Positions 1-64,000 of a DNA stretch of 64,000 nucleotides are shown in pieces. A model generated the notes under the pieces. The model had not been told where the DNA came from, made no database searches, and saw only the letters and a list, made by a program, of their open reading frames with translations. Source of the DNA: Bifidobacterium mellis. GTDB lineage: Bacteria > Actinomycetota > Actinomycetes > Actinomycetales > Bifidobacteriaceae. Within the stretch, counting starts at the first letter, position 1. Every line of letters starts with the position of its first letter. The DNA is taken from assembly GCF_000967265.1 (NCBI RefSeq), contig NZ_KQ033885.1, positions 62,001 through 126,000 on the forward strand. The letters run 5' to 3'. The position numbers and the translations under genes were made by a program.

Positions 1-17
1 AGGGGTGTGGGCGAAAG

Positions 18-857
18 TCAGGCGGTCGGATCTTCCTGCCCCCTGAAGGTCCGCTTGATCCAGGCGGTAGCGAGATGGGGCCAGATCTGTACGCAGGGTT
101 CGATTCCATTGGTGCCCTGCCAGGCGGTCTCTTCGGTCCCCAGGCCCAGACCGTGGCCTCCATGGGGGAAGAGGTGGGCTTCCACGCTGACCCCGGCCTG
201 CTTGCATGCTTCTACCAGCATGAGGGTGTTCTCCGGAGGGACCAGACCATCCTCCATGGTGTGCCAGACGAATACGGGCGGGGTCTTGCTGTCTATGTGC
301 TTCTCGATGGAGACCGCCTCCAGGGCTGCCGGGTCCTCCTTCTTGTCGCCCAGGAGGTGGTCGATGCTCCCGCGGTGGGCGAGGGGGCCGGAGGTGATGA
401 CCGGATAGCCCAGCATCAGGCCGTCGGGGCGGACGCCATCGGGGTCATAGCCGTGGGCCCTGAGGTCCTGGTCACCGGCGGTCGTGGCCAGGTTGGCCGC
501 CAGGTGGCCACCGGCTGAGAAGCCCATGATACTGATGGCCTTGGGGTCCACGTGCCACTGGTCGGCGTGCTCACGGATGCGCTTCATGGCTTCGGCCGCC
601 TCGACCAGGGCTGTCGGGTACACGGAGGGCCAGCAGGAATAGCGCAGGACGAAGGCATTGCAACCAGCCGCCAGGAACTGTACGGCGATGGGTTCGGCCT
701 CCCTGTCGGAGGTCATCTCATAGCCACCCCCAGGGATGACCAGGACCGATGGGCGGGCCCGGTCCGGCACTACCTCCTCGCTGTTGTCCAGGCTGTAGCC
801 GACGAACTTGGCCCGGCTGCCGTCGATCCCCTCGATCTCCTGTTCAAAATACTGCAT
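18..857 (-). CDS. Alpha/beta hydrolase, acetyl-esterase-like
   Basis: A 279-residue cytoplasmic serine hydrolase of the BD-FAE/acetyl esterase type; no signal peptide is visible. The oxyanion-hole segment PGGGYE is at about 42-47, the nucleophile elbow GFSAGG at 112-117 (Ser114), and Asp202 and His234 are plausible triad partners. The start has a GAGGA ribosome site. It lies 76 bases downstream of the GH94 phosphorylase gene on the same strand, so the two are probably co-transcribed. That context suggests removal of acyl (acetyl) groups from imported oligosaccharides before phosphorolysis. The family is clear; the substrate is inferred from neighbours only. Confidence 0.82.
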   Translation of the reverse strand: MQYFEQEIEGIDGSRAKFVGYSLDNSEEVVPDRARPSVLVIPGGGYEMTSDREAEPIAVQFLAAGCNAFVLRYSCWPSVYPTALVEAAEAMKRIREHADQWHVDPKAISIMGFSAGGHLAANLATTAGDQDLRAHGYDPDGVRPDGLMLGYPVITSGPLAHRGSIDHLLGDKKEDPAALEAVSIEKHIDSKTPPVFVWHTMEDGLVPPENTLMLVEACKQAGVSVEAHLFPHGGHGLGLGTEETAWQGTNGIEPCVQIWPHLATAWIKRTFRGQEDPTA

Positions 858-933
858 CTGCTCTCATCCTCTTCGATAGTTAGGGCCCTCAGGCCATGGC
901 TCATTGTAAATCACCGGATGACCCAGTGTCATC

Positions 934-3435
934 TCAGAAGGTCACGGTCACGTCCACGGGATTCTCGCTGGTCTGGGGCGGTACCATCCCGCCACTCAGT
1001 TCGTGGCCGTCCAGGCTGACCGAACGCCTCCCGGTCCGCTTCATGGAAATCCGATAGGTGACCCCCCTCCAGGTCCTGCCGACGGTCAGTTCGTTGAATT
1101 CGGCGGGCAGGTGGGGTTCGATAGCCAGCCCGTCCAAGGTGGGCCTGACCCCCAGCAAGTACTGGGAGACATCCACGAAGGACCAGGCGGCCGTGCCTGT
1201 CAGCCATGAGTTCTTTCCCTCGCCGGGGGTGGGGGACTCAGGACCGGCCACCATCTGGCAGTAGACGTAGGGCTCCACCTTGCGGATGTCGGACTTCTCC
1301 TCCAGGTAAGCCGGGCAGGTGCGCCTGTAGACCGCGAAGGCCTCCTCGTCATCGCCGACCATGGCATTGGCTATGGAGATCCAGGGGTTGACGTGGCAGA
1401 AGATGCCGCCGTTCTCCTTGTACCCCCTGGGATAGGAGGAGATCTCGCCCAGTTCGATCCGGTAGGTGGAATAGGCGGGGGCCAGGATGGCCGTTCCCCA
1501 GGAGGAGGTCAGCCTCTCCTTGACCGAGGTCAGGGCCTGTCGGGCCTTGCCGTCCTCGAGACCGATACCGGCCATCACACACATCCCCTGGGGTTCGATG
1601 TAGATCTGTCCCTCGGTGTCGGCGTGGGAGCCGACAGGACGGGAGTAAGCGTCGTAGGCCCTGACGAACCACTGGCCGTCCCATCCGGCCTCCTCCACGG
1701 CATGGGTCATCTCCTCGATGGCCTGGTGGACCGAGGCGGTCTCCTGGGCCACAGCCTCCCTGCCCATCCCGCAATCCGTCCCGTAATGGTCCAGGATGTC
1801 GGCGTAATGGCCGGCGTAGAGGACGAACATGCCTCCGATCAGGACCGACTCAGCCACACCTGTGTCATTGTTTTCGATGGTCTGGAAACTCTCTCCCGGG
1901 GTATCGGAGAAGCAGTTGAGGTCAAGGCAGTCGTTCCAGTCGGCCCGTCCGATCAGGGGAAGGTCATGTGGGCCCAGGTGGTTCATCGTGAACCCGACCG
2001 ACCGGCGCAGGTGCTCCAGGAGGGGCTCCTCGGTCCCTTCCACATTGTTGAAGGGGACGGGCTCCTCCAGGATGGAGGAATCCCCGGTCTCGGCCAGGTA
2101 GGCGTAAGTACCGGCCACCAGCCAGAGGGGGTCGTCGTTGAAGCCACCGCCGATGTCGGCGTTCCCCCGCTTGGTCAGGGGTTGGTACTGATGCCAGGCC
2201 GACCCGTCCTCCAGCTGGGTTGAGGCGATGTCGATGATGCGTTGACGGGCGCGGTCGGGGATCAGGTGGACAAAGCCCAGGAGGTCCTGGTTGGAGTCGC
2301 GGAAGCCCATTCCCCTCCCCGTGCCTGACTCGAAATAGGAGGCCGAGCGCGAGAGGTTGAAGGTGACCATGCACTGGTACTGGTGCCAGATGTTGACCAT
2401 CCGGTCCAAGCGAGGGTCGCCGCTGTCCAGGGTGAACCGGCCCAGAAGGTCGGTCCAGTAGGCCTTGAGATCGGCGAAGGCCTGGTCGACCTGGTCGTCC
2501 CTCCTGAAGCGGTCGAAGAGGGCGTGCGCGGGCTTCTTGTTGATGATTCCCACCTTGGAAGGGTCATCGGGGTTCTCCCACTTGTCTTCCTTGGGCAGCT
2601 GGATATAGCCCAGGATGAATACCAGGCTCTCCTCCTGGCCGGGGTCCAGGGACAGCCGGACCCTGTTGGCGGCTATGGGGAACCAGCCGTGGGCCGTGGA
2701 GTTGCGGGCCCTGCCCTCGGTGATGGTCTGGGGGGTGTCCCAGCCGTTGAACCGGCCCAGGAACTCGTCCCGGCTGGTGTCGAACCCGCAGGTGGGCCGG
2801 TTGACCCCGAAGAAGGCGTAATGGTTCCGGCGTTCCTTGTACTCGGTCTTGTGGTAGAGAAGGGTGGCTTCCGATCCCTGCTCTACTTCCACCTCGCCCG
2901 TAGACAGGTTGCGCTGGAAGTTGCTGGAGTCGTCCACGGCGTTCCACAGGCACCACTCCACGCAACCGGTCACATCCAGGAGGATGGGGGAGTCGGTGGT
3001 GTTCCTGATTCTCAGACGGTTGATTTCGGCATCGGCATCCACGGGAACGAAGGCGGTCATGACCGTATCGATCCCCTTGTAGGAGGATTCGAAGATGGTG
3101 TATCCGGTCCCCTGGCGGCAGCTGTACCGGTCAAGGCGGGTCCTGGAGGGCAGGAAGGTGGGCGACCAGGTGGCCAGGGGGGCGGACTCTGGGTTGTCCC
3201 GATCCATAAGGCTCAGGTAGTAGTTGCGGCTGCCGTTGTCGGCAGGTACCCCGTTGTAGCGGTAGCGGGTTATCCTCTGAAGCTTGGCGTCTTTATAGAA
3301 GGAATAACCGCCGCCCGTGTTGGAGATGAGGGAGAAGAAGTCCTGGTTGCCCAGATAGTTGATCCAGGGCAATGGGGTGGCGGGTGTGTCGATGACATAC
3401 TCTCTGGCTGCGTCGTCAAAATGACCGTATTGCAT
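934..3435 (-). CDS. GH94 cellobiose-type phosphorylase
   Basis: An 833-residue glycoside hydrolase family 94 enzyme, expected to split a beta-linked glucose disaccharide with phosphate to alpha-glucose 1-phosphate plus a sugar. The N-terminus (MQYGHFDD, then TPLPWINYLGN and GGGYSFYKD) is typical of cellobiose phosphorylases. The catalytic acid is the Asp of WNDCL at about 502. An upstream in-frame start at 3534 exists, but the start chosen here has an AGGGAGA ribosome site 5-7 bases away and the family N-terminus. No signal peptide, so cytoplasmic. With GH1 and an importer nearby it forms a beta-glucoside pathway. Cellobiose is the default substrate; laminaribiose, sophorose or cellodextrin cannot be excluded. 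Confidence 0.88.
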   Translation of the reverse strand: MQYGHFDDAAREYVIDTPATPLPWINYLGNQDFFSLISNTGGGYSFYKDAKLQRITRYRYNGVPADNGSRNYYLSLMDRDNPESAPLATWSPTFLPSRTRLDRYSCRQGTGYTIFESSYKGIDTVMTAFVPVDADAEINRLRIRNTTDSPILLDVTGCVEWCLWNAVDDSSNFQRNLSTGEVEVEQGSEATLLYHKTEYKERRNHYAFFGVNRPTCGFDTSRDEFLGRFNGWDTPQTITEGRARNSTAHGWFPIAANRVRLSLDPGQEESLVFILGYIQLPKEDKWENPDDPSKVGIINKKPAHALFDRFRRDDQVDQAFADLKAYWTDLLGRFTLDSGDPRLDRMVNIWHQYQCMVTFNLSRSASYFESGTGRGMGFRDSNQDLLGFVHLIPDRARQRIIDIASTQLEDGSAWHQYQPLTKRGNADIGGGFNDDPLWLVAGTYAYLAETGDSSILEEPVPFNNVEGTEEPLLEHLRRSVGFTMNHLGPHDLPLIGRADWNDCLDLNCFSDTPGESFQTIENNDTGVAESVLIGGMFVLYAGHYADILDHYGTDCGMGREAVAQETASVHQAIEEMTHAVEEAGWDGQWFVRAYDAYSRPVGSHADTEGQIYIEPQGMCVMAGIGLEDGKARQALTSVKERLTSSWGTAILAPAYSTYRIELGEISSYPRGYKENGGIFCHVNPWISIANAMVGDDEEAFAVYRRTCPAYLEEKSDIRKVEPYVYCQMVAGPESPTPGEGKNSWLTGTAAWSFVDVSQYLLGVRPTLDGLAIEPHLPAEFNELTVGRTWRGVTYRISMKRTGRRSVSLDGHELSGGMVPPQTSENPVDVTVTF

Positions 3436-3847
3436 GTTCTCCCTATCCTCAATGCGACCTTGGCCCAGCCTCGTCGGGTTGGGGCCAGGCGGGCAGGGCG
3501 CGGGCGACCCCTCCGGACTGTCCCGGGGCGTCACAACCCCTTGAAGGCAGCAGTGTCCTGTCGGAATAGCTGCCGGAATCGTACCCCGCTCCGGGAAGGA
3601 CAGCCAAGGCTTGCGACCCGCGTTTGTATTATCGTTTGACTAAGATGATAGCATTCATTGATAAACCTATAGATAAGCGTGTGCGGATTTCCTTAATGGT
3701 TGAATTCATACGGCGGCCAACAGATCCGAACTCCAACGATTGGGCATGTCGGAGCCGCCTGCAGTCATGATGGGGACCCGCAAGGGCGGGTGGCAACTCC
3801 AGGGACAGGGTCCCATCGCCCGCCAGGTGCCTGAGTAAAGGGGGTTC
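3436..3847. promoter_or_regulatory. Divergent promoter region of the beta-glucoside locus
   Basis: A 412-base gap between the divergent GH94 and TetR genes. The stretch 3625-3680 is clearly AT-rich against its GC-rich surroundings and should hold both promoters. On the minus strand it contains AACGATAATACAAA (about 3623-3636), which resembles AACGATAGATAAA in the importer promoter at 6566-6578. GATAAACCTATAGATAA (3659-3675) is also similar in composition. No convincing coding sequence is seen; the rest is GC-rich leader of the GH94 transcript. Confidence 0.5.
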
Positions 3848-4750
3848 ATGACTGGCGTAGAGGATTGGAACCAGTACCGGGCCGGCAGGAAGGTCACCGG
3901 ATCTGGTCCGATGGGCGGGTCCACTTTCTCGGAGAACCCCCGTGCCCGTCAGGTCTTCACCGGCAAGGGCTTCACCCGGCGTAAGCGGATGACCGCCGAT
4001 GAGCGCAGGGACCAGATTGTCAAGGCAGCCGTCAAGGTAATCGCCGTCAAGGGCTTTTGGGGGATGTCCCTGCAGGACGTGGCCGATCAGGTGGGCATCA
4101 CCGAGGCCGCTCTCTACCATTACATCGACTCCAAGAACGACCTGTTCAGCATGGTCATGGAGCAGGCCTATGACTCCCCTGAGGCCGACGAATTCATCTA
4201 CAAGACCTGTACGGGGACGGATGCGGATGGACACGACCTCCTCTTCTTCCCTCGATTCTGCGCCAACAACGTCATTTTCAATGCCCGCAGGCCGGAGATG
4301 GTCAAGCTCTTCTCCATCCTGAACGGGGAGGCCCTTAGCCCCTCGCACCCGGCCCACCGCTATTTCATAGGCCGCAACCAGAAGTTCTGGCAGACCATCA
4401 AGTCGCTGAACTGGTGCCTGCCCAGAGGGTACGACCTGGACCGCTTCCACCACATGTGGATGCTGTGCATGTCGGCCATGGATGGTCTGCAATACCGCTG
4501 GCTGGCTGACGGGTCAGCCGACCTGGTGGCCGAATGGCTCGCCTTCTCCGACGAGCTTTTCCCCCAGGAGAAGTGGCACGGGTTCATGGACCCTAGTGAC
4601 ATTGACCCGGATTCCGAAGTCTGCCTGGCTTCCTACGGCCTTATCACGGGTGGGGAGCAGGCGGTTCAGGACCGGCAGCTTCGTTCAGACGACCCCTGCG
4701 ATGGGACAACGGCTACCGAGGGCGTCCACCGGCCGGAGGAAAGCAAATGA
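3848..4750 (+). CDS. TetR-family transcriptional regulator
   Basis: A 300-residue regulator. The TetR DNA-binding domain runs from about 48 to 100, with the core SLQDVADQVGITEAALYHY followed by the typical SKNDLF. The C-terminal ligand domain is unlike any I recognise. The start at 3848 has an AAAGGGGG sequence close upstream; internal ATGs at 3911 and 3989 (immediately before the helix-turn-helix domain) are alternatives, and TetR proteins usually start only a few residues before that domain. It is 53 bases upstream of the GH1 gene and divergent from GH94, so it probably controls this locus. The ligand is unknown. Confidence 0.83.
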   Translation: MTGVEDWNQYRAGRKVTGSGPMGGSTFSENPRARQVFTGKGFTRRKRMTADERRDQIVKAAVKVIAVKGFWGMSLQDVADQVGITEAALYHYIDSKNDLFSMVMEQAYDSPEADEFIYKTCTGTDADGHDLLFFPRFCANNVIFNARRPEMVKLFSILNGEALSPSHPAHRYFIGRNQKFWQTIKSLNWCLPRGYDLDRFHHMWMLCMSAMDGLQYRWLADGSADLVAEWLAFSDELFPQEKWHGFMDPSDIDPDSEVCLASYGLITGGEQAVQDRQLRSDDPCDGTTATEGVHRPEESK

Positions 4751-4803
4751 CCGCAAGCGGGTAAAGCGCTACGGACATGAAAGCAACGAAAGAGAGGATT
4801 GGC

Positions 4804-6243
4804 ATGGGCCAAGAGAGTAAGTTCATCTTCCCGTCCGACTTCACCTGGGGAACGGCCACGGCTGCCTTCCAGGTGGAAGGGGCGGCACATGAGGACGGCA
4901 GGACGGATTCCATCTGGGACACATATTGTGCCCGGCCGGGCGTGGTTGTCGACGGGTCCAACGGTGATGTGGCCTGCGATCAGTATCACCGCTATCCGCA
5001 GGACATAGCCCTGATGAAGCAGATGGGTGTTGGCGCCTACCGCATGTCCATATCCTGGTCCCGCATTTTCCCCATGGCCGGTGGTCCGGTGAACCAGGCC
5101 GGGCTGGACCACTACCTTAGGGTCCTTGATATGCTGCGCGACAATGAGATCAGGCCCATCGTCACCCTATACCACTGGGACCTTCCCCAGTACCTACAGG
5201 ATGCAGGTGGCTGGCCCAGCAGGGACACGGCCCTCCGCTTCGGCGACTACGCCTCCGCCCTGGCCGCTTCCTTCGGCGACCGAGTGGACACCTGGACCAC
5301 CTTGAATGAGCCCTGGTGCGCGGCCTATTTGGGTTATGGGAACGGGGTCCATGCCCCCGGCATCAAGGACTACGACCAGGCCCTGGCCGCCGTCCACCAC
5401 CTGAACCTGGCCCATGGACTGGCCTGCCAGGCCATCAGGGCCCAGGCCGGGCAGGATGCCCGGCTCTCGGTCACCCTCAACCTTCAGGTCACCCGGGCAG
5501 CCTCGGACAGCCCGGAGGACCTCGCCGCCAAGGAGAGGGCCGATCTCTTCGCCAATGAGGTCTTCCTGACCCCCATGCTGGAAGGTGCCTACCCGGAAGG
5601 TGTCAGTCAGGCGGCAAGGGGGGACACCGACTGGCGCTTCGTGCAGGACGGTGACCTGGAGACCATCCATCAGCCCATTGACGTCCTGGGACTGAACTAC
5701 TACGCCACCACCTATGTGAAGGCCAGGAGGGCTGATGACGGATCCGCCGATGCCGCGGTTGGCCCCGAGGGCCAGCTGGTCGATCGCCATGCCAACGCCA
5801 TGCCGGCCCAGGAGGGCGTGGAAGGGCAGGCCCCGCAGGGAGAGCTGACGGGGATGGGCTGGAATCAGGAACCCCAGGGTCTGACCGATTTGCTGGTCGA
5901 GCTGGGCCGACGTTACCCCGACATTGAACTCATGGTGACCGAGAACGGCTCCGCCTGGGATGACCAGGTCAGTCAGGATCCGGACGCGCCCGGTGGGAAG
6001 ATTGTTCACGACCCCAAGCGGGTGGCCTATCTGGAAGAGCATGTCAGGGCCGTGGCCAAGGCCATCCAGGTCGGGGCCAGGGTGACCGGCTACTTCGCCT
6101 GGTCCCTGCTGGACAACTTTGAGTGGGCCCTGGGCTATACCAAGCGCTTTGGGCTGATCAGGGTCGACTATGACACCCAGGAGCGGATCTGGAAGGATTC
6201 GGGAAGGCGATATTCCCGGATTGTTCAGGCCAATGCCATCTGA
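4804..6243 (+). CDS. GH1 beta-glucosidase
   Basis: A 479-residue cytoplasmic family GH1 enzyme that hydrolyses beta-glucosides with retention. It has the N-terminal FxWGTATAAFQVEGA signature, the acid/base motif TLNEP (Glu169) and the nucleophile motif VTENG (Glu380). The C-terminal WSLLDNFEWALGYTKRFG is the conserved aglycone-site block. The start at 4804 has an AGAGGA ribosome site five bases away; an ATG at 4777 lacks one. It follows the TetR gene and precedes the importer genes. The last 98 bases have a partial copy at 11976-12073, of which the first 55 bases are identical. Confidence 0.93.
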   Translation: MGQESKFIFPSDFTWGTATAAFQVEGAAHEDGRTDSIWDTYCARPGVVVDGSNGDVACDQYHRYPQDIALMKQMGVGAYRMSISWSRIFPMAGGPVNQAGLDHYLRVLDMLRDNEIRPIVTLYHWDLPQYLQDAGGWPSRDTALRFGDYASALAASFGDRVDTWTTLNEPWCAAYLGYGNGVHAPGIKDYDQALAAVHHLNLAHGLACQAIRAQAGQDARLSVTLNLQVTRAASDSPEDLAAKERADLFANEVFLTPMLEGAYPEGVSQAARGDTDWRFVQDGDLETIHQPIDVLGLNYYATTYVKARRADDGSADAAVGPEGQLVDRHANAMPAQEGVEGQAPQGELTGMGWNQEPQGLTDLLVELGRRYPDIELMVTENGSAWDDQVSQDPDAPGGKIVHDPKRVAYLEEHVRAVAKAIQVGARVTGYFAWSLLDNFEWALGYTKRFGLIRVDYDTQERIWKDSGRRYSRIVQANAI

Positions 6244-6335
6244 AAGGGCTCTGACATCGATTGGTCTGCAGTCGGCAACGGCTCCGCATGCGATCTGTGG
6301 GCCGCACCACCGACCCTGAACATGTAATCAGGTTG

Positions 6336-6380
6336 ATCATGCGGGCAGGGGGAGGGGGTGACCCTCCCCGCTGGCATGAT
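6336..6380 (+). terminator. Hairpin downstream of the GH1 gene
   Basis: GGGGAGGG (6349-6356) pairs exactly with CCCTCCCC (6362-6369) over a five-base loop. The outer arms ATCATGC (6336-6342) and GCATGAT (6374-6380) pair as well, separated by a short internal bulge. There is only a weak T run afterwards. It probably ends the TetR-GH1 transcript. The rest of the 432-base gap 6244-6675 holds an 8-G run (6485-6492) and the importer promoter, and no gene that I can support. Confidence 0.55.
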
Positions 6381-6551
6381 TGATGTTTCCGGATTTCCGG
6401 GCCCCTCATATCTAGCTTGGCCACCACATGTGAATTCAGAGCCTGTAAGGAATCGGTAGGGCCGTCCATGGGGAAGTAAGAGGAGGGGGGGGCAGGACGA
6501 TGAGGCCCAGGATCAATCACGTACCAGCGTCGATAGGTGATTAGGACTGCA

Positions 6552-6580
6552 TTGACATTTTTTACAACGATAGATAAACT
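6552..6580 (+). promoter_or_regulatory. Promoter and operator of the beta-glucoside importer
   Basis: A consensus -35 TTGACA (6552-6557) and a -10 TAAACT (6575-6580) are separated by 17 bases. The spacer carries TTTACAACGATAGATAAA (6561-6578), an imperfect palindrome with a central CG. This is the layout expected when a repressor blocks RNA polymerase. The sequence is related to the operators of the arabinan island (core AwCGTT), which suggests a LacI-type protein rather than the local TetR regulator. Confidence 0.65.
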
Positions 6581-6675
6581 TGTGTTGTCATGACGGCACA
6601 GTTGCCGGCTGTGGATTCCCCCAGGTTCAAGGATTGAGCCGGATGGGAGCGAAACTAGTCATAGAAGGGCTGAGC

Positions 6676-7690
6676 ATGAACGGAACCGATGCAGAAGTCG
6701 ACCGTCAGGTCAAGACTTCCGGTAAAACCGCGCGCCTCGCCTCCTCCAAACCCGCCAAGGCACATAAGGTCCTTTCGTCGCGGGGGGGGGGGGTATAAAT
6801 CTTCCCTGAAGCGCTGTTGGCCCTTATGGGTCATGGTGCTTCCAGCCATGCTGTTCGTGGCCGTATTCAACTACGGCCCTATGTACGGCATTCAACTGGC
6901 GTTCAGGAAGTATGATTTTACCAAGGGCCTCACCGGAGGCGACTGGGTGGGCTTCCAGTATTTCAAGCAGTTCTTCGCCTCACCTATGTTCAAGCCCCTC
7001 ATGGTTAACACGATCAGGATCAGTCTGTGGACTCTGGTCATGGGCTTCATCGCCCCCATCATCCTGGCTCTCCTGATCAATCAGATCCATTCCACCAAGG
7101 TCAAGAGCTTCGTACAGACCATCACCTACATGCCGCACTTCATATCTACGGTGGTGATTGTGGCCATGATCAACCTCTTCCTTACCCCCTCCACTGGTCT
7201 GCTCACCCGTTTCCTTGCCTTCCTCCACATCGACAACGCCAACTTCATGGGCAATCCCAGCACCTTTACGCCCATCTACTGGATCAGCGAGGTCTGGCAG
7301 CATATGGGCTGGAACTCGATTATCTACCTGGCCGCCCTCAGTTCGGTCGACGTGGCCCTCTACGAGGCAGCCAAGATGGACGGGGCAGGCCGTTTTCAGC
7401 TTATTCGTTACATCGATATACCCGCCATTATGCCCACGGCCGGCGTCCTCCTGATCCTGAACATGGGCGGTGTGCTCAACGTAGGCTTCGAAAAGGTCTT
7501 CCTTATGCAGAACACCCTGAACCTGCCAGCCTCCGAGGTTATATCGACATACACCTACAAGATCGGCATCCTGCAGAATCAATTCTCGTATTCCACAGCC
7601 ATCGGCCTGTTCAACATGCTCATCAACTTCGTCTTCCTGGTCATCGCCAATCAGATCTCCAGGAGGGTGTCCCACACCGGCATCTTCTGA
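6676..7690 (+). CDS. Sugar ABC importer permease (LplB type), out of frame at a 12-G tract
   Basis: Inner-membrane permease of a carbohydrate ABC importer, with about six membrane segments from WPLWVMVLP onward and an EAA loop near EAAKMDGAGRF that would contact the ATPase. The natural start seems to be ATG 6676, with AAGG seven bases upstream and a hydrophilic N-terminus. That frame enters a run of 12 G (6782-6793) and stops at TAA six bases later. Loss of one G (11) would join it to the permease frame and give 337 residues. As written, the permease frame can begin only at ATG 6689, which lacks a ribosome site. It may be phase-variable or a homopolymer sequencing error. Confidence 0.8.
6782..6793 (+). 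repeat. Poly-G tract (12 G) within the 5' end of the permease gene
   Basis: Twelve consecutive G, flanked by C and TATAAA. The reading frame of the downstream permease depends on the length of this tract: 11 or 14 G would fuse it to the upstream start at 6676, while 12 G does not. Tracts of this length are prone to slipped-strand mispairing and also to sequencing error. Confidence 0.95.
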
Positions 7691-7709
7691 GGGGGAGGAA
7701 GACAACAAA

Positions 7710-8648
7710 ATGGAAAACACGCAAGACATGGCACGCTCCGGGGCCCGCAGGGTCAGACGGCTTATCGGGGGGAAGACGCTGGGAGACTGGCTGGCTGACC
7801 TGATCATCGTCCTCATCCTGCTGCTGATAGTGGCCTCCATCCTCTACCCAATCTGGTTCATCATCATCGCTTCGGTCTCTGATCAGACCCTGGTCAACAC
7901 AGGCCAGGTCACCTGGATTCCCAAGGGCATTTCGGCCTACGGCTTCCAGCAGATTCTCGGGGATGACAGGATCTGGAACGGCTACCGGAATACGTTGATC
8001 TACACTGTGGCAGGCACCGTCTTGAACCTGGTGGTCACCATGCCGGCGGCCTTCGCCCTCTCCCGGCCCGAGTTCAAGTGGCGCCGCCTGATCATGCTCT
8101 TCTTCACGATTACCATGTTCGTCAACGGCGGTCTGATCCCGACCTACCTCCTTTACAAACAGCTTGGTCTCCTGGACTCCTGGGCGGTCTTCGTCATTCC
8201 CCAGGCCCTGAATGTCTACAACCTGATCATTGCCCGGTCCTTCTTCGAGAGCTCCATCCCCGAGGACCTCCACGATGCCGCTCAGATCGACGGGGTGGGG
8301 TACTTCCGCTACTTTACGCGGATCGTCATCCCCCTGAGTTCCGCCATCATCGCCGTCATCGGCCTGTATTACCTGGTGCAGCACTGGAATGACTTCTTCA
8401 CCGGCTTGGTCTACATACGCACCTACGACAAGCAACCCCTGCAGATCGTCCTGCGTGACATCCTCCTGTCCAACCAGGCTTTCCAGGGGGGGTCGGGCTC
8501 GACGGCCGGTGCCGGATACGGGCAGGAGTTCGCTGACCAGATCAAATACGGGGTGATCATCGTCTCCACCCTCCCTCTCCTGGTCATCTACCCCTTCATA
8601 CAGAAGTACTTCAACAAGGGGGTCATGATTGGGGCGATCAAAGGCTGA
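7710..8648 (+). CDS. Sugar ABC importer permease (LplC/YtcP type)
   Basis: A 312-residue inner-membrane permease, partner of the preceding LplB-type subunit, 19 bases downstream of it with a GGGGGAGG ribosome site. The first membrane segment (about 28-50) is followed by the family's NTLIYTVAG and SRPEFKWRR regions; the EAA-type loop is DAAQIDGVGYFRYF. The C-terminus IQKYFNKGVMIGAIKG is characteristic of this subfamily. No ATPase gene is in this locus, so a shared MsmK-like ATPase elsewhere is expected. The substrate is probably a beta-glucoside, judging from GH94 and GH1 nearby. Confidence 0.9.
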   Translation: MENTQDMARSGARRVRRLIGGKTLGDWLADLIIVLILLLIVASILYPIWFIIIASVSDQTLVNTGQVTWIPKGISAYGFQQILGDDRIWNGYRNTLIYTVAGTVLNLVVTMPAAFALSRPEFKWRRLIMLFFTITMFVNGGLIPTYLLYKQLGLLDSWAVFVIPQALNVYNLIIARSFFESSIPEDLHDAAQIDGVGYFRYFTRIVIPLSSAIIAVIGLYYLVQHWNDFFTGLVYIRTYDKQPLQIVLRDILLSNQAFQGGSGSTAGAGYGQEFADQIKYGVIIVSTLPLLVIYPFIQKYFNKGVMIGAIKG

Positions 8649-8735
8649 CCGCACCGGACCGTCCTACTGACGGGGAGCAAAGACAGGTCGGATATGGGCC
8701 GGACAGCCATGGCTGTACCCGGGAAAGGAGGAAGC

Positions 8736-9407
8736 ATGCAAAGATTCGCCCTCGGATACGAGCAGGCGGCCCGCTTGGTCCTGGTGGCCTTCATCACCAA
8801 CCTGGCCCTGCTGGCACACACCATCATGGGGCTTGTCCTGGTAGGCTTCTTCCCCTCCCTGGCAGCGACCTGCGGGGTTTTCAGAAGGTGGCTGACAGAC
8901 GAGGACAGGGAGTGGGGGATCGCTCAGACCTGGCGGACCTTCCACCGTCTGTGGAAGAAGGAGCTCAGGGGGGCCAACATTTTCGGCTGGGCACAGGCGG
9001 CCATCTGGGCCCTCCTGCTGGGGGATTATTGGATCGTCAACTTTCATCGGACCGGTAGGGTCGGGGTTTTCGTCTCCGGCATCCTCTTCTGCCTCATGGT
9101 CTTCATGATTCTGGCCACTGCCCTGTCCTGGGTCCTATTCGCCCTCTACGACCAGGGGGTCGGTTGGATTCTGGTCAGGTCGGTCCAGATGGTTCTGGCG
9201 CGTCCCTGGATGAGTGTGGTCCTGGCTTTCGGTCTGGCCCTTATGGCCTTTGCCTGCTGGTCCTGGCCCGGCCTGGCCGTAGTCTTCGGGCCTGTCCTGC
9301 CCTGCCTCCTGTCGTCGTCGGCGGTCTGGTTCTACGGCAGGCTCGACGGTTTTTCCGTCCGGATGCGCCGGGGCGCACAGGGCGAGATGGCAACGAAAGG
9401 AGAGTGA
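8736..9407 (+). CDS. YesL-like (DUF624) membrane protein
   Basis: A 223-residue integral membrane protein with four to five hydrophobic segments and the YesL-family pattern: an early FxxNLALLxHTIMGLVLVGFFP region, then FRRWLTDEDREWGIAQTWRTFHRLWKKEL. The start at 8736 has a near-perfect AAAGGAGG ribosome site; the longer frame from 8694 has none. DUF624 proteins often sit beside LplB/LplC/LipO importers, as here, between the permeases and the binding protein. The biochemical role is not established; a part in sugar uptake is inferred from context. Confidence 0.78.
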   Translation: MQRFALGYEQAARLVLVAFITNLALLAHTIMGLVLVGFFPSLAATCGVFRRWLTDEDREWGIAQTWRTFHRLWKKELRGANIFGWAQAAIWALLLGDYWIVNFHRTGRVGVFVSGILFCLMVFMILATALSWVLFALYDQGVGWILVRSVQMVLARPWMSVVLAFGLALMAFACWSWPGLAVVFGPVLPCLLSSSAVWFYGRLDGFSVRMRRGAQGEMATKGE

Positions 9408-9503
9408 CGGATCCGTCATTAAGTATACCGCCTGGACCGGTGCGATCGGCGCATGGGCCCGGGGTAAGCAGAGAAGTTCACTGTCGAACAGGAGGAGCGA
9501 ATC

Positions 9504-11126
9504 ATGAGTTCGTTCGGGAAACACAGGTTCAGGAACCGTCTGGTGGCCATAGGGGCCATGACGATGGCCATGTCGATGATGCTGGCCGGTTGCGGCGGTT
9601 CCAAGGAGCCCACCACCAATGCCCAGGGCCAGCCGATCATCACGATAGCCGTAGCCAAGCACCCTCTGACCAAGAAGATATCCAAGATGAAGTGGCCCAA
9701 GCAGCTGGAGAAGGAGTGTGGCTGCGAAATCCATTGGCAGGAGGCGAGCTCGGACTGGGACCAGAAGAAGCAGGCCATGCTGGCGGCCGGCGATGTGCCC
9801 GACCTCATTCTCAAGGGGATCAACCTGGCGGACATAGCCACTTATAGCACCCTCTTCGAGGATCTGAGCCAGGACCTGGACAAGATGCCGAATGTCAAGA
9901 AGATGTTCAATACCGACCCCACGGCCAAGCAGGTGGTCTCCATGCCGGACGGGAAGATCTACATCCTGCCCGCCGTCAAGAAGGGTATCTGGCCCAAGGC
10001 CGTCAGCCACATGTACATCAACAAGCAGTGGCTGGACACGCTGGGCCTGAAGGTGCCGACCACCTGGGATGAGCTTGAGGAGGTGCTCAAGGCCTTCAAG
10101 ACCAAGGACCCCAATGGGAACGGGCAGGCCGACGAGATCCCCTTTGACTTCCAGTCTCCCGGTACCGGCGGCTTCGGTGACTATCAGCCCACCCTCCTGC
10201 TGGGGAGCCTGGGCATCGTGACGTCGGTAGGTGGCGGCCAGGGCTACTATGCCGACAAGGGCAAGGTCAAGTCCTTCCTGACCGATGACCGTTACAAGGA
10301 ACTGATCCAGTACCTCAACAGGCTCTGGGGGGAGGGGTTGATCGCCAAGGACGCCTTCACCCACGACTACTCCAAGTCCCAGTCCACCGCACGCGGCCAG
10401 GGCGATAAGGCCAAGATCGGCTTCACCTGGGGGTGGACGGCCTCCGACCGCTTTGGTGACAAGTTGGCCGGTCAGTATGTGGCCATGCCCCAGCTGAAGG
10501 CCAAGGCCGATCAGAACCCGGATGAGTTGGTCTACGACACCCAGGGGGACCGGTTGGACTACAGCGAGTTCGCGCTGGTGGTCTCGGCCAAGAGCAAGAA
10601 CAAGGAGACCGCCATCAAGGTGGCTAATGCCTTCTACGGGCAGGACATGTCCCTGCAGATGCTCTGGGGTGATCTGGGCACGGATGTGCAGAAGACAGGG
10701 CCGGACTCCTATAAGGTCCTGCCGCCTGCTGACTCCACCAAGGACCCCTCCACCTGGAAGTGGACGGAGACCCTGGCTGATGACTCTCCCTACTGGATAC
10801 GTCCGAATCTCAAGATCGAGCTGCCGGCGGATCTCGAGGAGGTCAAGGGCCAGGAGCAGCCTCTTGAGCCGGCTCTGGCCAATGTGGACCCCAAGTTGGA
10901 TGTCATCCCTGGTGCCCTCAAGTATTCCTCCGAGGACCAGACCACCATGCAGAACAACAACACGACCCTGATGAACACCGCCATGACCAAGTTCGCCCAG
11001 TGGGTGACCAAGGGTGGTGTGGACCAGGATTGGGACAACTATGTGCAGACCCTGAAAAAGGCCAATTTGGATCAGAACATCAAGTTGGTGCAGAAAGCCT
11101 ACGACCAGTACTACTCCAAGAACTGA
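9504..11126 (+). CDS. Sugar-binding lipoprotein of ABC importer
   Basis: A 540-residue extracellular solute-binding lipoprotein. The signal peptide (about 1-29) ends in the lipobox LAGC, followed by a GG/S-rich linker. The long length and the KMKWPKQLEKE and DGKIYILPA regions fit the LipO/YtcQ type that pairs with LplB/LplC permeases. The ribosome site AGGAGG is about seven bases from the start. It closes the importer operon begun at 6676. It should capture beta-gluco-oligosaccharides, but the ligand is inferred from GH94 and GH1 only. Confidence 0.9.
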   Translation: MSSFGKHRFRNRLVAIGAMTMAMSMMLAGCGGSKEPTTNAQGQPIITIAVAKHPLTKKISKMKWPKQLEKECGCEIHWQEASSDWDQKKQAMLAAGDVPDLILKGINLADIATYSTLFEDLSQDLDKMPNVKKMFNTDPTAKQVVSMPDGKIYILPAVKKGIWPKAVSHMYINKQWLDTLGLKVPTTWDELEEVLKAFKTKDPNGNGQADEIPFDFQSPGTGGFGDYQPTLLLGSLGIVTSVGGGQGYYADKGKVKSFLTDDRYKELIQYLNRLWGEGLIAKDAFTHDYSKSQSTARGQGDKAKIGFTWGWTASDRFGDKLAGQYVAMPQLKAKADQNPDELVYDTQGDRLDYSEFALVVSAKSKNKETAIKVANAFYGQDMSLQMLWGDLGTDVQKTGPDSYKVLPPADSTKDPSTWKWTETLADDSPYWIRPNLKIELPADLEEVKGQEQPLEPALANVDPKLDVIPGALKYSSEDQTTMQNNNTTLMNTAMTKFAQWVTKGGVDQDWDNYVQTLKKANLDQNIKLVQKAYDQYYSKN

Positions 11127-11672
11127 CGGATGCAGACGTGCCCTGGGGCCCTCCAGTGATTCAAGGTGGGTCTCCAGGGTCCGTCGGACCTCGGGCCCGC
11201 CCAACTACGATATGGTCTCCAGGAAGGCCGATGAGGCGGCCGGGTTGGCGACTGGCTCCGTCAGAGTTCGGCCGTTTCTGTGGGCGGGTCCTTGGCCGTC
11301 AATAGTCCGGGTTCGAGGGGTGGTGAGGAGGCACGGTACGGTCTTTCGACCGGGTTCTTCGGTTCCCTCCCGGATGGGCACTCACCGCCCGAGTCAGCCT
11401 GAGGGGATGGCATCCCCCCCCCCCCCCAGAGTGCCGTCGGATTCACGGAACGGGAGGGCTGCCCGCCGGGCTCTTGCCTTCTCCCGGTGGGTTGCCCTCT
11501 CGCACCATTGTGGCCGGCCGCCTCCGTTTCCTGCCGGAGTGGTCATGACCGGTTTCGGCCCCTTACAGGCGTTTCATCGGTCGTCAGTGCCTTCACTTGG
11601 AATGAGCCTGCCGGCCGTCGTAACCTTGGCGGATCATAGGAGGGTATTCAATCCCGCCAATGTTCGGATGCT
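11127..11672. other. Gene-poor region between the importer and the relic
   Basis: A 546-base GC-rich stretch without a credible gene. Long frames through it have Pro/Arg-rich, low-quality translations and no ribosome sites. It contains a run of 14 C (11414-11427), one of the two long homopolymers in the window. Just after it begins the metG-like relic. It may be the eroded remainder of a deleted gene, but I cannot identify which. Confidence 0.5.
11414..11427. repeat. Poly-C tract (14 C)
   Basis: Fourteen consecutive C in non-coding sequence, flanked by CAT and AGAGTG. It is longer than the poly-G tract of the permease gene at 6782. No start or ribosome site is placed so that this run would clearly control a gene. 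Confidence 0.95.
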
Positions 11673-12073
11673 GACCGTTATAATCGTGTCATTTCAAGGA
11701 TTTGTGTGATCTGTGGCTCAGCTATGACCCCTTTACCGGGACCACGACGGGCAATCATGAGAAAGTCGTGCAGGAGTTTTTCCACCAGCGCTGGAGCCAA
11801 CCTGGCTTGGCTACAGACCCGGAAGGGTTGGCGCAGCAATGTGCCCAACTTATCTATGGAACTGTTCAAGGAGGTCAAGCCTCGGGCCATCCACGTGCGA
11901 CATCGACTGGGGGATTCCCGTGCCTGTGGACGTCTGGTTCGACACCATCATCGGCTACCTGTCAGCACCCATCGAGCTTTGGGCTGATCAGGGTCGACTA
12001 TGACACCCAGGAGCGGATCTGGAAGGATTCCGGCCTGCGGTACGCGCAGATCATCCGCGATCGTGCGGTCTGA
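11673..12073 (+). pseudogene. Chimeric relic: metG fragments joined to a GH1 3' end
   Basis: Three blocks match the intact metG downstream: 11673-11797 to 16386-16510, 11796-11931 to 16764-16898, and 11932-11975 to 16932-16975. Two internal deletions (about 253 and 33 bases) and single-base indels break the frame. From 11976 the sequence changes to the 3' end of a GH1 beta-glucosidase: 55 bases are identical to 6146-6200, then 43 diverged bases of equal length end in TGA, encoding GLRYAQIIRDRAV. The GH1 part therefore seems to come from a paralogue of the intact gene. It is non-functional as either enzyme. Confidence 0.88.
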
Positions 12074-12100
12074 GCACGACGGCATGCAAACGTGTCCGTG

Positions 12101-12131
12101 AGGCGGTCGGGCATCCCTGTCCGACCGCCTT
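12101..12131. terminator. Bidirectional hairpin terminator
   Basis: AGGCGGTCGG (12101-12110) and CCGACCGCCT (12121-12130) form a perfect ten-base stem over a ten-base loop. It sits ten bases after the stop of the mannosyltransferase gene on the minus strand and after the relic on the plus strand. Confidence 0.75.
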
Positions 12132-12140
12132 GCCTCTGTC

Positions 12141-13886
12141 CTAGATCCAGCTGGACAGCCACATGTGCATGCGCCAGAAGTCATAGGGGATGGGCATGGC
12201 GGTCCACAGCGGGTAGAAGAAGACCGAGGTCAGGCCAAGCAGGGTTAGGCCCATGATCATGGTCTGCCGGTAGAGGACGCTGTCCGAGTTCTGCCGTAGC
12301 CAGTTGACCACGTAACAGATTGCCAGAATCATCCAGGGCAGGATGACGATGGAATAGAAGGTGAAGGTGGTCCGGTTCATGTATTGCACCCAGGGCAGCC
12401 AGCCGGCCAGCATGCCTGCCAGCACCCCCCAGATCCGCCAATCTCCGTGCTTGACCACGATGGCGATGACGATGGCCAGGACCATGCAGATGCTGCCCAG
12501 CCACCAGGTCAGAGGATTGCCCAGGGAGGTGACGGCCGCCACGCAGGGGGAGTCCTTGGCCAGCCCGCACAGGCCGGGGAAGCCGGTGAGCTTCTGCCAG
12601 TAGAAACTGGTGGGTCTGATCTGCAAGGGCCAAGTCAGGGGGTTGGCCATGTATGGATGGCGGGTATGCAGGGTGGTGTGGAAGTGCCACATCTGCCGAT
12701 GGTATTCAGCCAGGGATCGGAGCCCCTCCGGCAACCAGGTCAGACCCTGGCCAGGATGCTGGGCCGCCCAGCTGTGCATGTAGGAATCACCGTGCAGGAA
12801 CCATCCCGTCCAGGAGGCCAGATAGGTGCCCGCCCAGACGGGAATCATAAGCAAGGCCGCCGGCAGCCCGTCCCTGAACACGGCGCTCTGCAGCCAGGAT
12901 CCGTACCCTGCCTGATGGCGCTCCCAGCCGTCCCAGAGCACCGAAATCAGGGCAAAGACAGCGAAGAAGTAGGCACCTGACCACTTGGTGCCGGTGGCCA
13001 GGCCCAGGAGCAGGGCGGCGCCGGTCCGCCACCAGGACCAGGCGATGAAGGGGCCGGTGGTGGCCACGGGCAGCTCGACACGGCTTTCCTGCCCTTGATG
13101 CCCCTGTGACTGAATGACCTTCACCCGGTAATGCAGACGAAAGTCAGCCCGGTCCTTGGCCCAGGATTGTCGCAGCCTGGCCCGAGCCCAGTCCCGATGG
13201 CCCATCAGGCACAGCCAGGCTCCCAGGACAAAGACCATGACGAAGTTGTCCAGCAGGCCGGTACGGCTCATGACGATGCCCAGACCGTCTATGGCCATGA
13301 GGAAGCCGGCCGTCAGCGCGATGGGCAGGTTGTGGAAGAGGCGCAGAGCCACACGGCAGAGCAGCAGGATGGCGATGGTGCCGACCAGGGCAGTAGCCGC
13401 TCGCCAGGCGAAGGGGTTGCCGGCTCCACCGAAGAGCTTGAGACCCAGGGCGATGCACCACTTGCCCACCGGCGGGTGAACCACGTATTCGGCCTGGGGC
13501 AGCCAGCCGCTGGTGTGTCCCTGGGCGAAGATCTGGTCGATGGGTAGGTCCAGCGGGCCGGCTGTTTTCGGCCAGTTGCGTGGCTCGCCGGTCATCAGCA
13601 TGGTCCAGGCGTCTTTGACGTAATATGTCTCGTCGAAGACGATGGCCCGAGGGCTGCCCAGCCGTACAAACCGCAGGAGCCCGCCTAGAAGAGCCATGAG
13701 TATGCAGGCCAGCCAGCCACTCTGCCGATGGGAGAGCCGGGGAATCCGGTCGATTCCTCTCTTGGTATGCTGACCCTTGGTCTTGCTGAAGATGGACAGC
13801 ATGACAGGGCGACCGGACCGGTGGGCGGCGTGCCTGCCGTGTCTGGAGGAGCGATGCTGCGAAGAAAGCCCTGCCAAAGATGTCAT
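12141..13886 (-). CDS. Protein O-mannosyltransferase (GT39, PMT)
   Basis: A 581-residue polytopic membrane enzyme that moves mannose from polyprenyl-phosphate-mannose to secreted proteins. The catalytic DE lies in the first external loop (IVFDETYYVKDAW), preceded by a membrane segment and RFVRLGSPR. Further PMT features are HPPVGKWCIALG and a C-terminal run of membrane segments. The start at 13886 lies seven bases after a -10-like TAATCT, so the message may be leaderless or use the AGGGGTG between them; a frame from 13925 is less likely. It is divergent from rsmI, a pairing common in actinobacteria. Confidence 0.9.
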   Translation of the reverse strand: MTSLAGLSSQHRSSRHGRHAAHRSGRPVMLSIFSKTKGQHTKRGIDRIPRLSHRQSGWLACILMALLGGLLRFVRLGSPRAIVFDETYYVKDAWTMLMTGEPRNWPKTAGPLDLPIDQIFAQGHTSGWLPQAEYVVHPPVGKWCIALGLKLFGGAGNPFAWRAATALVGTIAILLLCRVALRLFHNLPIALTAGFLMAIDGLGIVMSRTGLLDNFVMVFVLGAWLCLMGHRDWARARLRQSWAKDRADFRLHYRVKVIQSQGHQGQESRVELPVATTGPFIAWSWWRTGAALLLGLATGTKWSGAYFFAVFALISVLWDGWERHQAGYGSWLQSAVFRDGLPAALLMIPVWAGTYLASWTGWFLHGDSYMHSWAAQHPGQGLTWLPEGLRSLAEYHRQMWHFHTTLHTRHPYMANPLTWPLQIRPTSFYWQKLTGFPGLCGLAKDSPCVAAVTSLGNPLTWWLGSICMVLAIVIAIVVKHGDWRIWGVLAGMLAGWLPWVQYMNRTTFTFYSIVILPWMILAICYVVNWLRQNSDSVLYRQTMIMGLTLLGLTSVFFYPLWTAMPIPYDFWRMHMWLSSWI

Positions 13887-13898
13887 CACCCCTAGATT

Positions 13899-13920
13899 AG
13901 GCCATACTAAAGGCATGAGC
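13899..13920 (+). promoter_or_regulatory. Leaderless-type promoter of rsmI
   Basis: A -10-like CATACT (13903-13908) lies six bases before the ATG of rsmI at 13915, leaving no room for a 5' leader or ribosome site. The TAATCT of the divergent mannosyltransferase promoter is on the other strand just upstream, so both genes start from about 30 shared bases. Confidence 0.5.
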
Positions 13921-14877
13921 AGCATGAATGGCCGGAGCGATGGACTTACACAGGGCGGAGAAAGTCATGAGGAGCCGATTTCACCCAGTGTTTCACGTGG
14001 AACGGTTGTGCTGGCGGCCACGCCTATCGGCAATGTCTCCGATGCCTCGACGCGCTTGGTGGAGCTCCTGCAGTCGGCGGATCTGGTGGCTGCTGAGGAC
14101 ACGCGCAGGCTCTATGATCTGGCCAACCGGTTGGGAGTGCGCGTAGGCGGCAGGGTCATGGCCTATCACGATCACAACGAGCGGCGGATGGCCGATCCCA
14201 TCCTCGACCAGGTTCGCGACGGAGCTTGCGCATTGGTGGTCTCGGATGCGGGCATGCCCACCATCAACGATCCGGGCATGGCCATCGTCAGGCGGGCCAT
14301 CGAGCGAGGCATACCGGTCACCTGTGCTCCTGGACCCAGTGCCGTGCTGGATGCCCTGGCCCTCTCCGGCCTGCCCACCGACCGTTTCTGCTACGAGGGG
14401 TTTCTTCCCCGCCGACACCAGGAACGGCTGCGGCATCTGCGCACCCTGCGCAGCGAGGAGCGGACCATGGTCTTCTACGAGACCCCCCACCGCATCGATC
14501 AGGCTATGCAGGACCTTCAGGAGGTCTTCGGCCCCGACAGGCTCATGGCCCTCTGCCGGGAGCTGACCAAGGAGCATGAACAGATCCGTCGGGGCACGGT
14601 TGGCGACATTGTGCGCTCCCTTCAGGAGGACCCTCCCCGGGGAGAGATGGTCCTGGTCGTGGCTGGTGCCTCCGCCCTGGAGGCCAGGCGCAACGATCCT
14701 GAGGCCATGGATGACCGGCAGCTGGCCGCTCTGGCACGGGATCTGGCCCGATCCGAGGGCCTGCGCCTCAAGGAGGCCATCGCCCGGGTGGCTGCCGAGC
14801 ATCCCCTGGCCGATGGCAGCCTGCCCAATCGGAAAAGGATCTATGCCTTGGCTGTTGAAGAGGATGAGGAGGACTGA
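13915..14877 (+). CDS. rsmI: 16S rRNA 2'-O-methyltransferase RsmI
   Basis: A 320-residue SAM-dependent methyltransferase that 2'-O-methylates C1402 of 16S rRNA. The family opening VVLAATPIGN, then AAEDTRR, YHDHNE, VSDAGMPTINDPG and CAPGPSAVLDALALSGLPTD are all present in order, with EGFLPRR and FYETPHR further on. The N-terminus is about 30 residues longer than usual. The start ATG at 13915 is six bases from a -10-like CATACT, which suggests a leaderless message. The 3' end overlaps the convergent small gene by 37 bases. Confidence 0.93.
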   Translation: MSSMNGRSDGLTQGGESHEEPISPSVSRGTVVLAATPIGNVSDASTRLVELLQSADLVAAEDTRRLYDLANRLGVRVGGRVMAYHDHNERRMADPILDQVRDGACALVVSDAGMPTINDPGMAIVRRAIERGIPVTCAPGPSAVLDALALSGLPTDRFCYEGFLPRRHQERLRHLRTLRSEERTMVFYETPHRIDQAMQDLQEVFGPDRLMALCRELTKEHEQIRRGTVGDIVRSLQEDPPRGEMVLVVAGASALEARRNDPEAMDDRQLAALARDLARSEGLRLKEAIARVAAEHPLADGSLPNRKRIYALAVEEDEED

Positions 14878-15302
14878 TTCCCGTTCCCCTCGTCCAGCAG
14901 CACCTCCAGTGCCCTGCGCACGCCGGGCCCACCCAGCTGGGAGACGGTCTCCAGCAGGGCTGGCGAAGCGGCGGGATTGGCCACCAGCCACCGACGCAGC
15001 CGGGGCTCCTCCCGGGCGATGGCCCAGAGGATGCTCGGGTCGGTCTCGGGGTCTGTGGCCATCAGGGCCGTCGGCACCAAGGGAGGCTCCGGCGGTGGGG
15101 CGCGCACCTCGGCCATCGGTTCCAGGCCAATGGAATCATCTCGGTTCAAATCGTCTTCCGCGCAGGGGTGTGGCCGGTTGCTGACGGCAGTCACGAGCCG
15201 GGCCATACGTTCAGCGGCGGAGAATCCACGACGGTCCCGATCCCGGCCCCGGAGTCGATGATGGCCATGCCCGCGTTGGCCACCTCCCATCGGTTGATTC
15301 AT
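14841..15302 (-). CDS. Small protein with LRV-like repeat
   Basis: A 153-residue protein of unknown function. The region about 85-140 (DPSILWAIAREEPRLRRWL, then ANPAASPALLE) matches the pattern of leucine-rich repeat variant domains of actinobacteria, in which short helices follow the form RxxVAxNPxxxxxLL. The N-terminal 80 residues are Arg- and Pro-rich and the C-terminus is a Ser run. Its ATG overlaps the stop of the upstream gene by four bases (ATGA), so the two are translationally coupled. It overlaps the end of rsmI on the other strand. Confidence 0.6.
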   Translation of the reverse strand: MNQPMGGGQRGHGHHRLRGRDRDRRGFSAAERMARLVTAVSNRPHPCAEDDLNRDDSIGLEPMAEVRAPPPEPPLVPTALMATDPETDPSILWAIAREEPRLRRWLVANPAASPALLETVSQLGGPGVRRALEVLLDEGNGNQSSSSSSTAKA

Positions 15303-16033
15303 AGGATCGCCTTGAGTCGTCTTATGGTCTCCAGCCCTTGAGCGTGGCCAGGCCAGCGCGGGTTGGAGGACAGGAGCTTCTCGCAGGATCCGCAGCTGAC
15401 CTGATACCGCTCCATGAGTTCATGCAAGACCGTCATGGTCTCCTCGCCGTTGCATTGCCCCGATGAATCGCAGGCCAGATCACAGGCCGTCCAGAGCGGC
15501 GAAGTCACCCAGAGCTTCCCGAGCTTCATCAGGTAGCGGGCATCCAGCTGTCGCTGGTGGGGTCGCAGGGGCCTGCCGTGAACCGGCGTGCGGAAGTGGG
15601 AGTTGGAGATGATGTCCAGCGCATCGGGAAATTGGCCGTTGATCCATATCCAGAGCGCCAGACCGCCGCATGCCGCTGCGCCGTAAGGCACCATGGGCGT
15701 GACGATGGAGGCGCGACCGTAGAGTCCCTCAGCCTGTTCGTTCAGATAGCAGCAGGATTGGTCCAGACAAGTCACGATTCCCTCCTTCACCAGCAGACTG
15801 AGGCTGAGTGGACCGGGCAGATCCTCGGTTCGGATCAGACTGGGCAGCGGTTCGGGTTCGGGGATCGGGACCCCAAATTCGGCCGTGGAAGGACGGCTGC
15901 GGGTATGCGTCGGCGCTCCACCGGCTTGTAGTGGTCGACTCGGCGGCTTGGTGGTAGCTCTAGGGGGGTGGCTGGCGCCAACGGCAGTGGTAGGCGTCCA
16001 CGGCGCTCCCCCGAGCGCGTGTTCTCGATTCAT
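15299..16033 (-). CDS. Hypothetical protein, weakly AbiEi-like
   Basis: A 244-residue protein that I do not recognise with confidence. The first 60 residues are Pro/Thr/Ser-rich. The middle (VTPMVPYGAAACGGLALW to LWVTSPLWTACDLAC) faintly resembles the C-terminal half of actinobacterial AbiEi-like or DUF559-linked proteins, where a conserved VTSPxxTxxDLA precedes a helical end. Six cysteines occur in the second half. The ATG at 16033 is chosen; a TTG at 16081 extends the frame. It is coupled to the LRV-like gene through an ATGA overlap and divergent from metG. Confidence 0.5.
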   Translation of the reverse strand: MNREHALGGAPWTPTTAVGASHPPRATTKPPSRPLQAGGAPTHTRSRPSTAEFGVPIPEPEPLPSLIRTEDLPGPLSLSLLVKEGIVTCLDQSCCYLNEQAEGLYGRASIVTPMVPYGAAACGGLALWIWINGQFPDALDIISNSHFRTPVHGRPLRPHQRQLDARYLMKLGKLWVTSPLWTACDLACDSSGQCNGEETMTVLHELMERYQVSCGSCEKLLSSNPRWPGHAQGLETIRRLKAIL

Positions 16034-16172
16034 GGTTCGACTGTAAATGGTCGTGCCCGGGTTTGCCTGAGGGAGGGCCAAAATTTGTGCATTTGTGGAT
16101 AATTCGCTTGCTCGGCGGCGGTCCTGTGGACGAGCGGGGGGATTGTAGGCCTGAGTCGATAATCTTGCTGGT

Positions 16173-18044
16173 ATGAGTCATATCCTTGTTTCCGTCGCCT
16201 GGCCCTATGCGAATGGGCCCCGTCACATCGGCCACGTCGCTGGGTTCGGCGTCCCCTCGGACGTCTATGCACGCTACGAACGCATGAAGGGCAATGATGT
16301 CCTTATGGTTTCGGGGACCGACGAGCATGGCACTCCCATCCTGGTGGAGGCTGACGCCGAAGGAGTGGGCCCTCAGGAGATCGCCGACCGTTATAATCGG
16401 GTGATTGTCAAGGATCTGTGCGATCTGGGGCTCAGCTATGATCTCTTCACCAGGACCACGACCGGCAATCATGAGAAGGTGGTGCAGGAGCTTTTCCGCC
16501 AGTGCCGTGCCAATGGCTACATCTATGAGGGACAGCAGAAGGTGGCCATCTCTCCTTCCACCGGCCGGACCCTGCCGGACCGCTATATTGAGGGGACCTG
16601 CCCCATCTGTGGCGCTGATGGCGCTCGCGGCGACCAGTGCGACAACTGCGGCAACGAACTGGATCCGGACGAGCTGATCAACCCTGTGTCCAAGATCAAT
16701 GGGGAGACGCCCCGGTTTGAGGAGTCCAGGCACTTCTTCCTGGATCTTCCCGCTCTGGCCGAGGCCAACCTGGCTTGGCTGAAGACCCGGAAGGGCTGGC
16801 GCAGCAACGTGCTCAACTTCTCCCTGGGGCTGTTCAAGGAGGTCAAGCCTCGGGCCATCACGCGCGACATCGACTGGGGGATTCCCGTGCCCGTGGACGG
16901 CTGGGTCGACGATCCCAACAAGAAGCTTTACGTCTGGTTCGACGCCGTCATCGGCTACCTGTCGGCATCCATCGAATGGGCCCGCCGTCAGGGCGACCCC
17001 GAGGCCTGGCGCAAGTGGTGGAATGACCCAAAGGCCCTGGGCTACTACTTCATGGGCAAGGACAACATCACCTTCCACTCGCAGATCTGGCCCTCGGAGA
17101 TTCTGGCCTACAACGGACAGGGGTCCAAGGGCGGACAGCCGGGATCCTACGGCGAGCTCAACCTGCCCGAGCAGGTGGTGGCCAGCGAGTTCATGACCAT
17201 GGAGGGCAAGAAGTTCAGCTCCTCCAGGGGCATCGTCATCTACGTCAAGGACATCCTGGCACGCTATCCGGTCGATGCGGTCCGCTACTACATTTCCATA
17301 GCCGGGCCGGAAACTTCGGACTCGGACTTCACCTGGGCTGAGTTCGTCCGGCACAACAACGAGGAGCTGGCCGCATCCTGGGGCAACCTGGTCAATCGCG
17401 TGGCCAACCTGCTCAACAAGGACTTCGGCAGCATCCCCCATATCGAGCAGGACTGGCTGACCGAGGAGGATAGTGCCCTGCTGGACCGCAGCCTTCAGGC
17501 CTTCGATACCGTGGGATCCCTGATCGGGCACCATCGCCAGAAGGCCGCCCTGGTCGAGGCCATGGCTCTGGTGGGAGACATCAACAAGTACATCTCCGCC
17601 CAGGAGCCCTGGAAAATCAAGGATGACCGGAACCGACTGGCTGCCGTCCTGCATACCGCCGCCCAGGCCGTGCTGGATGCCAACACCATGCTGGCCCCCT
17701 TCCTGCCCCATGCCTCTCAGCGGGTCTGGGAGACCATGGGCGGCAAGGGCACCTTCTCGCCTCTGCCCCGTGTTGAGGAGGTCGACGACCTGGACCGGTC
17801 CGATTTCCACTATCCCATCATCACCGGCGACTACCGGCTGGGGGAGACGGTCCATCCTTGGGCGCGCGAGCCCCTCAGGGACGGCACGCCGATCGATCGG
17901 CCCACACCCATCTTCCCGCGCATTCCCAAGGAGGCCGTGCAGGAGGAGCTGGACCGTTTCCAGGAGCAGCTGGACCGTCGCAAGGCCAAGGAGCGCGCCA
18001 GATTCGAGGCTGAGCAGGCCAAGTTGGGAGACCAAGGCAAGTGA
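16173..18044 (+). CDS. metG: Methionyl-tRNA synthetase
   Basis: A 623-residue class I aminoacyl-tRNA synthetase that charges tRNA(Met). The ATP-binding HIGH motif is present as ANGPRHIGH near residues 12-20. The zinc knuckle is CPIC and CDNC (about 147-162). The KMSKS-type loop is GKKFSSSRG at about 347-355. The anticodon-binding helical domain follows; there is no C-terminal EMAP domain. The ATG lies seven bases after a -10-like TAATCT with no ribosome site, suggesting a leaderless message. Parts of this gene are duplicated in the relic at 11673-11975. Confidence 0.96.
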
Positions 18045-18087
18045 CGGTCGACGCGCCTGAGGGTGCGCTCGGGCCCCAGTTCGTGAT

Positions 18088-18180
18088 TCACAGAGAACTT
18101 TGAGGTTTTCGGGTACTTCTTCCAAGGTAGCGCTGGTTATATTTGTTCTGTCGGTTGAGGTACTGGCCGATGGGGGTCAT
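18088..18180 (-). CDS. Possible 30-residue basic peptide
   Basis: A short frame encoding MTPIGQYLNRQNKYNQRYLG and a basic tail, unusually rich in Gln, Asn, Tyr and Arg compared with the Pro/Ala noise of other frames. It lies in the gap between metG and the GH65 gene, antisense to both. No good ribosome site is at the right distance (AAGAAGGGG lies about 18 bases upstream). It may equally be part of an untranslated region. Confidence 0.2.
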   Translation of the reverse strand: MTPIGQYLNRQNKYNQRYLGRSTRKPQSSL

Positions 18181-18220
18181 GCGGCCCCGATAATTGAACC
18201 CCTTCTTCTCTCTCTTCTCG

Positions 18221-18252
18221 CCCGGCGGTTCTTCGAACCGCCGGGTTCTTTC
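18221..18252 (+). terminator. Intrinsic terminator after metG
   Basis: CCCGGCGGTTC (18221-18231) pairs perfectly with GAACCGCCGGG (18235-18245) over a TTC loop and is followed by TTCTTTC. It ends 30 bases before the GH65 fusion gene, so it could also act as an attenuator for that gene. Confidence 0.8.
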
Positions 18253-18281
18253 GTCATGGAAGACCCATAGGATGAGTAACC

Positions 18282-21200
18282 ATGAAGGTTGCCCAATTCG
18301 CCTGTGTGCTCTTCGATCTGGATGGGGTGCTGGTGCCCACGACCATCCTGCACAAGGCCGCCTGGAAGGCGTTGTTCGATCAGGTCCTGCCTGCAAACGT
18401 CCCGGCTTACACGGAGCAGGACTACTACGCTTACGTGGATGGCCGGCCACGCTATGACGGTGTCGACGCCCTGCTGCGCAGCAGGGGCATTGACCTGGAC
18501 TGGGGAAACCCCGATGACGATCCGCAGCTGGACACCGTCTGCGGATACGGCAATCGCAAGAACATGACCTTTGAGCGGATGCTGAAGCAGAAGGGCATTG
18601 ATCCCTACCCGGACACGGTGGATCTGCTCAGGCACCTGCGCGCCGACAAGAAGCGTCTGGCCGTGGTGTCCAGTTCGCGCAACACGGCCCAGGTCCTCCA
18701 GGCCGCTGGAATCGCCGGATACTTCGACACCGTGGTGGATGGCAACCTCAAGGATGAGATGGGTCTTCAGGGCAAGCCGGCCCCGGACACATACGCTTAT
18801 GCGGCCAAGGTGCTGGGCCTGCGCAATGAGGATGCTGTTGTGGTCGAGGACGCCCTCTCTGGCGTGGCCGCCGGTCATGCAGGCAGGTTCGGCCTGGTTG
18901 TGGGCGTGAACAGGGGCGCCGGCCGCGAGCAGCTGCTCAAGTCGGGCGCGGACCTGGTGGTGGACCAGCTGATCGAGCTGATCGACGACGATGCCAGCGA
19001 GCGAGGGCAGGGGGAGGACCCCGGTCTGGATGAGGACCGCTTCCCTGTGGAGGACTGGGGGCTCAGCGAGGTCGGTCGACCCGACGCGGTCAGCGCCACG
19101 GTCTTTTCGGTCACCAACGGCTCTGTCGGTGTCCGGGGTGAAGGCGGCGGGGAACGTTGCCTGGGCAACGGCACTTTCTTAAGCGGCTTCCATGACACCT
19201 TCCGGATAGCCCATCCCGAAAGCGCCTACGGATATGCCAAGGTGGGCCAGCTGATCCAGGGGGTGCCCGATGCTTCGGACTTCACTCTCAAGGTGGAGGG
19301 GCTGCCCCTGGGTCGGCCTGAGAAGACCACTCAGCGTCTGGACTTCCGAACCGGAATCGCGACCACCACCAATCTGTACGATCTGGGCCATGGTATCCAC
19401 CTGAGGACCGTGCTCACCCGCATGGTCTGTCTGTATGACCGCAGCCTGACCGTTTGCACACTGACCGTTGAGTCGCCTGACCGGGATATGGCTGTGGTGG
19501 TCGAGGGTCCGGTCAACGCCGACAACCCCCGCCATGTCAACTCCAGCGACCCCCGCAAGTCGACCTTTGTGGACGGCTGCGGAATCCACGAGGTGCTGGA
19601 CAATGCGGTCTATGGCGAGCTGAGTGCGGATTGCAGGGTCTTCCGTTGCAATAATTCACGGCTCAGCCTGGCCCTGGGCGTCCGGCAGTTCAGGGACGGC
19701 CGGCCTGTCGAGGGATCCGGCTGGCGCATGGATGTGCCCAAGGGCGGTTCCACCCGTCTGGTCCGTTATGCCATCTACCGCAGCCATCCCATCCTTCCGG
19801 CCGGCACCAGCGGCAACGGTCTGGTCGTGCAGACCCGGGGCGAGGGTACCAGGAATCTGGTCGAGGACTGCCGCGATCGTCTGGAGGAGGTCAGCACCCT
19901 CTCTCTGGATGAGCTGGAGCAGCGTCAACGCGAATGGCTGGATCAGTTCTGGGAGCGTCAGGATATCCGCATCCAGGCCGACGATGGCGGTCGCACCCAG
20001 CAGATGGTGCGCTGGGAACTCTTCCAGCTGGCCCAGTCCACGGCCCAGATCGAGAACGGTGTGGGCGCCAAGGGCCTGAGCGGGTCCGGCTACAGCGGCC
20101 ACTACTTCTGGGACACCGAGATCTATATTCTCCCCTTCCTGATCTATTCGGCGCCTGCCCGGGCAAGAGCCGTCCTTCACTATCGTTATTTGATGCTCCC
20201 AGCCGCCAGGCGCAGGGCCTGCGCACTCAACCTGAACGGCGCCCTCTTCCCCTGGAGGACCATCGACGGCGAGGAGGCCTCCGCCTACTTCCCCACGGGC
20301 ACGGCCCAATACCACATCGATGCCGACATCGCCTATGCGGTGGCCCAGTATGTGCAGGTCACCGGCGATGAAGACTTCCTGCAGGCTGAGGGCATCGACA
20401 TCCTGGTGGAGACGGCCCGTCTCTGGATGAGCCTGGGGCGCTACAAGGAGGACGGCCGCTTCCACATCCACTGCGTGACCGGCCCGGACGAGTACACGGT
20501 CCTGGTTGACGACAACCTGTATACCAACCAGATGGCCCGGTTCAACCTTCTGGCCGCTTACAAGGCCTACCAGTATCTGCGCGGGAAGCACCCGGATCTG
20601 ATCGGCGCCATCCGTGAAAGGCTGCACTTGGACGAAGATGAGGCCGACAAATGGTCCAGCGCGGCTCAAGCCATGTTCGTCCCCTTCGACGATCAGGAGG
20701 GCGTCCATGCCCAGGATGCCCAGTTCATGCAACGCCCCCGCTGGCACTTCGACCAGTTCACGGCCAGGCCCCTGTTGCTGCACTACCATCCGCTGGTCAT
20801 TTACCGGCACAAGGTGCTCAAGCAGACCGACGTGGTCATGGCCCTCTACCTGCTCAGCTCCTGGTTCACTCCGGAGCAGAAGCTGGCTGACTTCGACTAC
20901 TACGATCCGCTGACCACCGGGGATTCGACCCTGTCGGCAGCCTCCCAGTCCATCCTCGCCGCCGAGGTGGGGCATGACCAGCTGGCCATGCAGTACTTCC
21001 GTCGGTCCTTGTTTACGGATGTGGACGATCTGCATGCCAATACGACCGACGGCATCCACCTGGCCGCCTGCGGAGGCGTCTGGTCCAGCCTGGTCTGCGG
21101 CTTCGGCGGCCTGCGGGACACCGGCGGGACCGGGCTGAGCATCGACCCACGCCTGCCTTCATCCTGGCGCTCGCTGACCTACGAGCTGGAGGTGCGGGGC

Positions 21201-21302
21201 ACCAGGTTCCAGGTTGCCGTAACAACAGACGGTGTCGATTTGAAGCGCCTGTCAGGACCTGGGTTGGACCTTCTGGTCCAGGGGCATCCTCGCCACATAT
21301 GA
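18282..21302 (+). CDS. Beta-phosphoglucomutase / GH65 disaccharide phosphorylase fusion
   Basis: A 1006-residue two-enzyme fusion. Residues 1-235 are a HAD-type beta-phosphoglucomutase with the nucleophile motif LFDLDGVL (Asp10 or 11), SSS-R-N of motif II, the GKPAPD lysine and VVEDALSG of motif IV. Residues about 275-1006 are a GH65 phosphorylase with the catalytic Glu in VTGPDEYT (about 735). Phosphorolysis of an alpha-linked disaccharide (maltose, trehalose, kojibiose or nigerose) would give beta-glucose 1-phosphate, which the HAD domain turns into glucose 6-phosphate. It stands alone behind a terminator hairpin. The disaccharide cannot be read from the sequence. Confidence 0.92.
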   Translation: MKVAQFACVLFDLDGVLVPTTILHKAAWKALFDQVLPANVPAYTEQDYYAYVDGRPRYDGVDALLRSRGIDLDWGNPDDDPQLDTVCGYGNRKNMTFERMLKQKGIDPYPDTVDLLRHLRADKKRLAVVSSSRNTAQVLQAAGIAGYFDTVVDGNLKDEMGLQGKPAPDTYAYAAKVLGLRNEDAVVVEDALSGVAAGHAGRFGLVVGVNRGAGREQLLKSGADLVVDQLIELIDDDASERGQGEDPGLDEDRFPVEDWGLSEVGRPDAVSATVFSVTNGSVGVRGEGGGERCLGNGTFLSGFHDTFRIAHPESAYGYAKVGQLIQGVPDASDFTLKVEGLPLGRPEKTTQRLDFRTGIATTTNLYDLGHGIHLRTVLTRMVCLYDRSLTVCTLTVESPDRDMAVVVEGPVNADNPRHVNSSDPRKSTFVDGCGIHEVLDNAVYGELSADCRVFRCNNSRLSLALGVRQFRDGRPVEGSGWRMDVPKGGSTRLVRYAIYRSHPILPAGTSGNGLVVQTRGEGTRNLVEDCRDRLEEVSTLSLDELEQRQREWLDQFWERQDIRIQADDGGRTQQMVRWELFQLAQSTAQIENGVGAKGLSGSGYSGHYFWDTEIYILPFLIYSAPARARAVLHYRYLMLPAARRRACALNLNGALFPWRTIDGEEASAYFPTGTAQYHIDADIAYAVAQYVQVTGDEDFLQAEGIDILVETARLWMSLGRYKEDGRFHIHCVTGPDEYTVLVDDNLYTNQMARFNLLAAYKAYQYLRGKHPDLIGAIRERLHLDEDEADKWSSAAQAMFVPFDDQEGVHAQDAQFMQRPRWHFDQFTARPLLLHYHPLVIYRHKVLKQTDVVMALYLLSSWFTPEQKLADFDYYDPLTTGDSTLSAASQSILAAEVGHDQLAMQYFRRSLFTDVDDLHANTTDGIHLAACGGVWSSLVCGFGGLRDTGGTGLSIDPRLPSSWRSLTYELEVRGTRFQVAVTTDGVDLKRLSGPGLDLLVQGHPRHI

Positions 21303-21364
21303 CCTCCGGATTCTGGGCCTAGACACGCCCGGGATCCGGGGTTGCATCTGGTTCAGGCTCCAAT

Positions 21365-21526
21365 AGAATAGGCAACGCTTGACGAATCCAGGGCGGACAC
21401 GTGCGGCGTTGCAGAGGCGAGGAACATAGCCGCGTCACCATCGGTCAGTCACTCTCCCGGACGGTCACGGCAATGAGAAGAGACCAGATCAGAGAAGTTC
21501 AACAGGGAACGTGAGGGTGTCCTCCA
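21365..21526 (+). promoter_or_regulatory. Promoter and leader of the ABC exporter operon
   Basis: A -10-like TAGAAT (21365-21370) is followed by a leader of about 150 bases. The leader contains a 13-codon frame (21473-21514, ATG to TGA) with three rare AGA arginine codons, ending 12 bases before the exporter start and overlapping its ribosome-site region. This could be a leader peptide, but it has no clear ribosome site of its own. Confidence 0.4.
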
Positions 21527-23365
21527 ATGTACGTCGATTCTGCAAAGAATCAGCACAGCAGCAACCTTCGATGGATTCTCCCCTACTGCAGGCCGGACGC
21601 CGGTAGGATCGCCGCCGCCCTCCTGCTTTTTGCGGCGGACAAGGTCCTGGTCATGCTTATGCCCATTTTGGCGGGCATGATCGTGGATCAGGTCATTGGC
21701 CAGGGGCATGAGGATCGGCTGCCCAGGCTTTGTTTCGCCATGATAGCCGTCACCCTTGGGCGCAGTGTCTGCCGCTATGGCTATCAGATGTTCATGGAGC
21801 GATTCGGCCAGAACACCATCTATCGGCTGGTCAGCGACGAGTACGAGAAGCTCCACGACATGGACTTCACCTACTTCAACCACACCCGCAACGGCGACAT
21901 CATGAGCCGGATGACCTCGGACACCGATGCCATCCGCCACTTCGTCTCCTGGGTCTCCTACAACATCCTGGATGCCGTCTGCCTCTTCGCCGGGTCCTTG
22001 GCCGTCATGTTCACCATCGAATGGCGGCTGGCCCTGGCCCTGCTGGCTGTGACCCCATTCCTCTTCTACTTCACCTGGCAGCTCTCCAAGCACGCCCACC
22101 CGCTCTTCTACGCCATCCGCAACTCGCTGGCATCCCTCAACTCCATGGTCGAGGAGAACATCGAGGGCAACCGGGTGGTCAAGGCCTTCGTCCGCGAGCC
22201 CTATGAGACCGAGAAGTTCGATCGGCACAACGATGACTACATGGAACGCAACATGGACTCCGCCCGCAACAGCCGCACCTATATGCCCTGGCTGGATGGC
22301 TGCTCCTACATGCTCCAGCTGATCACCCTGATCCTGGGCGGCTGGCTGGTCATCCGCCAGCAGATGACCCTGGGCGCCCTGGTCTCCTTCAACAGCTTCC
22401 TGTGGATGATCGACGGCCCGGTGCGCCAGTCCGGCTGGCTGATCAACGATGTGGAGCGATTCAACGCCTCCTGCGTCAAGATCCGTCGGCTGCTGACGGC
22501 CGAACCCAGGATCGTCGAGCGCAAGAACGCCCAGGCCGGCGTGGTCCAGGCGGCCACGGTCCGTGCCAAGGTCAACGGCGAGCAGACAGGTGATCCGGTC
22601 AGGATCCGCGGGGACATCCGCTTCGACCACGTCAGTTTCGCCTTCCCCGACGATCCGGAGACCCCCATCCTCAAGGACATCGACTTCCATGTGGCGGCCG
22701 GCACCCGGCTGGGCATACTGGGGGAGACCGGCTCGGGCAAGTCAACCCTGGTCAGCCTGGTGGCCCGCTTCTACGACCCAACCGTGGGCCATGTGCTCAT
22801 CGACGGGATCGACGCCAGGCAGTGGCCCCTGGACCTGCTGCGGCGGCAGGTCAACATCGTGGCACAGGACACCTTCCTCTTCTCGGACACCATCGGTGAC
22901 AACATCGCTTTCGGGGCCCACCGCGATGACGAGCAGTACGTCAGGACCATGGCCTCCATGGCCGGAGCCGACTCCTTCATCAACCGGATGCCCGAGGGCT
23001 ATGACACCGTTGTGGGCGAGCGTGGGGTTGGCCTGTCGGGTGGCCAGAAGCAGCGGCTCAGTCTGGCACGGGCCCTGGCTGACGACCCGGCCATCCTGAT
23101 CATGGACGACACCACATCGGCCGTCGACATGGAGACCGAGGCCACCATCCAGCGGCATCTGCAGGAGATGGAGGGCACCAGGACCATGGTCACCATCGCC
23201 CACAGGATCTCCTCCATCAAGGATTCCGACCTGATCCTGGTCCTTGACCACGGCAGGATCGTGGAACGCGGGTCCCATGAGGATCTGGTCCACGCCCACG
23301 GCCGCTACTACCGGATCTACCGCAAGCAGCTTGGGCTGCAATCCGGGCAGTCGGCGGGATTCTGA
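21527..23365 (+). CDS. Heterodimeric ABC exporter subunit, degenerate ATP site
   Basis: A 612-residue half-transporter: six membrane helices (about 1-320) fused to an ATPase. Walker A is GETGSGKST (about 400), the signature is LSGGQKQR (about 503), and Walker B reads ILIMDDTTSAVD, where the catalytic glutamate is replaced by aspartate. The switch histidine is kept (TIAHRIS). This substitution is the usual mark of the degenerate-site partner in heterodimeric exporters such as BmrC/BmrD or TM287/288. The partner starts 30 bases downstream. It probably exports drugs or peptides; the substrate is unknown. Confidence 0.92.
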   Translation: MYVDSAKNQHSSNLRWILPYCRPDAGRIAAALLLFAADKVLVMLMPILAGMIVDQVIGQGHEDRLPRLCFAMIAVTLGRSVCRYGYQMFMERFGQNTIYRLVSDEYEKLHDMDFTYFNHTRNGDIMSRMTSDTDAIRHFVSWVSYNILDAVCLFAGSLAVMFTIEWRLALALLAVTPFLFYFTWQLSKHAHPLFYAIRNSLASLNSMVEENIEGNRVVKAFVREPYETEKFDRHNDDYMERNMDSARNSRTYMPWLDGCSYMLQLITLILGGWLVIRQQMTLGALVSFNSFLWMIDGPVRQSGWLINDVERFNASCVKIRRLLTAEPRIVERKNAQAGVVQAATVRAKVNGEQTGDPVRIRGDIRFDHVSFAFPDDPETPILKDIDFHVAAGTRLGILGETGSGKSTLVSLVARFYDPTVGHVLIDGIDARQWPLDLLRRQVNIVAQDTFLFSDTIGDNIAFGAHRDDEQYVRTMASMAGADSFINRMPEGYDTVVGERGVGLSGGQKQRLSLARALADDPAILIMDDTTSAVDMETEATIQRHLQEMEGTRTMVTIAHRISSIKDSDLILVLDHGRIVERGSHEDLVHAHGRYYRIYRKQLGLQSGQSAGF

Positions 23366-23394
23366 CACATCAGCAGGCATGGCAAGGTGAGACG

Positions 23395-25302
23395 ATGAAG
23401 CAGCAAGAACAACGTTCGGCGGGCACCGCGCGCAGGAACACCTTCCGCGAGGACGAGGACCTGGAGGAGCAGATCGACTTCGGTGACATCAAGCGTATAG
23501 GGGCCTATCTGAAGCCCTACCTGCGCCAGGGGGTGATCATCCTGGCGGCGGTCCTGTCCATGAGCGCCATCGCCGTGGCCATTCCCTACATGACCAAGAC
23601 CATGATCGACACGGTCATCCCCTCCAAGGATCCGGTCCGGCTCTTCGCCCTGGGCGCGGTCTTCCTGCTGGCCATCGTGGTCTATGAGCTCCTCCTGCGC
23701 TATCGGACCGTGGCCATCACCCGGGTGGGCCAGCTCATGCTCAAGGACATGCGCCGGGATCTATTCACCCACATCCAGACCCTGCCCTTCTCCTATTTCG
23801 ACTCCCGGCCCCACGGCAAGATCCTGATCAGGGTGGTCAACTATGTCAACACCCTCTCGGATACCCTGAGCTCGGGTCTGATCAACGTGATCGCGGACAT
23901 CTTCACCTTCCTGCTGACCCTGGTGGTCATGTTCGTCATCGACTGGAGACTGACCCTCTGGTCCCTGGTCCTCATGCCCCTGCTGGTGCTCTATGTGCTG
24001 GTACTCCAACGCTTCCAGCGGCGGGCCTACCAGCGCCTGTCCAACAAGCAGAGCAATCTGAACGCCTATATCCATGAGTCCATCGCGGGCGTCAAGACCA
24101 CGCAGACCTTCGTCAGGGAGCGCGAGCAGTTCCACACCTTCCAGGAGCAGCAGGGGCAGGTTCGCAGCTCCTGGATGCGGGCCGTGCACATCCAGTACCT
24201 GATGTGGCCGGGAGTGCAGAACATCTCCACCATCACCATCGCGCTGATCTATTATCTGGGGATCACCGGCCTGGGCGGCGTGCAGGTGACCACGGGCATG
24301 CTGATCGCCTTCGTCGGCTATGCCAACAACTTCTGGAACCCCATCATCAACATCGGCAACTTCTACAACCAGCTGATCACCTGTTCGGCCTACCTGGAGC
24401 GCATCTTCGAGACCCTGGACGTCCGCCCGGAGATCGAGGACCGTCCAGGGGCCATAGAGCTGCCGCCGGTCAAGGGCAGGGTGGACTTCAACGACGTGGT
24501 CTTCAAGTACGAGCCCGGAGGCCGCAACATCCTCAACCTGGTGGACTTCCATGTGCCGGCAGGCAGCACGGTCGCCCTGGTCGGGCCCACGGGCGCCGGC
24601 AAGACCACCATCGTCAACCTTCTGTCGCGCTTCTACGACGTGACCGAGGGCAGTGTCTGCGTGGACGGGCATGACGTGCGCGATGTGACCCTGGCCTCCC
24701 TGCGCCGGCAGATGGGGGTCATGCTTCAGGACACCTTCATCTTCACCGGCAACGTGCGCGAGAACATCCGTTACGGCCGCCTGGATGCCACCGACCAGCA
24801 GATCGAGGAGGCCGCCAAGGCCGTCCATGCCCACGAGTTCATCATGGAGCTGCCCGACGGCTACGATACCAAGGTCGAGGAGCGCGGATCCACCCTCTCC
24901 GCAGGTCAGCGGCAGCTGATCGCCTTTGCCAGGGTTCTGCTGGCCGACCCCCGCATCCTGATCCTGGACGAGGCGACCAGCAGCATCGACACCCGCACCG
25001 AGGAGGCCCTCCAGGCCGGACTGGCCCACCTGCTCAAGGGGCGGACCTCCTTCGTCATCGCCCACCGGCTGTCCACCATCGAGAATGCGGACCAGATCTT
25101 CTACATCGATCACGGGCAGATTGTGGAGCACGGTACCCACCAGGAGCTCCTGGCCAAGAGGGGCGCCTACTACCGGCTGCACGAGTCCCAGTACGCCATG
25201 ATCCGCACTGCCAACGGCGATCAGGCGCAATCGACACAGCCTGGCGATGATGCAGGACAGGACAACCAGGTTCGGCAGGATCCGGCTGTCTCTGCGCAAT
25301 AG
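23395..25302 (+). CDS. Heterodimeric ABC exporter subunit, canonical Walker B
   Basis: A 635-residue half-transporter with an acidic N-terminal extension of about 30 residues, six membrane helices, and an ATPase domain. Walker A is GPTGAGKTT (about 397), the signature is the variant LSAGQRQ, and Walker B is LILDEATSSID with the catalytic glutamate. The H-loop is VIAHRLST. It forms the pair with the upstream subunit: this one supplies the catalytic glutamate, the other a canonical LSGGQ, which together make one competent ATP site. The C-terminal 40 residues are Gln/Asp-rich. Confidence 0.92.
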   Translation: MKQQEQRSAGTARRNTFREDEDLEEQIDFGDIKRIGAYLKPYLRQGVIILAAVLSMSAIAVAIPYMTKTMIDTVIPSKDPVRLFALGAVFLLAIVVYELLLRYRTVAITRVGQLMLKDMRRDLFTHIQTLPFSYFDSRPHGKILIRVVNYVNTLSDTLSSGLINVIADIFTFLLTLVVMFVIDWRLTLWSLVLMPLLVLYVLVLQRFQRRAYQRLSNKQSNLNAYIHESIAGVKTTQTFVREREQFHTFQEQQGQVRSSWMRAVHIQYLMWPGVQNISTITIALIYYLGITGLGGVQVTTGMLIAFVGYANNFWNPIINIGNFYNQLITCSAYLERIFETLDVRPEIEDRPGAIELPPVKGRVDFNDVVFKYEPGGRNILNLVDFHVPAGSTVALVGPTGAGKTTIVNLLSRFYDVTEGSVCVDGHDVRDVTLASLRRQMGVMLQDTFIFTGNVRENIRYGRLDATDQQIEEAAKAVHAHEFIMELPDGYDTKVEERGSTLSAGQRQLIAFARVLLADPRILILDEATSSIDTRTEEALQAGLAHLLKGRTSFVIAHRLSTIENADQIFYIDHGQIVEHGTHQELLAKRGAYYRLHESQYAMIRTANGDQAQSTQPGDDAGQDNQVRQDPAVSAQ

Positions 25303-25344
25303 CAGGCTGGCCTCTGTGTCGCTGCCGGTCGTCAGCCAGCAGTA

Positions 25345-25358
25345 TTACATCGTTGTAA
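25345..25358 (+). promoter_or_regulatory. Arabinan-type operator before GH43 gene
   Basis: TTACATCGTTGTAA is a 14-base near-palindrome, 72 bases upstream of the GH43 start. It matches the operator family wTTnnAwCGTTnnAAw found at 29631, 33038, 36070, 37152 and 37185. It should bind the LacI protein encoded at 31917-32999. Confidence 0.65.
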
Positions 25359-25416
25359 AATAGATAACGACTAGTCAAAGCCGACAGATTCGGCAGCCAG
25401 GGCAAAGGAGCAGACG

Positions 25417-26484
25417 TTGAGCAATACGGTTCACGAGGACGTCGAGGGAGCCGACCCCTACGGGTATCTGATGGTGCACTTCATCGAAGATCCCCAGGGG
25501 TATGCCGAGCGCCTCTACTTCGACCTGTCGCGGGGCGACGACCCTCTGAGCTGGGATCCGCTGTACGGGGGCAGGCCGTTGCTGACCTCGCATCTGGGCA
25601 CCACCGGTCTGAGGGATCCCTACATGGTACGTGACCCGCGCAACGGCCGGGTCTATGTCATGGCCACCGACCTGCGGGTGTTCGGCGGCGATCAGTCGCA
25701 GGGCGGCGGCTGGGATTACTGGTCCCGCCATGGCAGCACCAAGCTGATGATCTGGTCCACTGACGACCTGATTCATTGGTCAGGTCCCTGGCCGTTGGAT
25801 GTGTCCTTGCAGCAGGACGGCAGCAGGGTCCAGCTGGGCATGGCCTGGGCGCCGGAGTGCCTATGGGTGCCCGACTATGAGGGACCGGGACAGGGGGCCT
25901 TCGTCCTCTACTGGTCATCCAAGCTCTTTGACCGGGCCGATCCCGACCATACCGACCCGTCGGCCTACGACCGGGTGCTCTGGGGGTCGACCACCGACTT
26001 CACCCAGGAGCACTTCCGCTATGGCGGAGTCCTTATCGATACCGGTCGCAATGCCATCGACACCACCATGGTCCAGCGTCCTCTGCCCGGGGGCGGCCTG
26101 CGCACCTACCGGGCCACCAAGGACAACGGCTTTGGCCGGGGCATCTGGCTGGACAGCACCGACGATCCCCGATGGTGGCTGCCGCAGGCCCGGTGGTCCA
26201 CCATCCAGGAGCGGATCGGCGCCGGCTGGTGCGCCGATGGCAACCCCTCGGGTGTGGAGGGTCCGGCCCTCTATGCCGACCATGCCCGGAACCGTTGGTA
26301 CCTGCTGGTGGATGTGATTCCTTCGGTGGGCTACAGGCCCATGGTCAGCGATGATCCGGACGCGGGATTCGACTACGCCCGGGAGCAGGACTTCCACCTG
26401 CGCCCCCATACCAAGCACGGCGGGGTCCTGTCCCTGACCCGGCAGGAATACGAACGTCTGCGCCCTCTGGTGCAGCAGAACTGA
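25417..26484 (+). CDS. GH43 enzyme, intracellular
   Basis: A 355-residue five-bladed beta-propeller enzyme of the GH43 type without a signal peptide. GLRDPYMVRD (about 66-75) gives the catalytic base Asp; MAWAPECLWV and EGPALY hold the expected later acidic residues. Starts at TTG, supported by an AAAGGAG ribosome site. It resembles the enzyme at 41628-42692, so the two are probably paralogues. It likely acts as alpha-L-arabinofuranosidase or related exo-enzyme on imported oligosaccharides; GH43 also contains xylosidases and galactanases, so the substrate is inferred from the island. GH27 follows 27 bases later. Confidence 0.83.
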   Translation: MSNTVHEDVEGADPYGYLMVHFIEDPQGYAERLYFDLSRGDDPLSWDPLYGGRPLLTSHLGTTGLRDPYMVRDPRNGRVYVMATDLRVFGGDQSQGGGWDYWSRHGSTKLMIWSTDDLIHWSGPWPLDVSLQQDGSRVQLGMAWAPECLWVPDYEGPGQGAFVLYWSSKLFDRADPDHTDPSAYDRVLWGSTTDFTQEHFRYGGVLIDTGRNAIDTTMVQRPLPGGGLRTYRATKDNGFGRGIWLDSTDDPRWWLPQARWSTIQERIGAGWCADGNPSGVEGPALYADHARNRWYLLVDVIPSVGYRPMVSDDPDAGFDYAREQDFHLRPHTKHGGVLSLTRQEYERLRPLVQQN

Positions 26485-26511
26485 AACAAGGGATCGAGAA
26501 AGGAGCAAGAC

Positions 26512-27894
26512 ATGGACAAGGCTTGGAGACCACCTATGGGGTGGAACAGCTGGGACAGCTACGGGACCACCGTCACCGAGCAGGAGGTGCTGGACAATGC
26601 GCAGGTCATGCACGACAGGCTGCTCCCGGTGGGCTGGGACACGGTTGTCATAGACATCGCCTGGTATGACCCGACCGCCAGGGCCCATGGCTACAACGCC
26701 AAGGCGCCCCTGGTCCTGGATGACTATGGTCGGCAGCTGCCCGACCCGGTCCGGTTCCCGTCGGCGGCCGACGGCCAGGGGTTCGCCCCGCTGGCCGCTC
26801 GGATCCACGATCTGGGATTGCGCTTCGGCATCCACGTCATGCGGGGCATCCCTCGGTTGGCGGTCGAGCGGAACCTGCCCGTCCCCGGCACCTCCTATAC
26901 AGCCGCCCAGGTGGCTGATACCACCCATGTCTGTGCGTGGAATCCCGACAATTACGGTCTGGACCAATCCCATCCGGGAGCCCAGGCCTGGTATGACGCC
27001 CAGGTCGACCAGTTCGCCCGATGGGGGGTTGATTACCTGAAAGTGGACGACATGCAGGCCCCCTTCATGGACCGTGAGATCGATGCCTATACCCGGGCCA
27101 TCCACAAGGCCGAGCAGGCCCATGGGCATTCCATGACCCTCTCCCTGTCCCCGGGCACCCGGGTGCCCACCACCCACCTTGGTTTCCTGCGGGATCACGC
27201 CCAGCTCTGGCGTATTTCGGACGACCTCTGGGATCGCTGGCAGGACCTTTACGCCCAGTTCGCCCGTCTGGCCCGCTGGGCTCCTCTGCAGAGCACAGGC
27301 CACTGGGCCGATGCGGACATGCTGCCACTGGGGCATATCGGACTGCGGGCCGAACGGGGCGGGGACCGGTCCAGCCTCCTGACGGCCGACGAGCAGCGCA
27401 CCATGCTGACCCTCTGGGCCATGGGGCGCTCGCCGCTGATGGTGGGCGGCGACCTTCCCAGCAGCGATGAGGCAACCCTGTCCCTGCTGGACAACCCGGC
27501 CCTGGAGGAGGTCACCGCCGGCTCGGCCGACAACGGTGAGATCATCCGGGAGCCGGTCGAGAGTGGGGATGGCCAAGGCAGGAAGGTCTCAGGCGAGGAG
27601 ATCGTCTGGAGGGCCCTGGCCAGCGACTGGGCCGACGGAACCCCCTCGGCCCATGCCGACGGGGTCTATGCGGCTGTCTTCTGGACCGGGGACCGCCCAC
27701 GGAGGGTCAGGACGGCCCTGTCCTCCCTGGTGGGCCTGGATGGGGCGGACGGAGCCTGGACCCCGGTCGACCTCTGGCGGGACCGGACCTCGGAGCCCGC
27801 CCGGATCAGCCTGGAAGGACAGGGTGCCGACCGGGAGCTGGTGGCTCTTGTGCCCGCACACGGCGTGGTCTGGGTGGCTCTGGATCCCCGCTGA
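26512..27894 (+). CDS. GH27 alpha-galactosidase or beta-L-arabinopyranosidase
   Basis: A 460-residue cytoplasmic GH27 enzyme. It opens with the family block PPMGWNSWDSYG, has the nucleophile in DYLKVDD (about 174-180) and the acid/base in RISDDLWDRW (about 234). The C-terminal antiparallel beta domain starts near 360. The ribosome site AAAGGAG is ideal. In GH27, alpha-galactosidase and beta-L-arabinopyranosidase differ in few residues; the setting among arabinan enzymes makes the second activity attractive, but this is inference. It shares an operon with the upstream GH43 and converges with the arabinanase gene six bases away. Confidence 0.9.
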   Translation: MDKAWRPPMGWNSWDSYGTTVTEQEVLDNAQVMHDRLLPVGWDTVVIDIAWYDPTARAHGYNAKAPLVLDDYGRQLPDPVRFPSAADGQGFAPLAARIHDLGLRFGIHVMRGIPRLAVERNLPVPGTSYTAAQVADTTHVCAWNPDNYGLDQSHPGAQAWYDAQVDQFARWGVDYLKVDDMQAPFMDREIDAYTRAIHKAEQAHGHSMTLSLSPGTRVPTTHLGFLRDHAQLWRISDDLWDRWQDLYAQFARLARWAPLQSTGHWADADMLPLGHIGLRAERGGDRSSLLTADEQRTMLTLWAMGRSPLMVGGDLPSSDEATLSLLDNPALEEVTAGSADNGEIIREPVESGDGQGRKVSGEEIVWRALASDWADGTPSAHADGVYAAVFWTGDRPRRVRTALSSLVGLDGADGAWTPVDLWRDRTSEPARISLEGQGADRELVALVPAHGVVWVALDPR

Positions 27895-27900
27895 GGCTGA

Positions 27901-29484
27901 TCAGCGCTTGGAGCCCCAGATGCACACGTTGTTGCCCAGGGCGCTGAAGGTCATGACCGTGCGGTGGTCCTTGTCCCTGGGCAGCCGGGCGAAGACGCCC
28001 TGGTAGGTGACGGTCCCGTCCTCCTCATTGAGGTCCATGGACAGCCGTCCCTGGTCGTCGACCTGCCAGTGGCCCTGGCGCGCTCCGGTCACCTGGCCGC
28101 CGGGCTCCAGGCGGATGTCCACGGCCTTGACCACGCCCCGGTATCGGGTGCTGTGAGTGTCGGTCACCTTGCGCGGTCCCTTGAAGAAGATGGTCGGATC
28201 ATGCTCCACCAACTCATAGGTGCCGGCCTCGTCCTTGGCGCTGTAAGGGCCTCCGGCCTTGGTGCCCAGATACTCATAGGGGGCGGCCACCAGCCAGCCG
28301 TCTGCGGTGGGCATCAACTGCCGGACCCGGATCTGATGCTCCTCCTTGCGGTCGGAGAACCTGGTGTGATAGACCACATAGTCCCGGCCGTCCTTGTCGT
28401 GCAGGGCCGTGTTCCCGCCCTGTGAGACCTCGATGTCGCCCTTCTTGTCCCCGCTCCACTGGTAGGAGCCCATAAGGCGGATGCCTGTCTCGCTGGTCCA
28501 GTTGTCGGCCTCGCCGCTGGTGGCGATGGCCGGGTTGCCCTGCTGGTCCAGGTAGGGGCCGGTGATGGAGTCCGAGCGGAACATCCGCATCTGGTAGCCC
28601 CCGGTCTGCACCAGCTTGCCGTAGGAGAGGAAGAGGTACCAGTGGCCGTTGGTGTGCAGCAGCGCCGATCCTTCGCCTGAGTTGCCGAAGCCTCCGGCGA
28701 GTTTGTGCCCGTAGTAGGCGTCGGACTGGTTGGCCTGGGTGGGGTAGGTGGTGGAGTAGTCGCGCAGGCCGGTCCTGGGGTCCAGGCGGATCATCCAGAT
28801 GCCGCCGAACCAGGAGCCGAAGCTCATCCACAGGCCCCCCTGCCCGTCATCCTTGACACAGGCGTCAATCGCATTGATACCCGTATCCGTGTAGGACTGA
28901 TAGCGGTCCAGCTCCGGGTCCGAGCCCAGCACCTTGGGAACGTCGGTGCTCATGTAGTTGGCCCGGGTGAAGCCGGAGTAGACCACCGGGCCCACATAAG
29001 TCCAGTCGCCGTCCACCCTGTCGGCGGTCAGCAGGACGATGACCGAACGATGCTCGGCCCCGTTCAGGCTCAGGTACATGCACCACTTCTTCATGGTGGC
29101 GTTGTAGTAGACGTCAGGCGCCCACATGTTGCCGGTCACGTCCGGATTGGAGGACTGCTTGGGCCAGTCCTTCCAGATCCGGGCAAAGATCTTCTTGTAA
29201 TCGCGGCTCAGGTTGTTGGTGAAGGGGGTCCAGTTGACCAGATCCGTGCTGCGGGCATAGGCCCGGTGCGAGCCGAAGACGTAGTAGCTCTTGCCGGAGC
29301 GGACCACGGAGGGGTCGTGTACCGAGACGCGCTTGGGCTCCTGGGTGGCGGCGGTTTTTGTGCCGCTGGTTGACGGCTGCTGGCTCGAGCAGGCGCCCAG
29401 GGCCCCTGTCAGCAGTACCGCCAGACCCGCCGTCAGGGCGGTCAGGGCCTTCATGGCCCGTCCGGTGCGTTTGGGTCTTCTCAT
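27901..29484 (-). CDS. Lipoprotein GH43 endo-arabinanase
   Basis: A 527-residue surface lipoprotein: a signal peptide with Arg/Lys start ends in LGAC, followed by a Ser/Gln/Thr-rich linker. The GH43 catalytic domain begins at VSVHDPSVV and contains YYVFGSHRAYARSTD, NMWAPDVYYN, and TDTGINAIDACV, features of arabinanases of the endo type. A C-terminal beta domain ends in NNVCIWGSKR. The start at 29484 has AGCGAGGA upstream; the open frame extends to 30006 without support. Residues encoded by 28670-28890 are identical to those of the LPxTG enzyme at 34753-34973. Its role is arabinan cleavage at the membrane surface. Confidence 0.88.
   Translation of the reverse strand: MRRPKRTGRAMKALTALTAGLAVLLTGALGACSSQQPSTSGTKTAATQEPKRVSVHDPSVVRSGKSYYVFGSHRAYARSTDLVNWTPFTNNLSRDYKKIFARIWKDWPKQSSNPDVTGNMWAPDVYYNATMKKWCMYLSLNGAEHRSVIVLLTADRVDGDWTYVGPVVYSGFTRANYMSTDVPKVLGSDPELDRYQSYTDTGINAIDACVKDDGQGGLWMSFGSWFGGIWMIRLDPRTGLRDYSTTYPTQANQSDAYYGHKLAGGFGNSGEGSALLHTNGHWYLFLSYGKLVQTGGYQMRMFRSDSITGPYLDQQGNPAIATSGEADNWTSETGIRLMGSYQWSGDKKGDIEVSQGGNTALHDKDGRDYVVYHTRFSDRKEEHQIRVRQLMPTADGWLVAAPYEYLGTKAGGPYSAKDEAGTYELVEHDPTIFFKGPRKVTDTHSTRYRGVVKAVDIRLEPGGQVTGARQGHWQVDDQGRLSMDLNEEDGTVTYQGVFARLPRDKDHRTVMTFSALGNNVCIWGSKR
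28670..28890 (-). repeat. 221-bp inverted repeat, left copy
   Basis: Matches 34753-34973 in inverted orientation over 221 bases with a single mismatch, well above the identity of the flanking gene parts. It encodes the segment from TDTGINAID to FGNSGEG of the arabinanase. A second inverted match of 109 bases with two mismatches joins 29058-29166 to 34468-34576. Confidence 0.95.
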
Positions 29485-29625
29485 GGTTCCTCGCTTTCCG
29501 TGGAGGCAGCCCGATCCACATCGATGACGACCCGCGGCGCATGGACGGCCTGGCGGCTCGGTACGGATGAGCGAACAGCCCGGCCTCATCCATGCGGGCA
29601 TCGGGCGTCGGGACTGATCTCCATG

Positions 29626-29652
29626 TATAATTTCTATCGTTAGAAACGATAG
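29626..29652 (+). promoter_or_regulatory. Promoter and overlapping double operator
   Basis: A perfect -10 TATAAT (29626-29631) runs into TTTCTATCGTTAGAAA (29631-29646), a near-palindrome of the island's operator family. Overlapping it is the longer exact palindrome CTATCGTTAGAAACGATAG (29634-29652). The site lies 43 bases before the large GH43 gene and between it and the divergent lipoprotein arabinanase, so it could control both. Confidence 0.7.
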
Positions 29653-29694
29653 TCGTCGGCGTTGAAGCCGGCAAGCCGGATGGAAGGAATCGTC

Positions 29695-31920
29695 ATGGGT
29701 GAGGATGCTCTGTACGGTGGACGAGAATCTGGGGATGGGGTTGCACTCATGTGCTACACCCGGCATCCCACTGATCGGCAGGAGGCCAACAACGAGGATG
29801 TCGCCCTGAGCATGCACCTGGCCCTGCGTTCGCGGGCGACCGGCCGTTGGGAGCCTCTGAACGGCGACTACGGCATCTTCTTCGCTGCGGCCGTGCCCAC
29901 CAAGGCGGTACCGGATAGTGCCCGTGGGGCCTGCACGGCCGGGGCCGCCCTGCCAGGTGAGGCGGTGCCGCAAGAGGGCGGGCATAATCCTGGACTGGAT
30001 GCTCACCAGGGCGAAGGCTCCAATACCGCTGCTGATGCCGACGACAATGTTGACGATGGCCAGGCTTCACAGGCGGCCCGGGAGCTGGCGGTCGTCCCAG
30101 GTCAGGATCTGATTCTCAAGAGTCTGATTGACCCATTCCTGTTGCCCCTGAGTGACGGCACCTTCGTCATTCTGGCCACCAGGACGGCCAGAGGGGGCCA
30201 GTCTGACGGCTCCCAGACCGACTCCTTCCTGACGGCTCTTTCGCCGGACCTGCTGACCTACCGACGCTTGCCGCAGGTCCATATCCTGGGCGCTCATGGG
30301 GTCCACCGGCCCAGGGCGCGTCTTCTGGACGACGGCCAGGGCTGCCGACTCTATTGGGACGACGACCGCGGGCGGCTGTGCACGGCCACGGTGGACGACC
30401 CGACGCAGATGGGCATGGTGGCCGACATGAAGGTCCTGGAGGATGACGATTCCCTGGCCCAGGGTGACCCCCTGCCCCTGGATCGCCGGCGCGCCCTGGA
30501 GGAGGACTGCGGCATGAAGGGCATTCTGGCCGGCAATGTGGTGCGGGTCAGCGCCGACTGCGAGCGTGGCCTGCTGGAACGGTTCGGGCGCATCTATAAC
30601 ACCGGCGTGCAGGTGGATCCCGTTCGGATCTCCCGGGGCGACGGCCTGGAGCCGGTCCGGCAGACCCAGGCACGGCTCCTCTACAGTGACGGGTCCACCG
30701 CCCTGCGTGGGGTGGATTGGGACCAGAGCCAGTTGGACAGTCTGACCAGCGACCTGGCCCAGGGTCGTCTGAATCCCGGAGAGACCAGGTTGATCGGCGG
30801 ACGGGTCCGGCAGACGGCCTACCCGGTCCCCTTCGCCCGGCAGCGGGCCGATCCCTCCATTTTCCGTTGGTCCTGGAGGGGGCAGCGCCTGTTCATGTTC
30901 ATCGCCACCGAGGATGCGGATGGCAACTGCGTCGACCCCTTGAACGGGCACACACACATGCCCCTGCGGGTGGCCGACACCATCGAGGGCCTGAGCGACC
31001 AGGCCGGTGGCCATGAAAAGGAGGTGGATCTGCTGCGCAGGGGTGATCGCAACAGCGAGGGCCGGGTCATGACCGGCTGCTTCTGGGCCCCGGAGATCCA
31101 CCTGATCGGCGGCAGGCTCTCCATCCTCTTCATGCCCTGCTTCGATGGTCCGCAGACCAACCCGGACGGGACCGCCAACGATCGGGCCGGAAAGCCGGAC
31201 ATGTGGACCGGCTGCTGCCACATCATGCAGCTGCGCCGCGACGACCAGGGCCGGGATCTGGACCCTCGCCGGCCTGAGAACTGGGACAGCCCCCGACCCA
31301 TCCTGCGGGCTGACGGCACCCCTCTCAACCCCATCCAGCGCATCAGCCTGGACATGACGGTGCTGCACGATACCGGCCGCTGGTATTACGCCTGGCAGCA
31401 GCTGGGCTCGGTCTGGATCGCCGCCTTTGATCCGGCCCGCCCCGACCGTCTGACCAGCACGCCACGCCAGATCATCGTCCCCGAGTTCGCCTGGGACAAC
31501 ATGATTGCCGAAGGGCCCAACGCCGTGGTCCATGACGGCCGGATCTTCCTCATCTATTCCGGCTCCCTGGTGGGCATCGACTACACCACCGGACTGGTGA
31601 CCGCACCGGCCGGAGTCGGGGCCGATCTATGCGATCCCGGCGTGTGGAAGAAGCTGGACTACCCATTACAGAAGTCCGGGAAGTACAATGGCCATTGGCA
31701 GCTGGGCACCGGCCACGGTATGTGGTCGCAGGACGAGGACGACACCATGATCTACGTCTTCCATAATGCCGAGCATGATCAGGACCGCTACCTTGGCCGC
31801 GACAGTCAGGTAAGGCGGGTACATTGGTCTGCTGAGGGGATGCCCGTATTGGATATGCAGACGGATGAGGAGCTCGACCCCACCCGCGCCACGGTAACCT
31901 TGGAGGTCAGGGTCTTATGA
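29695..31920 (+). CDS. Large GH43-family enzyme, intracellular
   Basis: A 741-residue protein without signal peptide. An N-terminal propeller-like part (GVALMCYTRHP, then NGDYGIFFAAA) is interrupted at about 65-125 by a low-complexity insert rich in Ala, Gly and Asp. The catalytic GH43 part includes ADPSIFRWSWRGQRLFMF, FWAPEIHLIGGRLSI and AEGPNAVVHDGR, giving the expected Asp and Glu positions. The start at 29695 has GGAAGGA six bases before; a frame from 29662 has none. It overlaps the LacI gene by four bases. It probably removes arabinose from branched oligosaccharides. Confidence 0.8.
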   Translation: MGEDALYGGRESGDGVALMCYTRHPTDRQEANNEDVALSMHLALRSRATGRWEPLNGDYGIFFAAAVPTKAVPDSARGACTAGAALPGEAVPQEGGHNPGLDAHQGEGSNTAADADDNVDDGQASQAARELAVVPGQDLILKSLIDPFLLPLSDGTFVILATRTARGGQSDGSQTDSFLTALSPDLLTYRRLPQVHILGAHGVHRPRARLLDDGQGCRLYWDDDRGRLCTATVDDPTQMGMVADMKVLEDDDSLAQGDPLPLDRRRALEEDCGMKGILAGNVVRVSADCERGLLERFGRIYNTGVQVDPVRISRGDGLEPVRQTQARLLYSDGSTALRGVDWDQSQLDSLTSDLAQGRLNPGETRLIGGRVRQTAYPVPFARQRADPSIFRWSWRGQRLFMFIATEDADGNCVDPLNGHTHMPLRVADTIEGLSDQAGGHEKEVDLLRRGDRNSEGRVMTGCFWAPEIHLIGGRLSILFMPCFDGPQTNPDGTANDRAGKPDMWTGCCHIMQLRRDDQGRDLDPRRPENWDSPRPILRADGTPLNPIQRISLDMTVLHDTGRWYYAWQQLGSVWIAAFDPARPDRLTSTPRQIIVPEFAWDNMIAEGPNAVVHDGRIFLIYSGSLVGIDYTTGLVTAPAGVGADLCDPGVWKKLDYPLQKSGKYNGHWQLGTGHGMWSQDEDDTMIYVFHNAEHDQDRYLGRDSQVRRVHWSAEGMPVLDMQTDEELDPTRATVTLEVRVL

Positions 31921-32999
31921 GTTTAGCCGCTTCCCCCGGCACGGGCCGTGGTTCCACCCCGACCATGAAGGATGTGGCCCAGGCTGCAGGAGTGTCGGTC
32001 AAGACCGTCTCCAACGTGGTCAATGACTACGAATTTGTCTCCGAAGCCACCAGGGGCAAGGTCAACAAGGCCATAGAGGAGCTGGGCTACCGGGTCAACG
32101 TGCCGGCCAGAAACCTGCGGCTGGGCTACACGGGAATGATCTCCCTGGCCATACCGGATCTGGCCATGCCCTACTTCGCCCAGCTCTCCTCCCTGGTCAT
32201 CGAGGAGGCCAAGAAGCTGGGCATGAGGGTGCTGGTGGAGCCCACCCTCTACTCGCGCGAGGGTGAAATCGAAGCCCTGCACGGTTCCCAGCGATCCATG
32301 ATCGACGGCCTCATCTACAGCCCGCTGGAGCTGGGCATGGACGACCTGGACCAGCTGCGGGTGGACTATCCCCTGGTGGTCGTGGGGGAGCGGATCTTCA
32401 GCGACCAATTCGATCATGTGGCCACGGAGAACGTGGAGGGTGCCAAGCACGCCACCGCCTATCTGATCAACACCGGTTGCCGTCGGGTGGCGGTCATCGG
32501 CACCCACCCCGGCGAGAAGCTGGGCTCGGCCGCTCTTCGCCTGGAGGGGTACAGACAGGGTCTTGAGGAGGCCGGCCTGGACTACGATCCCCGGCTGGTG
32601 GCACCATCGCGCATGTGGCACCGTATCGACGGGGTCAATGCCATGAACTCCCTGCTGGACCAGGGCATCGTCCCCGACGGTGTGGTGGCCCTGAACGACA
32701 TGCTGGCGGCAGGGGTTCTGCATTCCATACAAATGCACGGTATGTCCGTGCCGGACGACATCTCGGTCATCGGATTCGACAACTCGGACGATTCCCAGTA
32801 TCTGTCGCCCTCGCTGACCAGCATCTCGCCCGGGCTCAAGGCCGTGGCCAGGCTCTCGGTCCGTGTCCTCAAGGACAGGATCAATGGGGTGCAGCCGCTG
32901 AACATCAAGGAAGGCGAGCACGTCTTCCGCAAGGTGTCCTCCTCGCTGGTGGTCCGCAATTCAACCCGTGCCCTGCCCGGGAACGAGATCGCCGTCTGA
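31917..32999 (+). CDS. LacI-family repressor of the arabinan island
   Basis: A 360-residue regulator. The LacI helix-turn-helix MKDVAQAAGVSVKTVSNVVN lies at 17-36 with the hinge helix near VNVPARNLRLG, followed by a periplasmic-binding-protein-like effector domain ending around 340. Translation is coupled to the upstream GH43 gene by an ATGA overlap. Its own position amid repeated near-palindromes with central CG, the classic LacI operator form, makes it the likely regulator of the sites at 25345, 29631, 33038, 36070 and 37152-37200. The inducer is probably arabinose or an arabino-oligosaccharide. Confidence 0.9.
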   Translation: MSLAASPGTGRGSTPTMKDVAQAAGVSVKTVSNVVNDYEFVSEATRGKVNKAIEELGYRVNVPARNLRLGYTGMISLAIPDLAMPYFAQLSSLVIEEAKKLGMRVLVEPTLYSREGEIEALHGSQRSMIDGLIYSPLELGMDDLDQLRVDYPLVVVGERIFSDQFDHVATENVEGAKHATAYLINTGCRRVAVIGTHPGEKLGSAALRLEGYRQGLEEAGLDYDPRLVAPSRMWHRIDGVNAMNSLLDQGIVPDGVVALNDMLAAGVLHSIQMHGMSVPDDISVIGFDNSDDSQYLSPSLTSISPGLKAVARLSVRVLKDRINGVQPLNIKEGEHVFRKVSSSLVVRNSTRALPGNEIAV

Positions 33000-33037
33000 C
33001 TGCTGATGTTCTTTTCCGGGTGTTCCTGGTTTCTTGA

Positions 33038-33058
33038 TTTCTAACGTTGTAATATACT
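33038..33058 (+). promoter_or_regulatory. Operator overlapping promoter of the LPxTG arabinanase
   Basis: TTTCTAACGTTGTAAT (33038-33053) is a near-palindrome of the island family. It abuts a -10-like TATACT (33053-33058), so bound repressor would block polymerase. The gene starts about 100 bases later. Confidence 0.65.
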
Positions 33059-33156
33059 GAAGACGTTCTCGAATGATTCGAGGTGGCATCGGCGGACCAT
33101 GGAGGCCTGCCGGTCGGAGCGCGGTCGCTCCGATGCCGACATGGAAAGGTGTGAAC

Positions 33157-35991
33157 ATGCGTCATCAATCGTCATCAGGCGCAGGACGACGGAGCCGAGG
33201 AGGGGTTGCAGTGGCAGCCCTCGTGGGCATGATACTGGCGGGCGGCACAGTCGCATCCCCAGCCTGGGCGGATCAGTCCCAAACCGACGACAGCGCCACA
33301 ACCAGGATGTCGTCCAGTCAGCCGCAGCCCCTGCTCGGCTACGATTTTTCAGCCCTTGCTCCAGGAGCCAAGGAGGCAAACAATACCGTCTCAGGCTCAT
33401 CCTTCGGCCCGGCCCGCATCCTGGATGCCGATGGTCGGCCGACAGGGGCAGTCAAGACCGACGATGCGCTCCTGTTCGATGGATCGACCTATGTCAAGCT
33501 TCCTGATGACATACTGAGCGGACGCGCCAGCGCCACGGTCTCCATCCGCGTGCGCAACGACCGGTTCAACGCCTCAGGCCCCTGGACCTACCTCTGGTCG
33601 CTGGGGGGAACCGGCCAGCAGGCCGTCGGCTCCTGGACCGCCTCCACCCATACCTCCCTGTACACCTCCATCACTTCCAAGGCCAACGGCCAGGGCGAGA
33701 CCTATCTGCCGGCATCCAAGAACCTGCCCGATGACCGCTTCTCCACGTTGACCGCCACCATCGACGGCAGAAACAATATGGTCCGGCTCTATATCAACGG
33801 TCTACAGGTGGCTGAGGGCAAGGCTGCGGTCAATCCTGCCGCCTTTGGCGACCATCATCACAACGTAATCGGCCAGTCCCGATACCCCGGCATAGACGAT
33901 GCGCTCTTCCACGGCGCAGTGCAGTCATTCGCCGTTTATCCGCAGGCCCTGGATGCCGACCAGATCGTCGCCACCCTGCCTTCGGAGGACCTTGGGGATC
34001 TGATCGACCAGCAGGCCACATCCCTGGCGGTTCCCGCAGCCGTGGACGGTGATTTCGACCTGCCGGTCTCAACTACTGTCGCATCAGTGGGGTGGACCTC
34101 TTCGGCTCCTGGAACGGTCAGTGTCAATGCGGCCACCGGCAGGGCCCATGTGGTCCCCGGCAAGCGGGATATCCCAGTTACGCTGACGGCCCGGCTGCAG
34201 GCCAACAAGGTCTCGAGGTCATCCCGGGACGCTAAAGCCATCCAGCAGGACTACCGGCTTATTGTCAGGGGCACCTCCAGGGACGGTCAGAACGCCTACT
34301 CGCGTGTCTCCGTGCATGACCCTTCCGTGGTCAAGGCCGGAGGGCGCTACTACATCTTCGGCTCCCACCGGGCCTGGGCCCGCAGCACCGACCTCAAGCA
34401 TTGGGAGCCCTTCACCAACAATCTGAGCCGGGATTACCAGCGCATTCTGGATCCCATCTGGAAGGCATGGCCCAAGCAGTCCTCCAATCCGGACGTGACC
34501 GGCAACATGTGGGCGCCCGAGGTCTACTACAACGCCACCATGAAGAAGTGGTGCATGTACCTGAGCCTGAACGGGGGAGGATTCCCCTTCCAGAAGTCGG
34601 TCATCGTCCTGCTGACCGCCGACGACATCGAGGGGGACTGGAGCCTGGTGGGACCGGTGGTCTACTCCGGCTTCCAGGAGTCCAACGTGGCGGCCACCGA
34701 CGTGCCCAAGGTGCTGGGGCCCAATGCCGATCTGTCGCGCTATGCCAGCCTTACGGATACGGGTATCAATGCGATTGATGCCTGTGTCAAGGATGACGGG
34801 CAGGGGGGCCTGTGGATGAGCTTCGGCTCCTGGTTCGGCGGCATCTGGATGATCCGCCTGGACCCCAGGACCGGCCTGCGCGACTACTCCACCACCTACC
34901 CCACCCAGGCCAACCAGTCCGACGCCTACTACGGGCACAAACTCGCCGGAGGCTTCGGCAACTCAGGCGAAGGCACCGCCCTGGTCCATCAGGGCGACTG
35001 GTGGTATCTGATGCTTTCTTACGGCGGACTCGGGCAGACCGGGGGCTACCAGATGCGTGAATTCCGCTCCCGTTCCATCACCGGCCCCTACCTGGACCAG
35101 AACGGCAAGCCGGCCGTCTATGGGCGTGCAATGAATGATCTGGATGCCAACCGGGGCCTGCGGATCGACTCCTCCTTCGCCCAGCCCGGACAGGACCAGG
35201 TGCTGACCTCCCAGGGAGGCAACGCACTGTTGATTGACGAAGATCGGGTCTTCAACGTCTACCACACTCGCTTCGTGCGCGCCGAGGGCAACTTGGAGGA
35301 GCACCAGGTCCGGGTCAGGCAGATGGTACAGACCCCTGACGGCTGGTTGGTCATGACGCCCTTCGAATACCGGAATCCGGTGGGCAGGGTCTCCTCCAGC
35401 CAGGTGGTTGGCGACTACCAGGTGGTTGTCCATGACCCGGTCCATTACTATGCGGGATCCGGCCTGTCCAGCCCGGCCATCTACCGGTCGGCGTCAGTGA
35501 GTCTGCTGGCCGGCGGTCGGCTGGGCGGCCAGGTGCAGGGCTCCTGGACGGCGACCGCTGGCGGCCTGACCATCAAGGTGGACTCGGCGGATCCGGGCAC
35601 TCTGTTGCACGGCGTCTATCGGGCCAGGCTGGGCCGACAGCTTGATGAGCAGGGCCATCCGGTCGTTTTCTTCTCAGGGCTGGGTGGCGATGTCTTCACC
35701 GATGCCGGTGCCGATGTCTCCAAGGCAGCAGGTGCCGTAGCCATCTGGGGTTCGCGTCCCCTGACCGATGCCAAGGTTCAAGAGGAGGCCGATGGCGATG
35801 CCAATCATGCGACTGTTCCCACCGCGGACCCCACTCCTGCACCCGCAGATCGGTCCGGCAAGGAAGGCAAGGCCGGTCGCCTGCCCTTGACCGGATCGGC
35901 CCTGTCGGCTCCCGTCGCTGCCGCATCTGCGGCCCTTGTCCTGGGGCTGGGTGCACTGGTGTTCACCGCCATTCGCCGAGCCCGGGGCTGA
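33157..35991 (+). CDS. LPxTG-anchored multidomain GH43 arabinanase
   Basis: A 944-residue secreted, wall-anchored enzyme. In order: signal peptide (about 1-39, ends near AWA), a LamG/concanavalin-like domain (about 45-270), a bacterial Ig-like domain (about 275-370), a GH43 arabinanase domain from VSVHDPSVV (about 384) to 720, a C-terminal beta domain, a Pro/Ala/Asp linker, and a sorting signal with LPLTG (about 910), a hydrophobic helix and RRARG. The start at 33157 has GAAAGG upstream. The catalytic region closely matches the lipoprotein arabinanase at 27901-29484. It likely cuts arabinan at the cell wall. Confidence 0.92.
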   Translation: MRHQSSSGAGRRSRGGVAVAALVGMILAGGTVASPAWADQSQTDDSATTRMSSSQPQPLLGYDFSALAPGAKEANNTVSGSSFGPARILDADGRPTGAVKTDDALLFDGSTYVKLPDDILSGRASATVSIRVRNDRFNASGPWTYLWSLGGTGQQAVGSWTASTHTSLYTSITSKANGQGETYLPASKNLPDDRFSTLTATIDGRNNMVRLYINGLQVAEGKAAVNPAAFGDHHHNVIGQSRYPGIDDALFHGAVQSFAVYPQALDADQIVATLPSEDLGDLIDQQATSLAVPAAVDGDFDLPVSTTVASVGWTSSAPGTVSVNAATGRAHVVPGKRDIPVTLTARLQANKVSRSSRDAKAIQQDYRLIVRGTSRDGQNAYSRVSVHDPSVVKAGGRYYIFGSHRAWARSTDLKHWEPFTNNLSRDYQRILDPIWKAWPKQSSNPDVTGNMWAPEVYYNATMKKWCMYLSLNGGGFPFQKSVIVLLTADDIEGDWSLVGPVVYSGFQESNVAATDVPKVLGPNADLSRYASLTDTGINAIDACVKDDGQGGLWMSFGSWFGGIWMIRLDPRTGLRDYSTTYPTQANQSDAYYGHKLAGGFGNSGEGTALVHQGDWWYLMLSYGGLGQTGGYQMREFRSRSITGPYLDQNGKPAVYGRAMNDLDANRGLRIDSSFAQPGQDQVLTSQGGNALLIDEDRVFNVYHTRFVRAEGNLEEHQVRVRQMVQTPDGWLVMTPFEYRNPVGRVSSSQVVGDYQVVVHDPVHYYAGSGLSSPAIYRSASVSLLAGGRLGGQVQGSWTATAGGLTIKVDSADPGTLLHGVYRARLGRQLDEQGHPVVFFSGLGGDVFTDAGADVSKAAGAVAIWGSRPLTDAKVQEEADGDANHATVPTADPTPAPADRSGKEGKAGRLPLTGSALSAPVAAASAALVLGLGALVFTAIRRARG
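34753..34973 (+). repeat. 221-bp inverted repeat, right copy
   Basis: Inverted partner of 28670-28890 with one mismatch (T at 34779). It is inside the GH43 domain of the LPxTG arabinanase. The two copies are 5.9 kb apart and read in the same translation frame of the two enzymes. Confidence 0.95.
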
Positions 35992-36069
35992 ACCCGAACG
36001 GGCCCGTTGCACAAGCCGCCCTCCGCCTTCGACTTTGATCGTCCCGGAGGAGGGTGGGCGGCCCGATAA

Positions 36070-36087
36070 TATTCAACGTTGTATATT
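36070..36087 (+). promoter_or_regulatory. Operator and promoter of exo-arabinofuranosidase gene
   Basis: TATTCAACGTTGTATA (36070-36085) is a near-palindrome of the island operator family, overlapping a -10-like TATATT (36082-36087). The GH43 start follows 41 bases later. Confidence 0.65.
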
Positions 36088-36128
36088 GGTCATACAGACC
36101 AGTACCTCTGTCTTCGTGATAGGAACAC

Positions 36129-37124
36129 ATGATGAGCGCATACCACAATCCCCTGGTACTCCAGCGGGCCGATCCCTGGGTCATCAAGCACAGGGACCTC
36201 TACTATTTCACCGCCTCCTACCCGGCCTACGACAGGATCATCCTGCGCGCCGCCGCCAGGCTGGACGACCTGCAGGCCGCCCCTGAGCGCACCATCTGGC
36301 GCAAGCACGAGTCCGGTCCCATGAGCAGGTACATCTGGGCGCCCGAACTCCACCGGATCAATGGGGCCTGGTACATCTACTTTGCGGCTGCAGAGGAGGA
36401 CTTCGGCTCTGCCGATCTGCCCACCCACCGCATGTACGTACTGGAGAACACCGGCGAAGACCCCATGGATGGCGAGTGGACCGAGAAGGGGCAGATCCAT
36501 ACCCCGATCGATTCCTTCTCCCTGGATGCCACCACAACGGTGATCGGGGGCAGTCAGTACCTGATCTGGGCCCAGAAGGATCCGGCCATCGAGGGCAATT
36601 CCAATCTCTACATCGCCCGTATGGCCGATCCCTGGACGCTGGCCACCGATCCTGTCCTGCTCTCCAAACCCGAATATGACTGGGAATGCATCGATTTCAA
36701 GGTCAACGAGGGGCCGGCCGTTCTGCTTCACCAGGGCATGATCTACCTGACCTACTCAGCCTCGGGCACCGGGGTCCCCTACGCAGTGGGTATGCTGACC
36801 GCCCGTGAGGATGCCGACCTGCTGGATCCGGCCTCCTGGACCAAGAGCGATCATCCCGTCTTCAAAACGGCCGAGGAGAACCACCAGTACGGGCCCGGCC
36901 ACAACTGCTTCACGGTCAGCGAGGACGGCAGCCAGGACCTGATGATCTACCATGCCCGCAACTACACGCATATCGAAGGGGACCCGCTCTTCGATCCCAA
37001 CCGCCATGCCAGGGTGGGACTGGTCACCTGGACCGACCATGGCCCGGACTTCGGACGGCCTCTGCCTGACGATCGGTGGACCCCGACGAGCCGCCAGATC
37101 CTGCCTCCCGATGGCAGTCATTGA
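36129..37124 (+). CDS. GH43 exo-alpha-1,5-L-arabinofuranosidase-like
   Basis: A 331-residue single-domain intracellular GH43 enzyme. RADPWVIKHRDLYYFTAS holds the catalytic base Asp, IWAPELHRINGAWYIYFAA the conserved WAPE block, and KVNEGPAVLLHQG the catalytic acid Glu. The compact form and the AENHQYGPGHNCFTVSEDG region fit the exo-1,5-arabinofuranosidase group. The ribosome site is AGGAAC. Preceded by an island operator and followed by the importer genes. It should trim imported arabino-oligosaccharides to arabinose. Confidence 0.87.
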   Translation: MMSAYHNPLVLQRADPWVIKHRDLYYFTASYPAYDRIILRAAARLDDLQAAPERTIWRKHESGPMSRYIWAPELHRINGAWYIYFAAAEEDFGSADLPTHRMYVLENTGEDPMDGEWTEKGQIHTPIDSFSLDATTTVIGGSQYLIWAQKDPAIEGNSNLYIARMADPWTLATDPVLLSKPEYDWECIDFKVNEGPAVLLHQGMIYLTYSASGTGVPYAVGMLTAREDADLLDPASWTKSDHPVFKTAEENHQYGPGHNCFTVSEDGSQDLMIYHARNYTHIEGDPLFDPNRHARVGLVTWTDHGPDFGRPLPDDRWTPTSRQILPPDGSH

Positions 37125-37151
37125 GGGCATTGCCGGGCCATCCCGACACGC

Positions 37152-37200
37152 TTGTACATCGTTGGAGAAGCGAGTATTATATAATTTGCAACGTTAGAAA
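37152..37200 (+). promoter_or_regulatory. Two operators and promoter of arabino-oligosaccharide importer
   Basis: TTGTACATCGTTGGAGAA (37152-37169) and TTTGCAACGTTAGAAA (37185-37200) flank a perfect -10 TATAAT (37180-37185). The paired sites would allow strong, possibly looping, repression of the importer operon. The binding-protein gene starts 151 bases downstream, leaving a long leader with nothing recognisable in it. Confidence 0.7.
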
Positions 37201-37351
37201 GATGTCGGTTTACAAAGGCGTGGGCTACGTTCACGTATCTGGGAGCGTGACCAGGCGATGCAAGCCATTGGACCAGATGGGCAGGACATGGTTGTTCCGG
37301 TCGTCATCGGTTCCTTTGTAACCGTTGCTTGATGTCGAAAGGACAGAGACA

Positions 37352-38671
37352 ATGAAGGCAATCAGAAAGGCTGCGGTAGCCGCAATCGCGCTCGCCACGC
37401 TCAGCACCGTGGGGCTCTCGGCCTGCGGTTCCGGCAGTGGTGGCAAGGATGCCAAGGGCAAGGACGGCGTCACCAACATCGTCATGTGGCACGGATTCTC
37501 CGAGGCCGATGGCAAGACTCTGAAGAAGATCGTCGAGAACTTCAACAAGTCGCAGAAGAAGTACCACATCGACGCCCAGCTGCAGCCCTGGAGCACCATC
37601 GGCGAGACCATGGTCACCAAGGTCACCTCGGGCGACGGCCCCGACTTCGTCACCACCGGCGCCGACAACGGCCAGGGTTGGTCCATCGACGGCACCTTCC
37701 AGTGCGTGCAGGACTTCTATGACGATCCCTCCAACGAGACCAAGAACTACCTGCCCAACGTGACCAAGCAGACCGAGTTCACCATTGACGGCAAGAAGCA
37801 GCAGTGCGCGGTCCCCATGGGCTACGCGCCCACCACCGTCTGGTACAACACCGATATGTGGAAGGCCGCCGGTCTGACCGATCAGGACTATCCCAAGACA
37901 TGGGACCAGCTCCTGGATGTGGCCAAGAAGCTGACCAAGGGTGACGGTTCCCAGTACGGCATGGCCCTGTCCGACTCCGGATGGGCGGCCTTCATGAAGG
38001 GCAACGGCACCGGTCTTTACGACACCAAGGGCAAGGTCACCATCAATTCCGAGCAGAACAAGGCCTTCCTGCAGAAGATGCGCGAGTTCTACAAGGGCGG
38101 TTACTCCAAGACCGGCATGGATGACACCGCTGCACGCGAGTCCTTCGAGTCCGGCCAGTCCGCCATGGTCATCGTCGGCCCCTGGGAGGACCAGGCAGCC
38201 ACCGACAAGGGTATCAATCACGATCTGTTCCCTGTACCCAACGGAGACGGCACCTATGTCTACCCCGACGGCAGGAAGGGCTCCAACACCGGTTCAACCG
38301 GACTGTATTGGTGGGTCACCTCGCAGGTCAAGGACGAGGCCAAGAAGAAGGGCATCTACGCCTTCTTCAAGTACTACAACAACCATGACAACCAGGTCAT
38401 GTGGTCCCTGGGCTCCGCCTATCCGCCGAACAACAAGACCGTGACCACCGAAGAGCTCTCCAAGCGCCCTCTGATCGCCAAGGTCTCCGAGAACACGGAC
38501 AACTCCTACATCGGCATTGCCGGCCTCAAGGGCGGCTTCGGTGATATCTCGGCCACCCTGGATTCGGTGACCCAGAACACCGCCCGCACCGACGATGACA
38601 TTTCCGCCTCGCTGTCCAAAGCCTCCAACAAGATCCAGAAGTATCTGGACGAGTACAAGGCTGAGGACTGA
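37352..38671 (+). CDS. Sugar-binding lipoprotein of ABC importer
   Basis: A 439-residue extracellular solute-binding lipoprotein (family 1 type). A short signal peptide ends in the lipobox LSAC, followed by a Gly/Ser/Lys linker; VTNIVMWHGFSEADGKTLKKI starts the mature fold. MGYAPTTVWYNTDMWKAAGL and WEDQAATDKGINHDLFPVP are typical sugar-binder blocks. The start at 37352 has a GAAAGGA site. First gene of the importer operon with two permeases. The island context points to arabino-oligosaccharides as ligand. Confidence 0.92.
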   Translation: MKAIRKAAVAAIALATLSTVGLSACGSGSGGKDAKGKDGVTNIVMWHGFSEADGKTLKKIVENFNKSQKKYHIDAQLQPWSTIGETMVTKVTSGDGPDFVTTGADNGQGWSIDGTFQCVQDFYDDPSNETKNYLPNVTKQTEFTIDGKKQQCAVPMGYAPTTVWYNTDMWKAAGLTDQDYPKTWDQLLDVAKKLTKGDGSQYGMALSDSGWAAFMKGNGTGLYDTKGKVTINSEQNKAFLQKMREFYKGGYSKTGMDDTAARESFESGQSAMVIVGPWEDQAATDKGINHDLFPVPNGDGTYVYPDGRKGSNTGSTGLYWWVTSQVKDEAKKKGIYAFFKYYNNHDNQVMWSLGSAYPPNNKTVTTEELSKRPLIAKVSENTDNSYIGIAGLKGGFGDISATLDSVTQNTARTDDDISASLSKASNKIQKYLDEYKAED

Positions 38672-38783
38672 TTGACCATCCGCCCCTGAGGAACCGGTCT
38701 GGCGGCCAGTAGTGCCGCCGGCCGGTCCCCTCATGGCTGACCGTCGCCCGGGCCCGGCGTCCGGGCGGCACTTTGGAGTACTT

Positions 38784-39734
38784 ATGTCCACTACCACTGG
38801 GATCCCACCCGCGCAGGGCGCCGACGCGGTCATCAAGGACAACAAGAAAACCCTTTCAAGGCGCAATATCCGGATTGGGCTGAGCTTTATAGCCCCGGCC
38901 CTGATCGTCCTGTCGGTCTTCGTCTTTTACCCGACCATCAAGACCTTCTTCACCTCGCTGACTACAGACCGCATCAACCGCAAGGGCATCTTTGTCGGTC
39001 TGCACAACTATGCCGAGCTTTTCACGAACGCGGACTTCTGGACCGACTTCCGCAACACGGTCATCTACGCGGTCGCCTACGCGCCGCTGGTGGTCATCGT
39101 GGCCCTGGCTTTCGCCCTGTTGCTCAACCGCAAGGACATCAAGGGGGTCGGTTTCTTCCGCACCTGCCTGTTCATGCCCTACATCATCTCGCTGACTGTG
39201 GCCTCCATAGCCTGGAGCTTCATCCTCTCGCCCTCCCTGGGTCTTATACCCTACTGGGGCAAGGTGCTCTTCGGCATCCAGCACATGGATCTGCTGGGAA
39301 CCAAGTCCACGGCCTTGGCCACCATCATCTTCATCACCGTCTGGAAGAACTTCGGCTATTTCATGGTCATCTTCCTGGCCGGTCTGCAGGGGATCAACCC
39401 GGACCTGTACGAGGCGGCCTCCCTGGATGGGGCCAACGCCTGGCAGCGCTTCCTGCACATCACCCTGCCCGGTCTGCTGCCCACCTTCAACTACGTGGTC
39501 ATCTTCGGACTGATCGGATCCTTCCAGGTCTTCGACCAGGTCTTCATCCTGACCTCCGGAGGCCCCGACCGCGCCACGGAGACCATCGTCTACCGTATCT
39601 ACACCGAAGCCTTCGGCAACGGCAAGATGGGCTATGCATCCGCCCTGTCCTACGTCCTGCTGATCATGACGCTGATCATCGGTGTCATCCAGCTGGTCTG
39701 GAACAACAAGCATGAGAAGGAGGAAATCGGATGA
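38784..39734 (+). CDS. Sugar ABC importer permease (MalF-like)
   Basis: A 316-residue inner-membrane permease. Six membrane helices are visible, starting with IGLSFIAPALIVLSVFVFYP; the EAA loop is EAASLDGANAWQRFLHITLP, which docks to the ATPase. TSGGPDRATETIVYRIYTEAF is the usual C-terminal landmark. The start at 38784 follows a TTGGAG site; the longer frame from 38712 lacks one. It overlaps the next permease gene by four bases (ATGA). No ATPase gene accompanies it. Confidence 0.92.
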   Translation: MSTTTGIPPAQGADAVIKDNKKTLSRRNIRIGLSFIAPALIVLSVFVFYPTIKTFFTSLTTDRINRKGIFVGLHNYAELFTNADFWTDFRNTVIYAVAYAPLVVIVALAFALLLNRKDIKGVGFFRTCLFMPYIISLTVASIAWSFILSPSLGLIPYWGKVLFGIQHMDLLGTKSTALATIIFITVWKNFGYFMVIFLAGLQGINPDLYEAASLDGANAWQRFLHITLPGLLPTFNYVVIFGLIGSFQVFDQVFILTSGGPDRATETIVYRIYTEAFGNGKMGYASALSYVLLIMTLIIGVIQLVWNNKHEKEEIG

Positions 39735-40612
39735 GCCAGTCGACTCCTACCGCAATCGAGCACGATAAGCTGCTCAGGAGGGCCCATGCCAGGCACATGG
39801 TGGCCAGGGTCCTGACCTACTTCCTGCTGATCCTGATGACGGTGATCATCATCTTCCCCTTGTTGATTGTGCTGATCACCTCCTTCACGCCCAACAAGCT
39901 GACCCAGACCTGGCCGCCCAAGGTGATTCCCTCCTCATTCACCCTGGACAACTACACCTCGCTCTTCCAGCGGATGCCCATCGGCAAGCAGCTGATGAAC
40001 ACAGTGATCTTCGCCGGGGCCGTGACGGTCTTCTCGGTCTTCTTCGACTCCCTGGCCGCCTACGGGCTCTCCAGGATCGACTTCAAGGGGCGCGGCTTCC
40101 TGCTGGGAATCCTGATCGCCACCATGATGATCCCTGCCATGGCCCTGCTGATCCCGGTCTACAAGCTGCTGGCAAGCATGGGTCTGGTCAACTCCTACTG
40201 GGGCATCATCATCCCCAGGCTGGCTGATGTGGGCGGCATCTTCCTGCTGCGGCAGTTCTTCATCTCCCTGCCCAAGGATCTGGACAACGCGGCCCGCATC
40301 GACGGTGCCGGTGAGTTCCGCATCTTCTGGCAGATCATCCTGCCCAACGCCAAGTCCGCGGTGCTGGTGGTGACCATGTTCAACTTCATGGGCAACTGGA
40401 ACGACCTGCTCTGGCCATTGATCATGACCAGCCGCCCGGAGACCAGGACCATCACCGCCGGTCTGGCCATGCTGACCGGCCATGGCTCATCGGTCACGCC
40501 TTACGGCGTGGTCATGGCAGGCGCCCTGATCTCGGCGCTGCCTCTGCTGATCGTCTTCTTCTTCATTCAGAAGAGCTTCGTGCAGGGCATCGCCATGACG
40601 GGCATCAAGTGA
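39731..40612 (+). CDS. Sugar ABC importer permease (MalG-like)
   Basis: A 293-residue inner-membrane permease, partner of the MalF-like subunit. Its first membrane segment (about 22-45) is followed by TLDNYTSLFQ and six helices in total; the EAA-type loop is LDNAARIDGAGEFRIFWQIILP. The C-terminus IQKSFVQGIAMTGIK is typical. Translation is coupled to the upstream gene. The operon ends at a strong terminator about 70 bases later. Confidence 0.92.
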   Translation: MSQSTPTAIEHDKLLRRAHARHMVARVLTYFLLILMTVIIIFPLLIVLITSFTPNKLTQTWPPKVIPSSFTLDNYTSLFQRMPIGKQLMNTVIFAGAVTVFSVFFDSLAAYGLSRIDFKGRGFLLGILIATMMIPAMALLIPVYKLLASMGLVNSYWGIIIPRLADVGGIFLLRQFFISLPKDLDNAARIDGAGEFRIFWQIILPNAKSAVLVVTMFNFMGNWNDLLWPLIMTSRPETRTITAGLAMLTGHGSSVTPYGVVMAGALISALPLLIVFFFIQKSFVQGIAMTGIK

Positions 40613-40684
40613 GCGACGAGGCCGACATCATCGGCAACAGGTACATGGCCCGTTGAGGGGTGGGCCGCTGTGCTTGGTGCCCAA

Positions 40685-40727
40685 GGGGCCGACGGGGGTG
40701 ACCAACCCCCGTCGGCCCCTTGTTTGT
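40685..40727 (+). terminator. Intrinsic terminator of the importer operon
   Basis: GGGGCCGACGGGGGT (40685-40699) pairs with ACCCCCGTCGGCCCC (40705-40719) in a 15-base perfect stem with a five-base loop, followed by TTGTTTGTT. Confidence 0.9.
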
Positions 40728-40775
40728 TCTGGATTTAGACTGGGCTGGTGAACGTCGCGGACGGGGAGGTCAGGC

Positions 40776-41507
40776 ATGGATGAGCGTCAGGACGATCAGT
40801 ATGGGCTGAGCTCCGACCAGGAGGAGGCCCTGGGGGTTCTGGCATCGGCGGATCCCCATGCCGGACAGTCCAAATGGACCATCTTCAGGCAATTGCCGCC
40901 GGATAAGCGTTGGCCCTACTTCGCCCAGCACTTCCTTCCTGGTATTCTGGCCGCTGGTCTGGTACTGGCCCTTCTGGTCAGCCTGGTCGTCACCAGACTG
41001 ACCAGGCCGCCGGACCCGCTTATTTCAGTCCAGGGCTTCAACATGAACGCCCAGGAGGAGGGGTTCGACCGCCTCAAACAGGGATTCATGCGCGACCGGG
41101 GAATCAAGGATGGTCGGCTGGTCGACATGAAGGCGACCCTGACCCTGAATGGCCAGGGCTACGACGATTCGGCCAAGGCCCTGACCCAGGTCACTGCAGG
41201 TCAGATCAACATGGTGATCGCCCCCACGGACCTCTTTCCGACCCTGTGCAGGCGCGGGCTGGTGGCTAAGCCCTCACAGGGATTGAAGGGCGACGACCTG
41301 CGTCGGTTGGCCAGCCAGGGCGTTCTGGTGGATTCCAAGGGTAGGCAGGTATCTAATCCCTCCCATGCCATGGGTCTGGATCTCTCCCGCTCATCGCGTT
41401 GGCGGCAGGTGCCCGACCTGCCCGATCATGCCATCCTGGGGCTGAGCAACGTAGCCGATACCGCAACCTACGTCCGGGCCTTCGTCGACTATATGGATTT
41501 CGGCTGA
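40776..41507 (+). CDS. Single-pass membrane protein of unknown function
   Basis: A 243-residue protein I do not recognise. Residues 1-52 are hydrophilic and probably cytoplasmic, 53-75 form one membrane helix (FLPGILAAGLVLALLVSLVV), and the rest would be outside the cell. The external part has DDSAKALTQVTAGQINMVIAP, reminiscent of a small-ligand or binding-protein-like alpha/beta fold, and ends YVRAFVDYMDFG. It has a GGGGAGG ribosome site. It lies between the importer terminator and a GH43 gene, so a link to sugar uptake or sensing is possible but unproven. Confidence 0.7.
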   Translation: MDERQDDQYGLSSDQEEALGVLASADPHAGQSKWTIFRQLPPDKRWPYFAQHFLPGILAAGLVLALLVSLVVTRLTRPPDPLISVQGFNMNAQEEGFDRLKQGFMRDRGIKDGRLVDMKATLTLNGQGYDDSAKALTQVTAGQINMVIAPTDLFPTLCRRGLVAKPSQGLKGDDLRRLASQGVLVDSKGRQVSNPSHAMGLDLSRSSRWRQVPDLPDHAILGLSNVADTATYVRAFVDYMDFG

Positions 41508-41627
41508 GTCTGCGGGTATCCATGTCATGTATCTGCATGCGGATGGCGAGTGGGATTGCCGTTACGCCCATGTGAGCACGACCGACAGGCACGGACCTAC
41601 GCGTGCTCGAACCTGCCGAGAAGTCGT

Positions 41628-42692
41628 TCAGCGGGTCAGGGTCCGCTGCAAAACCCGATACTCGCTCTGAGTGATGGGCATGATGGAGCCGTGGCGCTTG
41701 GTCAATCGGCCGAAGTCCATGTCCGTTACCAAGGCCCAGTCCTGTTGCCGCCTGGATGACAAATCCGCCGAGCGGAAGGGCAGGTAGCCCCGGCCCTCGG
41801 CAAACTGGTCGCAGATTAGGCCGAAAGGCATGGCCCTGCCGTCGGGTCCGGCGGCATCGGCATCGTTGTAGAGGAAGAGCTCGGGGCCCTCCAGGTAGCG
41901 TGAGGAGTAGCGCCCTTGGCCGAAGATGTCGGTCAGGTTGGACAGGTAGGACCAGGCCTGATCGTCGTCCGTGCGCACCAGCTCATGGGTGACCGCATAG
42001 GGGTTGCGGGTGCGTTCCAGGGTGATCTGGTCATCCTTGGAGGCCCGGTACCACCAGCCGTCGGGCGCCTTGAGCATGGTCGTGTCGATGATCCCGTTGC
42101 TGCGGTCGATCCACTTGACCGGGCGGGAGAAGGTGATCAGGTCGGCGCTGGTGGCGTAGTACATGTTGATGCCGTCGCCCAGCTCATTGGCCAGGTCGGC
42201 TGCGGCCGGGTCCTCGGCGCTGTCGGCGGCAGCCGTGGCCCAGAAGACTATCCATTGCTTCCTGTCGGCATCCCAGCAGGCCTCCGGTGCCCAGGCCATG
42301 CCGGCCTTGGGAATGGCCGAGGCCACATCAACCAGGCGGGGCCTGCCCCAGTGGGCCAGGTCAGGTGAATCCCAGATGACCAGGCTGGTGGAACCGTTCA
42401 CGGTGGCCTTGCCCTCCTGCCAGCCGCCCCTGTGGTAGACGGACAGATCAGTGGCGATGATGTGGAAGAGGCCGTCTGGTCCTCGGACGACATAGGGGTC
42501 GCGCACGCCGCCCTCGCCCTCGCTCCAGGTCAGCACCGGGTCTCCCAGGGCCCGGAGGTCATGCCAGTGCAGGCCATCGCGGCTGAGGGCGAAGTAGAGC
42601 TGCTCGTCCGTCTCGGCCTGTTCGTGGCCGGTGAAGTGGACGAAGAGGTAGGCGCTGGTCGCCTCCAACGAGGGTTGCCAATCCGTAGACAT
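41628..42692 (-). CDS. GH43 enzyme, intracellular (paralogue)
   Basis: A 354-residue GH43-type propeller without signal peptide. GVRDPYVVRGPDGLFHIIATD holds the base Asp; KAGMAWAPEACWDADRKQWI is the WAPE block; LEGPELFLYND holds the acid Glu. The overall pattern (AYLFVHFTG, SRDGLHWHDL) parallels the enzyme at 25417-26484. The ribosome site GGAAAGG is at a good distance. It closes the arabinan island. No copy of the island operator is visible in the 198-base gap to tatD, so its control may differ. Confidence 0.82.
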   Translation of the reverse strand: MSTDWQPSLEATSAYLFVHFTGHEQAETDEQLYFALSRDGLHWHDLRALGDPVLTWSEGEGGVRDPYVVRGPDGLFHIIATDLSVYHRGGWQEGKATVNGSTSLVIWDSPDLAHWGRPRLVDVASAIPKAGMAWAPEACWDADRKQWIVFWATAAADSAEDPAAADLANELGDGINMYYATSADLITFSRPVKWIDRSNGIIDTTMLKAPDGWWYRASKDDQITLERTRNPYAVTHELVRTDDDQAWSYLSNLTDIFGQGRYSSRYLEGPELFLYNDADAAGPDGRAMPFGLICDQFAEGRGYLPFRSADLSSRRQQDWALVTDMDFGRLTKRHGSIMPITQSEYRVLQRTLTR

Positions 42693-42890
42693 GTTCCACC
42701 TTTCCTGCTTTCGGCAACGGTACCGTGGCGGCGGGGGACCGGCGGACGGACGGCGGGTGCTTCTTCGCTCCTCCGTTCAGGCCGTCCCAGGGCCGTCATG
42801 GGCGATTCTAGCTGCCGGCGTTCCCTTTGTCGGCGCCGTCCGTCCGAGCGGGTCGCAGGTTGGGCCGTACGGGACCCTAGACTGTGGACC

Positions 42891-43847
42891 ATGAGCAGGC
42901 ATCATCGCGACCGCAGCTGGGCTCCCGACCCCGAGCCGCTGCCCGAAGGCATCGGGGTCATCGACGATCACACCCACATGGCCTCTGTGGTCCCCTTCGC
43001 CCAGGAGATGGACCGGCAGGCCAGGGAGCGCGGACAGGATCCGGTCCCCGTCCGCACGGTCGACCAGCAGCTGGAAAGGGCCCGGGCCGTGGGCGTGGTC
43101 GGGGCCATCGACGTGGGTTGCGAGCTGCCCCATCTGCAGACGGCTGTGGACCTGGCCCTGGCCCATCCCGGGGTGGTCCACGCGGCCCTGGCCATCCATC
43201 CCAATGAGGCCGTCCTGCATGGCCATCGAGGGGTGCCGGGCCCGGACGGACTGCCCTTGAAGTATCAGCCCTGGCATGAGGTTTCTTTCGAGCAGGCGCT
43301 TGAGGAGGTCGCCCGTCTGGCTCGCGCATATCCCGACCAGGTGGTGGCCATCGGGGAGACGGGCATGGACCTCTTCCGGACCGGTCAGGGGGCCGAAGAG
43401 ATCCAGCGGCAGGCCTTCCGTGATCACATCGCCCTGGCCAAGGAGCTGGACCTGCCCATGCAGATCCACGACCGCGACGCCCACCGCCAGGTCATCGAGA
43501 CCCTGCTGGAGGACGGCGCCCCCGAGCGCACGATCTTCCACTCCTATTCGGGGGATGCAGGGATGGCCCAGGTGGCTGCCGAGCACGGCTGGTATCTGAG
43601 TTTCTCGGGAACGGTCTCCTACAAGGGCAACGAGGGAATCCGCCAGGCCCTGTCCGTGGTCGGCATGGACCACATCATGGTGGAGACCGATGCGCCATAC
43701 CTGAGTCCCATGCCATACCGGGGACGCACCAATTCCCCCTACATGATTCCATACACCCTGCGTGCCATGGCCGATGCCTTGGACCGCCCCTTGGCCCAAG
43801 TGGCCGAAGCGACGGCAGCCACCACGCGCCGGGTTTATGGCCTGTGA
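42891..43847 (+). CDS. TatD-family metal-dependent hydrolase
   Basis: A 318-residue TIM-barrel hydrolase of the TatD/YcfH group (likely DNase or RNA quality-control enzyme). Metal ligands are seen in IDDHTHM (HxH near 26-28), AIGETGMD (Glu about 156), QIHDRD, FHSYSG and the final Asp of ETDAPYL. RTNSPYMIPYTLRAMADAL matches the family end. The ATG lies seven bases after a -10-like TAGACT, so the message may be leaderless; a longer open frame upstream to 42432 is an artefact of the antisense GH43 gene. It is a housekeeping gene, not part of the island. Confidence 0.9.
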   Translation: MSRHHRDRSWAPDPEPLPEGIGVIDDHTHMASVVPFAQEMDRQARERGQDPVPVRTVDQQLERARAVGVVGAIDVGCELPHLQTAVDLALAHPGVVHAALAIHPNEAVLHGHRGVPGPDGLPLKYQPWHEVSFEQALEEVARLARAYPDQVVAIGETGMDLFRTGQGAEEIQRQAFRDHIALAKELDLPMQIHDRDAHRQVIETLLEDGAPERTIFHSYSGDAGMAQVAAEHGWYLSFSGTVSYKGNEGIRQALSVVGMDHIMVETDAPYLSPMPYRGRTNSPYMIPYTLRAMADALDRPLAQVAEATAATTRRVYGL

Positions 43848-44022
43848 AGGATGTTCGACGCATAGTGCCAGGTCGGGATTAAGCTAACGGTGTGTCGCGG
43901 TCTGAATCGCCCCTGCCAAGTGTGGGGGGAGAGTGCTACGGTTGTCGTCGCACGTGTGCGCAAACAGCAACATACGGCACCCGGAAGTAGATGAGTGAAG
44001 GCATTGGCCGATGGAGGGCTCT

Positions 44023-46344
44023 ATGGCGGATGAGCGGCATGAGTTGGCGGCTCAGGATGATGGCAGGGGCGCTGACGAACCACCCCGGTTATCCGGTGAA
44101 AAAGCGGCGAAGCCGACTGTGGCCTCCCGTAAGGGTCGGCTGACGAAAGAATCGATACTTCCTCCGGAGAGCTTTACCAAGGCTCCCAAGATCTCAGCCA
44201 AGTCCCGCACGCGCGAGGAGGAGAACGAGCTCAAGCGGGTCCGGCGCGAAGCCCAGAGGGCGGCCCAGCGTCGCCGCACCCCGCCAAAGGGTCCTCTGGG
44301 CCGCTGGTGGCGGCGTGTGCAGTCCTCACCGGACAGGATCAGCCTGGGCATGTGCATCGTGGCCCTGGGCGTGGTCTACGGCGACATCGGCACCTCGCCC
44401 CTGTATACCATGCAGGCCTTCGTGGCCGGGCAGGGCGGCATGGCCCGTGTGGACAGGGCGGCCGTGTTGGGCATGCTCTCCCTGGTCTTCTGGTCCATCA
44501 CGCTGATCACCACGGTCAAATACGTTCTGGTGGCCATGCGCATCGACAACAAGGGCGAGGGCGGCATCTTCGCCCTGTACACCCTGGTCCGGCACTACGG
44601 CAAATGGCTGGCCATCCCTGCCATGGTCGGCGGCGCAGCCTTCCTGGCCGATTCGGTGCTGACTCCGGCGGTCTCCATATCCTCGGCAGTCGAAGGCCTC
44701 AAGACCATCCCTGTGCTGACTCCTATCTTCCGTGAAAACGGAAATCTGACCATGGTCATCACCTTCGTGATCATCCTGATCCTGTTTGCGGTCCAGTCGC
44801 GTGGAACCGAGCGGATCGGCAAGGTCTTCGGCAGCGTGGTCATGGTCTGGTTCGCCTTCCTGGCCCTGATCGGCATCTACTGCATAGGCAACGACTGGTC
44901 CATCTTCGAGGCCCTGAATCCGGTCTACGGGATCCGCTTCCTCTTCAGCCCGCAGAATCCGGTGGGTCTGACCATCATGGGCACGGTCTTCCTGTCGACC
45001 ACGGGAGCCGAGGCTCTTTATTCTGACATGGGCCACGTGGGCCGCGGCAACATCTACGCCACCTGGCCTTTCATCAACATCGCACTGGTCTTCAACTACT
45101 TCGGCCAGGGGGCCTGGATCCTGCGCAACAGCGACAATAAGGCACTGCAGGGTGTGGACGGGCTCAACCCCTTCTTCCAGATGATGCCCACCACCGTGCG
45201 TTACGTGGCGGTCCTCCTGTCGGTGACGGCCGGTGTCATCGCCTCACAGGCCCTCATCACGGGTGCCTTCACCATGGTCTCGGAGGCCACCGGCCTCAAC
45301 TGGATGCCCCACCTGCAGGTGCGCTACCCGGCGCGTACCCGCGGCCAGCTCTACATCCCCACCATCAACTGGGTCCTGTGCGCGGCCACACTGACCGTGC
45401 TGGCCATCTTCAAGGATTCCGAGCACATCTCGGCCGCCTACGGATTGGCTCTGACGGTGACCATGATCACTACAACCGTCCTGCTGGCCGACTATATCTG
45501 GCACGACGGCAAGCGGGCGCTCTCCCTGCTCTTCGCCCTGGTCTTCCTGGCCATCCAGATCCTCTTCTTCATGGCCTCCATGGCCAAGTTCATGCACGGC
45601 GGTTGGTTCACCATGCTGCTGACCGCGGCCATCCTGTGCATCATGTACACCTGGGACGTGGGCACCAAGGTGGAGCGCTCGCAGCGGCGGCATATGACTG
45701 CCAAGGAGTGCCTACCCGCCTTGGAGATGCTCCACAACGACTTCCGCGTCCCCTACTATGCGGACAACCTGGTCTATCTGACCTCGGACGCGGAGATGCG
45801 GCGGCTGGACACCGACATCTTCTTCTCCATCTTCGCCAACCGACCCAAGCGGGCCCGAGCCTGGTGGGCCGTCTCGGTCCAGACCACGGATGCCCCCTAC
45901 ACCCGCAAGTACTCGGTGGAGAACTTCGGCACCAACTACCTCTTCCGCGTGCGCATGAGGTTGGGCTTCAAGGTGGACCAGAATGTGGCCACCTACCTGC
46001 ACCAGATCATGCACGAGCTGATTGACAGCGGCGAACTGCCCAAGCAGCCCTCCATCTACCCCAAGGTGGACGAGGACCCGCAGATCGGCACAGTCACCTA
46101 TGTGCTGGTCCACAAGGCCCTGATGCCCGAGTCCAAGATCGACTCCCGCGGCGCCTTCTCGCTGAAGGTCAAGTACGCCATCCGCAAGGTGGCGGGCTCG
46201 CCGATCAAGTGGTTTGGTCTGGCTCCCTACAACCCCATCGTGGAAGTGCAGCCCCTGTTCGTCTCCACCAGGGCGGTTCCCAAGCTGACGCGCGTGGTCC
46301 TGCCCTCCCGCAAGATCAAGGGCGGCAAGCATCACAAGGGCTGA
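44023..46344 (+). CDS. kup: Kup-type potassium transporter
   Basis: A 773-residue K+/H+ symporter of the KUP/HAK family. A long charged N-terminus (1-105, Lys/Arg-rich) precedes the signature GVVYGDIGTSPLY (about 115-127), then twelve membrane helices including GGIFALYTLVRH and TGAEALYSDMGHVG. The C-terminal soluble domain spans about 530-773. The start at 44023 has GGAGGG close upstream; an ATG at 44011 is the alternative. The 175-base gap to tatD holds a small hairpin (CGCAC/GTGCG) but no riboswitch that I can identify. Confidence 0.95.
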   Translation: MADERHELAAQDDGRGADEPPRLSGEKAAKPTVASRKGRLTKESILPPESFTKAPKISAKSRTREEENELKRVRREAQRAAQRRRTPPKGPLGRWWRRVQSSPDRISLGMCIVALGVVYGDIGTSPLYTMQAFVAGQGGMARVDRAAVLGMLSLVFWSITLITTVKYVLVAMRIDNKGEGGIFALYTLVRHYGKWLAIPAMVGGAAFLADSVLTPAVSISSAVEGLKTIPVLTPIFRENGNLTMVITFVIILILFAVQSRGTERIGKVFGSVVMVWFAFLALIGIYCIGNDWSIFEALNPVYGIRFLFSPQNPVGLTIMGTVFLSTTGAEALYSDMGHVGRGNIYATWPFINIALVFNYFGQGAWILRNSDNKALQGVDGLNPFFQMMPTTVRYVAVLLSVTAGVIASQALITGAFTMVSEATGLNWMPHLQVRYPARTRGQLYIPTINWVLCAATLTVLAIFKDSEHISAAYGLALTVTMITTTVLLADYIWHDGKRALSLLFALVFLAIQILFFMASMAKFMHGGWFTMLLTAAILCIMYTWDVGTKVERSQRRHMTAKECLPALEMLHNDFRVPYYADNLVYLTSDAEMRRLDTDIFFSIFANRPKRARAWWAVSVQTTDAPYTRKYSVENFGTNYLFRVRMRLGFKVDQNVATYLHQIMHELIDSGELPKQPSIYPKVDEDPQIGTVTYVLVHKALMPESKIDSRGAFSLKVKYAIRKVAGSPIKWFGLAPYNPIVEVQPLFVSTRAVPKLTRVVLPSRKIKGGKHHKG

Positions 46345-46394
46345 GTGAGTGGAATCTCACCCTATGGAGCCTGGCTCAAATCGGGTCCGGGCCA

Positions 46395-46400
46395 TAGAAT
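46395..46400 (+). promoter_or_regulatory. -10 element of gnd promoter
   Basis: TAGAAT (46395-46400) lies 57 bases before the gnd start, leaving a leader of about 50 bases that ends in a GAAAGG ribosome site. Confidence 0.45.
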
Positions 46401-46456
46401 TGACGGCATGGAACCTGGTGCCCGGCCTTTCCGGGCTACCGTCGAAAGGTGATGTG

Positions 46457-47923
46457 ATGACACAAGCTCAAGCCAATATCGGAGTCGTGGGTCTGGCCGC
46501 CATGGGTGCCAGCCTGTCCAGGAACCTGGCACGGCACGGCAATACCGTAGCGGTCTACAACCGCCACTATTCGCGTACCGAGACCCTGATCCACGATCAT
46601 GGCCAGGAAGGCCACTTCGTTCCGGCCAAGACCCTGCAGGAGTTCGTGGCCTCGCTGACCAAGCCCCGCACGGCCATCATCATGGTCAAGGCCGGAGATC
46701 CCACCGACCAGATGATCAACGACCTGGCCGAGCTCATGGAGCCGGGCGACATCATCGTGGATGCCGGCAACGCCTACTTCAAGGACACTATCCGCCGTGA
46801 AAAGGCCATCAGGGCCCGTGGGCTGCACTTCGTGGGCTGTGGCGTCTCAGGCGGTGAGCAGGGCGCCCTCTTGGGACCCTCCATGATGCCCGGTGGGACC
46901 GATGAGTCCTGGAAAACCCTGGGGCCCATTCTGGAGTCCATCGCAGCCAAGGTCGATGGCGAACCCTGCGTCACCCACATCGGCACCGATGGGGCGGGCC
47001 ACTTCGTCAAGATGGTCCACAACGGCATTGAGTATGCCGATATGCAGGTGATTGCCGAGTCCTATGACCTGATGCGCCGGGGCCTGGGCATGGAGCCCGA
47101 GGCCATCGCCCAGGTCTTCGAGGAGTGGAACCAGGGCGATCTGAACTCCTACCTGGTGCAGATCACCGCCGAGGTGCTCCATCACACCGATGCCACCACA
47201 GGCAAGCCCTTCATCGACATCGTCACCGACCAGGCCGGCATGAAGGGCACCGGCACCTGGACCGTGCAGACCGCGCTGGACCTTGCCGTGCCCGTGACCG
47301 GCATCGGCGAGGCCGTCTTCGCCCGGGGGCTTTCCTCTTCGCCGGAGCTGCGCAACCAGGCGGCCCAGGAGGGTCTGAAGGGTCCGCAGCCCAAGGCCGT
47401 CATGGCTGATCTGGCTGCCGACCCCGAGGCCCGCAAGTCCTTCATCGAGGACATCCGCCAGGCTCTCTACGCCTCCAAGATCGTGGCCTATGCCCAGGGA
47501 TTCAACGAGATGCAGGAGGGCGCCCGGGTCTATGGTTGGAAGCTGGACATGGGTGCCATCGCCCGCATCTGGCGTGGCGGCTGCATCATCCGGGCCAAGT
47601 TCCTGAACCGGATCTCCGATGCTTACGCCTCCGGCCGTGAGCCGGGCTCCCTGCTCTTCGACCCCTTCTTCAAGCAGGCGGTCGAGCAGGCCCAGGACTC
47701 CTGGCGGCGTGTTGTGGCCCGTGCCACCCAGGCCGGCATCCCCATCCCCGTCTTCGCCAGCTCCCTGTCCTACTACGACGGGCTGCGTTCAGATAGGCTC
47801 CCTGCCGCCCTGATCCAGGGCCAGCGCGACCTCTTCGGTGCCCACACCTATGGGCGTGTGGATCAGCCAGGCGCCTTCCACACCCTTTGGGCCGAGGACA
47901 AGTCCGAGATCAAGCAGGACTGA
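46457..47923 (+). CDS. gnd: 6-phosphogluconate dehydrogenase, decarboxylating (long form)
   Basis: A 488-residue enzyme that oxidises 6-phosphogluconate to ribulose 5-phosphate, CO2 and NADPH. The Rossmann motif GVVGLAAMGASLSRN opens the protein; GGEQGA, GAGHFVKMVHNGIEYADMQ (about 180-198) and the C-terminal substrate loop near YGRVDQPGAFHTLW are all present. The length fits the classical dimeric form. The start at 46457 has GAAAGG; the open frame from 46349 is unsupported. A second, shorter dehydrogenase is at 53263-54141. Confidence 0.96.
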   Translation: MTQAQANIGVVGLAAMGASLSRNLARHGNTVAVYNRHYSRTETLIHDHGQEGHFVPAKTLQEFVASLTKPRTAIIMVKAGDPTDQMINDLAELMEPGDIIVDAGNAYFKDTIRREKAIRARGLHFVGCGVSGGEQGALLGPSMMPGGTDESWKTLGPILESIAAKVDGEPCVTHIGTDGAGHFVKMVHNGIEYADMQVIAESYDLMRRGLGMEPEAIAQVFEEWNQGDLNSYLVQITAEVLHHTDATTGKPFIDIVTDQAGMKGTGTWTVQTALDLAVPVTGIGEAVFARGLSSSPELRNQAAQEGLKGPQPKAVMADLAADPEARKSFIEDIRQALYASKIVAYAQGFNEMQEGARVYGWKLDMGAIARIWRGGCIIRAKFLNRISDAYASGREPGSLLFDPFFKQAVEQAQDSWRRVVARATQAGIPIPVFASSLSYYDGLRSDRLPAALIQGQRDLFGAHTYGRVDQPGAFHTLWAEDKSEIKQD

Positions 47924-47941
47924 GCTTCTCGCCGGAACCGC

Positions 47942-47984
47942 AAGGGTCCGCACAGCCGCTGAAACGGCTGCGCGGACCCTTTTG
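47942..47984. terminator. Bidirectional terminator between gnd and lacI-type gene
   Basis: AAGGGTCCGC and AGCCG pair with CGGCT and GCGGACCCTT around a six-base loop with a small symmetric mismatch; TTTTGT follows on the plus strand. The convergent regulator gene ends nine bases downstream. Confidence 0.9.
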
Positions 47985-47992
47985 TCATCCTG

Positions 47993-49027
47993 TCAGCGGA
48001 TCCTGGCTGTGGATTCCCGGACCACCAGCCGGCAGCCGGCAGTCGTCCGGGTGGGAGGACGATTATCGTCGTCCCCCTGCAGACGGGCCAGGAGGGCATC
48101 CACCGCCTTGCGGGCCAGGTCCTCCTTGTCGGTGCTGATGGTGGTCAGCGAAGGTATATAGGACTCTCCCTCCTGGATGCCGTCGAATCCCACAACGGCC
48201 AAGTCCCGGGGAACCTCCACTCCGCATTCGTGCAGTCCTCGGATCAGGCCCAGGGCCAGGGAGTCGGTCATGCAGAAGATGCCGTCAAAGGGCAGGTCGG
48301 TCGTGTCGGCCAGATGATGGCCCAGGTCGCGGGCCATTTCCCCGTCCCAGCGGTCCAGGGACAGAAAGTCTTCGCGCCGGGCCTCGATTCCGGCGGCCTT
48401 CAGGGTCTTCAGGCAGCCGGCCACCCTGCGGCCACGGACCGAGTGCCGTTGGACCGGATCGGTGCTGTCCGCCATGTCGGCACCCACCACGCCTATCCGT
48501 CGGCATCCGCAGTCCAACAGGTGCCGCACGGCCATGGCGGCTCCCTCGAATCCGGCCGTCATGACCGAATCGAAGACCGGCTCGGCTGAGGGGTCGTCCA
48601 GCAGGACCAGAGGCTTGCCATCGGCCAGCTCCTGCATCTCTTCATTGGTAATGCTGCCTGGGCTGAAGATGGTGCCGTCGCAGAGCTGGCTGGTCACATG
48701 CCGGAGGATGGAGACCTCGTCCTGTTTGGAGTTGGAGGTCTGCTGGATGATGGCCTGCATGCCGTGGGCGTTGATCTGCCGGGAGATGGCCGCACTCATC
48801 TGCGCGGGGTAGGGCTTGTCCAGCTCGAAGATGGCCACGCCGATGATGCCGCTCTTGCCTGAGCGCAGGCTTCTGGCCGACAGATTGGCCGAGTAGCGGA
48901 GCTTGCGGGCGGCAAGCAGGACCCTGCGCCTGGTGTCATCCGCTATGCGGGTATCGCCTCGAAGGGCATAGGAGGCAGTGGCCCGAGAGACCTGCGCCTC
49001 CTTGGCCACGTCGCTCATCGTCACCAT
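47993..49027 (-). CDS. LacI-family repressor of the second importer
   Basis: A 344-residue regulator. The helix-turn-helix is MSDVAKEAQVSRATASYAL with the hinge helix around SANLSARSLRSGKSG; a binding-protein-like sensor domain follows and ends in LVVRESTARIR. The start at 49027 has GGAAAGG seven bases away; starts at 49054 and 49108 are less likely. It is divergent from the importer genes, and two exact inverted operator copies lie in the shared 185-base region. It probably represses both itself and the importer. The inducer is unknown. Confidence 0.9.
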   Translation of the reverse strand: MVTMSDVAKEAQVSRATASYALRGDTRIADDTRRRVLLAARKLRYSANLSARSLRSGKSGIIGVAIFELDKPYPAQMSAAISRQINAHGMQAIIQQTSNSKQDEVSILRHVTSQLCDGTIFSPGSITNEEMQELADGKPLVLLDDPSAEPVFDSVMTAGFEGAAMAVRHLLDCGCRRIGVVGADMADSTDPVQRHSVRGRRVAGCLKTLKAAGIEARREDFLSLDRWDGEMARDLGHHLADTTDLPFDGIFCMTDSLALGLIRGLHECGVEVPRDLAVVGFDGIQEGESYIPSLTTISTDKEDLARKAVDALLARLQGDDDNRPPTRTTAGCRLVVRESTARIR

Positions 49028-49088
49028 CTCGCACCTTTCCCGGGGTTCAGTCATCATCTTAGGCACGCGGGTGGCCCTGTCAGCATGT

Positions 49089-49150
49089 AATTGACACGAT
49101 TCAACCAACGTGCTATACCATATTGTGACAGCAGTTGAATCGTGTCAATT
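49089..49150. promoter_or_regulatory. Paired operators of the divergent LacI/importer promoter
   Basis: AATTGACACGATTCAAC (49089-49105) and GTTGAATCGTGTCAATT (49134-49150) are exact 17-base inverted copies. Each core TTGACACGATTCAA is itself a near-palindrome with a central CG, the LacI operator form. Their centres are 44 bases apart (about four helical turns), and a promoter-like TATACC/TATTGT stretch lies between them. Confidence 0.85.
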
Positions 49151-49212
49151 CCCGGGTTTCGACGTTGAACAGCCCGGACGGATGTTCAGAGGATTGATTG
49201 CAAGGAGGAGTC

Positions 49213-50463
49213 ATGAAGCTGAAGCGAGCATGGAAGGGCATAGCTGCGGCGTTGGGGGTCGGCGTGTTGGTGTCGGCCATGGGTGCCTGCGGGGCTGGTG
49301 GCGCTGACGGGTCCAAGACCACGCTGACCTTCCTGTCATGGAACAACGAACAGGTCATGAGGCCATACATCGACCAATTCGAGCAACAGAACCCGGGGAT
49401 TAAGGTGGACTTCAGCTACTCGCCGCCGACCCCCGAGTACATCCAGACCCTGCAGACCCGACTGGTCGGCAACCAGGCCCCGGATGTGTTCATCATCACC
49501 TCCGAGAACAAGGCTGACCTGATCAAGAACGGCTACGTGCGGGACCTGACCAACGAGCCGTTCATGCGCAACATCTCCCAGGCCAACAAGGACTTCGTAA
49601 GTCATGAGGGCAAGGTCTACGGTATGTCCGTGTCCTCCTGGGCCTCCGGCATCGTCTACAACAAGGACCTGCTGGCCAAGGCTGGCGCCAAGGAGGTTCC
49701 GGAGACCTGGGACGGGTTCCTGCAGCTGTGCAAGAAGCTCAAGGCCGCCGGGGTCACGCCCTTCCTGGAGACCATCGCCGATGGCCCCAGCAGGATTCCC
49801 GATGCCTTCATGGGCTCGCAGTTCGACAGGGACAAGGTCGATGTGACCAGCCTGATCGACCGCCGTCCTCAAAAGCCCGGCAGCGACCAACGTGAGGCGG
49901 CTGCGGCCTGGATGAAGCTCTACGACCAGGGTCTGGTCACCCGGGACACGGTCGGCATCAGCGGCGACGACATGAAGACCCAGTTCATCAACGGCCAGGT
50001 GGCCATGATCTGCACCGGCCCCTGGGACCTGCCGTCCATCGGCCAGTCCGGGCTCAAGTATGGCATGGCCCCCATGCCGCTCATGGAGAAAGGCATGGTC
50101 AATTACGCCCAGGGATCGCCATCGCCTGCCTACGCCATCTACTCCCATCTCAAGGGCGACAAGCTCAAGGCCGCCCGGAAGTTCCTGACCTTCATGGACA
50201 GCCACTGGGCCCTGCAACGTTCGGCCGACAACGGGGATGCCATCACCGTCCAGGGGTTCAAGGCCAAGGTCAAGCCCGAGTACGAGCAGGTCTACCGGGC
50301 CAACGTGCAGCCCGGCCATTACTTCCTGCTCATGAACTTCTATGCCAAGCCTGATGTGCTGACCACGGTCCGCCAGTCCGAGACCCAGCAGCTGGTGCAG
50401 GGTTCCATCAATCTGGATCAGTGGGCCAAGGCCATCGACGACAAGATGGACTCGGTCAAGTAG
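49213..50463 (+). CDS. Sugar-binding lipoprotein of the second importer
   Basis: A 416-residue extracellular solute-binding lipoprotein. The signal peptide ends in the lipobox MGAC; LTFLSWNNEQVMRPYIDQF opens the fold, and the sugar-binder block WASGIVYNKDLLAKAGAKEVP follows. The start at 49213 has AAGGAGG at a good distance, better than ATG 49198. First gene of an operon with two permeases and a GH43 enzyme. The ligand is probably an oligosaccharide matching that enzyme. Confidence 0.92.
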   Translation: MKLKRAWKGIAAALGVGVLVSAMGACGAGGADGSKTTLTFLSWNNEQVMRPYIDQFEQQNPGIKVDFSYSPPTPEYIQTLQTRLVGNQAPDVFIITSENKADLIKNGYVRDLTNEPFMRNISQANKDFVSHEGKVYGMSVSSWASGIVYNKDLLAKAGAKEVPETWDGFLQLCKKLKAAGVTPFLETIADGPSRIPDAFMGSQFDRDKVDVTSLIDRRPQKPGSDQREAAAAWMKLYDQGLVTRDTVGISGDDMKTQFINGQVAMICTGPWDLPSIGQSGLKYGMAPMPLMEKGMVNYAQGSPSPAYAIYSHLKGDKLKAARKFLTFMDSHWALQRSADNGDAITVQGFKAKVKPEYEQVYRANVQPGHYFLLMNFYAKPDVLTTVRQSETQQLVQGSINLDQWAKAIDDKMDSVK

Positions 50464-50476
50464 GAAGGGCTGGAAC

Positions 50477-51406
50477 ATGGCTTCCCAATCCTCGGCAGAA
50501 CGTGCCAACGCCCATCGGCGGCGCATGGTCGGCCTGCGGCAGGATCTGACCTCTTTCTGGTTCCTTCTGCCCATCCTGGCCGTCTTCGTCATCCTCTTCG
50601 CGGTGCCGCTGGTGCAGACCATCATCTACTCGGTGACCGACTTCAACGGCTACAGCCTGAACATGCACTATGTGGGCTGGAAGAACTATCACAGCGTGTT
50701 CACCGATTCCTCGACCATGCAGGGTCTGGTGTTCACCATCCTGTATGCCGTGGCCCAGACGGTTCTGGTGACCATCTTCGCCATCCCCCTGGCCGTCACC
50801 CTGAACCGGAAGTTCTGGGGCCGCAACTTCGCCCGTTCCCTGTTCTTCTTCTTCAGCGTGCCTTCGCTGGCCATCATGGGCATGGTCTGGAAGTACATCT
50901 TCTCGCCCATGAAGTCAGGTGTCTTCAACACCATCCTGGGCGTCTTCGGCCTGGGACCGGTGCCCTGGCTGTCCAACTCGACCCTGGCCCGGTGCTGCGT
51001 CATCTTCATCGCGGTCTGGGCGCAGATCGGCTGGCATGCCACACTCTACCTGGCCTTCCTGCAGTCCATTCCCGGAGACCTCTATGAGCAGGCCACGGTG
51101 GACGGGGCCACCAGCCGCCAGCAGTTCGTCCACATCACCCTGCCCCAGCTGATCCCAGGCATCGTCACCTCCAGCTTCCTGCTTATGTCAGGAGGCCTCA
51201 AGGTCTACGACCTGCCCTACACCATGACCAAGGGCGGCCCCGGGTACTCCACCTATACGGTGACCCAGTCCATCATTCAGCAGGGCATCGGCCAGTCCCA
51301 GTACGGGCTGGGCTCGGCCCTGGCGGTCCTGTTCACCGTGGCCACGGCCCTGGTGGTCTTCGCTCAGATGGGCGCCGCCAGCCTGATTTCCAGGAGGTTC
51401 CAATGA
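50477..51406 (+). CDS. Sugar ABC importer permease (MalF-like)
   Basis: A 309-residue inner-membrane permease that starts 13 bases after the binding-protein gene. Six membrane helices begin with SFWFLLPILAVFVILFAVP; the EAA-type loop is EQATVDGATSRQQFVHITLP. TKGGPGYSTYTVTQSIIQQ is the usual C-terminal landmark. It overlaps the next permease by four bases (ATGA). Confidence 0.92.
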   Translation: MASQSSAERANAHRRRMVGLRQDLTSFWFLLPILAVFVILFAVPLVQTIIYSVTDFNGYSLNMHYVGWKNYHSVFTDSSTMQGLVFTILYAVAQTVLVTIFAIPLAVTLNRKFWGRNFARSLFFFFSVPSLAIMGMVWKYIFSPMKSGVFNTILGVFGLGPVPWLSNSTLARCCVIFIAVWAQIGWHATLYLAFLQSIPGDLYEQATVDGATSRQQFVHITLPQLIPGIVTSSFLLMSGGLKVYDLPYTMTKGGPGYSTYTVTQSIIQQGIGQSQYGLGSALAVLFTVATALVVFAQMGAASLISRRFQ

Positions 51407-52260
51407 GCAGCAGCAAGAGCTCGACCCTGACTCTGAGCCAGCGGGAACGGCGGCGTTCGGTGGTCAGAAGCGTGGTGGTGCTGATTATCGCCCTAATCTG
51501 CGCCGTGCCCCTCTGGTACATCCTGATCAACACCTTCAAGACCGTGCCCGATATGGCCACCAATCCGCTGGGTCTGCCCAAGCAGTGGACGCTGCGCAAC
51601 TACACGCGGGCCTTCGCCACGGTGCCCATCGTCCGCAGCCTGGTCAACACGCTGATCGTCACTTTCTTCGGCGTGCTCTTCCAGGTGCTGATCGGAGCCC
51701 TGGCCGCCTACGGGATGATCCTGCGCAAGTCGATTTTCACCTCGGTCATCGGGGTGATTCTCATGATCGCCTTCGTCATTCCCACCCAGTCCACCCTGAT
51801 TCCCCTTTACCGGATGGAGTCCAGCGTGGGGCTGGTCAACACGCTCCTGGGCCTGATCATCATGTACCTGGGAGGAGCGGTCTTCTGCTACTTCCTGATC
51901 GTGGGATACATGCAGTCCCTGCCCTTCGAGGTCATCGAGGCCGCCAGGATCGACGGTGCCGGCCCCTTGAGGATCTTCTGGAGCATCGTCCTGCCCCTGA
52001 TCAGGCCCATCCTGACCACGGTGGTGGTCTTCCAAACCATGTCGACCTGGAACGACTTCATGACGGCCAACGTCTTCATCAGCAGCTCCAACCTGCGCAC
52101 CATCGTTCTGCAGGTCTACAACGCAGTCGGCCAGTTCACCACTGATTGGCCCAGCTTCATGACCATTACGGTCCTGGCCCTGATACCGGTCTTCGTCTTC
52201 TTCATCTTCTGTCAGAAGTGGATCGTCTCCGGGCTGGTCGCCGGCGCGGTCAAGGGATAA
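51403..52260 (+). CDS. Sugar ABC importer permease (MalG-like)
   Basis: A 285-residue inner-membrane permease, partner of the preceding subunit. The first membrane segment (about 23-43) is followed by TLRNYTRAFATVP; the EAA loop is EAARIDGAGPLRIFWSIVLP. The C-terminus CQKWIVSGLVAGAVKG is typical. No ATPase gene is in the operon. The GH43 gene begins 26 bases downstream. Confidence 0.92.
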   Translation: MSSSKSSTLTLSQRERRRSVVRSVVVLIIALICAVPLWYILINTFKTVPDMATNPLGLPKQWTLRNYTRAFATVPIVRSLVNTLIVTFFGVLFQVLIGALAAYGMILRKSIFTSVIGVILMIAFVIPTQSTLIPLYRMESSVGLVNTLLGLIIMYLGGAVFCYFLIVGYMQSLPFEVIEAARIDGAGPLRIFWSIVLPLIRPILTTVVVFQTMSTWNDFMTANVFISSSNLRTIVLQVYNAVGQFTTDWPSFMTITVLALIPVFVFFIFCQKWIVSGLVAGAVKG

Positions 52261-52286
52261 GGCGGCCAATCGGAAGGTCGTAGTCA

Positions 52287-53262
52287 ATGGCGGCGGTCGG
52301 AGGTTCCGGCCGCCGCATTCATGAAGGATCGGAGTCACAGTCCATGGAGGAATTCGCAAACGCACATCAAGGGTCGGAGGGGACGGGATTGGCGAGCAAC
52401 CCCCTGCATCGCTACTGCGCGGACCCGGATCTGGTCATGGTCGGGGACCGCTGGTACCTCTACTGCACCGAGGATGGTCTGCCCGGATGGTCCTCGCATG
52501 CCTTCTACGTCTATGAATCCAGGGACCTGTGCCACTGGACCCGCAGGAGGATCCTGGACCTGGACCAGGTCCCCTGGTGGCATGGGGGACAGGGTGCCTG
52601 GGCTCCCTGCCTGTTGGTGCGCCGGGGACGCTGCATTCTGTATTTTGTGGCCGACGGGCAGATCGGCCAGGCCGTGGCTCCCGGTCCAACCGGTCCCTTC
52701 CGGGCGGCCCAAAAGCCGTTCATCGCCCGGGGGGACTACGACTGCCTGCCCATCGATCCCTCGGTCTTCGTGGATGACGACGATGTGCCCTATCTGCTCT
52801 GGGGCAATGGCCGTGCCTACATGGGGCGGCTGAGCCCGGACGGCCTGCGTCTGGAAGAGGGTTCGGTGCGCTCCGCTGTGCCCGACAATTTCCGCGAAGC
52901 CATCACTGTTTGCCGACGGGGAGACACCTACTATGCCTCCTGGTCGGAGAACGACACCAGGGATCCGGGCTACCGGATCCGCTGGTCCAGCGCGCCATCG
53001 CTGGACGGGCCCTGGACCGCGCCCCAGGTCCTGATCAAGGCTGATCATGCCAAGGGGATCCTGGCTACTGGGCATCACTGCATCACCCGTGTGCCGGACC
53101 GGGACGACTGGATCGTGGCCTACCACAGGTTCGCCAGGGGCGGGCAGGGTGACGGCTGCCATCGCGAAATCGTCTTCGCTCCCTTGGATTTCGCCGATGA
53201 CGGCGCCATGGTCCAGGTCAGTCCGCAGGTGGGATCCTACTGGTATCCGGCCCGGAATCCGG

Positions 53263-53273
<11 letters not shown>
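52287..53273 (+). CDS. GH43 enzyme of the second importer operon
   Basis: A 328-residue intracellular GH43-family enzyme. YCADPDLVMVGDRWYLYCTED holds the base Asp; GQGAWAPCLLVRRGRCILYF is the variant WAP block; PIDPSVFVDDDDVPYLLWG the middle Asp; and FREAITVCRRGDTYYASWS the acid Glu. The start is uncertain: 52287 and 52344 have similar weak ribosome sites. It closes the operon and overlaps the convergent gnd gene by 11 bases. Arabinofuranosidase or xylosidase activity on the imported sugar is likely. Confidence 0.83.
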
Positions 53274-54141
<868 letters not shown>

Positions 54142-54228
54142 AGTGTCAGTTCCTCTCCCTTGACTGCAACAGTGTGAAGTTGACCGCGAAGGTTGGTGGT
54201 CGGCCGCGGTCGGGCCGAATCGTCGGTG

Positions 54229-54906
54229 CTACTGGCGGGCTGCCTGCCGGGCGCGCTCGGCCTGAACCTGAGCGGTGTGCGCTTTGACGTCGCACTGCAG
54301 GCCCAGGGTGTCGATGACCTCCTCGGCTTCGATCTCGGGCGACATGCGCAGACCCACGTCGATGGTCAGGTGGACCTCGTCCGGTCCCAGGGGCTCCAGA
54401 TCGTCGAACTGGGAGCGGAGCATCTGCGGCTTCATGAAATGGCCCTTCCGCTTGGAGAGCCGCTCCATGATGGAGTCGTAGTCCCCGCTCAGGTGAATGA
54501 AGACCACCCCAGGCATCCGCAACCGGTCACGATAGATCCGCTTCAGGGCCGAGCAGGTGACGGTCCCAGGCACCCCACGGCGCATGTGATCCTCGATCCA
54601 ATCATGGATGCTGTCCAGCCAGGGCCAACGGTCCTGGTCGTTCAGGGGGATGCCGCGGGCCATCTTGTCGATGTTGGCCTGGGGGTGGAAGTCGTCGGCC
54701 TCGGCCATGTCCCAGCCCAGCTTGTTACCCAGGTGCTCGTTCATGGTGGTCTTGCCGCAGCCGGCGACCCCCATGATGACCAGAACGGGCGTGCGGCCCT
54801 GGAAGTAGTCCGGGGGAACCGTGTTGTCCACTGCCGAGGGGACCTGGGGCTCCGGGTGATCCTCTGCGCTCAGCGCGTCGGAATTCTTTGATGATGTGTC
54901 GACCAT
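54229..54906 (-). CDS. gntK: Gluconokinase
   Basis: A 225-residue kinase that phosphorylates gluconate to 6-phosphogluconate. The P-loop GVAGCGKTT is at about 46-54, followed by EADDFHPQANIDKMARGIPL and TCSALKRIYRDRLR, which define the GntK family. A 35-residue acidic extension precedes the P-loop. The start at 54906 has AGAAAGG seven bases away; ATG 54936 is less likely. It lies 36 bases after gntP and 87 before gntZ, all on one strand. Confidence 0.95.
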   Translation of the reverse strand: MVDTSSKNSDALSAEDHPEPQVPSAVDNTVPPDYFQGRTPVLVIMGVAGCGKTTMNEHLGNKLGWDMAEADDFHPQANIDKMARGIPLNDQDRWPWLDSIHDWIEDHMRRGVPGTVTCSALKRIYRDRLRMPGVVFIHLSGDYDSIMERLSKRKGHFMKPQMLRSQFDDLEPLGPDEVHLTIDVGLRMSPEIEAEEVIDTLGLQCDVKAHTAQVQAERARQAARQ

Positions 54907-54942
54907 GTGTAACCTTTCTGAAAAGTGATCCGGCAATGACGC

Positions 54943-56388
54943 TCAGGCGGTGATGGGCACAAAGATGCTGGCGATCATGACCAGGACCAGGACCACTACC
55001 GACAGCAGGCATTCCAGAACCGACCAGGTCTTCAGGGTCTCGCCAACGCTCAGGCCGAAGTACTCCTTGATCAGCCAGAAGCCTGCGTCGTTGAGGTGGG
55101 AGAGGAAGATGGAGCCGGCGCCGATGGCGATGACCAGGAGCGTAGTGGCCGTGGAGCCGGCATGCATCATGGTCATGGCGTTGCTGAGGATGCCGGCCGT
55201 GGTCAGGATGGAGACGGTGGCCGAGCCTGTGGCGATGCGCACGAAGACGGCGATGACCCAGCCCAGCAGGAAGATGGAGATGTTGGAGTGCTCCACAAAG
55301 GTGCCGATGATCTTGCCGATGCCGGTGGAGACCAGTACGCCCTTGAAGCCGCCGCCTGCGCCCACGATCAGCAGGATGCCTGCCACAGCGGGCAGCGAGG
55401 CTCCCAGGGAGTCATTGACGGTCTTCCAGGAGATGCCCGAGGCGGCCTTGAGGACCAGCATGGAGACAATCAGGGCTATGGCCAGGGCCATGACCGGGTT
55501 GCCGATGAAGTTGATGGTCTGTGCCAGGCCGTCCGTGCGATCCTTGAAGCCGGGAACAGCGATCTCGAAGATGGAGGTCAGCAGCATGAGGACTGCTGGC
55601 AGCAGGATGCAGCAGACCGAGATGGCGAAAGAGGGCAGTCGGGTCTCCTCCTTGCCGGCCTGCTCGCTCTTGGCCACGAAGTCGGCCGGGGCCTGAACGG
55701 GCACCCAGCGGGAAGCCAGCCGGGAGAAGCCCGGGCCCACGACGACCAGGGTGATCAGGGCGAAGGGGATGCCGAACATCATGGTCAGGCCCACATTGCC
55801 GGTCTGCTTGAACTGGCTTAAAGCGGCCAAGGGGCCAGGGTGAGGGGGCACGCAGGCGTGCATGATGGACAGGCCTGCCAGGGTGGGGATGGCCACCCGC
55901 ATCAGCGGGAGCTTGGTACGGCGGGCCACCAGAATGATGACCGGGACCAGGATGACCAGGCCAACCTCGAAGAACATGGGCAGGCCGATCAGGGCGCCGA
56001 TCAGGGCCATGATCCAAGGGATGGTGGCGGGCTTGGACTTGGCGACCAGGGTGTTGACCACCTGGTCGGTGGCTCCGGTGTCCATGAGGACCTTGCCGAT
56101 CATGGCTCCCAGGCCAATCAGAATGCCCACGGAGCCCATGGTGGAGCCGAACTCGCCGGTGAAGCTGGTCAGGGTGGCCACGGGACCATAGCCGGAACCG
56201 ATGCCGACCACCAGGGCGGCACCCAGCAGGGAGACAAAGGGATGAAGCTTAACGACGGTAACTAGGAAAATGAGCACCGCCAGGCTGAGCACCAGACTGA
56301 TGCCCAATTGGGTGGTGTTCAGGGAAACGGCCTGACTCGCCGCCAGGGTCAGGTACCCGCCGGCTGTCGGCTGCGACGCTAAAAGCAT
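54943..56388 (-). CDS. gntP: Gluconate permease (GntP family)
   Basis: A 481-residue membrane transporter of the GntP/gluconate:H+ symporter family with about twelve to fourteen hydrophobic segments. The landmarks LPMFFEVGLVILVPVIILVA, HACVPPHPGPLAAL and HLNDAGFWLIKEYFGLSV are conserved in the family. The ribosome site AGAGGCAGCC precedes the ATG. It leads the gluconate operon and is divergent from the GntR regulator, with an exact inverted repeat between them. Confidence 0.95.
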   Translation of the reverse strand: MLLASQPTAGGYLTLAASQAVSLNTTQLGISLVLSLAVLIFLVTVVKLHPFVSLLGAALVVGIGSGYGPVATLTSFTGEFGSTMGSVGILIGLGAMIGKVLMDTGATDQVVNTLVAKSKPATIPWIMALIGALIGLPMFFEVGLVILVPVIILVARRTKLPLMRVAIPTLAGLSIMHACVPPHPGPLAALSQFKQTGNVGLTMMFGIPFALITLVVVGPGFSRLASRWVPVQAPADFVAKSEQAGKEETRLPSFAISVCCILLPAVLMLLTSIFEIAVPGFKDRTDGLAQTINFIGNPVMALAIALIVSMLVLKAASGISWKTVNDSLGASLPAVAGILLIVGAGGGFKGVLVSTGIGKIIGTFVEHSNISIFLLGWVIAVFVRIATGSATVSILTTAGILSNAMTMMHAGSTATTLLVIAIGAGSIFLSHLNDAGFWLIKEYFGLSVGETLKTWSVLECLLSVVVLVLVMIASIFVPITA

Positions 56389-56455
56389 GGCTGCCTCTTC
56401 TCTGAGGATGCGAACCGTTGGGCCTGATCAGCTTTCCGGCTCTTATTTTTGCATT

Positions 56456-56483
56456 ACTTAATATCGACAGCGTGATATTAAGT
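56456..56483. promoter_or_regulatory. Probable GntR operator
   Basis: ACTTAATATC (56456-56465) and GATATTAAGT (56474-56483) are exact inverted copies separated by eight bases. The site lies about 70 bases before gntP and about 140 before the regulator gene, in AT-rich sequence suited to a promoter. Confidence 0.75.
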
Positions 56484-56620
56484 ATGCCTTAACAGACAAT
56501 ATCTTACACGCACCTGGGACGGTTTGGAAGATGGCATGCTGAGGACAGGATTGAGCCTCCGCTTGTTTGCAGAATCGTGCGATCGCTCTGGGCGCGGGCC
56601 CGGTTGCTAGAGTGGAACCC

Positions 56621-57397
56621 GTGGAAAGCGCGAGCAAGCCTGATGACGAAACGGCTACAGAAGGCACCCTGCATGACCGGCTGTTGGACCGGTGGGGGGC
56701 GGCCATCGTCGATGGCACCATCGCACCGGGCGACCGGCTGCCTGCCCCGGATCTGGATAGCCAGAGGCCCTCGCGCACAGTGACCCGGGAGGTCACCAGG
56801 GTCCTTGAGTCCATGGGTCTGGTCACCGTCAAGCGCAAGGTCGGAGCCACGGTCAACCCCTGTCGGCTCTGGAATATCTATGATCCGCAGGTGATCGAGT
56901 GGAGGCTGCGCGGACCCGACCGGGGGCGGGCCCTGCATGAGCTGTCCGAGCTCAGGGCATGCGTGGAGCCCATGGCTGCCCAGCTGGCGGCCGGCCATGC
57001 TGATCAGGATCAATGGGCGAGGCTGACGCGGGCCGCTATTGATATGGTGGCCAACGCTGACCGGGCCGACGGGCCGGACTATCTTCGGGCTGACGAAACC
57101 TTCCACCGAACCCTGCTTGAGGCATCGGGCAACGCTATGTTCTCGGCGCTGGGAGATGTGATTGCCTCAGTGCTGTCTGGGCGGACCCGGCATGAGCTTA
57201 TGCCCAGGAAGGCCGATGAGAAGGCTCTGCGGCTGCACGGCGACGTGGCGGCGCTGATACGCCGGGGCGATGCGGAGGGGGCACGGCACGCCATGGAGTG
57301 GATCGTCGACGAATCCGATCGGGCTGTCGAGCAAATGACAAGAAAGGACTCCGAGGATTCCGCCCGTGCTGCGGATAAGGAATCTTCGGAGTCCTGA
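56621..57397 (+). CDS. gntR: GntR/FadR-family regulator of gluconate genes
   Basis: A 258-residue regulator. The winged-helix domain (about 15-80) contains APGDRLPAPDLDSQRPSRTVT and VLESMGLVTVKRKVGATV; the C-terminal all-helical FCD domain includes ELRACVEPMAAQLA, DETFHRTLLEASGN and LHGDVAALIRRGD. The start is uncertain: GTG 56621 lies six bases after a -10-like TAGAGT (leaderless form), while TTG 56567 gives a longer frame without a ribosome site. Divergence from gntP suggests it represses the gluconate operon, with gluconate or its 6-phosphate as ligand. Confidence 0.85.
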   Translation: MESASKPDDETATEGTLHDRLLDRWGAAIVDGTIAPGDRLPAPDLDSQRPSRTVTREVTRVLESMGLVTVKRKVGATVNPCRLWNIYDPQVIEWRLRGPDRGRALHELSELRACVEPMAAQLAAGHADQDQWARLTRAAIDMVANADRADGPDYLRADETFHRTLLEASGNAMFSALGDVIASVLSGRTRHELMPRKADEKALRLHGDVAALIRRGDAEGARHAMEWIVDESDRAVEQMTRKDSEDSARAADKESSES

Positions 57398-57426
57398 GAT
57401 CTGTAGAGGCTCCTGGCGCAGGAGGC

Positions 57427-58218
57427 TCAGTTCAGTTTCGAGGCGGCATCAGCGTCCAGGAGCCAGAGGGTCTCCAGGGTGCCCCTGGCGTAAGAGGAGG
57501 GGACATGCGGATCGTCCGTGGTTCCCAGGGCGGCAGCCACGGCCGAGGCCTTTTCAACGGTTGAGGTGAAGAGCCAGACCTTGGGGGTCCGGCGGATGAA
57601 TGGCGTGGTCATGGTGACCCTGAGCGGGGGCAGCTTGGGGGAGTTGCTGACACCCGTCACCAGCAAATCATCGTCCTGCAGCCTGACCTCGGGGCGGTCG
57701 GGGAAGAGGGAGGCATAATGGCCGTCGGGTCCCACACCAAAGACGGCCAGATCCATCCGGCCCTCAGGGCCCAGCTGGTCGATGATCTCCTGCTGATACC
57801 TGGCTGCCGCCTGGGTCAGGGCCCGTTCGTTCTCCTCCTGGTCGGCGGTCTCAACCTGGGCTGGGCTGCGGGTGTCCACGGGCATGGGATGCACATTGGC
57901 CTGCGGCAGCAGCCCCTGGTCGATCAGCGAGCCATACCAGGCCCGCCGTGCCTGTTCGTCGTTGCGGTCCGGGTCTTCCAGGCCTACGAACCGCTCATCG
58001 CTCCACCAGAGGTGGATCCGGCTCCAGTCCACGCTCCGGCTCAGGGGATCAGCACCCATCAGGGCATAGACATCCGCCGCGTCCCGGCCACCGGTCAGTG
58101 CCAGGTCGGCCCGATCCTGACGGGCCAGGAGGTCTCCCAGCTCCAGCAGGATGCGGGCTGCTGTAGCCTGGTTGAGCAACTTGGTTGTGGCATAGGTCAC
58201 GGTACGACGATCGGTCAT
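57427..58218 (-). CDS. pgl: 6-phosphogluconolactonase
   Basis: A 263-residue enzyme that hydrolyses 6-phosphogluconolactone. It follows the DevB/Pgl plan: LALTGGRDAADVY, HLWWSDERFVG, and the conserved FGVGPDGHYASLFP. An AAGGAGG ribosome site lies before the ATG. It is the third gene of the zwf-opcA-pgl operon, 81 bases after opcA. Confidence 0.94.
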   Translation of the reverse strand: MTDRRTVTYATTKLLNQATAARILLELGDLLARQDRADLALTGGRDAADVYALMGADPLSRSVDWSRIHLWWSDERFVGLEDPDRNDEQARRAWYGSLIDQGLLPQANVHPMPVDTRSPAQVETADQEENERALTQAAARYQQEIIDQLGPEGRMDLAVFGVGPDGHYASLFPDRPEVRLQDDDLLVTGVSNSPKLPPLRVTMTTPFIRRTPKVWLFTSTVEKASAVAAALGTTDDPHVPSSYARGTLETLWLLDADAASKLN

Positions 58219-58299
58219 CTGATCCTCCTTGCATGCAGGTGATGCTGGCCTCAGCCTACACCCGGGCGTTTGCTTATGAATCGAGTCGCTACGGGGCGC

Positions 58300-59307
58300 C
58301 TACCGGTGGTCGACCATTCCCCAGCCGGTGTGGATGACCTCCTGATAGACCTCGTCGGGATCCAACCGACCCAGTTCCTCGCTCATGCAGTCCACAGCAG
58401 TGCGCAGGGGCATGGAGATGGTCTGTGGGGCTTGGTCGGGCTGGTTGATCCGGGCCTGGTCGGCATGGTGGCGCTCCATGCTCATGATCCCGTCCGGGCG
58501 TTCGAAGTAGACGCCGGTGACGGCCTGGGCCTTCGGGTCACGTTCGACAGTGACCGGCACCTTCAATTTCAGGGCCAGCCATGAGGCCAGCAGCTCCAAT
58601 GGCAGGTAGTGGGCCTGGCCGGTCACCCTGACCGAACGGATGGGCAGGTGGGGCGGCTGCTGCACCATGGAGGTCAGCAGCGCTCGCCATATGGTGATCC
58701 TGGTCCAGGACAGGTCCACGTCCTGATCGCGCGAATGGGCCAGCAGCCCGGCGAAGGTGGCCTGGCGATCGTCGGCCTCCATGGCATCGGTGATTCTGCT
58801 GGCGGCCATGGTCCCGATGGGATCCTGCGAGGGATCCAGGGGCGGATTGGTGGGCCACCAGACCACCAGGGGGGCATCCGGCACCAGGAGGGGGATGACC
58901 AGAGCATCGGAATGGTCCAGCAGAGCCGCCACTGGTCGCAGGACCACCACCTCACCGGCACCGGCATCCGAGCCGAAGCGGATTTCGGCATCCAGTGTGC
59001 GGTCACCGTCATGGTTGGTGTCCTTGTAGGAGACGCAGTCTTCAGAGGACTGTGCCGCAGCGGTCCGCTGGTCCGCCTCCTGCCCGGCCTGATGGTCTTC
59101 GGCATTGGTCACTATGGCGATGACCCGGCAGGGGTGTTCACGACTTGCGGCGTTTACGGTCTCCAGGGCCGTCTCCAGATGGGCCTGTTCGGTGACGATG
59201 ACCAGGGTCAGCACCCTTCCCTGGGCGGCCTCTCCGCGTTCAACGTGGAGCTCGTCGATCTCCCGGGCGATGGCGGAGGTAGTGGTGTTGTTCAGTCTGA
59301 CGATCAT
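58300..59307 (-). CDS. opcA: OpcA, glucose-6-phosphate dehydrogenase assembly factor
   Basis: A 335-residue protein needed for full activity or assembly of Zwf in actinobacteria and cyanobacteria. The alternating alpha/beta N-terminal part and the PLLVPDAPLVVWWPTNPP region are typical; SWTRITIWRALLTSMVQQPP also fits. It overlaps zwf by four bases and has a GGAGGATGCC ribosome site inside that gene, so translation is coupled. Confidence 0.93.
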   Translation of the reverse strand: MIVRLNNTTTSAIAREIDELHVERGEAAQGRVLTLVIVTEQAHLETALETVNAASREHPCRVIAIVTNAEDHQAGQEADQRTAAAQSSEDCVSYKDTNHDGDRTLDAEIRFGSDAGAGEVVVLRPVAALLDHSDALVIPLLVPDAPLVVWWPTNPPLDPSQDPIGTMAASRITDAMEADDRQATFAGLLAHSRDQDVDLSWTRITIWRALLTSMVQQPPHLPIRSVRVTGQAHYLPLELLASWLALKLKVPVTVERDPKAQAVTGVYFERPDGIMSMERHHADQARINQPDQAPQTISMPLRTAVDCMSEELGRLDPDEVYQEVIHTGWGMVDHR

Positions 59308-60896
59308 GGCATCCTCCAGTGGTATCCGTCGCGGGCCAGCATCAGATCAGCCTTCCGCGGACCCCAGGTGCCGGCGCGGTAGGGCTGGGGCTGGCCCTGT
59401 CCGGCCCAGAACTCCTCGATGGGGTCCAGGATCTTCCAGGAGAGATTGACTTCCTCGGTGGTGGGGAAGAGGGGCGGGTCTCCCAGGAGCACGTCCAGGA
59501 TCAGCCGCTCATAGGCCTCGGGGGAGGCCTCGGTGAAGGAACGCCCGTAGGAGAAGTCCATGTTGACGTCACGCACCTCCATGGCCGATCCAGGGGTCTT
59601 GGCCCCGAAACGCAGGGTCACACCCTCGTCGGGCTGCACGCGGATGACCACTGCATTGGCGCCCAGTTCCCGGGTGGCCGTGGCTTCGAAGGGCAGGTGG
59701 GGGGCACGCTTGAAGACGATGGCGATTTCGCTGACCCGCTTGCCCAGGCGCTTGCCCGTGCGCAGGTAGAAGGGAACGCCGGCCCAGCGGCGGGTGTCCA
59801 CATCAAGCCTGATGGCCGCGTAGGTCTCGGTGGTGGAGGAGGGGTCGATCCCGTCCTCATCCAGGTAGCCGACCACGTGCTGGGAGCCCTGCCAGCCTGC
59901 CGTGTACTGGCCTCGGGCGGTGTGGGCCGCCAGATCCTTGGGAAGACGGACAGCGGAGAGGATCTTGGTCTTCTCAGCCGTCAGATCCGACGCCGAGAAG
60001 GAGACCGGTTCCTCCATGGCCGTCAGGGCCATCAGCTGCAGCAGGTGGTTCTGGATGACATCCCTGGCTGCTCCGATTCCGTCGTAGTAGCCGGCCCTGC
60101 CGCCGATGCCCATGTCCTCGGCCATGGTGATCTGCACATGGGAGACATAGTTGGAGTTCCAGACCGGCTCGAACATCATGTTGGCGAAGCGCAGGGCCAG
60201 GATGTTCTGCACGGTCTCCTTGCCCAGGTAGTGGTCGATGCGGAAGACCGAATCCGGTTCGAAGACCTCGGAGACCACCCGGTCAAGCTCCTTGGCCGAG
60301 GCCAGGTCGTGACCGAAGGGCTTCTCGATGATGACGCGGCGCCAGGCCCCTTCCTTGGAGTGGGAAAGCCCCGACTCGGCCAGCTGACGGGCCACCTGGG
60401 GGAAGGCCTTGGGCGGCACCGACATGTAGAAGGCATGGTTGCCACGGGTGCCCCGGACCCGGTCCAGCTCAGAGACGGTGGCCGACAGGTTGCGGAAGGC
60501 CTCGGCATCGTCGAAGCTGCCCTTGACGAAGCGCATGCCCTGGCTCAGATGCCGCCAGGTGGACCCGTTGAAGGGGGTTCGGCAGTGGGCGCGGACGTTC
60601 TCCTCCGCAAAGGCGACGAATTGCTGGTCGCTCCAGTCGCGCCGTCCGAATCCGATCAGCCCGAAACTGGCTGGCAACAGTCCCCGATTGGCCAGGTCAT
60701 AGACGGCCGGCAAGAGCTTTTTCTTGGCCAGATCGCCGGTGACGCCGAAAATGACCAATGAGCTGGGGCCTGCAATGCGCGGCATACGCAGATCGCGCGG
60801 GTCCAGCAGGGGGTTGTGCCAGGGCGCCTGTCGACCGCCGTCCTTGTCGGGGGGAGCGGTTTGGTCGGCGGAGCGCACAAGTGGTGAAGTGTCCAT
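59304..60896 (-). CDS. zwf: Glucose-6-phosphate 1-dehydrogenase
   Basis: A 530-residue enzyme that oxidises glucose 6-phosphate to the lactone with NADP+. The coenzyme motif is VIFGVTGDLAKKKL (about 48-61); the active-site block RIDHYLGKE and the later FYLRTGKRLGKRVSEI are conserved. The start at 60896 has a GAGGAG site; the open frame to 61046 is unsupported. It heads the operon with opcA and pgl and is divergent from the HD-domain gene. Confidence 0.96.
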   Translation of the reverse strand: MDTSPLVRSADQTAPPDKDGGRQAPWHNPLLDPRDLRMPRIAGPSSLVIFGVTGDLAKKKLLPAVYDLANRGLLPASFGLIGFGRRDWSDQQFVAFAEENVRAHCRTPFNGSTWRHLSQGMRFVKGSFDDAEAFRNLSATVSELDRVRGTRGNHAFYMSVPPKAFPQVARQLAESGLSHSKEGAWRRVIIEKPFGHDLASAKELDRVVSEVFEPDSVFRIDHYLGKETVQNILALRFANMMFEPVWNSNYVSHVQITMAEDMGIGGRAGYYDGIGAARDVIQNHLLQLMALTAMEEPVSFSASDLTAEKTKILSAVRLPKDLAAHTARGQYTAGWQGSQHVVGYLDEDGIDPSSTTETYAAIRLDVDTRRWAGVPFYLRTGKRLGKRVSEIAIVFKRAPHLPFEATATRELGANAVVIRVQPDEGVTLRFGAKTPGSAMEVRDVNMDFSYGRSFTEASPEAYERLILDVLLGDPPLFPTTEEVNLSWKILDPIEEFWAGQGQPQPYRAGTWGPRKADLMLARDGYHWRMP

Positions 60897-61011
60897 AGTG
60901 CTCCTCGTGAAATACTGTGGCTCCCAGTCTACTGTCGGCAGCAGAGGGGAGGGGTTCGTTGTCCGCTGAAGTGTGCATAGCGTCGCAAAGGTCACATTTG
61001 TGGCAGGGATC

Positions 61012-61027
61012 CCTAGAATGGTCGGTA
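61012..61027 (+). promoter_or_regulatory. Leaderless-type promoter of HD-domain gene
   Basis: TAGAAT (61012-61017) followed nine bases later by ATG (61027). No ribosome site lies between them. An in-frame ATG at 61018 is too close to the -10 element to be transcribed. Confidence 0.45.
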
Positions 61028-61683
61028 TGATTCCCAATGTTCCCATGGCCGAGGCCCTGCATCGTCAGTATGCGCCCTCCCAAGCCGCCTATGAACTGAT
61101 ACATACCCACTGCCAAATCATCGCCGCCCTCGCGGTGCGGATGGCCGACCAGGTCAACGAACGCCTGCTGCGTGGTGATGACCCTGACCGGGTCCTGCCC
61201 GAGCGGCCTCTGGATCGTGACCTGGTCCGCACAGGTGCCCTGTTGCACGACATCGGCACCTACCGGATCCTCAAGGACGACGGCTCCCAGGGACGGCCGC
61301 TGACCTTCCAGGGCGAGAGGTACATCGAGCACGGGTTGGAGGGCTATCGCCTGCTGTTGGACGCCGGGGTGGACGAGTCGGTGGCCCAGTTCGCCCGCAA
61401 CCACACCGGGGTGGGGCTGACCCGTCGCCAGGTGGAGGAGGAACATCTGAACCTGCCGCCGGACGACTACCTGCCGGTCAACCCTGAGCAGGAGGTGGTC
61501 ATGTATGCGGACAAGTTCCACAGCAAGCATCAGCCGCCCATCTTCGTCTCCGAGCCCACCGCCGCCAAGCGCACAGCCAAGTATGGTCCCGACAACCTGG
61601 CCCGATGGAAGCAACTGGTGGCCCGGTACGGGGTGCCGGACCTGCAGCCCCTGGCCAGGCACTATGGCATGACCATCGTCTGA
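61027..61683 (+). CDS. HD-domain phosphohydrolase
   Basis: A 218-residue cytoplasmic metal-dependent phosphohydrolase. The HD pair is in GALLHDIGTYRIL (about 74-86), with upstream HCQIIAALA supplying another His, then EHGLEGYRLL and ARNHTGVGL. A C-terminal ADKFHSKHQPP region resembles other actinobacterial HD proteins that act on nucleotides or uridylyl groups. The real substrate is unknown. The gene is divergent from zwf and converges on the ATP-grasp-like gene with a 22-base overlap. Confidence 0.85.
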   Translation: MIPNVPMAEALHRQYAPSQAAYELIHTHCQIIAALAVRMADQVNERLLRGDDPDRVLPERPLDRDLVRTGALLHDIGTYRILKDDGSQGRPLTFQGERYIEHGLEGYRLLLDAGVDESVAQFARNHTGVGLTRRQVEEEHLNLPPDDYLPVNPEQEVVMYADKFHSKHQPPIFVSEPTAAKRTAKYGPDNLARWKQLVARYGVPDLQPLARHYGMTIV

Positions 61684-62543
61684 TCCTGCCGGACCGGCCC
61701 CCAGGAACCGCGGAAGCGACCGCTGAATTCGCGCAGCATCCACGGGTCTGGTCGATAGGGGTCGACTGGATCGGTCCGGCAGGCCGCAACGGCTTTCAGG
61801 AAAGAGGCCATGCCCTGTGGTCCGTAAGCGTAAGGGGCTGCGCACCAGACCGGGTTTCCCTCCAGGACGAGAGGCCGATCCGACCCACGGAGGAAGGCCA
61901 GATCCACGCTGATTGGGGCAGGAGATCGACCCTTGGCTGCCTGGAGGGCGCAGTCTTCGGCGATTCTTCGATGTCTTGGATCGAAGACGGCACCGTCAAA
62001 GACCGTGGTGATGACCCTGGAGTCCTCGCCCTCATGCAGGCAGTATCCGCTGGAGGCCGCAATTCGATCCCTGTCGATGATGACCCGCCATTCCTCATGG
62101 ATGTTGGGCAGGTGGGTCTGGATGCGAATCAACGATTGCGGAGGGGCTGTCCGTAGATTGCGCTGCAGGTCTTCAAGGGTTCGTCGGGCTGCAGGCAGGC
62201 CTGATACCCGGCCGGCAGCCAGCTGCGACCAGGGGCGCTGCCCCAGGCCCGATGGCAGTAGGCGCCAGGTCAGGATGGTCGCGGCCGTCACGGTCAGAAT
62301 CCTGCGACCGGTCAGGGACTGGTCCAGCCCGTCCAGCCACATGGTCGGTGGCGCTGACAGGGCCCATGAGGGACGACCTTGGGAGGCCAGCCAGGCGTTC
62401 TGGGCGATCAGGAGCCCCGGGGTGATCCATATGGCTTCCTTGGCGCCGACCCCCCGAACGGGTCCGAATCCATGGTGGTGATGCAGGATAATGCTCCGTT
62501 GCCGAAGCGTGCCCTTGTTGCATGAATCGATTTGTTCGGCCAT
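61662..62543 (-). CDS. ATP-grasp-like protein
   Basis: A 293-residue protein. The C-terminal half resembles ATP-grasp proteins of the R2K type: EEWRVIIDRDRIAASSGYC, then ISVDLAFL and VLEGNPVWCAAPYAYGP, where the Asp, Glu and Asn would bind metal and ATP. The N-terminal region is less clear. Such enzymes ligate an amine to a carboxylate or modify peptides; no partner substrate gene is visible. The ribosome site is weak (GAGGAG about 15 bases from the ATG). It lies downstream of the degenerate ABC ATPase. Confidence 0.6.
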   Translation of the reverse strand: MAEQIDSCNKGTLRQRSIILHHHHGFGPVRGVGAKEAIWITPGLLIAQNAWLASQGRPSWALSAPPTMWLDGLDQSLTGRRILTVTAATILTWRLLPSGLGQRPWSQLAAGRVSGLPAARRTLEDLQRNLRTAPPQSLIRIQTHLPNIHEEWRVIIDRDRIAASSGYCLHEGEDSRVITTVFDGAVFDPRHRRIAEDCALQAAKGRSPAPISVDLAFLRGSDRPLVLEGNPVWCAAPYAYGPQGMASFLKAVAACRTDPVDPYRPDPWMLREFSGRFRGSWGPVRQDQTMVMP

Positions 62544-62625
62544 GACCCGGGGTATCCACTCCTCATGGGTGATGACCGAACAGACCAGTGCAGTGCCGTC
62601 CGTCCCCGGCCCGGAAGGTCGGGGC

Positions 62626-63633
62626 TCAATCCACGATGAATCGGTCGTCGTAGGTACCCTCGTCTACGGTGTCCGAACCGCCCGAGGTCAGGATGATCAC
62701 GGTGCAGTCATGACGGCGGGAGACCCGCTTCAGTGTGGCCAGCAGGGTGTCCCAGTCGCCAGGCTCCAGCCCCTCGGTGGGTTCGTCGGCGATGAGCACG
62801 TCGCACTCGCAGCACAGTGCGCGGGCCACGGAGGCCAGACGGAAGTCCAGGTGTCCCAGATCAGCGGTCAGCGTGTCCTGCAGACGCTCCGGGAAGCCCA
62901 CCTCGTCCAGCAGTTGACGGGCCAGATTGTCCTTGGGGCCCAGGAAGGTGCGCCCGCTGGCATCCATGGTGTAGACAAGATTCTGCACGGGGGTCAGGTC
63001 GCGTCTCAGGGCATCGGTGCCAAAGATGGCCCCGATCTGGTGGCCGCGATAGTCGGAGGCCAGCAACTGGCGTAGATCCGTGCCCCGGAAGAGCACGCTG
63101 CCCTGTGTGGGGGCGCGCAGGCCTGTCATCAGGGCCATCAGAGCGGCCCGTCCGGAAGGCGAGGTGGTCTCCACCGAGTAGATGCGGCGGCGCTGGAAAT
63201 CCAGATCGACATCGTCCAGGATCTGTTCGGGGCGGCCCTGAACCTTGCGCGTGTAATCCACATGCTTCAGGGAAAGCACGGGGTAGCCGCCAGGAACCAG
63301 CACCCGTTGGTCATCGGTCTCCAATAGCGGGTCCTCCTGATCGCCGTCGAGATCTTCGGCATCTTCATGCTCGATGACCACGTTGAAGGCAGCCGGTGAG
63401 GCATCTTCTTCCGAAGAATCATCCACCTCGGACTTTTCATCCGTCTCAGCGGTTGCTTCTTCCCCGGATTCGGGCAGCGGTTCGGCGCTGGTGTTCTCGT
63501 CGGTCTTTTGCTCAGCGTCGGCCGCAGGCCGAGCGGGTTGCTTCTGACCGGGCGTTGTCTGGTCAGCGGCCGTGGATGCAGCCTTTTCCTGGGACTTTTC
63601 GTCCGGCTGCTGGTCCGATGTCTTTTCGCTCAT
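62626..63633 (-). CDS. Degenerate ABC ATPase (MacB/FtsE-like)
   Basis: A 335-residue protein with an acidic, low-complexity N-terminus (1-105) and an ABC ATPase domain (about 110-335). The Walker A is altered to TTSPSGRAAL: the GK[S/T] lysine is replaced by Arg. The signature is altered to LGHLDFR. Walker B ALCCECDVLIADEPTEGLEP is intact. It starts within the 3' end of the FtsX-like permease gene (four-base overlap), so they form a pair. It probably acts as a nucleotide-binding but weakly or non-hydrolysing subunit. Substrate unknown. Confidence 0.82.
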   Translation of the reverse strand: MSEKTSDQQPDEKSQEKAASTAADQTTPGQKQPARPAADAEQKTDENTSAEPLPESGEEATAETDEKSEVDDSSEEDASPAAFNVVIEHEDAEDLDGDQEDPLLETDDQRVLVPGGYPVLSLKHVDYTRKVQGRPEQILDDVDLDFQRRRIYSVETTSPSGRAALMALMTGLRAPTQGSVLFRGTDLRQLLASDYRGHQIGAIFGTDALRRDLTPVQNLVYTMDASGRTFLGPKDNLARQLLDEVGFPERLQDTLTADLGHLDFRLASVARALCCECDVLIADEPTEGLEPGDWDTLLATLKRVSRRHDCTVIILTSGGSDTVDEGTYDDRFIVD

Positions 63634-64000
63634 GCCTCATCCTCCAGGTCGTTGGTGTATAGCTGGGCGGTTCTGAAGGCCGCCACCCTGGTGGCTGCCG
63701 CCAGGGCGAGGACCAGGCAGACGGCCAGGCCAATCAGGATCATCTTCCAGATCAGACCGGCATGAGGCATGCTGGCCAGGCTTCCCAGCCGGAAGAGCGA
63801 CCGGCCCAGCGGTCGGCTGATCGCGGCGCCCAGCGCCAGGCCCAGGGCCAGTCCGGGTAGGGTGGACAAGAGGGTCTCCAGGGCGAACTGCCAGCCCAGC
63901 CGGGCCTTGTGGACTCCAATGGTGACAGCCATGCCGATTTCGTTGGCGCGGCCGCGCAGCATGAGAAACAGGCAGCCCAGCAGAATCAGTCCGCCCAGCA
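63630..64000 (-). CDS. FtsX/MacB-like ABC permease, C-terminal part
   Basis: The C-terminal 122 residues of a membrane protein that is cut by the right window edge; the frame is open from 64000. The sequence LMLRGRANEIGMAVTIGVHK, followed by two membrane helices (LLSTLPGLALGLALGAAISR and MILIGLAVCLVLALAAATRV), is the typical end of FtsX/MacB permeases with the RxxEIGxxxAxG loop. It overlaps the ATPase gene by four bases. Confidence 0.8.
   Translation of the reverse strand, partial: LGGLILLGCLFLMLRGRANEIGMAVTIGVHKARLGWQFALETLLSTLPGLALGLALGAAISRPLGRSLFRLGSLASMPHAGLIWKMILIGLAVCLVLALAAATRVAAFRTAQLYTNDLEDEA

Follow-up and report, generated by a model that had tools for sequence, protein, structure and literature searches.

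Gene conversion between tufA and tufB of Salmonella was reportedly treated by Hughes in 2000. In those parts of a later published account of this system that are used here, inversion accompanies nearly half of the conversions for which one site was selected, recA strains show greatly lowered conversion, and mismatch repair shortens the conversion tracts (PMC5485169). Long-lasting concerted evolution has been described in prokaryotes more widely, and the main text of that study, in which the words glycoside hydrolase and Bifidobacterium are absent, presents a set of genes of which 22 of 26 encode parts of stable complexes (PMC6053082, partial text). A different outcome of recombination between inverted repeats is seen in pneumococcal SpnIII/hsdS, which, in the sections of the source drawn on here, varies at rates >1%, independently of RecA and partly under the control of a recombinase in its own locus (PMC6620402). 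With respect to gene content, the closest described system is the arabinan cluster of Bifidobacterium longum subsp. suis, which according to the available part of its description has one secreted and one intracellular arabinanase (PMC10970622).

The locus described here has features in common with each of these systems. Like tufA and tufB, its two GH43 genes, here called A and B, are inversely oriented paralogues on one chromosome that appear to be kept alike by conversion, a process that is RecA-dependent in tuf, and their identity stops at edges; unlike the tuf genes, which are alike over the whole 1185-nt gene, A and B are much diverged and are alike over 221 bp and, weakly, 109 bp, and unlike in tuf, no inversion is seen among the 8 genomes compared here (PMC5485169, in part). 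As in the published cases of long-lasting concerted evolution, paralogues of the same species are on average closer than orthologues, recurrently and at synonymous sites too, but here this concerns part of a gene rather than genes for parts of stable complexes (PMC6053082, partial text). The likeness to SpnIII/hsdS is that inverted repeats lie in coding genes, so placed that recombination would exchange protein parts; unlike SpnIII, our locus has no nearby recombinase of the two families searched and no inverted state among the genomes compared (PMC6620402, in the sections used). In common with the cluster of B. longum subsp. suis, as far as the source text available covers it, there are two GH43 endo-arabinanases with a C-terminal extra domain together with GH27, LacI and sugar ABC transport genes, but here the two enzymes are of lipoprotein type and sortase type, are encoded divergently and carry a probable conversion patch (PMC10970622). 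Within the titles and abstract openings of the literature searched, no conversion or inversion of arabinanase genes was found. The features of the locus, with positions in the window (the whole 64,000-nucleotide stretch of Bifidobacterium mellis DNA that was analysed), are these:

27901..29484, minus strand: gene A, predicted GH43 endo-arabinanase-like with a lipoprotein-type leader (from the open reading frame, Pfam, codon positions, relatives' open reading frames and the lipobox pattern).
28670..28890, minus strand: main probable conversion block, gene A copy; 221 bp, 73 whole codons, Asp codon at 28866 and Glu codon at 28674.
29058..29166, minus strand: second, weaker common block, gene A copy; 109 bp, 2 mismatches, weak sign of conversion.
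29662..31920, plus strand: GH43 gene between the repeats, which inversion would flip.
31917..32999, plus strand: LacI-family regulator between the repeats.
33073..35991, plus strand: gene B, predicted GH43 endo-arabinanase-like, with leader, Laminin_G_3, GH43_C, LPLTG at 35881 and hydrophobic tail.
34468..34576, plus strand: second common block, gene B copy; 109 bp.
34753..34973, plus strand: main probable conversion block, gene B copy; Asp codon at 34777 and Glu codon at 34969; probable founding donor.

Both proteins gave matches to PF04616 and PF16369 in the Pfam search, and on this evidence A and B are predicted to be GH43 endo-arabinanase-like proteins with a C-terminal domain. The best solved relatives of the B protein, with B as query, are 4kca, 4kc7, 5ho9, 5ho0 and 3lv4. 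The Asp and Glu of the block (B569 and B633) align with solved arabinanases, and we take them to be the GH43 catalytic helper Asp and the acid Glu. Gene A likely starts at 29484 (MRRPKR) or 29454 (MKALTAL), the mechanical open reading frame beginning at 30006; its leader ends in ...LTGALGAC, with the leader Cys codon at 29391, and its C-terminus has the GH43_C domain and is without a sortase-type tail. The B protein of the window has an LPxTG-like motif (LPLTG), a hydrophobic stretch and a basic tail. These results, together with Laminin_G_3 in B and the Pfam matches of the intervening genes, bear out the preliminary description, in which a lipoprotein signal was assigned to A, a LamG N-terminus and LPxTG C-terminus to B, and GH43 and LacI genes to the interval between the repeats. 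Among the 8 B proteins of the B. asteroides group, the sorting motif is LPLTG or LPSTG in 6 and LPSAG in 2; in the latter (L032 and L033), LPSAG replaces LPxTG and the hydrophobic stretch and tail are retained. The distant B proteins have the motifs LAKTG (L038), LAYTG (L039), LVKTG (L099), LPNTG (L101), LSHTG (L102), LAQSG (L103) and LTRTG (L105).

The main repeat pair, 28670-28890 against 34753-34973 read in reverse complement, has a single mismatch in 221 positions and a longest exact run of 194, and 29058-29166 differs from 34468-34576 at 2 of 109. The inverted repeat in two divergent genes and the accompanying 109-base block are therefore as previously noted, and so is their common reading frame, both copies of the main block beginning at codon position 1 (codons at 28890 and 34753). 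An inverted-repeat scan of the window returned the main block and its edge as a 236-nt arm pair (97%). Aligned segments of A and B without a block are 44-75% identical, and the two segments that hold a block are 84% and 89% identical. In the main block, A and B have the same amino acid at 73 of 73 positions and the same codon at 72 of them, while protein identity alone would give an expected 42.4 +/- 3.8 identical codons (from the codon usage of 9 other window genes; 200,000 simulations, maximum 59 identical codons). At identical residues outside the main block, codons match at 90 of 110 upstream, the 109-bp block included, and at 65 of 106 downstream. Measured against these simulated and empirical shares, the identity of the main block exceeds what chance or protein conservation would give. 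When the own genome was searched at the DNA level for a third copy of the block (40 of 72 candidates scored), the two known places alone came up, and a search of viral contigs with one 26-base stretch of the block gave 0 exact matches.

The own genome comprises 2.13 Mb in 6 contigs. The relatives at 91-97% identity are Bifidobacterium choladohabitans, B. polysaccharolyticum, B. asteroides VRA_9sq_n, sp. 7101 and sp. B4142, which places the window in the B. asteroides group, the habitat of which is the gut of bees. Within the genus, a protein search matched 11 of 27 genomes (E up to 1e-60); the family search matched in 39 of 189 genomes, and the 17 inspected are the 11 from the genus and 6 others. 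Orientation was compared by placing 13 window pieces on 9 stretches from 8 genomes. The locus is intact with both copies in seven genomes of the B. asteroides group, and these are the sample for the conversion tests. The 221-bp block, with nearly the same edges, is present in both genes in all seven, and the single-contig genomes G007 and G011 show the same block.

Over the 221 bp, A and B of the same genome differ at 1, 3, 1, 1, 4, 5 and 3 positions (mean 2.6, n=7), and the mean differences between genomes are 5.7 for A-A, 6.7 for B-B and 6.2 for A-B. The exact test, in which genome labels are permuted, gave 4 of 5040 for the main block; for the flanks it gave 3798 of 5040 downstream, where there is no signal, and 144 of 5040 upstream, where a weak signal sits in the 109-bp block (72 of 5040 when this block is taken alone). 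The signal is confined to tracts, the main one with common edges in all seven genomes, and the flanks behave independently. This is also seen at synonymous sites, with A-B dS in the block of 0.048 within genomes and 0.119 between genomes, and A-B dS within genomes of 0.54 and 1.25 in the flanks. Paralogues are closer than orthologues on average, but not for L030_A, L035_A, L034_A and L033_A: L030_A and L035_A are nearest each other (2 differences, vs 3 to the own mate), L034_A has 4 differences to L030_A and L035_A vs 5 to its own mate, and L033_A is nearest L032_B (3 vs 4 to its own mate). At codon 39 genome-mates agree in 7 of 7 cases: the two copies encode Arg in the own genome, Asn in L031 and Lys in each of the other five. 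Private variants common to both copies occur in four lineages (the own genome; L031; L034; and L032 with L033), and two residue changes in the block are found in one copy alone (L030_B and L035_A). The block tree joins genome-mates in L034 (94/94), L031 (93/90) and the four rows of L032 and L033 (90/89), in an analysis that had no starred branch and in which the bootstrap had not settled. Grouping of all A copies as one clade in the block is rejected (AU p 2e-42, two trees compared), and in the upstream-flank tree A stands apart from B at 100/100. Both neighbour-gene trees pair the own genome with L030 (100/99), a sister relation that suggests at least one exchange since the two diverged. Taken together, the genome-specific variants, the permutation result and the closer genome-mates argue for concerted evolution by gene conversion, a reading that the preliminary description had named as an alternative and that now has good support. 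We note that L033_A and L032_A have 4 differences in the 221-bp block, yet their 470-bp upstream flanks are identical, which hints at import of the L033_A block from elsewhere as well.

When A and B are compared without gaps, the block is bounded by mismatches at offsets -3, -2 and +222 in all seven genomes and at +221 in six of the seven, these being the outermost ones. The flanks adjoining the block are ~60-80% identical, and less so further downstream. The block of the group A protein resembles distant B proteins (mean 0.79 to 8 distant B vs 0.75 to 8 distant A), a small margin, and a few windows outside the block also fail to favour distant A; the other three A segments are nearer distant A (0.74 vs 0.57, 0.71 vs 0.64 and 0.68 vs 0.50). 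Directly after ID, all 8 distant A proteins have Pro and all 8 distant B proteins have Ala; both genes here encode Ala. This likeness of the A block to distant B implies that B was probably the donor, and A the recipient, of the founding copy. The first segment of B is at 0.70 to distant A vs 0.68 to distant B, which may reflect an older exchange. Scans of distant loci found no comparable island, the inverted arms being just 71-83% alike in L038, L039, L048, L049, L099, L100, L101 and L102 (L048 and L100 are the same place, as are L049 and L101), and in L040, L104 and L106 they gave no inverted pair at the length set.

It is very probable that the 221-bp copies are a gene-conversion patch, founded by a copy from B to A and later made equal again in several lineages by recombination of the RecA type. 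In an ancestral member of the B. asteroides group, gene B, of sortase type, would have passed a copy of its active-site stretch to its divergent lipoprotein paralogue A, and the copies would later have been re-equalised in several separate lineages through RecA-type homologous recombination between the inverted copies. Such copying would be non-reciprocal and would halt where the flanks diverge; as diverged flanks stop strand exchange, the edges of the patch would be expected to be nearly constant among the species compared. A RecA gene is present in the genome, and we infer that the process depends on RecA, ends without crossover and is limited at the edges by mismatch rejection. The preliminary description had seen no recombinase gene, with which the Pfam search agrees: within the window there is no match to PF00239 or PF00589. 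Genome-wide there is one match to PF00239, ~760 kb away, and there are two to PF00589, ~550 kb away in contig coordinates, so that for these two families the nearest candidate site-specific recombinase lies ~550 kb from the locus in the contig.

Relative to the outer genes, the N-halves of A and B point the same way in all seven intact loci, as do the GH43 and LacI genes, and in all eight genomes gene A is continuous from its N-half to its C-half. In the eighth genome, G010, gene B is divided over two contigs and gene A is complete. The contig ends match the A copy exactly over 55-59 bases (C7) and 40-59 bases (C2), which would be what a short-word assembler leaves at a near-repeat; we rejected this break as a sign of inversion, since the short exact overlaps and the complete gene A make an assembly limit the simpler reading. 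The divergent order of A, LacI and B is kept in 5 of 9 distant genomes (G002, G013, G051, G123 and G125), but in G051 without the middle GH43 gene. The other four are uninformative or differently built: B is missing from the stretch in G021, A and B sit on different contigs in G096 and G103, and G052 has a B-like pair in another arrangement, with A missing from the stretch. Among the five distant loci that keep this order, gene A of L039, L099 and L100 carries a flagged lipobox pattern, that of L101 is unflagged, and that of L038 shows a leader ...LLTGALAGC; in gene B, a sortase-type motif was flagged for L038, L039 and L101, L099 shows LVKTG, and L100 lacks the motif. In L100 (G125), gene B has no anchor at the end of its frame and the next GH43 frame downstream is short; frame breaks or sequencing errors may be the cause. 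At 5274-10502 of L102 (G052), a shorter B-like gene without a sortase-type tail lies head to head with a full B gene, which points against LacI and a downstream GH43 gene; the arms are 72-82% alike. A third GH43 paralogue with no evident signal peptide adjoins gene A in L038 (12948-14624) and L040 (4080-5594), a similar frame occurs in L039, and its position in the window is taken by a Melibiase_2 gene (26512-27894). This third paralogue of distant species may be the counterpart of the intracellular arabinanase of B. longum subsp. suis, to judge from the available part of its description (PMC10970622).

The preliminary description had proposed an island that inverts and thereby swaps anchors, and such a selected phase-variation switch, in which in-frame crossover would flip the N-halves, the GH43 gene and the LacI gene, would suit repeats that are inverted, in frame and identical over a 194-bp run, as well as the like geometry of tuf, where nearly one in two conversions at a selected site brings an inversion with it (PMC5485169, in part), and an assembly, G010, that breaks inside the repeats. 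The comparison among related genomes speaks otherwise. No inverted arrangement was found, and the constant orientation of the seven intact loci, the uninterrupted gene A in all eight genomes, the divergent order in five of the nine distant genomes, the fit of the G010 break to an assembly limit and the lack of PF00239 or PF00589 matches in the window make a switch of this kind very unlikely; as a fixed state, the invertible island is rejected on the orientation of the intact loci. A milder form is compatible with conversion and, although doubtful, deserves more weight, namely that inversion is a rare by-product of occasional crossovers, giving low-frequency inverted cells that are lost or flipped back. 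Because the copies are inverted, crossovers are physically possible, conversion is evident in four lineages, and the tuf precedent, by analogy and as far as the part of that account used here goes, makes rare inverted cells plausible (PMC5485169). Were half of the conversions inverting, four of them without a fixed inversion would have a ~6% chance, by an inference in which flips back are ignored, and this would point to removal of inverted cells. The patch is, however, far shorter than tuf (221 vs 1185 nt, the latter from the part of the source used), which may disfavour crossovers. The observation that none of the 8 genomes is inverted despite four converting lineages suggests, on few events, that inversions are rare or removed. 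We regard it as unlikely that conversion is coupled to real inversions, with a small minority of cells that carry anchor-swapped arabinanases and are kept rare by selection; if this is true, the minority would have the lipoprotein N-half joined to the sortase-type C-half and the reverse, and the locus would be a natural gauge of conversion versus crossover in bifidobacteria.

Likeness of the copies could also be sought without any recombination, through selection for the same protein or for a nucleic-acid signal, given that the block encodes a conserved GH43 stretch, identical at 73 of 73 residues between the two genes of the window, and that codon choice is biased, as the match at 90 of 110 identical residues upstream indicates. 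The synonymous sites disfavour this reading. Orthologue dS in the block (0.11 and 0.13) is just somewhat below that in the flanks (0.14-0.24), so that the block is free to change, and yet genome-mates match; both copies have genome-specific variants in common, and 72 of 73 block codons match vs 65 of 106 at identical residues downstream, which together leave selection alone extremely improbable. It is scarcely more credible that an assembler merged near-identical repeats to one consensus. The assembly of G010 does break at the repeats, and NODE names among the relatives' records suggest short-read assemblies, but each of the seven genomes retains 1-5 A-B differences, the two single-contig genomes agree, and all seven have the patch, with edges in common and with B-like protein sequence in A.

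Gene conversion between A and B, as read from these genomes, would be a natural case in which conversion is confined to a 221-bp catalytic-domain patch between otherwise widely diverged enzymes, with upkeep of the patch that continued while species separated. As such it appears to add to known concerted evolution by gene conversion, and it illustrates that in-frame inverted repeats can signal copying rather than flipping. As the copies are both inverted and in frame, every crossover would yield an anchor-swapped pair, and the locus could therefore measure how often bacterial conversion resolves as inversion.
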